Shown here piece by piece: positions 1-45,810 of a DNA stretch of 45,810 bases; within the stretch, counting starts at the first letter, position 1; each line of letters starts with the position of its first letter. The translations under genes and the position numbers were made by a program. The stretch lies in NCBI RefSeq assembly GCF_000167195.1, contig NZ_AADV02000010.1, positions 1 to 45,810 on the forward strand. The letters run 5' to 3'. Origin of the DNA: Crocosphaera watsonii WH 8501. Lineage in GTDB: Bacteria > Cyanobacteriota > Cyanobacteriia > Cyanobacteriales > Microcystaceae. The notes under the pieces are model-generated. The model worked only from the letters and a program-made list of their open reading frames with translations, was not told the DNA's origin and did not search any database.

Positions 1-15
1 TTTCTCATTGACGTC

Positions 16-609
16 TTATGGTTTATAAAGATTATCTATTATTATTTCTGTCTCAATTCTGGCTTGATTTAATATGCCTAAATCCGTTGGGTATTTGATG
101 TCTGCTGGCGCACAAGTCGCATCTAAAATTAGTTTACCTTTATTTTTTATTTTTTCTCCTTTTTCTTGGAGACAATCCTTTTTTTTTACTTCTTTATCAC
201 TCTTGTCTATTTCTCTTTTTACTATTTTTTTATTGATTTTGTTTATCAATTCTCCATCAATTCTTTTCCTAAAATGAACTAGCATTGAAGATTCCAGTGG
301 TGGCTCTTGTTGATAACAATTTAAACCTATAAAGTATTGTAGATAAGGATTTTCTCTAATCTGTTCTATAGTTTCTCTATCACTTGTTCCTAATTTTTCC
401 TTAATAATTAATGTCCCTAATGCCATTCTAAATAGTTTGGCTGGCGCACCTTTTTCTGCTGAAAAAAGTTTAGCATATTCTTCCTCAAAATCATCCCAAG
501 GTATCAACTCTGCCATGATTACCCAACGATTATTGGGGGACAATTTGCCCTCGAAAGGTAATTCAAATTTTTCTGGGGGCGGTAAAGGTTGCTCCTCTTT
601 TCGATACAT
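16..609 (-). pseudogene. IS1182/IS5-type transposase, N-terminal part
   Basis: The 197 residues from an ATG at 609 match the N-terminal half of cyanobacterial IS1182/IS5-like transposases: a DUF772-like region (ALGTLIIKEKL, then QYFIGL near residues 90-95), an RKRI motif, and LILDATCAPADIKYPTDL at about 160-177, which holds the first catalytic Asp. The frame stops at 16-18. The next bases read in another frame as HKTSMR, which looks like a natural continuation, so a two-base loss is likely either in the gene or in poor contig-end sequence. The rest of the element lies outside the window. The family call rests on recognised motifs; the exact IS name was not determined. Confidence 0.8.
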
Positions 610-717
610 TTGTTCTTGACCAACAACTGGGAGGTGTTTCTACCAATTATAGCGGTTTGTAGCCGACAAAGCTGATCTTTTTTGCGATCGCGAATATGGG
701 TGTAACCTTTTAAAGAA

Positions 718-747
718 TAGGGTTTTGCTTTTATTCAGCAAACCCTA
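718..747. repeat. Imperfect inverted repeat (REP-like)
   Basis: TAGGGTTTTGCT and AGCAAACCCTA face each other across about seven bases between the IS remnant and the PEP-CTERM gene. It can form a hairpin and looks like a dispersed cyanobacterial palindrome. No T-run follows, so it is not called a terminator. Confidence 0.5.
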
Positions 748-751
748 CATA

Positions 752-796
752 AAGTTATACACGAAGTTATACATTGCGTTTACATGAAGTTATACA
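752..796 (+). promoter_or_regulatory. Three AAGTTATACA direct repeats
   Basis: The decamer AAGTTATACA occurs exactly at 752-761, 764-773 and 787-796. Start-to-start spacing is 12 and 23 bp, close to one and two helical turns, so all copies fall on roughly the same face of the DNA. The last copy ends about 58 bp before the PEP-CTERM start. That arrangement suggests an operator or activator site for the gene. No regulator is identified. Confidence 0.45.
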
Positions 797-853
797 TCCA
801 ATGGATAAACTGTAGTTAAGTACATATACACAACATTGAGGAGAATCTTCAAA

Positions 854-1471
854 ATGAAAAAAGTTACTTTAGGTCTTATGACAGGCATCGGCTTAATGGC
901 TGCTGCCGCCTCCCCTGCACAAGCTGCATTTTTCGATTTATCCATCCAAAATGGTTTATCTTCTGGTGGTGGAACTATGACAGGGACTTTTACTTATGAT
1001 AGTATTAGCAAAACCTACAGCAACTTTAATATAACAGTTGACCCTGACGCTCTGAGCAAGGCTCCGAATCCTTTTACATATAGTCCTAGTAGTTCTAATT
1101 CTGTTACCGCACCCTTTTCTCCTCCTGAGCAGAATTTTCGCGCTTCAGCTAGTAGTGCCACTTCCGGTGTCCTAGAGTCCGATGAGTTCCGTAACCTACT
1201 ACTAAGATTTGATGCTGCCCTTGATAGCCTTGCTATAGGAGACGAAACTAACTTAGTTGTCAATCTAACTCCAGGATCTGCTGCTTTTGGCTCCAATGAC
1301 ACTTTTATTGAAAATGGTGTTGAGCAAACTGCTTCTGTAACGGGCGGTCTTGTCCGAGTAGAAAACATTCGACCAGTTCCTGAACCTCTAACCATTTTAG
1401 GTGCAGGTACAGCCATTGGCTTTGGTACAGCGTTTAAGAAAAAGTTAGGTAAAAACAAAAAGAACAAATAA
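854..1471 (+). CDS. PEP-CTERM-anchored exported protein
   Basis: The 205-residue protein has an N-terminal signal peptide (MKKVTLGLMTG..., with a cleavage-like ASPAQA at about 20-26). Its low-complexity Ser/Thr/Gly-rich body has no catalytic motif. The C-terminus is a typical PEP-CTERM signal: VPEPLTILGAGTAIGFGTAF followed by a Lys-rich tail. Such proteins are exported and processed by an exosortase, often with extracellular polysaccharide; no exosortase gene is in the window. The ATG at 854 is preferred over the upstream in-frame TTG at 836 because GAGGAGA (838-844) sits about 9 bases before it. Three direct repeats lie upstream and a strong terminator downstream, so it is probably monocistronic. 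Specific function is unknown. Confidence 0.85.
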   Translation: MKKVTLGLMTGIGLMAAAASPAQAAFFDLSIQNGLSSGGGTMTGTFTYDSISKTYSNFNITVDPDALSKAPNPFTYSPSSSNSVTAPFSPPEQNFRASASSATSGVLESDEFRNLLLRFDAALDSLAIGDETNLVVNLTPGSAAFGSNDTFIENGVEQTASVTGGLVRVENIRPVPEPLTILGAGTAIGFGTAFKKKLGKNKKNK

Positions 1472-1517
1472 GTCTAAGTGGCATATATAATGCTCACGAA
1501 GGAACTTTAGTGGACTT

Positions 1518-1559
1518 AAAGGGAAGATATTGGGACTAAACTCAATATCTTCCCTTTTT
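1518..1559 (+). terminator. Rho-independent terminator
   Basis: A 15-bp perfect stem (AAAGGGAAGATATTG at 1518-1532 with CAATATCTTCCCTTT at 1542-1556) is followed by T residues. It lies just after the PEP-CTERM gene and before the relN start, insulating the two units. Confidence 0.85.
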
Positions 1560-1604
1560 AGCTTAAGATATATGGGTAACAATTGTGATTCTAGAAGCAA
1601 AACT

Positions 1605-1853
1605 ATGCACACCATTCAAACCAAAGTTGAGGTCGGTCAAGACCATATTTTAAATATTGCTTTACCCCATGACATTGCAGAAGGCACTTATCAGGTGGTA
1701 ATTGTGATGAATTCCCAACCGGAAAACGAACCTGACGACAATGATACTCCTGATGAGGTAATCGTAGAAGGAATTAGAGAAGGACTTAAACAAGCTTTTA
1801 GCGATCAAACCATTCCTATAAGTCAAATGTGGGAAGGAATTGATGTCGAATAA
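1605..1853 (+). CDS. relN: RelN-type antitoxin of a RelNE module
   Basis: This 82-residue acidic protein begins MHTIQTKVEVGQDHIL, a swapped-hairpin-like N-terminus. It ends in an amphipathic segment (EGIREGLKQAFSDQTIPISQMWEGIDVE) typical of cyanobacterial RelN antitoxins that wrap the RelE toxin. The ATG at 1605 was chosen because the protein then matches the family N-terminus; upstream ATGs at 1530 and 1572 would add unrelated residues, and 1530 lies inside the preceding terminator. The stop overlaps the toxin start by 11 bases, the usual translationally coupled layout. The antitoxin would be expected to bind and neutralise RelE and to repress its own promoter. The reading frame is intact although the toxin is broken. 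Confidence 0.75.
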   Translation: MHTIQTKVEVGQDHILNIALPHDIAEGTYQVVIVMNSQPENEPDDNDTPDEVIVEGIREGLKQAFSDQTIPISQMWEGIDVE

Positions 1854-2319
1854 ATCCCAACCGATTTCAATCTACTTAACATCTCGTTTCAAAAAAGACC
1901 TAAGTAAACTAGCAAAACGCTTTCGCTCAATTCGTCAAGACTTAGCACCTCTCATTGACCAATTACAAGGAGGAGAAACCCCAGGTGATCTAATTTCGGG
2001 AGTTAAATACCAAATTTTTAAAGTACGTCTGAAAAACAGTGATATTCAAAAAGGTAAAAGTGCAGGTTATCGAATTTTATACTACGTTAAAAAAGAAACT
2101 AAAATTGTGCTATGGCAATCAGTTATCAGTTGTGAGAATTAAGTGAATTCTGATCCCCCCTAACCCCCCTTATTAAGGGGGGAACTGAAGGGGGGATCTC
2201 GAAGTTCTCATGAATCATTCCTGATTGCTATAGTTACAATTTACGCTAAATCCGATCAAGCAGATATTGATAATAAAGTAATCGAGTCTATTATCGAACA
2301 ATTTGAACAAGAAAATTAA
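1843..2319 (+). pseudogene. relE: RelE-family mRNA interferase split by a MITE
   Basis: The toxin reads normally from ATG 1843 (SIYLTSRFKKDLSKLAKRFR, then GYRILYYVKKETKIVL) and then runs into a 118-bp inserted palindrome. The insert replaces the tail with WQSVISCEN and a stop at 2142. After the insert the original frame resumes as VTIYAKSDQADIDNKV... to a stop at 2317-2319. Removing 2113-2230 plus one TA copy joins GTG CTA to GTT ACA and gives KIVLVTIYAKSDQ, a continuous RelE fold. The lost part contains the last beta strand and C-terminal helix, where RelE enzymes keep catalytic residues, so the toxin is probably inactive. Confidence 0.85.
2113..2230. mobile_element. 118-bp MITE flanked by TA duplication
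   Basis: The ends TGGCAATCAG and CTGATTGCTA are inverted repeats with one mismatch. The whole element is a long imperfect palindrome around a GATCCCCCC...GGGGGGATC core (2152-2198). It is flanked by TA on both sides (2111-2112 and 2231-2232), the target duplication made by IS630/Tc1-mariner-type transposases. It has no coding capacity, so it would be mobilised in trans. Its insertion site in relE can be reconstructed to the base. Confidence 0.85.
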
Positions 2320-2325
2320 ATTATT

Positions 2326-3375
2326 TTACTGTTCAATAATACCCCCACCAAGAACAATCTCCCCATCATAGAAAACAGCAGCTTGTCCTGGGGTAATACC
2401 AAATTGAGGCTCATTAAATTGTAATTTTACCCGATGATCTTCCAGAGGAATAATAGTCACCCGAACGGCTTTAGAACGATAACGCACCTGTACCTCTGCC
2501 GTAATAGGTGAAGCAGGTTCTGGGATAGAAACCCAGTTTAACCGTCCTACGGTACAATCAGAACGCCCTCCATCGGCACGGTTGCCCACAATAACCCGAT
2601 TCATCACTGCATCTAATTTAACCACATATAAGGGTTCTGGGGCAGCAATACCTAACCCTCTACGTTGTCCAATGGTATAGTGATGAACCCCTTGGTGAGT
2701 CCCTAAAACTTTGCCCTCAAGATCCACAATTTCCCCTTCTTTGGGTTTAATATATTGATCGAGAAAGGTGGACATGGAGCCATGAGCTTCAATGAGACAT
2801 AAATCTTGACTTTCTGGTTTACTGGCAGTTTTTAGGTCAAATTCTGCGGCAATACGTCGGGTTTCTTCTTTGGTTTGTTCTCCCAAAGGAAAAATAGTTC
2901 CTTTTAAGATATCTTGAGAGAGATCATACAAAAAGTAAGATTGGTCCTTGTTGCGATCAACTGCTCGTAATAGTTGATAGCGTTGGGTTATCTTATCATA
3001 GTCAATCCGCGCATAATGGCCAGTGGCGATGCGATCGCAATTTAATTCTGCTTGAGCATAAGCTAACATGGGGCCAAATTTCACCGCACGGTTACACTGA
3101 GAACAAGGTAAGGGAGTGACACCAGACTCGTAACCGGAGACCAAATAATCAATAATATTCTCTGTAAATAAATCTCTGGTATCGACAATATGATGAGCAA
3201 TACCCAACTGTTCACAAATAAAGGCAGCATCTACCATTCCCTCGGAACAGCATTGCCCTTTACCTTTCATTAACCAGAGGGTCAACCCGATCACATCATA
3301 ACCCTGATGCTGTAAACTAGCAGCAGCAACAGAACTATCCACACCACCCGATAAACCTACAACGACCTTGTTCAT
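2326..3375 (-). CDS. mnmA: tRNA-uridine 2-sulfurtransferase MnmA
   Basis: MnmA (TrmU) thiolates U34 at position 2 in tRNA-Lys, -Glu and -Gln, using sulfur relayed by a cysteine desulfurase. Seen: the PP-loop GLSGGVDSS at residues 7-15, PCSQCN with C91/C94, and SQDLCLIE with C193, the pair of conserved catalytic cysteines (C94, C193). At 349 residues it is family-typical, with the C-terminal beta-barrel domain intact (GQRRGLGI, then GEIVLGGG). An in-frame TTG lies one codon upstream, but the ATG at 3375 is preferred. It is monocistronic. Its upstream region abuts a tnpB element, so its promoter lies in about 3376-3570 and may have been altered by that insertion. Confidence 0.95.
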
Positions 3376-3410
3376 CAAAAAATTGGGTTTGAAACCCCGT
3401 CCTTCTTGCT

Positions 3411-3462
3411 CCGTCCCTATGTCTGAGGGAAGCTCAGACGAGGCGGTGCGCTTTTAGGACGG
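3411..3462. repeat. GC-rich nested palindrome
   Basis: CCGTCC (3411-3416) pairs with GGACGG (3457-3462), and TCTGAG (3422-3427) pairs with CTCAGA (3433-3438). Its base composition is much richer in GC than the surroundings. It resembles the GC-rich palindromes at 19838-19889 and 43920-43984 and may belong to the same dispersed class. Confidence 0.5.
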
Positions 3463-3575
3463 CTTGACCGTTTTAGTCTAGCATACTGATAGGTAGCAAC
3501 ATTATACCTGAAACTCCGTCGAGCGAGAGATAGCCAGTCCGTTTTAACGGCTGGCAGTGGAGCGAGATGATGGTT

Positions 3576-3737
3576 TTAACCATCAGTATTTAATTTAAGC
3601 TTATCAATACACTCCTCTAAAACTTGCGTCATAGTTTTGTCTTTTTGTTGGGCATAAAGTTTTAGTTTAGCTAACCTTTTGTCACTCAATCTAATTGTAA
3701 AGTTTTTCTTTACATATTGGCATTGCCATTGCAGAAT
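3576..3737 (-). pseudogene. Ribbon-helix-helix (CopG-like) protein, no clear start
   Basis: On the minus strand a frame ending at 3576-3578 encodes VKKNFTIRLSDKRLAKLKLY and then QKDKTMTQVLEECIDKL. This is a textbook ribbon-helix-helix pattern: a basic beta strand followed by two helices. It is divergent from the tnpB gene at 3752 and shares its upstream region. No ATG, GTG or TTG is in frame upstream of the conserved part, so the start is lost or unusual. It could be a DNA-binding accessory gene of the IS200/IS605-type element that has decayed with its partner. The fold is a motif-based inference. Confidence 0.5.
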
Positions 3738-3751
3738 GCTATAATCATAAC

Positions 3752-5125
3752 ATGAAGTATCAAACCCAGAAAATATTGTTAACAGGGAATATAGATGATG
3801 AGACTCACGCTTATCTTTTATGGTGTTGTGAGCAGTCTAATAAACTATATAACTCTGTTTTATTTACAATTCGTCAAGATTACTTTGAAAAATGTAATTA
3901 CAAAACTTGGTTTGACAAAAATGATAATTACAGAAGAAGTCCTCGTTTAAGACGAGTTAAAATCAGTTACGCTCAACTCTGTAAGGATTTCAAGGATGAC
4001 GTTCATTATCAAGCAATAGGAGGACAACAAGGACAACAGACTATTAAATCAGTAGTGGAAGCCATTAAAGGATATAACAAGCTTCTGCCAATGTGGTTTA
4101 GTGGGGAATTAAAAGATACACCTAGAATCCCAAGTTACCGTAAAAGAGGTCTTTATCAAGTTGCTTTTACCTCTCAAAATATTCGTTATGAACCATTAGA
4201 GGGAATTTGTTATTTACCTATTCCTAATTCTCAAAGAAAAGAATTAGAAACTCCATCAATTATTATTCCCAGTGGTGTTAATTTCCAATCTGAAGATATA
4301 GCAGAGGTTAGGGTTATTCCGAGCAATGGTAAGTTGTGGGCGGAATATGTCTATAAAACCCAGTTGCTTAAAGCTTCTAACCTTGATTATTCTCAGGGGC
4401 TAGGAATTGACCACGGTGTTGATAATTGGCTCAGTTGCATATCAACAAAAGGTAAATCCTTTATTGTTAATGGCAGAAAAATTAAGTCAATTAATCAACG
4501 GTATAATCGTTTAGTTGCTAAACAGAAACAAGGGAAAAGCCAAGAGTATTGGGATGAAAAATTAGACCAAGCTACCCATAAATGTAATTGTCAAATGAGA
4601 GATGCTGTTAATAAAGCAGCAAGATTTATTATCAATTACTGCTTAAAATATCAAATTGGAAACATCGTTTTCGGATGAAATGATGGGCAGAAAGACTCAA
4701 TTAATATTGGGAAGACTAATAATCAAAACTTTGTCCAAATTCCAACAGCAAGACTTAAAAACCGTATTCAAGAATTAGCAGAGTCAGTAGGTATCGTATT
4801 TACTGAAACTGAAGAAGCGTACAGTTCACGAGCAAGCTTTTTAGATGATGATTTAGTCCCGAAGCATGGTGAAAAACCCAAAGGGTACAAGTTTTCAGGA
4901 AAGCGAATCAAGCGTGGATTATATCAAACCGCTAGAGGATGGTTAGTCAATGCCGACACTCAAGCCGCAGCGAACTGTTTAAGAAAGGTAGCCACACAGC
5001 TAGGAATAAACCTAGCCAGGGTGGGCAAGGAAGTTTTGACTCTTCCCAAACGATATGATCTTAATAGTCTAACTCGATCATATCGTAAGCAAGCGGAAAT
5101 GTGGCTTCAGCCCATTGAAGCTTAA
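3752..5125 (+). pseudogene. tnpB: TnpB-family RNA-guided nuclease with internal TGA
   Basis: The frame starts MKYQTQKILLTGN and continues for 457 codons with a single TGA at 4676-4678. Around the stop the sequence reads NIVFG*NDGQKDS, where relatives have Trp, so one G-to-A change (TGG to TGA) explains it. RuvC-like motifs straddle the lesion: GIDHGVDNW before it, ETEEAYSSRAS and VNADTQAANCL after it. Without readthrough the product lacks two of three catalytic acidic residues. There is no tnpA, so the element would have moved in trans. A hairpin follows the gene at the expected right end, where the guide (omega) RNA normally lies. Confidence 0.85.
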
Positions 5126-5135
5126 CCGCTTAGAA

Positions 5136-5158
5136 TCCAGGCGTTTTTAAACCCTGGA
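5136..5158 (+). repeat. Right-end hairpin of the tnpB element
   Basis: CCAGG at 5137-5141 pairs with CCTGG at 5153-5157 across an AT-rich loop, 11 bases after the tnpB stop. IS200/IS605 elements carry subterminal hairpins here, and in TnpB systems this stretch forms the 3' part of the omega RNA. That role is inferred from position. Confidence 0.45.
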
Positions 5159-5408
5159 GAAGTCAAATGACCATAACGCTTGATTTATCTCGCCCATTTT
5201 CGCGCGTTGCAATTACGGCAAACATGATAACGATTAGATAAAGCAGTGAGGATGTCAATGTTAAACGTTTCTTAAAAATTGAAAAATTAACTCTATACTT
5301 TCTCTAGGCTAACATTTTCAGTATTACAATATTGATTAAACCGAAGAATAACAAAGAAAATTTTTGTTGTTTGTCGGTGTGAGGATGTGTTTATTTCAGG
5401 TTTAAATT

Positions 5409-5996
5409 ATGTTTATCAGCAGCGATCGCCTAATTATCAGGACTATTGAGCAGATGGGTAGGTTCCCTTCATACTTAAAACAGTCTTCAACTTGGTTCTG
5501 TTTTTGCCTATTAACCGTCGGTTCAACTTCAGTCAGTTTGGCACAAGTCACCTCTAACCGTGAGTTACCCCCACCTCCTGCCCCTAAAATGGTCACTTCT
5601 GAGTCTCCTGTTAATCAAATAACTCCTGCTGAAGAGAGTTCAACTCCGATTAAAGAGTACACCTTTTCTGCACCCCAAACCATACCAACTAAACCCCTGA
5701 CTGAAGATCCAGCACCTTCTGAGATCAAGACTATTAACCCCCAACCTACTCAAAACCCTAATTTTTATCGGGTCGAAGTGACGGGTAAAAACCATTCTTT
5801 ATTATCTCAAGTTAAAACCATCGAACCTATGGCTTTTATTCGTCAAAGTGAAGGGGTTATTCATGCTGGAGTGTTCCAACATTCTCAACAAGCAGAAGCA
5901 CGAGTACAAGAACTAAAAAATCAAGGACTTCCTGCAACAGTGGTTCCTGTTTATCAACAGACAAGAACCTCTTTATCTGTAGAAGTTAAACCCTAG
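5409..5996 (+). CDS. Exported proline-rich protein with SPOR-like C-terminus
   Basis: The 195-residue protein has an uncleaved-looking or signal-type N-terminal hydrophobic stretch (STWFCFCLLTVGSTSVSLAQ, about 27-46). A Pro/Thr-rich linker follows at about 50-115. The C-terminal part has the SPOR-like pattern FYRVEVTG..., GVIHAGVFQHSQQAEARVQE, LPATVVPV. SPOR domains bind denuded peptidoglycan at sites of division or remodelling, and the next gene (convergent) encodes a SpoIID/LytB protein, which fits a cell-wall theme. ATG 5409 was taken; an in-frame ATG at 5454 would still keep the signal. No clear ribosome-binding site precedes either. Confidence 0.65.
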   Translation: MFISSDRLIIRTIEQMGRFPSYLKQSSTWFCFCLLTVGSTSVSLAQVTSNRELPPPPAPKMVTSESPVNQITPAEESSTPIKEYTFSAPQTIPTKPLTEDPAPSEIKTINPQPTQNPNFYRVEVTGKNHSLLSQVKTIEPMAFIRQSEGVIHAGVFQHSQQAEARVQELKNQGLPATVVPVYQQTRTSLSVEVKP

Positions 5997-6075
5997 TAAT
6001 TGAACACTTGTCAAAATAATTGTTTTGACCTCACTGACACTACTATGGGCATTTTCCCCTGGCCTTAATTAACTT

Positions 6076-6122
6076 AACCTACCCACCCCTAACCCCTCCC
6101 AGGAGGGTAATAGGAGGGTAAG
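6076..6122. repeat. Palindromic repeat between convergent genes
   Basis: Runs of CCTACCC/CCCCTCCC are mirrored by GGAGGG/GGAGGGTAAG. The layout matches the GATCCCCCC palindromes elsewhere in the window but the sequence differs. It sits between two convergent genes and could terminate both transcripts. Confidence 0.5.
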
Positions 6123-6143
6123 TTTTGAGCTACGGGGTAGTGT

Positions 6144-7757
6144 TTATTCTTCTTCTCTCCAGAAAACAATTGAATTATCAAGGGGAATAATTTTTGTTCC
6201 AGGGTAATAGAAAGCAAGAATTTTCTCAGGACTCCAACCTAAATTAGCTAAATTATAAGACCCGAATTGACTTAAGCCAACCCCATGGCCAAAACCACCG
6301 CCAACAAAGGCATATCCTGTTAATACTTTTTGGCTATTGTAGATAGGATCGAGATAAAAAAGAGTGCTTATTGGTGGATCAAAGGCACTACGTACTTCAT
6401 TCTTTTGTAATGTAATTGTACCTTGATCCGTTTGCACAATCATAGTTAAAATACGTCCAGAGTCAGAGCGTTCTGTAACTTTCATGGAGCGTATAGTCTT
6501 GATGTCTGCTAGGGGATGTTTTCGTCTTTCTAGATATTTCTTTAAATCTCGGGTCAAAGTCACTAAAGTTGCTTGCTTGTTCCAACGGAAAACCCTGCGT
6601 CCACTCTCATTAAATCCTTGTCTTAAACGAATAAAATTCCGAAATGTTTCTTCATCAGCTAAGGATGTTTGGGAGAGATCCCAAACATTTTTAGGGGAAT
6701 CAATGACCGCTGTTAGATAAGGTCTTTCTTCCCCATTCCAAGCATCACTAAAACTCGCTGTTACCCCCCCAGTAGTAGAAGAATAAAGAGCATCTACTAA
6801 CTCATTATTATGAGTTAAAACTAATCCTTTGGTAGCTGCGATCGCCCGATCAGCTTTCGGACTGGTTCCACTCAACCCATAATAAACTTGACAATGGGTA
6901 CTTGCACATAATTCATAATTATCAGCTTTAAAACGGCGTAAATTACGTAAAGCATAGGTTCTTGCTATAATTGTTTGCGCTTTGGCTGCATTTTTCGGTG
7001 CGTTGGGTCCTATTTCGTGGGGAACTACTCCTCTCAAATAGGTTTCTAAGGGAACATCATTAACTAAAGTATAAGTTCCGTAAGAGTTGGGTTGTAGCTT
7101 TAAACTGCCCCCATAACGCCGTGTTTTTTGTTGGGAATGACTAACCTGTATGGGGTTTTTCCCTGGAATAATCTCTAAATAATCACTTTGGTATTGTTTC
7201 CCTGCAATGGTAAAATTAGCTTGAGATTTAGAGTTTAAAATAGCCGATTCTAAATAAGCATCATTATACCCTTTTTCTTGGAGATTTTTTAATAATAAAC
7301 GGCGTAATAAAGGAGTTTCATAAACATCTCTTTTAGCCCATACTTGCCATCTTCCAGGTTGGGTTACTTCTGCTTTTATTCCTTTATCTTTCCATTGATT
7401 TGCGCTATCTTCGGCAGTTTCAAAGGTAGCATGATCGCTCAAAACAATGTACTCTTTTAATAGAGATTGGGGTAAAGATTCTTGAACAATATTCAGGGTG
7501 AGTTTAGTAGTTGTTAAGGTTTGGATTTCTCCCTGACTATCTTGAAACTTTAGGGTTAAACTGTCTCCACTGGTGGCACTGATGGAGAGTTTTTCGGCTT
7601 TTGTTTCCCCGAATCTTTGTATGATACCCACGTCGATATTCACATCTTTGGCCGTACTAGGTAAACCTAAGATTCCTCCCCAGAGAAGCGGAAGGGAAAA
7701 CAGGGTTAGGAACAAGTGTTTACCCTGAATGGGTTGAGTCGTCTTAGTCATCAGCAT
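6144..7757 (-). CDS. SpoIID/LytB domain protein (amidase-enhancer type)
   Basis: The 537-residue protein has an N-terminal signal/anchor (about 12-35). A SPOR-like stretch follows (YIVLSDHATFETAEDSANQW, about 104-123). The SpoIID/LytB core begins at about 228 and contains LETYLRGVVPHEIGP, AAKAQTIIARTYAL, STHCQVYYG and DALYSSTTGG. It closes with FVGGGFGHGVGLSQFG near 485-500. SpoIID enzymes are lytic transglycosylases on denuded glycan strands; cyanobacterial members probably act in the periplasm in wall remodelling. An alternative ATG lies at 7751. It converges with the SPOR-like gene at 5409. Confidence 0.85.
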   Translation of the reverse strand: MLMTKTTQPIQGKHLFLTLFSLPLLWGGILGLPSTAKDVNIDVGIIQRFGETKAEKLSISATSGDSLTLKFQDSQGEIQTLTTTKLTLNIVQESLPQSLLKEYIVLSDHATFETAEDSANQWKDKGIKAEVTQPGRWQVWAKRDVYETPLLRRLLLKNLQEKGYNDAYLESAILNSKSQANFTIAGKQYQSDYLEIIPGKNPIQVSHSQQKTRRYGGSLKLQPNSYGTYTLVNDVPLETYLRGVVPHEIGPNAPKNAAKAQTIIARTYALRNLRRFKADNYELCASTHCQVYYGLSGTSPKADRAIAATKGLVLTHNNELVDALYSSTTGGVTASFSDAWNGEERPYLTAVIDSPKNVWDLSQTSLADEETFRNFIRLRQGFNESGRRVFRWNKQATLVTLTRDLKKYLERRKHPLADIKTIRSMKVTERSDSGRILTMIVQTDQGTITLQKNEVRSAFDPPISTLFYLDPIYNSQKVLTGYAFVGGGFGHGVGLSQFGSYNLANLGWSPEKILAFYYPGTKIIPLDNSIVFWREEE

Positions 7758-7883
7758 ATCTCAATATCTTGTTTTTTCGCATTATAGACCTTTTGACCTA
7801 TAGGGAAGGGGAGTTATGTTAAGATTTTTCTCTTCTTTGCCTTTGTCCTCTGTTCGAGTGTAATAGTTCCCTATTTTAAAAAA

Positions 7884-8012
7884 ATGGTAGGAGAAGAGAA
7901 TAGCTATCGAATTCGTGTCCAAGATTATCTAATTATCTATGAAGTTTTTGATCAGAGATTAGTTGTTATGGTAATCCGCATTGGTCACAGAAGAGAAGTT
8001 TATCGAAAGTAG
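7884..8012 (+). pseudogene. RelE toxin C-terminal fragment
   Basis: The 42-codon frame encodes YRIRVQDYLIIYEVFDQRLV and ends GHRREVYRK, the classic C-terminal half of a RelE/ParE-type toxin. No upstream half or antitoxin is present. It lies just before miaB as a relic of a second toxin-antitoxin module. Confidence 0.75.
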
Positions 8013-8032
8013 AAGAAAAAAAGTGTCTTTGA

Positions 8033-8038
8033 TATAAT
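8033..8038 (+). promoter_or_regulatory. Candidate -10 element of miaB
   Basis: TATAAT lies 33 bases before the miaB ATG. No convincing -35 box precedes it, so this is a weak prediction. Confidence 0.35.
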
Positions 8039-8071
8039 AAAAAGTTGGAAGTTTAAAATACGCTGATAATC

Positions 8072-9430
8072 ATGACCTCAACCCCACGCCGTTACCATAT
8101 CACTACCTTTGGCTGTCAAATGAATAAAGCTGACTCGGAACGCATGGCCGGTATTCTAGAAGATATGGGGTTTAAATGGTCTCAAGACCCCAACGGGGCT
8201 GATTTAATCCTTTATAATACCTGTACCATCCGAGATAATGCCGAACAAAAGGTTTATTCTTATTTGGGAAGACAGGCTAAACGTAAACACAAAAACCCTG
8301 ATTTAACTTTAGTGGTAGCTGGATGTGTAGCGCAACAGGAAGGGGAAAAAATCTTAAGACGGGTTCCAGAATTAGATTTAGTAATGGGACCCCAACACGC
8401 TAACCGCTTAGAAGATTTATTAACACAGGTATTTGATGGCAATCAGGTCATTGCCACCGAACCCATTCATATCGTAGAAGATATCACCAAACCCCGTCGA
8501 GATAGTACCGTCACTGCTTGGGTCAATATTATTTATGGTTGCAATGAAAAATGTAGTTATTGTGTGGTTCCTAGTGTTAGAGGTGTGGAACAATCTCGTA
8601 CTCCTGAAGCTATTTATGCGGAGATGGAACTATTAGCAAAACAAGGGTACAAAGAAGTTACTTTACTGGGACAAAATATTGATGCTTATGGACGAGATTT
8701 ACCAGGGGTTACTGCAAGCGGAAGACATAAACATACGTTAACAGATTTGTTATACCAAGTACACGATATTCCTGGCATCGAAAGACTAAGATTTGCTACC
8801 AGTCATCCCCGTTATTTTACCGAAAGATTAATCAAAGCTTGTGACGAATTGCCTAAAGTTTGTGAACATTTCCATATTCCTTTTCAATCAGGAGATAATG
8901 ATGTTTTAAAGGCGATGAAAAGGGGTTACACTCATCAAAAATATCGTAAAATTATCGATAAAATTCGTGAATATATGCCCGATGCTTCTATCAGTGCAGA
9001 TGCCATTGTGGGTTTTCCAGAAGAAACCGAAGAACAGTTTGAAAACACTTTAAAGTTAGTGGATGATATCGGCTTTGATCAACTCAATACTGCTGCTTAT
9101 TCTCCTCGCCCTGGAACCCCGGCAGCCCTTTGGGAGCAGCAATTAAGCGAAGAAGTGAAAAGCGATCGCCTACAAAGATTAAACCATTTAGTAGCACAAA
9201 AAGCTGCACAACGTTCTCAACGTTATTTAGGAAGAATAGAAGAGGTATTAGTAGAAGATCAAAACCCTAAAGATAATAGTCAAGTTATGGGAAGAACTCA
9301 AGGCAATCGTTTAACCTTTTGTAAGGGAAATATCGATGAATTAAAAGGACAATTAATCAAGGTGGAAATTACGGAAGTTCGTGCTTTTAGTTTGACAGGA
9401 GAAGCGATTGTTAGTATTTGTAATGCTTAA
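8072..9430 (+). CDS. miaB: tRNA-2-methylthio-N6-dimethylallyladenosine synthase MiaB
   Basis: MiaB methylthiolates i6A37 in tRNAs reading UNN codons, using two 4Fe-4S clusters and SAM. Seen in 452 residues: the UPF0004 domain with cysteines C15 (FGCQMNKAD), C51 ([10 protein letters not shown]) and C85 (VAGCVAQ); the radical-SAM motif [13 protein letters not shown] with C157, C161 and C164; and a C-terminal TRAM domain (about 380-448). All features of a full-length, active enzyme are present. The gene stands alone, with a relE scrap upstream and an unrelated restriction-modification operon 70 bp downstream. Confidence 0.97.
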
Positions 9431-9500
9431 ACTAAGGTAAATATAGAAAAAATTAGAATATCTTGCTTTATAATCAAGGAGTGTATTCAAAATATATGAA

Positions 9501-10550
9501 ATGCTAGAACCTAAAATTCTCAAAGATATAGAGTCAGCATTTAGACAGTTTGGCTACGAAGCAGAAGATGTTTTCAATGCAATTGCTTATATATATAGTA
9601 ACATTTTTAGCATTAAAGCCTCTGAAAAACTTAGTGGGGTTCTTGAAAAGGGAAAATTGATTTCAGATATTGTATTTCAAGATGATTGCTTAAAAAAAAC
9701 AATTAATTCTTATGTCAAAAAAGACAAAGATGGAGAAAACTTAACTATTTTTTATCAATATTTCCTCGCCAAAAGATTTCGAGATATTAGTGGAAAATTT
9801 TTCACTCCACATCCAATAGCGATGCAAATGGTTAAAATGCTTCCAGTTAAAGCAAATGCTGTAATTATAGATCCTACTTGTGGTGGTGGAACGTTTTTGA
9901 AGACAGTTAGAGAACAATGGAAAAATATACCTTGTCATTTAATTGGAAATGATGTTGACCAAATGTTAATTTGCTTAACTGAATTAGTATTAAAAATAAA
10001 TAAAAATCATCAAGAAAATACTTCTTTATTGACATCGAATATTTATCAACCAAATTCACAAATACAATCATTTTTTGGACAAATAGACTATATTTTAGCT
10101 AATCCACCTTTTTCACTACCTGTAGATATTTTTACCTCTAATAGTAGATTATTTGAGTCAGGATATAGAAATAGTGATGCGTTGTTGATTGATTTATCTT
10201 TTAAATTATTAAAGCCTGGTGGTCGTTTAGTTTGCCTACTACCCCATTCAATTATCTCTAATAAAGAGTATCAAAATTTAAGAGAAATTGTTGAAAAAGA
10301 TTGGTACTTAACCGCAGTTATTATCTTACCAGAAGGTATTTTTAAATCAACAGCAAGCACAACAACTCGTGCTGACATTATTGTTTTAGATAAGAAGAAA
10401 AATGAGCAAGTAGATAGAAATAGAAAAACCATTTTCGCTAATATTTCTTCTTTGGATATCCCATTAAATCATAGACAGAAACAAGTTACAACTAACGACC
10501 TAGAAAATTTATTGAAAAATAGTAAAGTATCAGAAATTCTAGGAATTTAA
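9501..10550 (+). CDS. N6-adenine DNA methyltransferase (HsdM-like, gamma class)
   Basis: This is the modification subunit of the compact restriction-modification operon. In 349 residues it has GKFFTPHPIAMQMV (98-111, motif X position), the SAM-binding DPTCGGGTFL (124-133, motif I), catalytic NPPF (201-204, motif IV), and late motifs around LLKPGGRLVCLLPHS. A short N-terminal helical region (1-95) replaces the longer HsdM N-terminal domain, so it is smaller than typical type I HsdM (about 500). The ATG at 9501 is the only plausible start. AAGGAG (9476-9481) is rather distant, and a tiny out-of-frame ATG AAA TGC TAG (9496-9507) overlaps the start. The specificity gene follows after 20 bp. Confidence 0.85.
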   Translation: MLEPKILKDIESAFRQFGYEAEDVFNAIAYIYSNIFSIKASEKLSGVLEKGKLISDIVFQDDCLKKTINSYVKKDKDGENLTIFYQYFLAKRFRDISGKFFTPHPIAMQMVKMLPVKANAVIIDPTCGGGTFLKTVREQWKNIPCHLIGNDVDQMLICLTELVLKINKNHQENTSLLTSNIYQPNSQIQSFFGQIDYILANPPFSLPVDIFTSNSRLFESGYRNSDALLIDLSFKLLKPGGRLVCLLPHSIISNKEYQNLREIVEKDWYLTAVIILPEGIFKSTASTTTRADIIVLDKKKNEQVDRNRKTIFANISSLDIPLNHRQKQVTTNDLENLLKNSKVSEILGI

Positions 10551-10570
10551 AATCATTAAGAATATTAACC

Positions 10571-11230
10571 ATGAAAAAAAACGGTTACACATTTTTTACA
10601 ATAGCCAATACTTGTCAAATAGAATCAGGGGTCTGGAATCCTTATCATTATAAGGAAAATAAATCTAATGATACTTTATCCGACTTTGCTAATATTAAAA
10701 AAATAAAAAATAATAAACAAGACATTAGTATTTCCGAATTTGCTCCTATTGAATATAAAAATATTCCCAAAGGTGAATTACTAACATTCTCGTTAGAAGA
10801 TAATTCTTTAGAAGAAGGGCGTTATAGTCTGGTTGGTGAACAGGTTTTATTATTTGGTACTATGCGTGCTTATCTCGGTAATGTTTTAGTAACACCAAAA
10901 GCAAATTGGATAGGCAAAAGAAGCCCTTTATTTTACCCTATTAATTCTGAGTTTGTTCAGATCATTCCTAAAGATAAATTACTCTATTTTTGGTGGGGAT
11001 ATTTAAAGTCATCGTTATTTCTTAATCAAATTCCTACAGGAAGTGGTGGTACTCGTCCAAGAGTTAGTGTTGATAATTTAGAAAAAATACCTATAAGCGT
11101 TCCCATATTAAGGGAACGTGAGAAAATTAATAATAGTTTAATAGAAATCGCCGAACAATCTTGGATTAACTTTATGACTTGTAGAAAAATTATCAAACAA
11201 ACTAATTCGTTGGATGAGCATTATGCCTGA
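10571..11230 (+). CDS. Half-size restriction-modification specificity subunit (HsdS-like)
   Basis: The 219-residue protein resembles one target-recognition half of HsdS: a variable DNA-recognition part, then GSGGTRPRVSVDNLEKIPIS at about 158-177 and PILREREKINNSL leading into a helical dimerisation spacer. Full HsdS proteins have two such halves (about 400 residues); one half implies recognition as a dimer and a symmetric site. It sits between the methylase (20-bp gap) and the nuclease-like gene, which starts within its last codons. The target sequence cannot be predicted from the protein alone. Confidence 0.75.
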   Translation: MKKNGYTFFTIANTCQIESGVWNPYHYKENKSNDTLSDFANIKKIKNNKQDISISEFAPIEYKNIPKGELLTFSLEDNSLEEGRYSLVGEQVLLFGTMRAYLGNVLVTPKANWIGKRSPLFYPINSEFVQIIPKDKLLYFWWGYLKSSLFLNQIPTGSGGTRPRVSVDNLEKIPISVPILREREKINNSLIEIAEQSWINFMTCRKIIKQTNSLDEHYA

Positions 11231-11945
11231 GATTTCACACCAAAAATTTCAAGAATTACGAAATACTTTTGCTCCACTGATTGGGATTAAAATAGACTGG
11301 TTAACTATTCCTGATCGAGCTTTACAAGGTTTTGAACCTAGTCAAATTGCTGTGATCATTAATACGCTTTTAGATGGAATTTTACCTCAGATTCAACTCA
11401 TTTCAACCAATGAGCAAAACCAAGAAAAACTAAAAAATATTGGATTACAAAAATCACCTAGTAACATAGGGGAAAGGGAAAGTTATCCTGACTATATTCA
11501 TGTTTCTGGGACAAGAGTAGAGTTAAAAGGTTTATTTGTAGATAATATTACTCTCAAATTGAAAAGACCACCAACTCGAAGAGAACCTTCAGCAAGGTTA
11601 AAAGAAAATATAACAATAGATACGATAGATAGTGAAAGAGATGTTTTATTAATTGCAGCTATCCAACTTAGAGAAGATAATGGATTTTGCTCACCTTTCA
11701 TTGTTGATATTGAAGTTATTTCAATGGTAGAGTGTATTAGGGCAAGAGATAAACGATTGTTAGATACTGGTGGTAAGTGGATTAATGGTATTCCTAAAGT
11801 AGTGAGTCAAAAAGGTAGAAAAAAACTACAATTAGGTCAAACACTAATGGACAATGACTACGAAAAAGATACTAATTTTGGTAAACTCAAGAGAATACCA
11901 TATCAGCCACTACAAGATTTTTTGAATAAGTGGACTATCAGATAA
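11214..11945 (+). CDS. Putative PD-(D/E)xK restriction endonuclease
   Basis: This 243-residue protein is not recognised as a named family. It carries YPDYIHVSGTRVELKG, giving P92-D93 and E103-x-K105, the spacing of a PD-(D/E)xK nuclease centre. A conserved-looking block (REPSARLKENITIDTIDSER, about 122-141) follows. There is no ATPase or SNF2-type translocase motif, so it is not HsdR. Its start overlaps the specificity gene by 17 bases (or 8 if ATG 11223 is used), indicating translational coupling. By position and motif it is probably the restriction subunit of the operon; cleavage activity is inferred. Confidence 0.65.
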   Translation: MSIMPEISHQKFQELRNTFAPLIGIKIDWLTIPDRALQGFEPSQIAVIINTLLDGILPQIQLISTNEQNQEKLKNIGLQKSPSNIGERESYPDYIHVSGTRVELKGLFVDNITLKLKRPPTRREPSARLKENITIDTIDSERDVLLIAAIQLREDNGFCSPFIVDIEVISMVECIRARDKRLLDTGGKWINGIPKVVSQKGRKKLQLGQTLMDNDYEKDTNFGKLKRIPYQPLQDFLNKWTIR

Positions 11946-12364
11946 AGTTTTTTTGGACTCTTTCAAAAATAAGCCTGAGAGATTTCCTAACTTAACTAAC
12001 CCTGATAATATCTTAAGCTAATCACTCAGCTAGTGATCCAATGCTTGAAATAGCTTATATAACTGGGTTAGAGCAATTTTTAAGTTTAATTGCTTAACTT
12101 CTGGCTTAACTCCCTAAACTTAGGTTGTATCTTCAAGAGATAAGTTTAATCATATAAGTGGTTAGGGAACAACAGTGGAGCAGTTAGTTCACCTGCTAAA
12201 AGTGAAGTCCGTTAAAAGTTTGTCGCCTAAACCATGACAAACTTGGGGATTAAGTCACATTACCCCAAAGTAAAATGACCATTCCATCGGATTAATCTTG
12301 CAGAAACTACTAACTGTTTTTTCCTTATCTAAAGTGGTTTGCAACAATTTTGATACTAGGGGAT
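11946..12364. other. Noncoding gap with several hairpins; possible structured RNA
   Basis: No reading frame here looks real. Four stems occur in a row: GCAATT/AATTGC (12073-12078, 12088-12093); CCCTAA/TTAGGG (12112-12117, 12162-12167) with ACTTA/TAAGT just inside; TTTGTC/GACAAA (12219-12224, 12236-12241); and TTGGGG/CCCCAA (12243-12248, 12263-12268). I do not recognise 6S, tmRNA, SRP or a known riboswitch. Strand and even transcription are unknown. Confidence 0.35.
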
Positions 12365-12381
12365 GTGAGCAGGATGCTCAC
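12365..12381 (-). terminator. Short hairpin after cofH
   Basis: GTGAGC and GCTCAC flank five bases immediately downstream of the cofH stop. A T-run is absent, so it may be a weak terminator or a 3'-end stabiliser. Confidence 0.35.
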
Positions 12382-12385
12382 TGTC

Positions 12386-13537
12386 CTAACAATAACTAGA
12401 ATATTCATCATATAAAGTCCCTCGTTGCTGATAGGGACGGTTAAGGGAAGCGATCGCTTCTTGTAAGGTTTCTACTTCCATACAGGTTCCCCCCATAGCC
12501 CCTGCCATCGTAGTAATATGTTCTTCCATGAGGGTCCCACCAATATCGTTACAACCCCATCGCAAGGCTTCTTTTGCACCGTCTAAGCCCAATTTTACCC
12601 AACTTGGTTGATGGTTAGGAATCCATTTTCCGAGGAAAATTCTAGACACTGCGGTTAATAATAAGGTATCTTTTACACTAGGTTGCTCTCGTTTTACACG
12701 CTTTCTTAGGGGTAAAGGCGCATCTTTTCCAACGAAAGGTAAGATAATAAATTCTGTTATTCTGGCTGGATAATTGTTTTCAATAGCTATTTTTTGTAGG
12801 TTTCTTAATTGACTTAAATGCTGTATTTGTTGTTGGGGGGTTTCGATATGTCCAGATAATAGGGTACTGGTGGTGTATAAACCCAAAGAATGGGCTAAAC
12901 TAATAATCTCTAACCAGGTTTTGCTATTGATTTTTTCGGGACAAATAATACGTCTTACTTTATCGTCTAAGACTTCGGCTGCTGTCCCTGGCATCGACCC
13001 TAAACCAGCATTTTTTAAGGTCATAATCACCTCAGTATAACTAATTTTATCTTCCCTGGCAATAAATTGAATTTCTTGGGGGGAAAAAGCGTGTAAATGG
13101 AGGTTAGGAAATGTTTGTTTGAGACTGATAATTAATTGTTGATAATATTGTAGAGAACTTCCTCTTATTTTAGCTTCGGGGTTTAAACCTCCCTGCATAC
13201 AAATTTCTGTTGCCCCTCTTTTGACTGCATCTGTTGCCTTTTTGATAATTTGTTCTGTATTTAGCCAAAATGCTCCGTCATCCCCTGCATTTCGCCGAAA
13301 AGCACAAAAGTTACAATGTTGCTCACAAATGTTGGTAAAGTTTATATTACGGTTGATAATATATGTTACTGTCTTTCCTACTTGCTTTTGACGAAGTTTA
13401 TCTGCTGTTTGACGAATGGCATTAATTATGGTTTCATCGCTTTGAGATAGAAGCATAAACCCATCGCTTTGAGATAGTTCCCTATCATTTTCTACATCTT
13501 CTAAAATATGTTGTATTGTTTTTATTTGATTAATCAT
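12386..13537 (-). CDS. cofH: FO synthase subunit CofH (radical SAM)
   Basis: CofH joins 5-amino-6-ribitylaminouracil to a tyrosine-derived radical in making FO (8-hydroxy-5-deazaflavin), the antenna chromophore of cyanobacterial photolyases. Seen: the radical-SAM cluster motif [10 protein letters not shown] (C71, C75, C78), [11 protein letters not shown], and the family signature [12 protein letters not shown]. It has 383 residues, normal for the family. ATG 13537 is preferred to the in-frame TTG at 13549. Near the N-terminus the sequence LSQSD occurs twice 10 codons apart, from a duplicated CATCGCTTTGAGATAG at DNA level. The partner cofG is not in this window. Confidence 0.9.
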
Positions 13538-13621
13538 AGGAGGATACAAAATTTTAAATAAATAAGTATTCTTAACCCATTATATCAAATATTGGATTAT
13601 TGTAAAAAGGTTAATTAATTG

Positions 13622-15242
13622 ATGAAAATTTCGACTAAAACTATTAATATCATTCTTTTCGCTGCGATCGCTTGTGCTGTTATTCTCAGGATAATTAATT
13701 TAGGAAGTCGAGAATTTTGGTACGATGAGGTCTTATCTCTACTATTATCCACTGGACAAAAAGGACAATATCAAAACCCTCAAGATATCCCTGTTATCTT
13801 AGCAGATTATACCCGTTTATTAAACATTCCTGTTGAAAATAGCTTTTCTGAAAGGATTGGTGGCTGAGCCTCATCCTTTTCTTTTCTTTTTAGAACAACA
13901 TTTTTGGTTAAGAATATGGGGTAATTCTGAAGCAGCAATGCGCAGTATTATTGTATTATTTAGTCTAGGCTCTATGGGGTGTGCTTATGGTTTAGGAAGA
14001 AGATTATTAGGTTTTCAAGGGGGTTTATTATTTGCTGCTTTATTAGGATTAAATCCTTATTATCTATTCCATTCTTTAAATATCAGGATGTATTGTTCAT
14101 TGGTATTTTGGGTTTTACTTAGTAGTTTATCTTTACTAGAATTAATTACCCTAAATACTTCAGAAACTAAAAATAGTTATTCTAATAAATCTAAGATTTT
14201 TTTGACAATATCATTGATTTTATCCGCAGCGTCAGGGTTGATGACATTTTACTATTTTGGTGTGTTCTTTTTGATCTTTGCTACCTTAGTTTTGTGGTTA
14301 GACCGACAAAAATGGTGGCAGTATGCCTTGTATTTAATCAGTAGTATTATTATTACCATTCCTTGGGTTTGGTGGGGAACGAGGCAACAATTAAGGAATG
14401 CTGACTTAGGAAGGTTTTCCAGTCAAGATAGTTTTATAGCTGCTATGACTAGACATTTACAAGAATTTCTTGATGTGCTAGGCATTCATTTATTAGTTGG
14501 TGATTGGTCGAGTATTTTACCTGATTATCTAGTGACAATTGCTGGATTATTTGTTTTTATTGGTTTGGTTTATTGTATATGGCAACTATATAAAAATAAT
14601 CAAAATAAATTATTAATTATTAGCTTATTATTAGGTTTATTTCCTTTATTATTAATGTTGCTTTTAGATATTGTAACGAGAAAATTTACCTTGGCTTTCG
14701 GGTTTGGTCGTTCCGTTATTTTTGTGTTACCTGGATGCTTGTTATTGTTAGCAACTTTCCTAGAAAAAGGAGTTATTAAATTTAAAAATATTACTATTTT
14801 AAGCTTAATATTATTGTGTTTAGTAATTAATATGGCCGATTTTAGTTTACGTTCTCGTCAAATGTTCCATCAAATAGCTGATATTATTAATGAACAGCCC
14901 AATCAACCTACTTTAATTATTATGAATTCTCAAGCTTGGGGTCATGTGTTAAGATTAGCTTATTATCTACCTACCACTTTCCCTATTAGTTTACTAGCGC
15001 AAAACTCTGATAATTTATCCCCTATTTTAGCAGAAAACTTAAGTAAAGATTCTGAGCAGTATCAACGAATTCTCTGGTTAGATAGCGAACGACCTGTGTG
15101 GGGAAAACCAAGCACAGAAGAGCAAAAACAAGGGGTTAAAACTGTCTTAGATGACAATTATAATTTACAGTTTTTTCAAAGATTAGTAGGAACATGGAAG
15201 TTAGATAATTTTATGATGAATGTTTATGAAAAAATAGAGTAA
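13622..15242 (+). pseudogene. Membrane glycosyltransferase (GT39/ArnT-like), frameshifted
   Basis: A polytopic protein of about 540 residues is read in two frames. The first has an N-terminal membrane helix and FWYDEVLSLLLSTG, the acidic lumenal motif of Dol-P-Man/ArnT-type enzymes. It ends in a stop at 13867. The second frame carries on with GLVAEPHPFLFFLEQHFWLR and about nine further membrane helices. At 13844-13847 the gene has TTTT; with TTT it reads VENSFLKGLVAEPHP without a break, so one extra T explains everything. Either the gene is newly broken or this is a base-calling error in a homopolymer. Such enzymes transfer sugars from polyprenyl-phosphate donors; the acceptor is unknown. Confidence 0.8.
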
Positions 15243-15254
15243 GTTACAAAAACA

Positions 15255-15274
15255 AAACCCCTTTATAGGGGTTT
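15255..15274 (+). terminator. Terminator after the glycosyltransferase
   Basis: AAACCCCT and AGGGGTTT form an 8-bp stem 13 bases after the stop codon, followed by an AT-rich stretch. Confidence 0.6.
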
Positions 15275-15329
15275 AAATCAACTCATAATATTATTATATT
15301 CCCAAGGCTAAAAGCCATAAGTATAATTT

Positions 15330-15360
15330 AGAATAACAGGAATAATACTCGTGTTATTCT
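15330..15360 (-). terminator. Hairpin at the 3' end of the PEP-CTERM gene
   Basis: AGAATAACA and TGTTATTCT form a 9-bp stem that overlaps the last codons of the minus-strand PEP-CTERM gene. It could end that transcript. Confidence 0.4.
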
Positions 15361-15818
15361 TCCTTTTCGTTTAACTTTGAGTTTGACTTGCGACGACTCA
15401 CTAAACCGAGAGCCGTAACTGTCAATAACCCGGCAATAGTACCTGGTTCAGAAACGGTTTCTGCGGTATTGGCAGGAGGTAGATCAGTAGATTCTCTGAT
15501 AATATCATCCAGTTCTGTAATACCAGTTGATTCATTAGACAAATCAAGAAACCACTGGGTATTCTCTGGTAGTTCTACAAGAACACTATCTGGGGGATTG
15601 AAAGTGAATGTAACGTCACCAGTGAAGATCACCTTCTCCTCTTCGAACCACTCGCCCAACATACTCATGAATTCGCCGATATATTGATTTTCTACAAAGA
15701 ATTCATTCTTGTTTTCTGGGTCTCGCGTGAAATCAAAGGCTATAGCAGTAGAACTCATGGTTGCTGCAATAGCTACTCCGGAAGCAAGAGATACAACTGT
15801 TTTTAAGATTGGTTTCAT
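15354..15818 (-). CDS. Small PEP-CTERM exported protein
   Basis: The 154-residue protein has a signal peptide (MKPILKTVVSLASGVAIAAT, cleavage near STAIA at about 23-27). An acidic body of about 90 residues has no recognised enzyme motif. It ends with a PEP-CTERM-type segment: SEPGTIAGLLTVTALGLVSR plus basic residues. It is unrelated in its body to the PEP-CTERM protein at 854-1471. It is transcribed away from the glycosyltransferase and has its own upstream region (15819-16050), which includes a doubled AATTTTACTT. Function is unknown; export and exosortase processing are inferred from the C-terminal signal. Confidence 0.75.
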   Translation of the reverse strand: MKPILKTVVSLASGVAIAATMSSTAIAFDFTRDPENKNEFFVENQYIGEFMSMLGEWFEEEKVIFTGDVTFTFNPPDSVLVELPENTQWFLDLSNESTGITELDDIIRESTDLPPANTAETVSEPGTIAGLLTVTALGLVSRRKSNSKLNEKEE

Positions 15819-16050
15819 AGACTTCTCGGTTATGACAGGAATAGTGCCACTTAATCTTATGATAGGTAAAATTAAGGGACTTCTTGAATAATGATAGCAG
15901 TAATTTTACTTAATTTTACTTAATTATGGGTTAAGAATCTTTATATAGAAATCAGGTTTTAGTTGTGAGAAAATCAAGAGCAGGGTTTAACAAAGTCTTT
16001 AACCCCCTATAATACTATTTTCATCAACTGAGACTACATATGTTAAGGTT

Positions 16051-16078
16051 GTAGGGGTCAACGGCCGTTGACACCTAC
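16051..16078. repeat. Palindrome downstream of chlN
   Basis: The 16-bp perfect palindrome GTCAACGGCCGTTGAC is extended by GTAGG on the left and CCTAC on the right, giving near-perfect 14-bp arms. A partial copy lies at 19384-19403. It is a dispersed repeat placed where a chlN terminator would be. Confidence 0.7.
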
Positions 16079-16109
16079 GGAAATTTGTAGCTTAACTTTA
16101 GGAAACTAT

Positions 16110-17513
<1,404 letters not shown>

Positions 17514-17894
17514 TTAGAGTTCTCCTTTTTGTAATTGTTGTCTAATGCGTTCAATTTCGTCAGTATCTGAAGAGTTTAATTGTGGATTTTTGGCTCTTTC
17601 TTCTTCCCTTTTTTTGAGTTCAGTTTCAGGATTAAAATTTAAACCTAGAACTTTAATGAGGTTGTTGTAATCAGAACTGAGTTCACAAAAGGGTGGCATC
17701 CAAAAAGATAATTTTGGTTCTAAAGCTGTAATAGCTCCTAAAATGATTTCAGCAGAAGGTCTTTTCCCACCATCAGGAGTGTTATACCAACAATTTTTAG
17801 AGTCCATTAAAGGTTGAATCCAACACCGATTAATTTGATAATAATCTAACCATTTATCAGATAAAGTTGCCTTGATTTGTTCAAAAGTCATCAT
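17514..17894 (-). CDS. DUF5331 protein of the chlL-chlN operon
   Basis: The 127-residue protein has the cyanobacterial DUF5331 pattern: MMTFEQIKATLSDKWLDYYQ, then GGKRPSAEIILGAITALEP, FWMPPFCELS, and a charged helical tail ending DEIERIRQQLQKGEL. Family members are commonly encoded between chlL and chlN, so a role linked to the dark reductase (assembly or stability) is plausible but unproven. The start was set at ATG 17894 by family alignment; the frame stays open further upstream without looking conserved. The stop lies 3 bp before chlN, so the two are probably translated from one message. Confidence 0.8.
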   Translation of the reverse strand: MMTFEQIKATLSDKWLDYYQINRCWIQPLMDSKNCWYNTPDGGKRPSAEIILGAITALEPKLSFWMPPFCELSSDYNNLIKVLGLNFNPETELKKREEERAKNPQLNSSDTDEIERIRQQLQKGEL

Positions 17895-17996
17895 CAATTT
17901 AATCCTAAGCACAAAAGTTACTATAGACAGTATTCCCTTATTAGTTAGGATAGATATCATTTAAGTGAACAAATCAAAAAGTTTCGTTTCGTAGTA

Positions 17997-18029
17997 GGGT
18001 CTTTAGACCCTAACTAACGCTAAAGCGTT
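17997..18029. repeat. Two short hairpins between chlL and the DUF5331 gene
   Basis: GGGTCTTTAGACCC (17997-18010) and AACGCTAAAGCGTT (18016-18029) are perfect small palindromes. They lie inside the 146-bp gap of the operon and could set differential stability or partial termination between chlL and the downstream genes. Confidence 0.55.
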
Positions 18030-18040
18030 GACGACGGAGC

Positions 18041-18907
18041 CTAAACCATCATCAAATCTAACTCTTCCTCTTCTGTTTTTGGAGCTTGAGGATTAAGATA
18101 GAAATCAGATAACAAGCTGAATAATTCTCTGTCTTGAGCATCATTAGGAACCACCCCTTCTGGTAGAGCTAATAACTGATCCGCAATGTTTAAATAGTAG
18201 TTACAAACATAGTCAAGAGAAGGGTCATTATCTGCCATTTCAAACAAGGTTTGTCCCTTAACCCGTGATACCCTAATATCCTCAATTAAGGGTAGAATTT
18301 CTAACACTGGCATAGGAACCCTTTGTACATATTTGTCGATTAAATCACGTTTAGAAGTACGATTACCAATTAACCCGGCCAACCGTAAAGGATGGGTACG
18401 TGCTTTTTCCCTCACCGATGCAGCAATACGGTTAGCAGCAAACAACGCATCAAACCCATTATCCGTGACAATTAAACAATATTGAGCATAGTTTAAAGGT
18501 GCAGCAAACCCACCACAAACTACGTCCCCTAATACGTCAAATAAAATGACATCGTACTCATCAAACGCATTCAGTTCCTTTAGTAGTTTAACCGTTTCTC
18601 CTACCACATAACCACCACAACCAGCCCCTGCTGGAGGCCCCCCTGCTTCTACACAGTCAACCCCTGCATATCCTTTGTAGATAACGTCTTCGGGCCAGAT
18701 ATTTTCGTAGTGAAAGTCTTGCTCTTGTAGGGTATCAATAATGGTGGGAATAAGAAAACCTGTCAGAGTAAATGTACTATCATGTTTGGGATCGCAGCCA
18801 ATTTGTAGTACCTTTTTACCTCGTTTAGCCAATGCTGTAGAGATGTTGCAACTGGTGGTTGATTTTCCGATCCCACCTTTTCCGTAAACTGCGAGTGTTA
18901 AAGTCAA
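18041..18907 (-). CDS. chlL: Dark-operative protochlorophyllide reductase ATPase subunit L
   Basis: ChlL is the NifH-like homodimeric Fe protein that passes ATP-driven electrons to ChlNB. Seen in 288 residues: P-loop GKGGIGKST (9-17), the cluster ligands C97 (AGCGGYVVG) and C131 (DVVCGGFA), and CDPKHDST (38-45). The start is TTG at 18905-18907: no in-frame ATG fits, and AGGAG (18917-18921) sits nine bases upstream. A 146-bp gap with two hairpins separates it from the DUF5331 gene. As in other diazotrophs, low oxygen is needed for this enzyme; no regulatory site was identified in the long upstream region. Confidence 0.97.
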
Positions 18908-18916
18908 GGGTTTAGT

Positions 18917-18921
18917 CTCCT
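18917..18921 (-). promoter_or_regulatory. Ribosome-binding site fixing a TTG start for chlL
   Basis: On the minus strand AGGAG is followed by nine bases and then TTG ACT TTA ACA. This spacing is ideal and supports TTG as the real start. Confidence 0.75.
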
Positions 18922-19539
18922 GCGTTCAAAATAATGCTTGTTATGACTGGGTTGTAACCTGAGTCTGTTTGTCAACCTCATTACTCGCATTATGGAACAA
19001 CTAGCTATGAATTCCAAGAGGAGTTCAGAATAAATAGGCTAGTATTATCAAGTATTATTTTATAAATAAGATTAAAATAGTAAAAATTGCCTTTAAAAAC
19101 TTTAAAACTCTGAAAAAGATCTTAAATAAAATTTTGTCTTCCGCATTTTAATAATTAGGAACAATATGAAAATTTTATAATTGAAGCGATCGCATATCTT
19201 CAAGACAAAATCACTAAAACTATGATTATATAAAGCTTATAGAAGTTTACTGTTGCCATAATTTTTTAGTACAAAACAGCTAAAAATTAAGTAATGTAAC
19301 AAAAAAGGGTTATTTTCCCTCAGTTAAGGGACAAAAAATGATCTCAAAAAGAATTTTATAAAGAATAGTTACGATTTCTTTTCTGGGGATCAACGGCCGT
19401 TAAGCTATTATGATTATGATTATCAACACAAAAGAAAACTGTAATTTTGCCTACCTAATAGTTAGTTATATATAGGGTTTGTTGGACTCATGAGGTAAAC
19501 TTAATATCTAACTCCAAACTCCTAAAACTAGAAAAATCT
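18922..19539. other. Long AT-rich region upstream of chlL
   Basis: About 620 bp without a credible gene. It must hold the chlL promoter. One HIP1 octamer (19186-19193) and a partial copy of the 16051-16078 palindrome (19384-19403) are present; nothing else is recognised. Confidence 0.6.
19384..19403. repeat. Partial copy of the GTCAACGGCCGTTGAC palindrome
   Basis: GGGGATCAACGGCCGTTAAG shares the core CAACGGCCGTT with 16051-16078. The two copies flank the chlL-DUF5331-chlN operon. Confidence 0.5.
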
Positions 19540-19682
19540 AGGGAGCATCCCATTTTTGTATTTAGACAGTTTAAAAGGATGCAGATACTTCGCGAAACTT
19601 ATTCGCGAATAAGTTTAAATATTTACCTTCCATCAATTAATTCTGACATAATGGGGGTGTAAACATTGAGAATTATCTCATT

Positions 19683-20796
19683 ATGACTCCATTAGAAAGA
19701 CTTGAACTTGAAGCTTGTATAAACAGAGCAAGTGAAATACTTTATAAAAATGCAGACCCTGACTCTTTAGAGACTCTTGAAGACATCGAAACTGCTGTGA
19801 GGGAGCATGTTTTAGAGAATGTTAGTCCACAAATAGCCCGTCTTGGTGCGCCTTCCCTTGCGCCGTAAGACGACGCGGGTTCGCACCGCTTTTTTTATCG
19901 AAAGAAAAACAAAAACGAGAAAAGGAAGAAATCGGAAAATAAAAAGTTGTGTGGGACAATTAAAAATAACTGAAAAACAATGTGACCGCTTAGGCGTTAA
20001 TCCTTATACTCGTCATAGTCCCCTTCTAGAAAAGTGTTGTTTGCTCTTAAGTGCCAATGAATCTTATCAGAATGCGGAGAAGGATATGTTATTATTAATG
20101 GGCTTTAAAGTTGGACATTCAACCCATCATCGAAAAGTCCAGAGAATCGACAATTTATTACCAGAAGTAAAACAAGGCTGTTCAGAGGTTGCTGTAGATG
20201 GAGGGAAAATCAGATTAAGAGGAGAAGACGGGGAAAAAAGTTATTGGAAAGAATATAAAACTGCTAGATTACAAGGAATATATTACGGTGCTTTTTTTCA
20301 GGATAATCAATCTTTAATCGATTGGGTTAATAGTCAGAAGTTAACTAATCCGCTTTATTATTTAGGAGATGGTCATGATGGAATTTGGAACATAATTGCT
20401 GAAATTGGGGATGAAAACCAAAGAATAGAGATTATTGACTGGTATCATTTAATGGAAAATCTCTACAAAGTTGAGGGAAAAAGATACCAACTTGAACAAG
20501 TTAAAGCTTATTTATGGATGGGGCAAACCTCGTCAGCTATTAGCTATTTACGTAACCAGGACCCGGTGGGAGGTAATCAGTTTTGCAACTATCTGATTAA
20601 ACGAAAATATCGCATCATTAATTATCATTATTATAGCTGGCAAAAAATTTGTTCAATTGGCAGTGGAGCCGTAGAGTCAGCCGTAAAACAAATAGCACAT
20701 CGTGTGAAAATAACTGGCGCACAATGGAAAGCTAAAACCGTTAATAATATTCTATCAATAAGTTGTGCCTATCTCAATGGTCAACTAGCTATTTAA
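19683..20796 (+). pseudogene. ISKra4-family transposase, interrupted
   Basis: The N-terminal part (MTPLERLELEACINRASEIL... ENVSPQIA) reads from 19683 and the remainder continues in another frame as FFIERKTKTRKGRNRKI. The break is a 52-bp GC-rich insertion at 19838-19889; without it CAA ATA GCT TTT TTT ATC reads QIAFFI in one frame. The remainder has the family's DDE-type signatures: EVAVDGGKIRLRG, YYLGDGHDGIWNI, IIDWYHLMENLY and IGSGAVESAVKQ. The complete protein would be about 353 residues. As it stands the transposase is probably inactive unless expressed from an internal start. Confidence 0.85.
19838..19889. repeat. 52-bp GC-rich palindromic insert in the transposase
   Basis: The insert is much richer in G+C than its host gene. 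It contains nested inverted repeats (CGTCTT/AAGACG around GCGC/GCGC, and GGTGCG/CGCACC). A GC dinucleotide is present at both junctions. It shifts the frame by one and truncates the first part at 19868. Confidence 0.75.
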
Positions 20797-20884
20797 TTCT
20801 AATTAAATAATAAAAATGAAGACAAGTAGAGTAGAACTTCGCGTATTATAGTAGCGAATTAATTTCGCATGGAGTTCAATATTT

Positions 20885-21283
20885 ATGGGACGTAGAGGAT
20901 ATGTCGAGACTGAACAGGACAAATTAGATAGAATACAAAGATTAACCGAAGCTATTGCTGAAATAGAGTCATATTTACAGTTTTTTGATGATAAGGGAAA
21001 ACAAGCTGAAGATGGTTGTTGGGTAGTTCGTTATCAAGTGAGGCAAAAAGAAAAAATTTATTGGTATTACAAGTTACAAGCAGATAGACCCATATTTGAA
21101 CAGAAAAATGGTGAATCTCTCAGTAAATATCAACATTTGGGCAAAGGTGGCACAATTGCCCATGTCGATGCTGTCATGGGAGTCCTCAGAAGAACCATTG
21201 TTAACGAATTACAGTCTTCCCTTGTTTCTTTGAAAAGCTGTGTCGTTGATATCGCTTATGATGAAGAACATAAAAGTAGATAA
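20885..21283 (+). CDS. Passenger protein of the ISKra4 element, unknown function
   Basis: The 132-residue protein starts MGRRGYVETEQDKLDRIQRL with a charged helical N-terminus. It then shows a WVVRYQVRQKEKIYWYYKLQ stretch and KYQHLGKGGTIAHVDAVMGV. No known catalytic motif was found. It lies inside the terminal repeats, 88 bp after the transposase, preceded by GGAGTTC near the start. The gap contains TTCGCG-type motifs that might be regulatory. I know of similar unnamed proteins in cyanobacterial genomes but no function. It could aid transposition, regulate it, or be cargo. Confidence 0.6.
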   Translation: MGRRGYVETEQDKLDRIQRLTEAIAEIESYLQFFDDKGKQAEDGCWVVRYQVRQKEKIYWYYKLQADRPIFEQKNGESLSKYQHLGKGGTIAHVDAVMGVLRRTIVNELQSSLVSLKSCVVDIAYDEEHKSR

Positions 21284-21342
21284 TCAAAAAATTATTTCGC
21301 GATTAAATTCCGCGAATAATGCTTTATTTCTCCAAAAATGGG

Positions 21343-21456
21343 ATGCTCCCTTTTAGCCTCGAAGAAATATTAGACAAAAACTTCCTCCCCAATGATCAAA
21401 GAACAGTCTTATTAGAAAATGAAGTTTCTAATTCAAAAACAACCAAGGATGATTAA
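21343..21456 (+). other. Short open frame crossing the right end of the IS
   Basis: From an ATG within the right terminal repeat a frame encodes MLPFSLEEILDKNFLPNDQR and continues to 37 residues. The part outside the IS looks protein-like and may be the tail of a gene cut by the insertion. No matching head was found on the left side of the element. Confidence 0.3.
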
Positions 21457-21516
21457 CTATCAATAATTAAAAATGACCTTGGCCTGATATCTTCACTATG
21501 CTATATGTTAAATTAA

Positions 21517-22470
21517 TCAATTATTAATTGACAACTTAGGTAAGGGAAAATAGTTCAACGCTGCATCTGCATCTCGTACAATATCCTCAACTTTTTGATA
21601 ATTTTCCTTACTGGTAGTCATCCCCATAGTGACACTAATATAAACTTCGTAATCATTCAATTGAAAGGGACGAGAAAAACTTTCTTCAATCACCTTTACT
21701 ACTTCTAAGCTACCCTCTGAATTACTAGAATGGTTTAAGATAACTCCAAATTTATTTCCTCCTAACCGTGCTAAAGTATCTTGAGAGTTGAGATATTTTT
21801 TTAATCTGTCTGAAATTTTAGTCAAAAGATTATCTGCCACCAAAGAACCATAAATATTATTAACTATTTCCAAGCTATCCAAGTCTATCAGTAAAACAGA
21901 AAAAGAAGAACTTGTATCTTCATGAGTTTTTTGTAAAGACTTTTCTAGTTCTTCAATAAATATTTGTCTGTTGGGTAAACCTGTTAAGTGATCATTACAA
22001 AACTCATGGTATAATTTTGCTTCATTATCCTTGATTAATTGTTCAATTTTTTTCACTTCACTGATATCTTTGGCAGTACAAATAATAGCCATAATGTCTT
22101 GTTGGTTAGATAAAATTGGTTGATTGGATAAAAACATAGGAACTTTTTGATTGTTTTTCTTGAGATAAGTGGTTTCTATGATTCTGTTGATACTATTCTC
22201 AACAAGAGATAAATGAAAATCTTTCTCATTTAAAATGTCAAAAATAGATCGGTTAACCAATTCCTGTTCTGAATAGTCTAATAAATTGAGAGTTGTTTGA
22301 TTCACCATTAATATTTTATAGTCTTTGTCCAGTAAAATAACACTATCACGAATAGTATTGATTATGGTTTGTGTTTGCGGACAAGTAACAGGGTTGAAAT
22401 CAGTAAACTCTAGATTAAGTTGTGTTAAAGCCATAAAAAAGTTATTTTTATCTTGAGGAGAGTTATTCAT
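21517..22470 (-). CDS. PAS-GGDEF protein with degenerate active site
   Basis: The 317-residue protein has a PAS domain (about 35-140: IRDSVILLDKDYKILMVNQT) and a PAC-like stretch (YLKKNNQKVPMFLSNQPIL). A GGDEF domain follows from HLTGLPNRQIF. The signature GGDEF reads GGNKF (in RLGGNKFGVIL), and the DLDxFKxIND motif reads DLDSLEIVNN. Both changes remove residues needed to bind metal and GTP, so it is unlikely to make cyclic-di-GMP and may act as a sensor or GTP/c-di-GMP-binding scaffold. The frame ends soon after DADAAL, a little early for a GGDEF fold. ATG 22470 is chosen over an in-frame TTG at 22482. Confidence 0.85.
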   Translation of the reverse strand: MNNSPQDKNNFFMALTQLNLEFTDFNPVTCPQTQTIINTIRDSVILLDKDYKILMVNQTTLNLLDYSEQELVNRSIFDILNEKDFHLSLVENSINRIIETTYLKKNNQKVPMFLSNQPILSNQQDIMAIICTAKDISEVKKIEQLIKDNEAKLYHEFCNDHLTGLPNRQIFIEELEKSLQKTHEDTSSSFSVLLIDLDSLEIVNNIYGSLVADNLLTKISDRLKKYLNSQDTLARLGGNKFGVILNHSSNSEGSLEVVKVIEESFSRPFQLNDYEVYISVTMGMTTSKENYQKVEDIVRDADAALNYFPLPKLSINN

Positions 22471-22859
22471 CAGACATAACAAGAAATATTTGCCGTTCTC
22501 AGACAGTTATCAATTCTTTCTCCCTTTAATTTTCATTCTGAGATAACCAGGAATACCCTCAAATAAAATATCACATCATTGTTATAGCACATAAAAAATA
22601 GTTTGGACAGATAGACGTTGGTAAAAGGGAACAAGGAGCAGTAGGATGTCATAACTGTCCGACTATTAATGCACAGTGTTATAAAACAGCAAAATCAATG
22701 AGAAGATGTAATTTTGCAGTTATGTTACTCAGTTAAGAAAACAGGAGCTAAAGAGAAAAACAACTGGTTTTTAACCTTCTATATTTAGTTTATAAATTAA
22801 TAAATAACTTGTCTGTGAGAAAATAGAATAAAATGTAAGCCATTTTCAAACAGTGAAAA
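22471..22859. other. Intergenic region between divergent genes
   Basis: About 390 bp between the GGDEF gene and the ATPase gene. It presumably contains both promoters. I see no RNA gene, repeat or strong motif. Confidence 0.5.
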
Positions 22860-24170
22860 ATGTTATCTGAAGAAGAAGCTTTTACTTTCGTAGAAACTAT
22901 CCTAAAACCGAACTATCTCAACGATCTTCAAGGGTTGGTGTTTCGTCAGTGTTGGTTAGGGAAAACTTATCAAATGATTGCAGAAGAAAATGGCTATGAT
23001 GCTGATTACATAAAGGTTGCGGGGTCTAGACTCTGGCAACTACTCTCGGATACTCTCGGGGTGAAGATCACAAAAAGTAACATTCAGACGGTTTTGAGAC
23101 AGTCTTTCAATAAGACACCGTCTCTATCCATAAGTCCTTTGGGTCAACTACCTTTTTCTGATGGCACTGTACCACGAAACTCCCCACTATATATAGAACG
23201 TCCTCCCATCGAACAGCGTGCTTATGCTGAAATTATCAAACCAGCAGCTTTATTAAGAATTAAAGCACCCTCTAAAATGGGTAAAACTTCTTTAATGTTG
23301 AGAATTTTAGCCTATGCCAAAGAAAATAACTACTATACCGTTCGCTTAAACCTACAACAAGCAAATAACACCTTATTCACCCATTTAGATCCCTTTCTAC
23401 GTTGGATTTGTGCTAATATTGCTCATCAGTTAAACAAAGAACCGAGACTGGATGACTATTGGGATGAAGAACTAGGGAGCAAAGTTAGTTGTAATGCTTA
23501 TTTACAAGGATATATTCTCGAATCTCTTGATAATCCTTTGGTTTTAGCTATCGATGAAGTGAATCATCTTTTTGAGTATGGAGATATTGCCCAGGAATTT
23601 TTACCTCTGCTGCGTTTTTGGCATGAGGAAGGGAATAATATTGAGATTTGGCAGAATTTACGCTTAATTATTGTCCATTCCACAGAAATTTATATTCCGC
23701 TCAAATTACAACAATCTCCTTTTAATGTTGGTATTCCGATCCAACTACCCGAATTTAATTTAGAACAAGTTCAAGCTTTGGCCGAGTTTCATTCTCTTTC
23801 AAATATTATCGATAATGAAGGTAGTGAACCTTTAAAAAATTTGATGAAAATGGTGGGGGGACATCCCTATTTAATTCGTCTAGCTCTTTATCATTTATAC
23901 CAAGATAAAATAACTATGAAACAATTGTTAGAAGAAGCACCCACTCCCACAGGTATCTATGATCATCATCTACAAAATCACCTAATTACTCTACAAAATA
24001 ATCCTGAGCTAGCTGCTGCTTTTGCTAAAGTAATCAAAGCGAAAAAGCCTATGCAGTTAGAAACAATTATTGCTTATAAACTAGCAAGTATGGGATTAGT
24101 TAAATTGCAAGGAAAAGAAGCATTTCCTAGTTGTCAACTCTATTGTTTGTACTTTTCAGTGGTCATTTAG
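22860..24170 (+). CDS. AAA-like domain ATPase with N-terminal wHTH-type domain
   Basis: The 436-residue protein has an N-terminal helical domain (1-85, LSEEEAFTFVETILKP...) of the kind found on cyanobacterial signalling proteins. An AAA_35-type STAND-like ATPase follows: Walker A-like APSKMGKTS at 136-144 and Walker B PLVLAIDEVNHLF at about 226-238. Later motifs include GGHPYLIRLALYHLY. Related proteins often act as regulatory or prokaryotic-immunity-like switches, but no effector domain is attached here. At the C-terminus LYCLYFSVVI ends; in the neighbouring frame FSGHLAK follows, so a small indel at the T-run may have changed the last residues. Confidence 0.75.
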   Translation: MLSEEEAFTFVETILKPNYLNDLQGLVFRQCWLGKTYQMIAEENGYDADYIKVAGSRLWQLLSDTLGVKITKSNIQTVLRQSFNKTPSLSISPLGQLPFSDGTVPRNSPLYIERPPIEQRAYAEIIKPAALLRIKAPSKMGKTSLMLRILAYAKENNYYTVRLNLQQANNTLFTHLDPFLRWICANIAHQLNKEPRLDDYWDEELGSKVSCNAYLQGYILESLDNPLVLAIDEVNHLFEYGDIAQEFLPLLRFWHEEGNNIEIWQNLRLIIVHSTEIYIPLKLQQSPFNVGIPIQLPEFNLEQVQALAEFHSLSNIIDNEGSEPLKNLMKMVGGHPYLIRLALYHLYQDKITMKQLLEEAPTPTGIYDHHLQNHLITLQNNPELAAAFAKVIKAKKPMQLETIIAYKLASMGLVKLQGKEAFPSCQLYCLYFSVVI

Positions 24171-24201
24171 CAAAATAATTGACAATTGATCGTTGATAAT
24201 T

Positions 24202-24235
24202 AAGGCTCTGTCGTTTAGACTAAACGAAAGCCCTT
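24202..24235. terminator. Hairpin between the ATPase and transporter genes
   Basis: CGTTTAG and CTAAACG form the core of a stem extended imperfectly by AAGGC/GCCCTT. It is flanked by two TTGACAATTGATC direct copies (24179-24191 and 24250-24262). It probably ends the upstream transcript. Confidence 0.5.
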
Positions 24236-24263
24236 ATTCATCTCCAGTTTTGACAATTGATCT

Positions 24264-25316
24264 ATGTTCAACAAACCCTATTTCATTTTAATAGCATTGT
24301 TGTTAACCATGCCCTTAACCGCTTGTGGAGGAGGTAGTCAAACCTCTGACAACCCCACCCCGACAAGTAGCAGTCGTCTTGATACCATTAAACAACGAGG
24401 AACTTTGATCTGTGGGGTGAATGGGGAAGTCCCTGGGTTCAGTTTTGTGGACGAAAATGGTCAATATTCGGGGTTAGATGTGGATGTTTGTCGGGCGATC
24501 GCTGCTGCTTTGTTCGATGATCCCGAGAAGGTAGAATACCGCAAATTAAGCGCACAGGAGCGTTTTCCTGCTGTTCAATCGGGAGAAGTAGATGTTCTCA
24601 ATCGTAACACTACCTGGACTATCAGTCGAGACACCACTAACGGCATGGAATTTGCCCCAACTATCTTTTATGATGGTCAAGGAATTATGGTAACAACAGC
24701 TAGTGGTGTGACGGATATACAAGGACTAGCTGGTAAATCCATCTGTGTCTTGGCAGGAACAACTACAGAGCAGAATTTAGCCGACCAAATGCGAAAAAAA
24801 GGCATAACTGACTATAATCCTGTTACCTTTGATGATGTGGACGCTCTTTATGCTGCCTATCAACAAGGACGTTGCGAAGGGGTAACAGCCGATCGCTCTC
24901 AATTAGTTGCCCGTCGCTCTATTTTACCCAATTCTAATGACCATAATATACTCAATGTGGTCTTATCAAAAGAACCTCTGGGTCCGGCGGTTAAAAATAA
25001 TGATTCTGATTGGTTTGATGCAGTTAAATGGATCACATTTTCTTTGATTCAAGCCGAAGAATTTGGAATTAATTCTGAAAACTTAGCAACATTTGAAAAG
25101 AGCGAAGATCCCAATATCAGACGGTTTTTAGGGTTAGATGATAAATTAGGGGAAGGCATAGGATTACCCAACGATTTCGCTAGTCGTGTTGTTAAGCACG
25201 TTGGTAATTATGGAGAAGTTTATGATAGAAATATAGGTAAACCTTTGGGGTTAGAACGCGGACCAAATCAGTTATGGACAGAAGGGGGGTTATTATATTC
25301 TCCACCGTTTAGATAA
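24264..25316 (+). CDS. natF: Amino-acid ABC transporter substrate-binding lipoprotein (NatF/AapJ type)
   Basis: The 350-residue protein has a lipoprotein signal with lipobox LTAC (Cys21). A family 3 solute-binding domain follows: LDTIKQRGTLICGVNGEVPG, then GLDVDVCRAIAAALFDD and LGPAVKNNDSDWFDAVKW. It resembles NatF of the cyanobacterial N-II system, which takes up acidic and neutral polar amino acids. It lies 20 bp before the permease gene and is probably cotranscribed. The symbol follows the cyanobacterial naming; AapJ/BztA are the proteobacterial equivalents. Confidence 0.88.
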   Translation: MFNKPYFILIALLLTMPLTACGGGSQTSDNPTPTSSSRLDTIKQRGTLICGVNGEVPGFSFVDENGQYSGLDVDVCRAIAAALFDDPEKVEYRKLSAQERFPAVQSGEVDVLNRNTTWTISRDTTNGMEFAPTIFYDGQGIMVTTASGVTDIQGLAGKSICVLAGTTTEQNLADQMRKKGITDYNPVTFDDVDALYAAYQQGRCEGVTADRSQLVARRSILPNSNDHNILNVVLSKEPLGPAVKNNDSDWFDAVKWITFSLIQAEEFGINSENLATFEKSEDPNIRRFLGLDDKLGEGIGLPNDFASRVVKHVGNYGEVYDRNIGKPLGLERGPNQLWTEGGLLYSPPFR

Positions 25317-25336
25317 TATAGATCAAACATAGTCTT

Positions 25337-26515
25337 ATGTCTAATATTAATCAAGAAAAGATTCCTTTTTGGCGTGATTCACGAATTATTAAAGTTGTTA
25401 TACAAGTTTTAGTTATTGGTGTTATATTACTGCTCTTAGTTTTTTTTGGGAACAATCTTGTTAATAATTTTAGACAGTTGGGATTAACTTTTGGTTTCGG
25501 CTTTATTTTTGATCCTGAGTTAAATTCCCGTTTTAATATTGGTGATAGTCCCATTCCTTATCAACCAACTGATCCCTATTATCGAGCCATTTTAGTTGGC
25601 TTATTAAACTCATTAAGAGTTATGATTACTGGGATCATTTTGGCTTTTATTTTAGGGGTGATTATTGGACTAGGACGATTATCAGATAACTGGTTAGTTC
25701 AAAAAATAGCGACAGTTTATGTAGAAATAATACGCAATACTCCTTTATTACTACAACTATTTTTTTTGTATTTTGCTGTTTTTCTAAAGTTCCCTAAAAT
25801 CGATGCACCTCTAATTATATTTAATTCTGTTTTTCTCTCTAATCAAGGAGTTTATGTACCTTTTCCTTTGGCTAATTTACAAACTTTTTTAGCTATCTTA
25901 ACCTTATTCTTTGGTGGAGTTATTGCTTTTTTGATTTGGCGTAAACAAACCCAAACAATTATACAACAAGGAACAACTGGAAATTTTTATAATCTAGCTT
26001 TAATTGTAATTATAATTGTCTCAATTTTAACTATTATCTTAGGTTTTGATTGGGAATTTCCTAGCTATGATTCTCAAATAAAACGTATCCAAGATGGCTT
26101 GAATATTTCCCCTGAATTTGCTACCTTATTAGCGGGGTTGACCATTTACACCGCAGGGTTTATTGCTGAAGTAGTGCGCTCGGGTATTCAATCCGTTTCT
26201 AAGGGACAATGGGAAGCAGCTAAAGCGTTAGGATTAAACTCGGGTTTAGCTATGCGTTTGGTCATTTTTCCTCAAGCATTACGGGTGATGATTCCTCCTC
26301 TAACCAGTGAATTTTTAAACTTAGCTAAGAATTCTAGTTTAGCGGTTGCCATTGGTTATAATGATATTTATGCCGTATCTAATACCATTTCTAATCAAAC
26401 AGGAAAATCCATCGAAATGTTATTAGTTGTTATGGCAACATATCTGATTTTTAACCTGATTATTTCTACGGTTATGAATTTGTTAAACCGCTCAGTACAA
26501 CTAAAAGAAAAATAA
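25337..26515 (+). CDS. natG: Amino-acid ABC transporter permease (NatG/BztB type)
   Basis: The 392-residue permease has an N-terminal helix and a long periplasmic segment, and further membrane helices. Its EAA-type loop is near KGQWEAAKALGLNSGLAMRL, where it contacts the ATPase. The length matches the larger AapQ/BztB-type subunits. The second permease (NatH) and the ATPase (BgtA type) are not adjacent, although NatFG needs both, so they must be elsewhere if the system works. A small membrane-protein gene follows after 20 bp. Confidence 0.88.
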   Translation: MSNINQEKIPFWRDSRIIKVVIQVLVIGVILLLLVFFGNNLVNNFRQLGLTFGFGFIFDPELNSRFNIGDSPIPYQPTDPYYRAILVGLLNSLRVMITGIILAFILGVIIGLGRLSDNWLVQKIATVYVEIIRNTPLLLQLFFLYFAVFLKFPKIDAPLIIFNSVFLSNQGVYVPFPLANLQTFLAILTLFFGGVIAFLIWRKQTQTIIQQGTTGNFYNLALIVIIIVSILTIILGFDWEFPSYDSQIKRIQDGLNISPEFATLLAGLTIYTAGFIAEVVRSGIQSVSKGQWEAAKALGLNSGLAMRLVIFPQALRVMIPPLTSEFLNLAKNSSLAVAIGYNDIYAVSNTISNQTGKSIEMLLVVMATYLIFNLIISTVMNLLNRSVQLKEK

Positions 26516-26535
26516 TAGGAGTGATAAAAATTAAG

Positions 26536-26730
26536 ATGAATGAAACCATTAGTTTTCTAGTTAAGCTGACTATTATTTCCCTGATATTATCTCTAGTTAT
26601 CAAATATTCAGGACTTTTGATTTCTATCCCTCCTACTGATGTTAATGCTCTGATTATAGTCATGATACTTCCCTTGACAGTTGCTTTACTTTTAGGTAAA
26701 AAAATGTTGAGTAAGGATTCTGATTCATAA
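26536..26730 (+). CDS. Small two-helix membrane protein, unknown
   Basis: The 64-residue protein (MNETISFLVKLTIISLILSL...) has two hydrophobic segments, at about 8-26 and 34-54, and a basic/acidic tail. No family is recognised. TAGGAG (26516-26521) could serve ATG 26536, or the frame could begin at GTG 26521, which would put the site too close. It lies between the permease and the AI-2E-type transporter and may belong to the same transcript. Confidence 0.55.
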   Translation: MNETISFLVKLTIISLILSLVIKYSGLLISIPPTDVNALIIVMILPLTVALLLGKKMLSKDSDS

Positions 26731-26764
26731 GTAAAAAATAATCTCTGGAGAGGGAGAGGTAGTT

Positions 26765-27808
26765 TTGAAATTTTCTCAATGGGTTGGTTTTGTAATCTTA
26801 GCATTTTGTATTTACCTTCTTTGGAAAATTAGGGAGTTATTACTTTTACTGTTTACTGCTGCCATCATTGCCAATTTTCTTAATCATGGTGTTCAACTAT
26901 TACAAAGAATGGGAATGAAACGGGGCTATGCAGTATTATCATCTATTCTCTTATTATTAGCAATATTGTCAGCATTTTTCTGGCTCATTATTCCCCCCTT
27001 TGCCGAACAATTACCAGAATTATTCAAGTTAGTTGCTTTAGGAATTGATCAATTAATTATCAGCACTAAAGACTTTATATCAAGGCTCGATCCAAAATTA
27101 ATTGATGCTTTACCAACTAATCAAGAAATTATTGAACCATTACAACCATTATTGAAAAAAATCGCCGGTCAAGGATTATTGGTTTTTTATGCAACTTTAG
27201 GTATTCCTTTAACTTTACTATTGTTATTTGCTTTAACCTTTATGTTACTAGCTAATCCTAGTGCTTACCGTCAAGGATTTATTCGTTTATTTCCCTCATT
27301 TTATCGCCCAAAAATAAACCATATTTTGAAAGAATGCGATCGCTCATTACAAGGGGTACTAACTAGCATATTATTTCAGATGGTGATGATTTCCTTATTA
27401 AGTTTTATTGGTTTATCAATTTTAAGTATGCCCTTAACTTTGGCACAAGCAATGTTAGCAGGAATTTTAACCTTTATTCCCAATATCGGACCTGTGTTGA
27501 GTCTTATTCCACCTGTGACTATCGCTTTATTAGAAAACTCTTGGAAGTCCGTTACCGTCTTTATTCTTTATATTATCTTTTATATCGTTATTCAAATGAT
27601 AGAAAATAAGTTACTAACTCCCTTAGTTATAAAAAATAGAAAATCCATATTACCTGCACTAACCTTACTCTCACAAGTATTTTTTGCTAGTTTCTTCGGT
27701 GTTTTGGGCTTCTTTTTAGCCTTACCTTTGGCCTTGGTAAGTCAAGTCTGGTTAAAAGAAGTATTAGTTAAAGATATTTTAGACCGATGGAAGGTTCACA
27801 ATTCATAA
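26765..27808 (+). CDS. AI-2E family (PerM/TqsA-like) membrane protein
   Basis: The 347-residue protein has seven or eight hydrophobic helices and the family pattern: LWKIRELLLLLFTAAIIANF at the N-terminus, a long helical region with LPELFKLV, and AGILTFIPNIGPVLSLIPP near 240. Members export small molecules or act as Na+/H+ antiporters; the AI-2 name does not prove AI-2 transport. The start is TTG at 26765, supported by the purine-rich GGAGAGGGAGAGG just upstream (26746-26758). A DUF39 gene follows 51 bp later. Confidence 0.85.
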   Translation: MKFSQWVGFVILAFCIYLLWKIRELLLLLFTAAIIANFLNHGVQLLQRMGMKRGYAVLSSILLLLAILSAFFWLIIPPFAEQLPELFKLVALGIDQLIISTKDFISRLDPKLIDALPTNQEIIEPLQPLLKKIAGQGLLVFYATLGIPLTLLLLFALTFMLLANPSAYRQGFIRLFPSFYRPKINHILKECDRSLQGVLTSILFQMVMISLLSFIGLSILSMPLTLAQAMLAGILTFIPNIGPVLSLIPPVTIALLENSWKSVTVFILYIIFYIVIQMIENKLLTPLVIKNRKSILPALTLLSQVFFASFFGVLGFFLALPLALVSQVWLKEVLVKDILDRWKVHNS

Positions 27809-27859
27809 TTGAAAATTGAAAATTACTCTTTATCAAGCAAATAAAATACCCTGACAGCA

Positions 27860-29074
27860 ATGCGAACAATTTCAGAAATAAACGAAAAAATTAACCAAAA
27901 AAAGGCAACAGTTTGGACTGTAGAAGAACTAAAAACACGGGTTAAAGAAATAGGAATTGATGAAGCTTTTAAAACCGTTGATGTTTTATGTAGCGGTACT
28001 TTTGAACCGATGGAGTCATCTGGGGCTATTCTTAACTTAGGTCACACCGATCCCCCCATTAAGATACGGCAATGTTGGTTAGACGGGGTTCCTGCTTATG
28101 CCGGGTTTGGGGCGGTGGATCTCTATCTAGGGGCTACTGCTATGCTTGATTATAAGGTCATCGCTGAGATCAATGATAATGATAGCCGTTCAGGAAGTGT
28201 TACTGTGGAAAGGGGTGGAGGCCATGTCATCGAAGACTTAATCGCAGGAAAACCAGTCAATCTCAAAGCTATTGGTCAAGTTACCGACTGTTATCCTCGA
28301 TCCTCTTTTGAAACAACCATTACCCGTAAAACCATCAACCAGTTTTATCTATATAACCCTCGTAACCTTTATCAAAACTTTATTGTGGGGGTTAATGGTG
28401 GCGATCGCCTTCTTCATACCTATCTAGGTCCACTGCAACCCAGTTTAGGTAATGCTGTCTATTCTAACCCAGGTGCGATCGCCCCTTTATTCAACGATCC
28501 TGACTTAGAATTAATTGGCATCGGTAGTCGTATTTTTTTGGGGGGTGGTGTGGGTTATATTGCTTGGGAAGGTACTCAACATTTCCCGTTACAGAAACGC
28601 CTATCTAACCGTACCCCTATCGGTCCGGCCGCCACTTTAGCCTTAGTTGGGGATGCCAAAACCATGTCACCTGAATGGGTGAGAGGGTGTTATTTTAAGC
28701 ATTATGGTCCTTCGTTGATGTTGGGGGTGGGTATTCCTTTTCCTGTGTTGGATCGTAAAGTGATCGAACATTGTGCCGTTGGGGATAAAGATGTGGTTGC
28801 ACCGGTGATTGATTTTTCTATTCCCCGTCGGGTACGTCCTACCTTTGGTTTAGTCAGTTATGGTCAACTAAAAACAGGCCGTATGACTATTGAAGGGAGA
28901 AGTATTCGGGTTGCACCCTTAGCGAGTATTGCCTTATCTCGTAAAGTAGCGCAAGAGTTGAAAAGTTGGATTGAAAAAGGAGAGTTTACTTTAACCGATC
29001 CCGTTGCTCCTTTGCCCAAAGATCGGACATTTATGGCACAAGATTTATGGGGATCTAAAATGACTTTAGATTAG
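27860..29074 (+). CDS. Homocysteine biosynthesis protein (HcyBio/DUF39)
   Basis: This 404-residue protein matches the DUF39 family (archaeal MA1821 type), implicated in converting aspartate semialdehyde to homocysteine with a sulfide source. Seen: VDVLCSGTFEPMESSGAILN near 37-56, GAVDLYLGATAML, ERGGGHVIEDLIAG, FLGGGVGYIAWEGTQH, and GDKDVVAPVIDFSIPRR. The ferredoxin-like partner often next to archaeal members (MA1822) is absent here. The start ATG and full length agree with the family. An AraC-type gene starts 2 bp after its stop, so the two may be cotranscribed. Confidence 0.8.
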   Translation: MRTISEINEKINQKKATVWTVEELKTRVKEIGIDEAFKTVDVLCSGTFEPMESSGAILNLGHTDPPIKIRQCWLDGVPAYAGFGAVDLYLGATAMLDYKVIAEINDNDSRSGSVTVERGGGHVIEDLIAGKPVNLKAIGQVTDCYPRSSFETTITRKTINQFYLYNPRNLYQNFIVGVNGGDRLLHTYLGPLQPSLGNAVYSNPGAIAPLFNDPDLELIGIGSRIFLGGGVGYIAWEGTQHFPLQKRLSNRTPIGPAATLALVGDAKTMSPEWVRGCYFKHYGPSLMLGVGIPFPVLDRKVIEHCAVGDKDVVAPVIDFSIPRRVRPTFGLVSYGQLKTGRMTIEGRSIRVAPLASIALSRKVAQELKSWIEKGEFTLTDPVAPLPKDRTFMAQDLWGSKMTLD

Positions 29075-29075
29075 A

Positions 29076-29801
29076 TTGGGAATCACTTCCATTACCGAAA
29101 AAACCTCCCATCACCCTGTCAAACCTCAAAGTAATGTTTTTGGTTTCAATAACACCGAAGCACACGAAATATTTCCTCAAGGTGGAGCATTAACACAGAT
29201 TGTCATCCCTATTGAGACTTTTGATACTTATGCAGATCAACTACAACGCCACGATATAGACGATGATTTTCGGAGTAAAAATCATGTGAATTTGTTACCA
29301 ACTGGGATGAAAGAAATTAAAGATTATCTAAAACAAATATTGGCCTTAGCAATATACAACCCAACTTGGTTACAACAACCTCATATTGAGCAACTGATAA
29401 GCGATGATTTTGTTCCTTTGTTAATTAGTCAGATTCCCATCAAATTGAATTCCAAGTCTTTCGTAAAACCTTCCCGAAGAGCAAAGTTGATTATCCAAGC
29501 AGAAAAACAAATATTAAACAGTTTAGAAAAACCTCTCACCTTAAAACAACTAGCTGAAAACTTAGGATCTAGCAGTTCCGCCTTATCCTATGGGTTTAAG
29601 GACTTATTTGGGATGAGTCCCATGCGCTATATTAAAGTTAGACGACTTAATGCAGTACGACAACACCTGAAGGTAAGGGATCGAAAACGAATTACTATCG
29701 CTAGAGTTGCTAATCAGTTTGGTTTCTGGAGTTTAGGTCATTTTATTAGAGATTATCAAGCTATGTTTGGGGAGTTACCATCACAAACAGAACAAAACTA
29801 G
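29076..29801 (+). CDS. AraC-family regulator, apparently shortened at the N-terminus
   Basis: The 241-residue protein carries an AraC/XylS double helix-turn-helix at about 145-238: LTLKQLAENLGSSSSALSYG, GMSPMRYIKVRRLNAVRQHL and IARVANQFGFWSLGHFIRDY. The preceding part (EIFPQGGALTQIVIPIETF and LQRHDIDDDF) matches the second half of the sensor region in PchR-like cyanobacterial regulators. The first ~75 residues usual in those proteins are missing. Translation would start at TTG 29076, 2 bp after the DUF39 stop, without a good ribosome-binding site. It may be a truncated gene brought next to DUF39 by deletion, or a coupled short regulator. Confidence 0.65.
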   Translation: MGITSITEKTSHHPVKPQSNVFGFNNTEAHEIFPQGGALTQIVIPIETFDTYADQLQRHDIDDDFRSKNHVNLLPTGMKEIKDYLKQILALAIYNPTWLQQPHIEQLISDDFVPLLISQIPIKLNSKSFVKPSRRAKLIIQAEKQILNSLEKPLTLKQLAENLGSSSSALSYGFKDLFGMSPMRYIKVRRLNAVRQHLKVRDRKRITIARVANQFGFWSLGHFIRDYQAMFGELPSQTEQN

Positions 29802-29877
29802 ACAGTTTTTAATCATTTTTCTCATCTTTTCCCTGTTCCCTTATATTCATAGTTAATGCTCACAACTGATAACTATT

Positions 29878-30045
29878 AGAGAGTATTTGTTAAGTCAATC
29901 TTAAGTCTTTTGATCCCCCCTAACCCCCCTACTCCCCTCTGTAAGGGGGGAACTAAAGGGGGGATCACTAAGGGGGCAAATGATGAAACTTCCCCCTTAG
30001 TAAGGGGGATTGAGGGGGATCATTTTTTCTTTACAAATACTCTCT
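29878..30045. mobile_element. 168-bp MITE with GATCCCCCC core
   Basis: AGAGAGTATTTGTTAAG (29878-29894) and CTTTACAAATACTCTCT (30029-30045) are inverted repeats with one mismatch. Inside lie a GATCCCCCC...GGGGGGATC palindrome (29912-29966) and a second partial one (29988-30022). TA dinucleotides lie at or near both edges. It abuts the stop codon of the RDD gene. The ends differ from those of the MITE at 2113-2230 although the core is shared. Confidence 0.75.
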
Positions 30046-30827
30046 TAAACCTGTTTTTGATAGGCTAAATAAACCGCTTCTAAAAAAAGATTGCTAGTAG
30101 TTCCTTCTGGTATTTCTTGAAGACCAATAATATCTTTAACTTGATAGGCTAATTTTCGTGCTAATTCCATTCTCGCCTCAGTAAACATTTCATCTCTTCG
30201 TTGTAAATATCTGCGAAGGGCGGCAAAATCTTCAGGTAATAATCTAGATAAATCTGTGTTATTTTGTAGATATTTAGTTAAGTTTTCTGCCTCTTGTGAA
30301 ACAGTTAAATCTGTGCCTTTTTTGCCTTTTGCTTCTTGAATAATCAGGGTTCCTGCTACCCAGTCGCCAATGCGTTTTTCTCGTTTACCCAAAATTACAA
30401 ACAACAGCCCCAAAAAGAATAAATCATCAACGGGTTTGAATAAAGCGCGTAGGGTTGCTTGTTGTAAAGTAATAGGTCTACCATTATCTTGAATTACTCG
30501 AATTTTAACAAACCTTTTTCCTGGAGTTTCACCTTGCCATAGGGTTTCAAACAAAACAAAATAACCCACATAAGTTGCAAAAATAATGAAAAATTGAATC
30601 GCTAAGATCCATAGACTAACTTGTTCTTCTTCGATACCAAAAAGACTAGAAATAATAGGAATATTGAATAAAAAGAAAGCAGCAATAATCAATAAGATCG
30701 TGATAATTAGACCTAAAATAATCATATCAATGACGAAAGCATAGACACGGTTGCCAATTCCTGCTAAGGTAAACTCTAACTCAACACTTTCGGGAGTTTC
30801 TATTTTAAATTGATTGAAAAAATCCAT
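30045..30827 (-). CDS. RDD family membrane protein
   Basis: The 260-residue protein begins with FNQFKIETPESVELEFTLAG, typical of RDD proteins next to SpoIIM genes. Three hydrophobic segments follow (about 28-55, 70-95 and 130-150). The signature TPGKRFVKIRVIQDNGRP lies near 111-128 and GKREKRIGDWVAGTLII closes the domain. A cytoplasmic helical tail of about 90 residues follows. RDD proteins are linked to transport or stress in other bacteria, with no firm function here. It is read with the membrane gene at 30882 (54-bp gap). A MITE ends exactly at its stop. Confidence 0.8.
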   Translation of the reverse strand: MDFFNQFKIETPESVELEFTLAGIGNRVYAFVIDMIILGLIITILLIIAAFFLFNIPIISSLFGIEEEQVSLWILAIQFFIIFATYVGYFVLFETLWQGETPGKRFVKIRVIQDNGRPITLQQATLRALFKPVDDLFFLGLLFVILGKREKRIGDWVAGTLIIQEAKGKKGTDLTVSQEAENLTKYLQNNTDLSRLLPEDFAALRRYLQRRDEMFTEARMELARKLAYQVKDIIGLQEIPEGTTSNLFLEAVYLAYQKQV

Positions 30828-30881
30828 AGTTTTGAAGATATATTAGTAAGAATAGTTGAGAGCATACCACTTTTTTAGGAA

Positions 30882-31712
30882 TTAAATTGAATCACGAAGT
30901 TGTATATCAATCCCTTCTTTACGAGTCCGTAAATCGTAATAAAGTACAGCTTTAATTGCTTGCCAAAAAGGAACTAAGAAAGCAGAGAAAGAAAAAGAAA
31001 GTATTAAAGATAAGGGTAAATAAATAAGTCCGAAAATAGTAGAATCAGGGGTAAAAACTGCCATTAGTAGCAAGCGTATCAAACTATCAATTAATTGTAG
31101 CACTAAGGAGACAGGAATCGCTATTAAAAAAGCAATAAAAGTAATTAATATAATTCGCCCAATAAATTGTTTAGTTAGTTGCCAACTACGATTGATTGCC
31201 TTAGTTGATGAAGATTGATTTTCAACAGCTATAGCTAAATCTGCTAGATATAATCGAGAATTAAGCCAGAATAAACTAACAATAAAAATCATCAATGCTA
31301 GTATTCCAAAAATACCAAAAAATACCCACAAAAACCAGGAATTAATCTGAGTAGCAATCGCTACTAAAATACCAAAAATAAATAAAAAGGATATATACCA
31401 TCCCAAGAAGATTAAACCAATTAAGAATGCAGTTCCAAAAAACGTCCACAAACGGGGATTAATATGACGACGCGCGTCTCTAACACTTTCTGGTTGTCCA
31501 CTAACTTCTCCATAAGCTAAACGGGATAATAAACCAGAAATAGCCATGAATTTTGCCCATCCATAAATGGGGACAATTAACCAACAATAGGCAAGTAGGC
31601 CTAACCTATAATAGACAACAAAGCGATCGCGATAAATACGAGCAGCAGCATTAATGATATTACCAACACTCAAAGGGCCAGGAGATTGGTAATCTGGAGA
31701 AGGGTTAGACAT
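30882..31712 (-). CDS. Polytopic membrane protein (DUF975/GDPDase-membrane-like)
   Basis: This 276-residue protein starts with SPDYQSPGPLSVGNIINAAA, then ARIYRDRFVVYYRLG, and has about five or six membrane helices. The layout resembles membrane domains annotated as DUF975 or glycerophosphodiester phosphodiesterase membrane domain. No enzymatic motif is visible. It probably forms an operon with the RDD gene. The SpoIIM gene on the other strand completes a cluster often seen in cyanobacteria, and the tnpB element at 31802 separates it from that partner. Confidence 0.65.
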   Translation of the reverse strand: MSNPSPDYQSPGPLSVGNIINAAARIYRDRFVVYYRLGLLAYCWLIVPIYGWAKFMAISGLLSRLAYGEVSGQPESVRDARRHINPRLWTFFGTAFLIGLIFLGWYISFLFIFGILVAIATQINSWFLWVFFGIFGILALMIFIVSLFWLNSRLYLADLAIAVENQSSSTKAINRSWQLTKQFIGRIILITFIAFLIAIPVSLVLQLIDSLIRLLLMAVFTPDSTIFGLIYLPLSLILSFSFSAFLVPFWQAIKAVLYYDLRTRKEGIDIQLRDSI

Positions 31713-31783
31713 CAGAGATAATCAGGAAAAAAATGCAGAAAAGCAACCTATGATTATGTTAAGGCAAGTTACTTTGACATACT

Positions 31784-31811
31784 CCCCCGTTACAACGCAG
31801 TTTAACGGGGG
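31784..31811 (-). repeat. Right-end hairpin of the tnpB element
   Basis: CCCCCGTTA (31784-31792) pairs with TAACGGGGG (31803-31811), a 9-bp perfect stem spanning the tnpB stop codon. On the minus strand this is the expected position of the omega-RNA 3' hairpin and element end. Confidence 0.6.
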
Positions 31812-33076
31812 ATTCTTTCCACATCGCTGTTGGAAATTCCTTGTTCAACGAGACGACTTAAATCCTTAATGTTGCCATTAAGAACCCAGAGGTCGGACTC
31901 TCCCAAGGCGTTGGGGTCGGTTTGTGTATGCCCTACACTACCGTTGAGATAATTTCCCAAATATTTCAACCCTTTTTTTAGAATATTAATTGCTGCGTTA
32001 TGATCCCTATCTAAGACTGCTTTACAGTTAGGACATTGATGAGTTCTGGTACTTAATGATTTTTGAACTCTTGTGCTACAAACTGAACAATCTTGAGTTG
32101 TAAAATGGGGAGGCACAGCAACACAAACGACGCGATAAATCTTCGCAAAATAATTCAACCATTCAGTGAATTGATACCAAGACGCATCACTAATTGATTT
32201 AGCAAGTTTACGGTTTTTAACCAAGTTTCTAACTTTTAAAGCTTCATAGACCACCAGATCATTAGACTGGACTAACGCCAAAGCATCTTTAATTGCTCTG
32301 TCTTTACGTTGTCTTGATACTTTAAGATGAAGCTTGGCAACTTTAACCCGTTGCTTGTGATAGTTGTTAGACTGTTTCTTTCCTTTACGGAACCGTTTTG
32401 ATAATCGTCTTTGTGCTTTTTTAAGACGCTTTTCTGACTTTCTTAAATAGCGTGGATTATCAACAGTATTACCTTGGGCATCAGTATAAAACTCTTTTAA
32501 GCCCAAGTCAATTCCTGTTACTTGTCCCGTTGGTTCATGGTTTTCTTGACGTTCTACATCAATAAGAAACTGGCAATAATAACCGTCACAACGTCTCACA
32601 ACTCTTACCCGTCTAATCTGTTGTTCTGAATAATAAACTAACGTTCTTTGACTACACCATAGATCAAATTCCCCTGCTTTAAATCCATCGGTGAATTTAA
32701 TTTTACGTCTGTCATCAGATAGCTTATATCCCGTTAGTTTATACTCAACAGAACGAGTGTATTTTTTAAACCGAGGAAAACCTTTTTTGCCTGATATCTT
32801 GGCACGACAATTTTGATAAAATCTATTAATAGACTGCCATGCCCGATCAGCAGCGGATTGACGGGCTTGAGAGTTTAATAAAGTCACCCAAGGGGTGTCT
32901 TTATTTTTCGCTAATTGAGAACAAAGCTTTTGGAGGTCATTACGGGTTGTCCCTTTATTATCCATCCAATAACGAACACAGGTATTCCGCACAAACTGAG
33001 ACGTTCTAATGGCTTCATCCAGTCTCTGGTATTGCTGTGGTGTTCCGTTTTTCAGTTTAGCTTCTACAACTAGCAT
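31802..33076 (-). CDS. tnpB: TnpB-family RNA-guided nuclease, intact
   Basis: The 424-residue protein is full length: N-terminal OrfB helix-turn-helix region (LDEAIRTSQFVRNTCVRYWM), RuvC-I GIDLGLKEF at about 193-201, and RuvC-II VVYEALKVRN near 274. A zinc finger CSVC...CPNC lies at about 331-352, and RuvC-III DRDHNAAINI just after. All catalytic acidic residues are in place. No tnpA is nearby, so this is an IS1341-like single-gene element. TnpB proteins use an RNA from the element's right end to cut the vacated donor site, which keeps a copy in place. It is inserted between the membrane gene at 30882 and spoIIM. Confidence 0.92.
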   Translation of the reverse strand: MLVVEAKLKNGTPQQYQRLDEAIRTSQFVRNTCVRYWMDNKGTTRNDLQKLCSQLAKNKDTPWVTLLNSQARQSAADRAWQSINRFYQNCRAKISGKKGFPRFKKYTRSVEYKLTGYKLSDDRRKIKFTDGFKAGEFDLWCSQRTLVYYSEQQIRRVRVVRRCDGYYCQFLIDVERQENHEPTGQVTGIDLGLKEFYTDAQGNTVDNPRYLRKSEKRLKKAQRRLSKRFRKGKKQSNNYHKQRVKVAKLHLKVSRQRKDRAIKDALALVQSNDLVVYEALKVRNLVKNRKLAKSISDASWYQFTEWLNYFAKIYRVVCVAVPPHFTTQDCSVCSTRVQKSLSTRTHQCPNCKAVLDRDHNAAINILKKGLKYLGNYLNGSVGHTQTDPNALGESDLWVLNGNIKDLSRLVEQGISNSDVERIPR

Positions 33077-33166
33077 TTATGAATCTTCGACCTTGGATAA
33101 ACTAAGTTTAACACAGTTTACATAAAAGTGCAAGAATTAAAATCGTTGCTTTGCGTTAATTTATTG

Positions 33167-33236
33167 GTCGGATTTCATCCCCCGCTAATTTTAGTTAGCA
33201 TTTTGTGGAAAAATGTAGCAGGGGCATTCATCCGAC
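33167..33236. repeat. 70-bp compound hairpin upstream of the SpoIIM gene
   Basis: GTCGGAT (33167-33173) pairs with ATCCGAC (33230-33236), CCCGCTA with TAGCAGGG-type bases inside, and GCTAATTTTAGTTAGC forms its own stem. It may be the left end of the tnpB element, the relic right end of another one, or a leader structure for spoIIM, whose start is 27 bp on. Confidence 0.55.
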
Positions 33237-33263
33237 ATTTTAGGTAAATTTAGGAAAAATATA

Positions 33264-34244
33264 ATGAAAATTCAACTTTGGATTGCACGACGGGAACCCT
33301 ATTGGCAAAGACTGGATTTCCTGTTAAAAAAAATCGAAAAAAAAGGCATTAAATCTTTAAAAGCCTCAGAAATTCAAGAACTATCAGCACTGTATCGCTC
33401 TGTATCCGCCGATCTCGCCCGTGCTAAAACCTTCAAAGTCGGGACTATTCTCATTGAAGACTTACACAAGTTAACCACCCGTGCTTATAGTCAAGTTTAC
33501 CAAGCACCCCGTGGTCAAGACTGGGGGGGTATTTGGAGATTTTACCGTTGGGGTTTCCCTGAAACGGTGCAGAAAACCTGGCCATATACAACGATCGCAA
33601 CTCTCACCTTTATTGTCGGTGGGTTGATCGCTTGGTGGTATGCTTGGAGCGATCCTAATTTTATCGCGATGGTAGCTCCTCCAGAGTTAATCACCAAAGT
33701 TCGGGATGATCAAGAGTTATGGATGGGATCAATTATTGGGGTGGAACCCCTAGCCTCCAGTGGCATCATGATTAATAATATGTCAGTGTCCTTTAGAGTG
33801 GTTAGTGGTGGTATTGTTGCTGGTATTTTGACCCTATTTATTCTGTTTTATAACGGTTTACTCATCGGCACCATTGCCACGCTTGTGGGACAAAATAATT
33901 TAGCCTATCCTTTCTGGGCCTTTGTCTTTCCTCATGGTTCCCTGGAATTACCCGCCATCTTTTTATCAGGAGGGGCCGGCTTATTGATTGCTAGAGCGTT
34001 ACTGTTTCCAGGGCAATATAAACGGGCCGATGCCTTGAAAATCTACGGATTACAAGCAGCACAACTGGTTTTTGGGATTGTTCCTCTATTATTCATTGCA
34101 GGAATTATTGAGGGCTTTTTTTCCCCTAACCCTTCTGTCCCCGATCCCCTTAAATATGTTGCTGGTTTACTGTTGTTTATACTTTTGATCCAATATTGTA
34201 GTTTAAGCAAAGGCACGAGTAGCAGTTCAATTACTCCGCAGTGA
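33264..34244 (+). CDS. SpoIIM-like membrane protein
   Basis: The 326-residue protein has a cytoplasmic N-terminal helical domain (about 1-100, WQRLDFLLKKIEKKGIKSLK and LYRSVSADLARA). It is followed by five or six membrane helices and the SpoIIM/DUF95 pattern (MINNMSVSFRVVSGGIVAGI, FPHGSLELPAIFLSGGAGL). In Bacillus SpoIIM scaffolds peptidoglycan-degrading enzymes at engulfment; cyanobacterial relatives are not tied to sporulation. It is divergent from the RDD/membrane-protein pair, with a tnpB insertion between them. Confidence 0.85.
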   Translation: MKIQLWIARREPYWQRLDFLLKKIEKKGIKSLKASEIQELSALYRSVSADLARAKTFKVGTILIEDLHKLTTRAYSQVYQAPRGQDWGGIWRFYRWGFPETVQKTWPYTTIATLTFIVGGLIAWWYAWSDPNFIAMVAPPELITKVRDDQELWMGSIIGVEPLASSGIMINNMSVSFRVVSGGIVAGILTLFILFYNGLLIGTIATLVGQNNLAYPFWAFVFPHGSLELPAIFLSGGAGLLIARALLFPGQYKRADALKIYGLQAAQLVFGIVPLLFIAGIIEGFFSPNPSVPDPLKYVAGLLLFILLIQYCSLSKGTSSSSITPQ

Positions 34245-34299
34245 CTGACGGGGAGAGGGTTTAGCTTAACTATAATGGGTAGTGCTATGAATCGCCCTA

Positions 34300-35676
34300 G
34301 TGCAGCTTGGCGAAAGTAATCCACCAGATTTTTACAGAAACTTTCGTGACTAGCCACGACAATGTGTTTCAATGAAACTAACGGAAGAATCTCGAAGTTG
34401 ATGTCCATGATAAAAGCATTGCCAATTAACCTCTCCAACCTACAGAAAACAGTACTCCAACAAATAGTGAGAGGGACAACAAACCCCTATCGCCTTGTTA
34501 GACGAGCCAAGCTAATCTTAGCCGCAGCATCAGGAGAGAGCAATAGTTCGATTAGTCGAAGATTAGAATTAGACCGAGTACAAGTGCGTCAGTGGCGATC
34601 GCGATGGTTTGAGGAGAGAGAAAAACTGAGTGCCGCCGAAGAACAACAGGTAACGGAGAAAGCATTAATGGTCTTGATCAAAGGAATTTTAAGCGATCGC
34701 CCAAGACCTGGAACAACAAAATCCTTTACGGTCGAACAAGTAGTCCAGATTGTAGCGATCGCTTGTGAAGAATGTGAAAAATCAGACAGACCAGTGAGCC
34801 ATTGGACACCTTCAGAGTTGGCGGATGAAGCCATAAAAAGAGGAATTGTCGAAAAGATTTCCCCCCGTAGTGTGGGGCGTTTTTTAAAAAGAAGCGACAT
34901 TACACCACATCTCGTTCGTTACTGGTTAAATGCCAAAATTGATGATCCCTTAAAATTTAAAAAGCAAGTCAAATATATCTGTGAACTTCATCAAGAAGCT
35001 AAAACTTTGTTAGAACAAGGAATTCATTTAATTAGTACAGATGAAATGACAGGGATTCAAGCTCTTGAGAGATTATTTCCGAACAAAAGAATCAAGCCTA
35101 AACAAGTAGAAAAAATCGAATTTGAATATGAAAGACACGGAACTTTAAGCTTGATTGCGAACTGGGATGTGGCAAGAGGAAAAGTTGTTAGTCCCTCTAT
35201 TGGACCGACAAGAACAGAACAAGATTTTTCTGAACATATCCAGAGAACGATTAAGATTGATGAAAAAGCAGAATGGATTTTTATTGTAGATAAACTCAAC
35301 ACTCATAAATCGGAAAGCTTAGTCAAATTAGTAGCAGAAAGCTGTGGAATTACTATTGATTTGGGGAGAAAAGGAAAGGAGGGGATTTTGCAATCTATGG
35401 ACAGCAGAGCAGATTTTTTATCAGATGAATCTCATCGAATTCGCTTTGTTTATATTCCCAAACATACATCGTGGCTTAATCAAATTGAGTGTTGGTTTTC
35501 GATCTTAGTCCGGCGTTTACTCAAAAGAATTACTGTCCGTTCAACTGAAGAACTATCCCAAAAAATTCTCAATTTTATTGATTACTTTAATCAACATTTT
35601 GCTAAGCCGTTCGTTTGGAAATTTAAGGGCTTTAAAGATCATAAGTGACTGGTAGATTATTTTTGCTAAGCTGCAC
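34300..35676 (+). mobile_element. IS630-family insertion sequence, complete
   Basis: The ends are inverted repeats of about 27 bp with a few mismatches: GTGCAGCTTGGCGAAAGTAA at 34300 and, at the other end, AAGCTGCAC finishing at 35676. TA lies immediately outside each end (34298-34299 and 35677-35678), as expected for the TA target duplication of IS630/Tc1-mariner elements. One intact transposase gene fills it. Confidence 0.9.
34407..35648 (+). CDS. IS630-family transposase
   Basis: This protein of about 413 residues has an N-terminal helix-turn-helix (SSISRRLELDRVQVRQWRSR). The DDE core shows HLISTDEMTG (first Asp), FIVDKLNTHKS (second Asp) and HTSWLNQIECWFS (Glu). It is intact and probably active. 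ATG 34407 gives MIKALPINLSNLQKT; in-frame ATGs at 34362 and 34401 would extend into less conserved sequence. It could in principle mobilise the TA-flanked MITEs in trans, though the terminal sequences differ. Confidence 0.92.
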   Translation: MIKALPINLSNLQKTVLQQIVRGTTNPYRLVRRAKLILAAASGESNSSISRRLELDRVQVRQWRSRWFEEREKLSAAEEQQVTEKALMVLIKGILSDRPRPGTTKSFTVEQVVQIVAIACEECEKSDRPVSHWTPSELADEAIKRGIVEKISPRSVGRFLKRSDITPHLVRYWLNAKIDDPLKFKKQVKYICELHQEAKTLLEQGIHLISTDEMTGIQALERLFPNKRIKPKQVEKIEFEYERHGTLSLIANWDVARGKVVSPSIGPTRTEQDFSEHIQRTIKIDEKAEWIFIVDKLNTHKSESLVKLVAESCGITIDLGRKGKEGILQSMDSRADFLSDESHRIRFVYIPKHTSWLNQIECWFSILVRRLLKRITVRSTEELSQKILNFIDYFNQHFAKPFVWKFKGFKDHK

Positions 35677-35887
35677 TAGCCAGAATGTACCAAAAAATTC
35701 AGCTACATATTTTTTGTTCATGATTCAATTTTCTATGAACTTTCGTTGAAATTGACTACAAGTTATCAGTAATTTTCCTTAAATGCAAGGTCATTAATGA
35801 TTTTTCCAGATTTCTTTAACATTCAGTCATATCGAAGGGCTTTTTAGGTTAAGAAATAAGTTATTATGTTAATTTTTTATTAATCAA

Positions 35888-37270
35888 CTATTTACCAATA
35901 CAAAAACGACTAAAAATCCTGTCTAAAACAGATTCTGTGATCTCTTCTCCTGTAATTTCTCCTAATGCTTGAATAGCGGAGCGTAAGTCAATAGTCCAGA
36001 AATCTAAGGGTAATTCTTCCTTGATAGTGGTTTGTACTTGTTCTAGGGAAATTTTGGCACGGGTTAGGGCTGCCGATTGTCTTTGGTTAATGGCAAAGTC
36101 TAGGTTACTAGCTGTTAATTTATCCTGATGTATGGCTTTTAAAATAGCTGTTTCTAAGGCTTCGATTCCTTGATTATTGGCAGCAGAAGTCTTGACAATT
36201 TCGCTAATTTGTGTTGGAAATTGAGCTAAATCTGGGGTGGCTAAATCAATTTTGTTAATTACTAAAATAACGGGACGATGCTCTATTGCCTGATAAATTT
36301 CATTGTCTTGATTACTCCATACCACAGTAGCATCAACGGTGAGTAAAACGAGATCCGCTTGACTGGCCGCTAACTGCGATCGCTCAACCCCTATTTTTTC
36401 TACTTGATCCGTTGTTTGACGGATACCTGCTGTGTCTAAGACTTGGATGGGGATACCCCCTACCACTAACTGGGACTCGATAACATCCCTGGTTGTGCCT
36501 GGTAAGTCGGTGACAATGGCGCGATCGCTACGACTCCAAGCGTTTAATAAGCTTGATTTTCCCACATTGGGACGACCAACTATAGCTACTTTTAAACCAT
36601 TGCGCAATAGTTCCCCTCGCTCTGCGGTGTTTAAAATGGTCTGTACTTGCTCTAAAATCGTCTCTAAGCCCTGAGAGATGGCTTTTTTATCTAAAGGTGG
36701 TAAATCTTCTTCAAAGTCGATCCTGGCCTCAATTTCGGCGAGAATATCTAGGCAATGATGGCGTAATTTTTGCAGGGGTTGAGCGAGTTTTCCCTGTAAC
36801 CCGGCCAGTGCCATTTGGGATGCTTGTTGTGATCGCGCGCCGACTAATTCGCTGATGCTTTCAGCCTGGGTGAGATCGATTCTACCATTTAGGAAAGCAC
36901 GCAAGGTAAATTCTCCGGGTTGGGCTAAGGTAGCACCTTGTTCAATACATAACTGTAACACCTGTTGCACGGGCATAATACCCCCATGACAGTGAAACTC
37001 TATCACATCTTCACGGGTGTAGGAACGAGGAGCTAACATGATTAATAGTAAGGCTTCATCGATCACCTGTTGGCTTTGGGGATGACGAATATAACCGTAA
37101 AGGATGGAATGAGACTGCCATTTTGGGTTTCCTGGGGCGATAAATAGGGTTTTAGCGATACTCAGAGCTTTATTTCCCGATAAACGAATGATACCAATGC
37201 TTCCCTGTTGAGGGACAATGGCCGTGGCGATCGCTGCGATGGTTTCTCCTTGAGTTATAATTTTTGTCAT
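35888..37270 (-). CDS. mnmE: tRNA modification GTPase MnmE
   Basis: MnmE works with MnmG to add carboxymethylaminomethyl to U34 of certain tRNAs. The 460-residue protein has the formyl-tetrahydrofolate-binding N-terminal domain ([19 protein letters not shown]) and the helical domain. The inserted GTPase domain has GRPNVGKSS (G1, near 230), DLPGTTRD and DTAG (G2/G3), and NKID (G4). The C-terminus is the hallmark CIGK. It is single and complete, and together with mnmA in this window covers two chemistries on the same wobble base. Confidence 0.97.
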
Positions 37271-37296
37271 TATTGAAGTAAAAATATTATCTAAAA

Positions 37297-37572
37297 ATGT
37301 CTATGTTTAAAGAAGAAAACCCCTTAAAAGGAGAAGCTTTGATTAAAGAAGTTTGTCGTCGTATTCGAGTTGCCAGAAGCTACTGGGATGCTCATAATAA
37401 TAGAGCTTGTCGACGAGAAAGAGAAAAGGCATTACTATTATATAATCGTTTAAGTAAACAAGAAAAAGAAAAAATACCCCAAGTGTTGAGAGTTTGGCTG
37501 CGTTATCGGAGTGAAAAGTATTTTGGCTCTCATCAAACCCCACCACGAAAAAAGAAGAAGAAGAGAAAATGA
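37297..37572 (+). CDS. Small basic conserved protein, unknown
   Basis: The 91-residue protein is rich in Lys and Arg, largely helical ([20 protein letters not shown]), and ends in a run of lysines ([10 protein letters not shown]). It is divergent from mnmE, 26 bp apart, so the two share a promoter region. A strong palindrome follows. RNA or DNA binding is possible from charge alone. Confidence 0.6.
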
Positions 37573-37592
37573 GGCAATAAGTATTAAAAATA

Positions 37593-37636
37593 AAAAAGCT
37601 TGTAGTGAAGGCTTAAGCCTTCACTACAAGCTTTTT
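37593..37636. terminator. Perfect 44-bp palindrome, bidirectional terminator-like
   Basis: Two 22-base arms (AAAAAGCTTGTAGTGAAGGC then TT, mirrored) are exactly complementary with no loop bases. The A-run and T-run at the ends would give terminator form in both directions. It lies after the basic protein gene, with the next minus-strand gene ending at 37738, and belongs to a GTAGTGAAGG-type repeat class. Confidence 0.75.
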
Positions 37637-37737
37637 CTGTCCTAAAGGACTTACTACAGACATAGGTTAATTTGTGTTTATCTAGTCCATGATAAAATAA
37701 TAATATATAATACTTTAATTCCAATTTTATTGATAAA

Positions 37738-37998
37738 TTAATTAATAAAACTAACAGGATAATAAATCCATTGTTGATTTTCCTTGTTTAATTTTCCTTG
37801 TATAAATTTTGCTCCTTTTAAGTCTTTTAAACAGTAGTTTATCATAGAAATAGGACGATTTAAGCGAGCGCTCAATATTTTTGCAGTTATCCCTTCAGGA
37901 TGGGTTGAGACTAAGTTCATAACTCTCTCTTTTGTTGTGAGACCGGGGGTTGAAGAAATAATAGTAAATGACAAGGTTAAGTCTACTAATTTGTTCAA
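37738..37998 (-). CDS. Small winged-helix-like protein
   Basis: The 86-residue protein has TTKERVMNLVSTHPEGITAK followed by LSARLNRPISMINYCLKDLK, a helix-turn-helix arrangement, and a final beta-like WIYYPVSF. It looks like a small winged-helix DNA-binding protein. The start is TTG at 37998; an internal ATG lies before NLVSTHPEG. No partner gene is evident. Confidence 0.55.
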   Translation of the reverse strand: MNKLVDLTLSFTIISSTPGLTTKERVMNLVSTHPEGITAKILSARLNRPISMINYCLKDLKGAKFIQGKLNKENQQWIYYPVSFIN

Positions 37999-38132
37999 AT
38001 AGTACAGTTTCTATGACATCTAAAATTTTCACAATGTTCCAAATTAATTAATTAATGAACAGGGATAAATAATCAACAACTTCATGATAGACTAAGATAA
38101 ACTTATTTTTGTTCCTGGCATGAATTACAAAA

Positions 38133-38531
38133 TCAATAGTGTTGACCAATACCTTTAATACTTAGTCGATAATCACAGTTTGCTTGTTTTAAAATCCACT
38201 TAACATAGGTATTACTATTAGGGCCGGGAAAGTATCGATAAGAGTAATTATAAGGATAAATAATCGGACTATTTTCAATAGTTTCAGCTAGTTTATTCCC
38301 TAAAGTATCTGTCCAGATAGTTTCGCACCAACTTGCCCCATTACCAACCCCATTTTCAGAGGGCATTAAATTTTTATGTAAGTGACCCCAACTATCTTGA
38401 GAAAGAGACTGAGTTTGCCAAACTTCCCATCGATCTTTTTGCTTTCCTCTGATAATAACATACCAGTAATGAACGGCAATAAAACCAATAAAAGGTATTT
38501 TAGCGGCTCGTAGTTCAACAACTGTTTCCAT
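38133..38531 (-). CDS. DUF3750-like protein
   Basis: The 132-residue protein contains FIAVHYWYVIIRGKQKDRWE, then SPIIYPYNYSYRYFPGPNSN and TYVKWILKQ. The FPGPNSNT-x-V-xWI pattern matches the DUF3750 group, whose function is not known. No signal peptide or membrane span is obvious. It is divergent from ssb. Confidence 0.6.
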   Translation of the reverse strand: METVVELRAAKIPFIGFIAVHYWYVIIRGKQKDRWEVWQTQSLSQDSWGHLHKNLMPSENGVGNGASWCETIWTDTLGNKLAETIENSPIIYPYNYSYRYFPGPNSNTYVKWILKQANCDYRLSIKGIGQHY

Positions 38532-38678
38532 AGTCTTTTGAGGGTGAAAGGTTAAAGATACGTTATTAATTAGAATATCATCTTTTCCATAATAATATCC
38601 CGATATTCCCTGTGTTACTCAACCTTTGTTAATGATATAATAGAGATACTGGTAACCAATAAAGTTGAGCAAAGATTT

Positions 38679-39050
38679 ATGAGCTTAAATGTTGTTAATT
38701 TAGTGGGACGTGTCGGCTTTGATCCCGAAGTCAGATATTTTGAATCAGGAAAAGTAAAATGTACTTTTACCTTAGCAGTTAATCGTCGTTCTCGTAATAG
38801 TGATGAGCCGGACTGGTTTAATTTAGAGATGTGGGATAAAACAGCAGAAGTAGCAGCTAATTATGTCAAGAAAGGTCGTTTAATTGCTGTTCAAGGTTCC
38901 TTAAAAATCGAAAAATGGACAGATAGAAACACAAATGCTGAACGTTCTAAACCTGTTATTAATGTTTCTCGTTTAGATTTATTGGGTTCTAAAAGAGATA
39001 ATGAGCCTGGTTTAGTCAGTGGTTATTCAGGAGGAAACGATGAGTTTTAA
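38679..39050 (+). CDS. ssb: Single-stranded DNA-binding protein
   Basis: The 123-residue protein has an OB-fold: MSLNVVNLVGRVGFDPEVRY, WFNLEMWDKTAEVAANYVKK and RLIAVQGSLKIEKW. A short tail ends in the acidic GGNDEF tip used to dock replication and repair partners. It is short for a bacterial SSB but typical of cyanobacteria. It is monocistronic; ATG 38679 is the natural start. Confidence 0.93.
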   Translation: MSLNVVNLVGRVGFDPEVRYFESGKVKCTFTLAVNRRSRNSDEPDWFNLEMWDKTAEVAANYVKKGRLIAVQGSLKIEKWTDRNTNAERSKPVINVSRLDLLGSKRDNEPGLVSGYSGGNDEF

Positions 39051-39163
39051 TGGATAAAAAATATCTGAATTTTCTAACTATCTAAAACAAAGTAAATAGT
39101 ATAAATAAGACTCATATTTTCAAAAATTTTATTTATACTATTTCATAATAGATGGTTAATGTT

Positions 39164-39189
39164 GGTGTATTATCCTAAGCTAATACACC
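39164..39189 (+). terminator. Hairpin after ssb
   Basis: GGTGTATTA and TAATACACC form a 9-bp stem about 115 bp after the ssb stop. It could be a late terminator or a dispersed repeat; the rest of 39051-39247 shows nothing else. Confidence 0.45.
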
Positions 39190-39247
39190 CTACAATTATC
39201 TTAAAATTTACTGTATTTATTGAATAATTTACTAATTTTTATTTTCT

Positions 39248-40558
39248 ATGAGACATCTAAATACTGGAGAAAATCTCCAAAATGGACGTTATACAATTAA
39301 TTCTATTTTAGGTGCTGGTGGTTTTGGGATTACTTATCTAGCAACAGAAAACCCATCAAATGAGCAAATAGCTATTAAAACATTAAATGCAACAGTACAA
39401 GGAAAAGACAACTTTCTCGATTTACAAAATAAGTTTATTAAAGAAGCTTTTTTATTAGCAAAATGTAGTCACCCTCATATTGTTAGCGTTCATAATGTAT
39501 TTGAGAAGGATGGATTTTGGTATATGGTCATGGAATATATCAAAGGGGATGATTTAGCGGTTTACTTACAAAAAAACGGTGTGTTTAATGAAGCGAGTTC
39601 TTTACCAATTATTCAACAAATAGGAGAAGCATTAAGTTATATTCATTCTCAAGGTTTTTTGCATCGAGATGTGAAACCCAATAATATTTTATTGTCTATA
39701 AATACTGTTAAATTAATTGATTTTGGTATAGCGAGGGAGTTTACCGCAGGAGAAACCAAAACCCATACTAATTATAGAAAGGATGGTTATTCGCCTCCTG
39801 AGCAATACGAAGAACGAGCAAAAAGAGGCATTTATACAGATGTTTATGCTTTAGCAGCAACCTTATATAACTTATTAACCGATGAGGTTCCTCTTCCTGC
39901 ACAGTTTCGTAGTTATGCTACTTTACCTCCTCCCCAACAGTTTAATAATAAAATAAGCGATCGCGTTAATAATGCTATTCTTAAAGGGATGGAATTAAAA
40001 CCCGAAAGTCGTCCGCAAACCATTCAAGAATTTTTATATTTATTATTACCTAAACCTGTACAAATACCTCAACCCAAAAAGGATGATTTATCATCAGATA
40101 GGGGTGTAGATTATAGTAAGTTAAGAGACTTATTAAAAGCAGGAAAATGGGAAGAAGCAGATATATGTACGGTGGGAGTGATCTATAAAGCAACAAATCG
40201 CAAAGGTGTGAACGCTAGATGGCATAAGGATATAGATAACCTGCCCTGTACTGATTTACGCACCATCAATCAGCTTTGGTTAGACTATAGTGGGGGTAAG
40301 TTTGGCTTTTCTGTCCAAAAGGAAATTTACCACCGTTTAGGAGGCACAAGACACTATAACGAGGAAATATGGATAGCCTTCGGTGATGCGGTAGGATGGT
40401 GTAAAGGAGGAAGTTGGTTGTGGCACGATCATATTACATATAATACATCAGCACCAGTGGGACACCTTCCGAGTTTTAGATTTTTTTTCTATTTTATAGT
40501 CGAAGTAGGTGGTGATGGAGGTTTTATCACATCTCTTCTCTCGCGTGAAGACTTGTAA
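39248..40558 (+). CDS. Ser/Thr protein kinase fused to a GUN4 domain
   Basis: The 436-residue protein has a complete Hanks-type kinase: glycine loop GAGGFGITY (22-30), Lys44 in IAIKTL, HRDVKPNN (139-146) and DFGIAR (158-163). A proline-rich linker follows (about 268-280), then a GUN4 domain at about 288-410 (KLRDLLKAGKWEEAD, LPCTDLRTINQLWLDYSGGK, SAPVGHLPS). GUN4 binds porphyrins and stimulates Mg-chelatase. The fusion suggests a kinase whose activity or target recognition responds to tetrapyrrole level. A repeat-rich gap follows. Confidence 0.9.
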   Translation: MRHLNTGENLQNGRYTINSILGAGGFGITYLATENPSNEQIAIKTLNATVQGKDNFLDLQNKFIKEAFLLAKCSHPHIVSVHNVFEKDGFWYMVMEYIKGDDLAVYLQKNGVFNEASSLPIIQQIGEALSYIHSQGFLHRDVKPNNILLSINTVKLIDFGIAREFTAGETKTHTNYRKDGYSPPEQYEERAKRGIYTDVYALAATLYNLLTDEVPLPAQFRSYATLPPPQQFNNKISDRVNNAILKGMELKPESRPQTIQEFLYLLLPKPVQIPQPKKDDLSSDRGVDYSKLRDLLKAGKWEEADICTVGVIYKATNRKGVNARWHKDIDNLPCTDLRTINQLWLDYSGGKFGFSVQKEIYHRLGGTRHYNEEIWIAFGDAVGWCKGGSWLWHDHITYNTSAPVGHLPSFRFFFYFIVEVGGDGGFITSLLSREDL

Positions 40559-40705
40559 AGTTTAGCATATAAGGCTTGTAGATGAATTTTAAGAATATAT
40601 GTTTGTAGGGGCATAATATTATTATCGAAAATAGTTGGGTCTAAAACCCCGCCTTTTAAGGCGCATAGTTTTTGAAGCGGAGCATAAATCTCTGTTTCAA
40701 AAACA
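40559..40705. repeat. Two hairpins in the gap after the kinase-GUN4 gene
   Basis: CGCCTTTTAAGGCG (40650-40663) and GTTTTTGAA/TTCAAAAAC (40668-40676 with 40696-40704) lie back to back. They would end the kinase transcript. The stretch before them shows nothing. Confidence 0.5.
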
Positions 40706-40738
40706 ACTTCTGACTTCTGACTTCTGACTTCTGACTTC
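40706..40738. repeat. Heptanucleotide tandem repeat (STRR-like)
   Basis: The unit ACTTCTG repeats about 4.7 times without error. Heptameric short tandem repeats of this kind (STRR) are known from cyanobacterial genomes. No CRISPR-like spacing is present. Confidence 0.8.
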
Positions 40739-40853
40739 GTTAAGCCCATCATTTTATGTGTTGTCTATCAGGGGTTAATTCTGATTAATATTTGATCGTG
40801 TTGTATAATAATAGTATTTAGAATCATTTGTTTATATAATTTTATTAATTATA

Positions 40854-41096
40854 ATGAAAAACATTAAATTGGATGAGTTAACAAAAGAAGCTTTATTAAC
40901 ACAAAAAGAACCTATCTCTATCGAGCATAACGGAAAATTTGTAGGCTATTATTATCCTGCTATTGATCATGATAAAGTTAAAGTAGCTAAAGAAAAATTA
41001 GATACTATTATGGAAAAAGTATTAGCTAAGACAGGTTTAACTGAAGATGAATATCTTTCAATGTTTATGAATGTACAAGAAAACTCATACCTTTAG
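40854..41096 (+). CDS. Phd/YefM-like antitoxin
   Basis: The 80-residue protein (MKNIKLDELTKEALLTQKEP) continues ISIEHNGKFVGYYYPAIDHD, a Phd-like N-terminal DNA-binding pattern. It ends in a helix that would bind the toxin (LTEDEYLSMFM). It is immediately followed by a PIN-domain frame, so this is the antitoxin of a Phd-PIN module. The gene is open although its toxin carries a stop. Confidence 0.7.
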   Translation: MKNIKLDELTKEALLTQKEPISIEHNGKFVGYYYPAIDHDKVKVAKEKLDTIMEKVLAKTGLTEDEYLSMFMNVQENSYL

Positions 41097-41512
41097 TTGT
41101 TGATACAAATATCTTAATATCTGAACTTCTGAGAAAGCGAGGAAGAGACTTGATTAGTTCAGATTTGCTAGACTTATTTTTAGCTGAAAAGATGAGAAAT
41201 GAAGTTGAATATGCGCTAAAAAAGCGGATAAAAATTATAGTTAATAAAACAGATTTAACGGAATATTTAGGTTAATTACAGTTAGAAACATCTTTAACTT
41301 TAATTAATCAGAAAATAACGACTATTCCCTTATCTTATTATCAATCTTTTGAAGAAGAAGCTAGAAAACGCATTCCCAGAGATCCTAATGACTGGGAAAC
41401 AGTTGCTTTATCTTTAGCGTTACCAGCATCCATTTGGACACAGGATTATGATTTTTTCGGGTGTGGATGTCCAACTTGGACGACTCAAACGTTATTAAGT
41501 CAACTTTCCTAA
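41075..41512 (+). pseudogene. PIN-domain toxin with internal stop
   Basis: One frame encodes PLVVDTNILISELLRKRGRD (first catalytic Asp), a middle helical part, RIPRDPNDWETVALSLALPA and IWTQDYDFFGCGCPTWTTQT (last acidic residues), ending LLSQLS. A TAA at 41273-41275 interrupts it; CAA to TAA would be enough. No ATG starts the frame near VVDTN, so the start may be lost too. PIN toxins are metal-dependent RNases, often cutting tRNA or rRNA. This copy is probably dead. Confidence 0.8.
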
Positions 41513-41563
41513 AAAAATATATTGTATAATTAAACTTAAAAGCAGCCAAAATAAAAATTAACG

Positions 41564-41788
41564 ATGAATACTAAAGAAAAAATCATAGTAGAAATCGAAG
41601 CATTACCGGAGTCTAGTTTATCTGTTGAAAGTATTCGTTATCAAATTCTCAGACATCATCAAAAAATTGCTGATGAAGAAAAGAAAGAGTCTCCTTATCA
41701 CAACTTAATTAATTATTGTAGAAAAGAAATTATGGGATTAGAAAAAAGTATCGCACAAGCAGAAAAAAGATTAAAAAGAGGTAAATAA
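41564..41788 (+). CDS. Small helical protein with DUF2281-like start
   Basis: The 74-residue protein begins MNTKEKIIVEIEALPESSLS, as in DUF2281/VapB-type antitoxins. It then diverges into a charged helix ending KSIAQAEKRLKRGK. It may be a chimera or a regulatory protein. Its TAA shares one base with the ATG of the next gene (TAATG), implying coupling. Confidence 0.55.
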   Translation: MNTKEKIIVEIEALPESSLSVESIRYQILRHHQKIADEEKKESPYHNLINYCRKEIMGLEKSIAQAEKRLKRGK

Positions 41789-42036
41789 TGCTATCTAATA
41801 TTGATGGAAAACCCTTAAAAGTAAATTCAAAACTAGCAACTTTATTATTAGAATTAGGAGAAGAATGTGAAACAGTTTTATTTTTACTCAGTCAACTAAG
41901 ACTGTCCAATCTTACCGATGATCAAAAAGGTGATATCTTAGCAGAATTAACTGGTGCAATCACTCATTTAAAAGTACATACCGAAAATCTACCTGATTTA
42001 ATTGGAGATGAAATTTTAACCTTACCTGATGATTAA
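41788..42036 (+). CDS. Small acidic protein, unknown
   Basis: The 82-residue protein (MLSNIDGKPLKVNSKLATLL) is acidic and mostly helical, ending in DEILTLPDD. No family is recognised. It is coupled to the gene before it and lies 9 bp before the FHA-kinase gene, so the three probably form one operon. Confidence 0.55.
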   Translation: MLSNIDGKPLKVNSKLATLLLELGEECETVLFLLSQLRLSNLTDDQKGDILAELTGAITHLKVHTENLPDLIGDEILTLPDD

Positions 42037-42045
42037 AAAAGAACA

Positions 42046-43388
42046 ATGAATAAAGTAAAATTAACAATAATTGAAGGAAAGTTAAAAGGAAAAACCTTTG
42101 AATTTACAGATCGAACAACTTGTATTATAGGTCGACATCTTGACTGTTATCCCAAACTTCCTGATGATGCAGATCATAACACAATTTCTCGTTATCATTG
42201 TTTATTAGATATTAATCCCCCCGATATTCGAGTACGAGACTTTGGGAGTAAAAATGGGACTTATGTTAACAATAAAAAAATAGGACAACGAGAAGCAAAC
42301 CAAACCCCAGAAGAAGCAGCAAAAATAAAATTTCCTGAATATGATTTAAAAAGAGGAGATGAGTTAAAACTAAGTAAAACTATTTTTCAAGTCTCTATAG
42401 AAATAGAAAAGAAAATCGCTACAACTTGGAAACCTGATCCCATAGAAAACTCAAATAAATTTAACTTTTTCAACTTCTTACAAAATCTCTTAAAACGTGC
42501 GCAAACAGAAGAAAATTTAAGCAATTTAAAAGAATATTAAATTATCGAAAAAATAGGAGAAGGGGGTTTTAGTGAAGTATTTTTAGCTAGGAATAAACAG
42601 ACGGGAGAAAAGGTTGCTTTAAAAATGCTCTTACCCAAGTTGCTGCTAATGATTATGCTGTACAATCATTCCTAAGAGAAGCAGAAAATACTAAAGCTTT
42701 AAACCATCCCAATATTGTACAATTACGAGATACAGGATATGATCAAGGAACCTTTTTCTTTACCCTAGAATATTGCAATGGGGGAACAGTAGAAGACTTA
42801 ATGCAGCAACGAGGTGGTAAACTAAATATTGAGGAAGCATTCAACATTATTTATCAGGTTTTGGATGCTTTAATTTATGCTCATCATGCAGATATTCCTA
42901 ACATAAAACAAGCTGATGGAAGCATCAAACAAGGTCAAAGTTTAGTTCATCGAGATATTAAACCTGCTAACATATTTTTAGTAAAAAGTCAAGGCAAAAA
43001 TATAGTAAAATTAGCAGATTATGGATTATCAAAAGTCTTTGATTTAGCTGGTTTAAGCGGACGAACAATGACGGGAAATAAAGCAGGGACTCCCCTATTT
43101 ATGTGTCGTCAACAGGTGTTAAACTTCAAATATGTACAACCAGAAGTGGATATTTGGGCGACGGCAGCAACTCTGTATTATATGTTAACAGGATACTTTC
43201 CCCGTGACTTAAATAATAAAGATCCTTTTCTAGCTATTTTACAAGATTCTCCGGTGTCTATTCGTCAAAGAAATGTTAATATTCCTGATGTTTTAGCTAA
43301 TATTATTGATCTTGCTTTACAGGATAATCCTGAATTACATTTTAAAGAGGCAGAAACTTTTAAACAAGCATTGATTAATAACTTATGA
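42046..43388 (+). pseudogene. FHA domain-Ser/Thr kinase fusion, broken twice
   Basis: The first 164 codons encode an FHA domain (CIIGRHLDCY, ISRYHCLLDI, GSKNGTYVN), which binds phosphothreonine. After a TAA at 42538-42540 the frame continues as IIEKIGEGGFSEVFLARNKQ, the kinase glycine loop; AAA to TAA explains this stop. After CCC at 42634-42636 the frame slips, and one missing C restores PQVAANDYAVQSFLREAENT. The rest is a full kinase: LVHRDIKPANIF, LADYGLSK (DYG for DFG) and a PEVDIWATAATLYYMLTG helix. The intact protein would have about 447 residues. Two independent lesions suggest true decay. Confidence 0.85.
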
Positions 43389-43426
43389 TTTGTTATTATA
43401 TTATCTATTATGCTTAGGAAGTTACT

Positions 43427-43505
43427 GAGATTCCTCGTTCCTCGGAATGACAATTATTCATTGTTAATTGTTAAAGAGATTCCTCGTTCTTCGGAATGAC
43501 AATTA
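43427..43505. repeat. Two direct copies of a 30-bp repeat
   Basis: GAGATTCCTCGTT plus CGGAATGACAATTA occurs at 43427-43456 and 43476-43505 with one difference. Period is 49 bp. It lies between the kinase pseudogene and the 3' end of rnpB. Confidence 0.6.
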
Positions 43506-43533
43506 AAAATTTGATAGAATGATTAAAAGAAAA

Positions 43534-43884
43534 GAGTTGGACATAAGCCGGATTCTGTTCAATGGAGAGTTATCTATCTGGGACGTATGTTACCAAACGC
43601 CTCATGCGGTACACCTAAAACGGGACAGGAAAAAGACCAACCTTTTGCCCCTCCGACCTTGCTCCCAACCGGGGTTTACCGAGCCAGTACCTCACGATAC
43701 TGCTGGTGCGCTCTTACCGACACCTTTGCACCCTTACCTACGTTGCCATAGGCGGTATTTTTCTGTGGCACTATCCTCACGCTCACGCGCACTGGGAATT
43801 ATCCAGCAAGTCTGATCTTTCGGGAGTCCGGACTTTCCTCGAATGGGTTAAAATGACCCATGCGCAACTCTCGCGCCAACTCTT
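43534..43884 (-). ncRNA. rnpB: RNase P RNA
   Basis: On the minus strand the transcript starts AGAGTTGGCGCGAG and ends ...GGCTTATGTCCAACTCT, so the two ends pair as helix P1. The bacterial type A signatures are visible: GAGGAAAGTCCGGACTCCCG near the 5' end (CRI region), CAGTGCGCGTGAGCGTGAGG, and near the 3' end AGAATCCGGCTTATG. About 351 nt. With the RnpA protein it cuts 5' leaders from pre-tRNAs. Open frames on the plus strand here are incidental. Confidence 0.95.
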
Positions 43885-43889
43885 TTCTA

Positions 43890-43895
43890 ATTCTA
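43890..43895 (-). promoter_or_regulatory. Candidate -10 box of rnpB
   Basis: TAGAAT on the minus strand ends six bases before the predicted RNA 5' end. No good -35 box was seen. Confidence 0.5.
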
Positions 43896-43919
43896 TCTTA
43901 ATTGTTGCGCCTTGGACTC

Positions 43920-43984
43920 CCGTTGAGCGCGTAGCTTAACGGCGAGACGGGGCTGTGGGCGGAACCACTTCCGCCCACAGCCCC
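43920..43984. repeat. Two GC-rich hairpins upstream of rnpB
   Basis: CCGTTGAGC/GCTTAACGG (43920-43942) and a perfect 16-bp stem with a 4-base loop (GGGGCTGTGGGCGGAA at 43949-43964 with its complement at 43969-43984). These belong to the class of GC-rich palindromes seen at 3411 and 19838. Confidence 0.65.
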
Positions 43985-44095
43985 TCATGAATAGCAACCA
44001 ATAAATAAACCAACCAACGGGAGACGATTTACACGGTTTTAAATATCGTGTAGATTATGATAAGCTAATAAAAGCATGATTACGGGGTCGAGAAA

Positions 44096-44890
44096 TTGCT
44101 AACCTTAACTTACGAGTACAAGCTCATTCCAGACAGGCAGCAAATTGAGGTCATAGAACACACCTTAAACGTTTGCCGTTTCGTCTGGAATCATGCTTTG
44201 CGTGAGCGTAAGGATTGGTTAAACTCTAGAAAATCTCCTGTACAGCAATGCTCTTCTTAGCAAGAGTATATTATACCTCCAGATACTCCTTATCCTAGCT
44301 ACCACAATCAAGCCTTAGCCCTAACAAAAGCTAAGAAAAATAACGAGCTTCTTAAGTCAGTTAACGCCCAAGTTCTACAGCAAGTTCTTAGAGCTTTAGA
44401 CAGGGCTTTTGATGATATGAAGTCGAAAAACTTTGGCTTTCCTCGTTTTAAGAATAGGTATAGAATGCGGTCTTTTGTTTACCCTCAGATGCTAAAAGAT
44501 TGTCTCAAGGGTAATCAGATTAAGTTACCGCAGATAGGGTGGATAAAGTTTCGAAAATCTAGAAAGATACCTGATGGTTTTGAGATAAAACAAGCTCGTA
44601 TTGTTAGGAAGGCATCGGGCTACTTTGTGATGCTCTCCATGCAATTAGATGTCAATATTCCATCCCCCCTAACCCCCCTTATGAAGGGGGGAATGAAAGG
44701 GGGGATTGGACACCCATTAGGTATTGACTTAGGTTTAGATAAATTCTTAGTTACTTCAGATGGAGAACTTGTTGATAGACCTCGCTTCTTAAACCGACTA
44801 CAACGCAAGCGGAAGTTGCTGCAACGTAGATTAAGGAATAAGAAAAAAGGCTCTAATAATAGACACAAGTTAAACCTAAAGATAGCTAGA
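44096..44890 (+). pseudogene. tnpB: TnpB-family gene, truncated by an IS and with an internal stop
   Basis: From TTG 44096 the frame reads LLTLTYEYKLIPDRQQIEVI and VCRFVWNHALRERKDWL, the OrfB N-terminus. It has a TAG at 44258-44260 and then continues to NFGFPRFKNR, RuvC-I GIDLGLDKFLV and KLNLKIAR at 44890, where an IS1634-type end cuts it. RuvC-II, the zinc finger and RuvC-III are missing. A 45-bp palindromic repeat (44662-44706) is inserted in frame just before RuvC-I. Three independent events have hit this gene. Confidence 0.88.
44662..44706. repeat. 45-bp GATCCCCCC-type palindrome inside tnpB
   Basis: ATCCCCCCT/AGGGGGGAT arms with internal CCCCCC/GGGGGG runs match the MITE cores at 2152-2198 and 29912-29966. 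Its length is exactly 15 codons, and it is read as SPLTPLMKGGMKGGI without a stop. Confidence 0.85.
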
Positions 44891-45765
44891 TCCCAGATTC
44901 CGCACTTCAAAAAGTAGCATTAAATACTACAAGCCTGGGGTTAATAATTAAGTATAATTGCTTAAGCTCTTGAAGACAAAAAAGTGGGATAATTGCTTAA
45001 GTTGTTTCCTCTGTAAAAAAAGAGCGAAAAATGTCTTATTTAGAAGAAATACAAGTTAAAAATTTAGACCATTTAGGGATAGTAACTGGTTTAATTGATG
45101 AAATAGGAATAGTCAAAATAATTAATAATAAATTAGGAATAGATGTTAGAGAAAAAATCTCAGCAGGTACAGTAGTTAAGTCTATTTTAATCAATGGACT
45201 AGGATTTGTTTCAAGACCTCTATCTTTATTCAGTCAGTTTTTTCAAGATAAAGCCATTGAGAAATTGTTAGGAGAAAGAATTAAACCTGATTACCTTAAT
45301 GATGATAAAATTGGGAGAGTAATGGATGAATTATATAAATATGGACTAAATGATATTTTTATTGAAGTAGTTTTAGAAGTAATTAAAAAATTTAAAATAG
45401 ACCTTAAATACTCCCATTTAGATTCCACATCATTTCATTTAGATGGAGAATATAAAAGGGAAGAAGATAAAGAGAAACAGGAAGAAGAAAAAATTATTAA
45501 AGAAAGACCAATTTTTATTAAGAAAGGATATTCTCGGGATCATAGACCAGACTTAAAACAATGTGTCTTGGATTTAATAACAAGCCAAGATGGAGATATT
45601 CCATTATTTGTGAGAGTAGGAGATGGAAATGAATCTGATAAAGCTGTATTTGGAAAAGTTTTAGTAGAATTCAAAAAGCAAATAAAGTTTGATAGTATCA
45701 TGGTTTGTGATAGTGCTTTATATGGTCAAGAAATCTCCAACTAATCCAACATTTAAAATGTACAA
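44891..45765 (+). mobile_element. IS1634-type element, left part
   Basis: The element begins with TCCCAGATTCCGCACTTC directly after the broken tnpB codon and includes a transposase from 45031. A direct repeat ATAATTGCTTAAG occurs at 44954-44966 and 44989-45001 upstream of the gene. The right end lies beyond the contig. Confidence 0.75.
45031..45744 (+). pseudogene. IS1634-family transposase, N-terminal part cut by contig end
   Basis: The 237 residues contain the DUF4277-like start (YLEEIQVKNLDHLGIVTGLI) and the first DDE Asp in YSHLDSTSFHLDGEY. KKGYSRDHRPDLKQCVLDL and VGDGNESDKAVFG follow, then VCDSALYGQE. The stop at 45742-45744 is an artefact: adding one base near 45733 lets the frame go on as NLQLIQHLK, as in relatives. 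The remaining C-terminal half is not in the window. Base-call quality clearly falls here. Confidence 0.85.
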
Positions 45766-45810
45766 GGGTCCTGCTAGATCGACCTGCAGCATGCAGCTGC
45801 CCTGCCGTCC
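45766..45810. other. Cloning-vector polylinker (sequencing artefact)
   Basis: The order of sites is that of the pUC/M13 polylinker: GGG-TCC (BamHI region), CTAGA (XbaI), TCGACC (SalI), CTGCAG (PstI), GCATGC (SphI), then a GCCGTC-like lacZ part. Single bases are missing at several points, as at the end of a poor Sanger read. This is not genomic DNA. Confidence 0.88.

Follow-up and report, generated by a model that had tools for sequence, protein, structure and literature searches.

Positions 9501–11945 of the Crocosphaera watsonii WH 8501 window, by which we mean the whole stretch of 45,810 nucleotides analyzed here, hold a real, functional-looking, and mobile restriction-modification (R-M) system of an already known kind. 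It is very probably a compact, horizontally acquired operon that would work like AhdI (type IIH), with a methylase (M), a half-size specificity protein (S), and a small endonuclease (R), each a polypeptide of its own. The arrangement of the three genes is already known; the R family carries no name in the Pfam, NCBIfam, and PHROGs libraries. The features on which the argument turns are as follows.

9501..10550, + strand: ORF of the M subunit, 349 aa
10571..11230, + strand: ORF of the S subunit, 219 aa
11214..11945, + strand: ORF of the R protein, 243 aa for the full ORF; 240 aa from the probable start at 11223
11487..11528, + strand: proposed active-site codons of R, P92-D93...E103-L-K105, invariant in 12/12 R proteins
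9413..11981, no strand: segment lacking at the corresponding site of two congeners, ~2.57 kb, carrying M-S-R only; borders approximate

The layout is tight, with 20 bp between M and S and an overlap of 17 bp between S and R, just as the first-pass annotation had described it; the motifs it had named, DPTCGGGTFL and NPPF in M and P92-D93...E103-x-K105 in R, are also all present. R probably begins at 11223, because the first possible start codons of its relatives in three loci (L009, L010, and L011) align with Met4 of the window's ORF. The M subunit matches the Pfam family N6_Mtase over residues 84–339 (E 4.5e-26), has DPTCGGGTF as its motif I and the catalytic NPPF at N201–F204 (codons 10101–10112), and shares N201, P202, P203, and F204 with all 10 aligned M rows; by these marks it is a gamma-class N6-adenine DNA methyltransferase. 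Among solved chains, RM.BsaXI is the closest to it (8w0p, E 1.5e-16). The best PADLOC match of M is mad2, and the MADS defence system was considered and rejected: M scores 85.1 bits against an NCBIfam MADS2 cut-off of 720, and the window's R is hit by none of the PADLOC models. In the S protein, Pfam finds one Methylase_S stretch only (E 3.4e-8), and in the best five PADLOC rows for Specificity_I models, 17–37% of the model length is matched; judged by these profiles, S is a half-size specificity protein with one target-recognition domain (TRD). A shorter PADLOC model, "Specificity_II" (227 positions; "Type II specificity subunit"), is matched by 7 of the 11 aligned S proteins and is not seen for the window's own S among the best 25 of its 34 PADLOC rows.

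M with a half-size S and a separate restriction endonuclease (REase) is described for AhdI, and the PshAI and BsaBI methyltransferases are said to be alike, in the sections of PMC3874165 and PMC4081073 that concern them; the name is "Type 1 1/2" methyltransferases in the former (Table 3 and a section of the text) and type IIH in the latter. M.AhdI is an M2S2 tetramer with an M of 60 kDa and an S of 25 kDa according to PMC2878638. The relevant passages of PMC8262939 treat types IIB, IIG, and IIH as single polypeptides, unlike PMC3874165 and PMC4081073, which we follow. The first-pass annotation correctly identified a methylase with a half-size S and, in the absence of HsdR, a small PD-(D/E)xK protein with its own gene, but its view that no named subtype corresponds to them does not survive the published descriptions of AhdI, PshAI, and BsaBI, at least as given in those sections, and the novelty of an undescribed defence system fails with it. 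By analogy, the operon fits the named subtype, type IIH or "Type 1 1/2." Like AhdI, it has a separate gamma-class M, a half-size single-TRD S (25 kDa in S.AhdI, 219 aa in the window), a separate predicted REase, and no HsdR; it differs from AhdI in that its M, at 349 aa, is shorter than the 60-kDa M.AhdI, in that the insertion has no C-protein gene, and in that M, S, and R lie in one operon. The likeness to AhdI, PshAI, and BsaBI is one of gene arrangement, and the subtype does not demand an REase homologous to R.AhdI, R.PshAI, or R.BsaBI. Both modification features of type IIH, the separate gamma-class M and the half-size single-TRD S, are found; as for the REase, R is a separate ORF with a conserved PD...ExK, and its REase-like fold and its link to the PADLOC model REase_II are suggestive.

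Other known systems are further away. BsaXI likewise has a separate S, but its nuclease is fused to M in an RM subunit, whereas the window has the nuclease as a separate protein. In BcgI, the nuclease is fused to the methylase. The window's M is HsdM-like and its S is HsdS-like, as in type I HsdRMS systems, but the operon has no HsdR translocase and its S has one TRD, not two; types IIG and IIB differ in that the 349-aa M has no fused nuclease and R is an ORF of its own. Paper searches covering AhdI, type IIH, the methylomes of Microcystis, and S proteins with a single TRD brought up no recognizable description of this M-S-R triplet (REBASE was outside the search).

The operon has moved as a unit. 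Congener G387 aligns with the window as far as 9412 and resumes at 11982, the intervening stretch being 39 bp long; in congener G391 the alignment reaches 9409 and resumes at 11985 after 90 bp (the second piece being 359 bp at 72% identity); the site is empty in these two of the seven congeners compared. Congener G392 keeps the two flanks, separated by a stretch of 1.7 kb, and the other four match the miaB side only, within the stretches compared. The transferred unit thus comprises M, S, and R alone. The insertion appears to be recent, and a search for flanking repeats gave one shared 8-bp word only, which we take as chance. The stretch in G392 carries a 384-aa IscB-like ORF (L030 3877–5031; name by eye), and the 3' side of miaB is a variable spot, with the IscB-like ORF in one congener and the M-S-R operon in the window. 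Elsewhere in the window, at 13619–15242, an 82-aa and a 469-aa ORF overlap in different frames; the longer is weakly PMT_2-like, and the two may be a single glycosyltransferase gene broken by a frameshift.

With its own genome counted, R turned up in 4 of the 386 genomes searched across the phylum and in 3 of 196 closer relatives, and none of eight congeners (79–100% complete) has it. A scan of genome_contigs with R gave eight loci, in Dolichospermum, two Microcystis, Anabaena, and four metagenome-assembled genomes (MAGs) labelled Bacteroidales, Alphaproteobacteria, Chloroflexi, and Saprospiraceae, an assignment that rests on the labels; the R proteins of the "Alphaproteobacteria" and "Bacteroidales" loci are 82% identical, so one of the two loci may be misbinned. 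The R gene of the Saprospiraceae MAG (L012 5974–6741) appears to be frameshifted close to its 3' end, which may reflect an assembly error. Loci L002–L004 and L015 were taken as repeats of L005, L007, L008, and L006 because their contigs are equally long. The neighbourhood search that the first-pass annotation had proposed bore fruit: the order M-S-R is kept in all eight other genome_contigs loci, and M, S, and R are the only ORF families common to all nine (the 3' flanks of L010–L012 being short). S is well conserved within this first clade of loci, and its systems may therefore share one target. These observations also bear on a reading in which the locus belongs to a type I system with its HsdR supplied from another part of the genome and R is a bystander. 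The genome does have three HSDR_N matches on other contigs, but the insertion carries M-S-R only, S has one TRD where two would be expected, and R is co-inherited in all nine loci, so that we consider a distant HsdR hardly credible. Among viruses, six records of the phage collection, every one from Streptococcus suis, carry R, and in five of them the match has an identical position; the S. suis R as a query found three more relatives in viral_contigs, where scans with the queries P0003 and A3 found none, and plasmid searches with three R queries found none either.

Crude NG86 estimates of dN/dS against the four cyanobacterial relatives, with dS near saturation, are ~0.12 for R, 0.10–0.25 for S, and 0.17–0.21 for M, and on these ratios purifying selection is shown to act on the system. 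Of the three subunits, R is the best conserved: its identity to the window's protein stands at 79–80% in the four cyanobacterial loci, 61–65% in L009–L011, and 41–44% in L013, L032, and L033, the corresponding values being 68–74, 43–45, and 15–19% for S and 65–66, 42–47, and 20–25% for M. (L012 is missing from the R matrix and L034 from all three; L014 was dropped as a near-copy of L013, and L007 was dropped from A5 and A6 as close to L006.) For a type II system, an R more conserved than M and S is the reverse of expectation.

Whether R is a nuclease has to be argued from several sides. The PD...(D/E)xK pattern alone is weak evidence, as it arises in 17.6% of 20,000 shuffles of R and, among the ORFs of at least 150 aa in the nine loci, in 14 of 77, nine of these being the R ORFs themselves (5 of 68 among the others). 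What counts is that P92, D93, E103, L104, and K105 are invariant in all 12 R proteins, down to 40% identity. One could hold, nevertheless, that R is no nuclease at all but, for example, a regulator or a structural partner in which PD...ExK is accidental; such a view can appeal to the commonness of the pattern and to the family searches. Pfam gives nothing for R even at E 1, and its one NCBIfam row is at chance level (E 0.12). With all R proteins, Pfam gives two matches only (best E 0.082) and NCBIfam five single-member matches only (best E 0.014). The PDB searches stay at chance level both with the R sequence (best E 0.073) and with an 11-row R profile, whose best match, at E 0.017, is a ribosomal protein. 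Against it stand the invariant residues, the predicted fold, and a link to a known REase family.

An AlphaFold2 model of R from 12 sequences has a pLDDT of 85.1 and a pTM of 0.83, all five models being at or above 82.6, and a model from 9 sequences reaches 82.7 and 0.80. In the model, D93 precedes the strand at 94–96, and E103-x-K105 lies on the next strand, 101–109. An aspartate before one strand and ExK on the next is the layout of PD-(D/E)xK enzymes. The structure prediction called for by the first-pass annotation brought out a weak resemblance to restriction endonucleases: of the best 50 Foldseek rows from the PDB, 49 belong to restriction endonucleases or to MutH, HincII copies making up the majority, and the same 49 of 50 holds for the first model, from 9 sequences. 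The matches include Sau3AI (the best, E 4.7e-3, TM 0.27), HincII, NlaIV, EcoRV, SwaI, MutH, PvuII, and a domain of Eco15I; no row reaches E 1e-3, the query TM-scores of the best 50 lie at 0.14–0.31, and a viral fold library has no match at E 1e-3.

The link is to REase_II (PDLC03583), the only one of 5027 PADLOC models matched by any R protein; it is matched by 7 of the 12 (best E 0.0015), and the window's own R is not among them. At E 0.01, the model matches 14 of 386 cyanobacterial genomes, one weak match being the R gene of G149. When the R family is compared with four REase_II members by hhalign, the result is E 0.00016 at a probability of 50%, with two unrelated comparisons as controls at E 0.38 and 0.31; the PD pairs are aligned, as are the stretches DTNFxKxxRI and DTNFGKLKRI. 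The alignment pairs K115-L-K117 of R, however, and not E103-L-K105, with the ExK of REase_II, and the active sites are therefore not matched residue for residue. The REase_II members (L051 and L053–L055) differ further in length (~305 aa) and in the spacing from D to E, which is 14 residues against 10 in R, and they stand beside a convergent methylase of another type. Taken together, conservation, predicted fold, and the REase_II link make R very probably a PD-(D/E)xK-type nuclease; that it should be something else, we regard as very improbable.

A separate matter is how such a nuclease would find its target. The first-pass annotation supposed that it shares its S subunit with the methylase, and one can picture R docking on M2S2 and taking its specificity from S, as a motorless, ATP-independent split complex of type I/BcgI-like kind. 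The tight M-S-R operon with its S/R overlap speaks for docking, as does the presence of R next to M-S in all nine loci of the first clade. The wider family points the other way. In a second clade (L013, L032, and L033), R retains the 41–44% identity noted above beside different M-S modules that barely resemble the window's. The S proteins of this clade match PADLOC Specificity_I and Specificity_II models in 3/3, and the two that were scanned have no Pfam Methylase_S match. In S. suis, M-S is divergent from a small HTH protein, which is followed by R; the HTH protein belongs to Pfam HTH_3, and its best PADLOC match is HTH_VI (3.9e-8), ahead of Control_protein (4.1e-6). An HTH-R pair divergent from M-S resembles C-regulated type II systems. 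The M-S/HTH/R genes of L013 (3324–7460; OP662525) adjoin a PvuRts1I-like/SRA protein by Pfam, and the surrounding region carries annotations for phosphoglucomutase and Tet(O). In L032 and L033, R is convergent with S-M, and the ORF ends overlap; the 3' overlap of the R and S frames spans 90 bp in L032 (4629–4718) and 123 bp in L033 (6709–6831).

Two more observations concern R away from any recognizable S. A virus record of 51.7 kb (L034), possibly a fragment, holds R with no N6_Mtase or Methylase_S match on it, and none of its 82 ORFs of at least 100 aa has a [DNS]PP[YFW] motif, other methylase families being outside the profile search; this R is perhaps a nuclease turned to attack host DNA. 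The homologue (L034 5995–6798; G514) lies in a phage-like contig with elongation-factor-like proteins, named by eye. The probable relatives in REase_II, for their part, adjoin in four neighbourhoods a methylase that is similar from one to the next and unlike M (N6_N4_Mtase by Pfam in the one scanned), and no S-like ORF was seen by eye in any of them (L051 and L053–L055). A shared S is thus probably wrong, and we consider docking unlikely. Because its lineage occurs next to three different kinds of methylase, or with none visible, R most likely reads its own target.

The operon would then work much as AhdI does. Two M and two half-size S subunits would assemble into an M2S2 methylase, which would methylate an adenine in each half of a symmetric, interrupted (bipartite) site. 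R, as a separate PD-(D/E)xK endonuclease, would act as a dimer that itself recognizes the same site and cuts it when unmethylated. We infer the M2S2 assembly, the symmetry of the target, the cleavage, and the autonomy of R from the likeness to AhdI and from the varied partners of R.

A new defence principle is unlikely. R may be the constant part of these systems, paired, if its probable REase_II relatives are included, with at least three modification modules. The operon is a further example, compact and widely transferred, of R-M systems intermediate between type I and type II, and with an R more conserved than M and S and set beside varied modules, the family offers a handy case for studying how a nuclease and a methylase keep one target.
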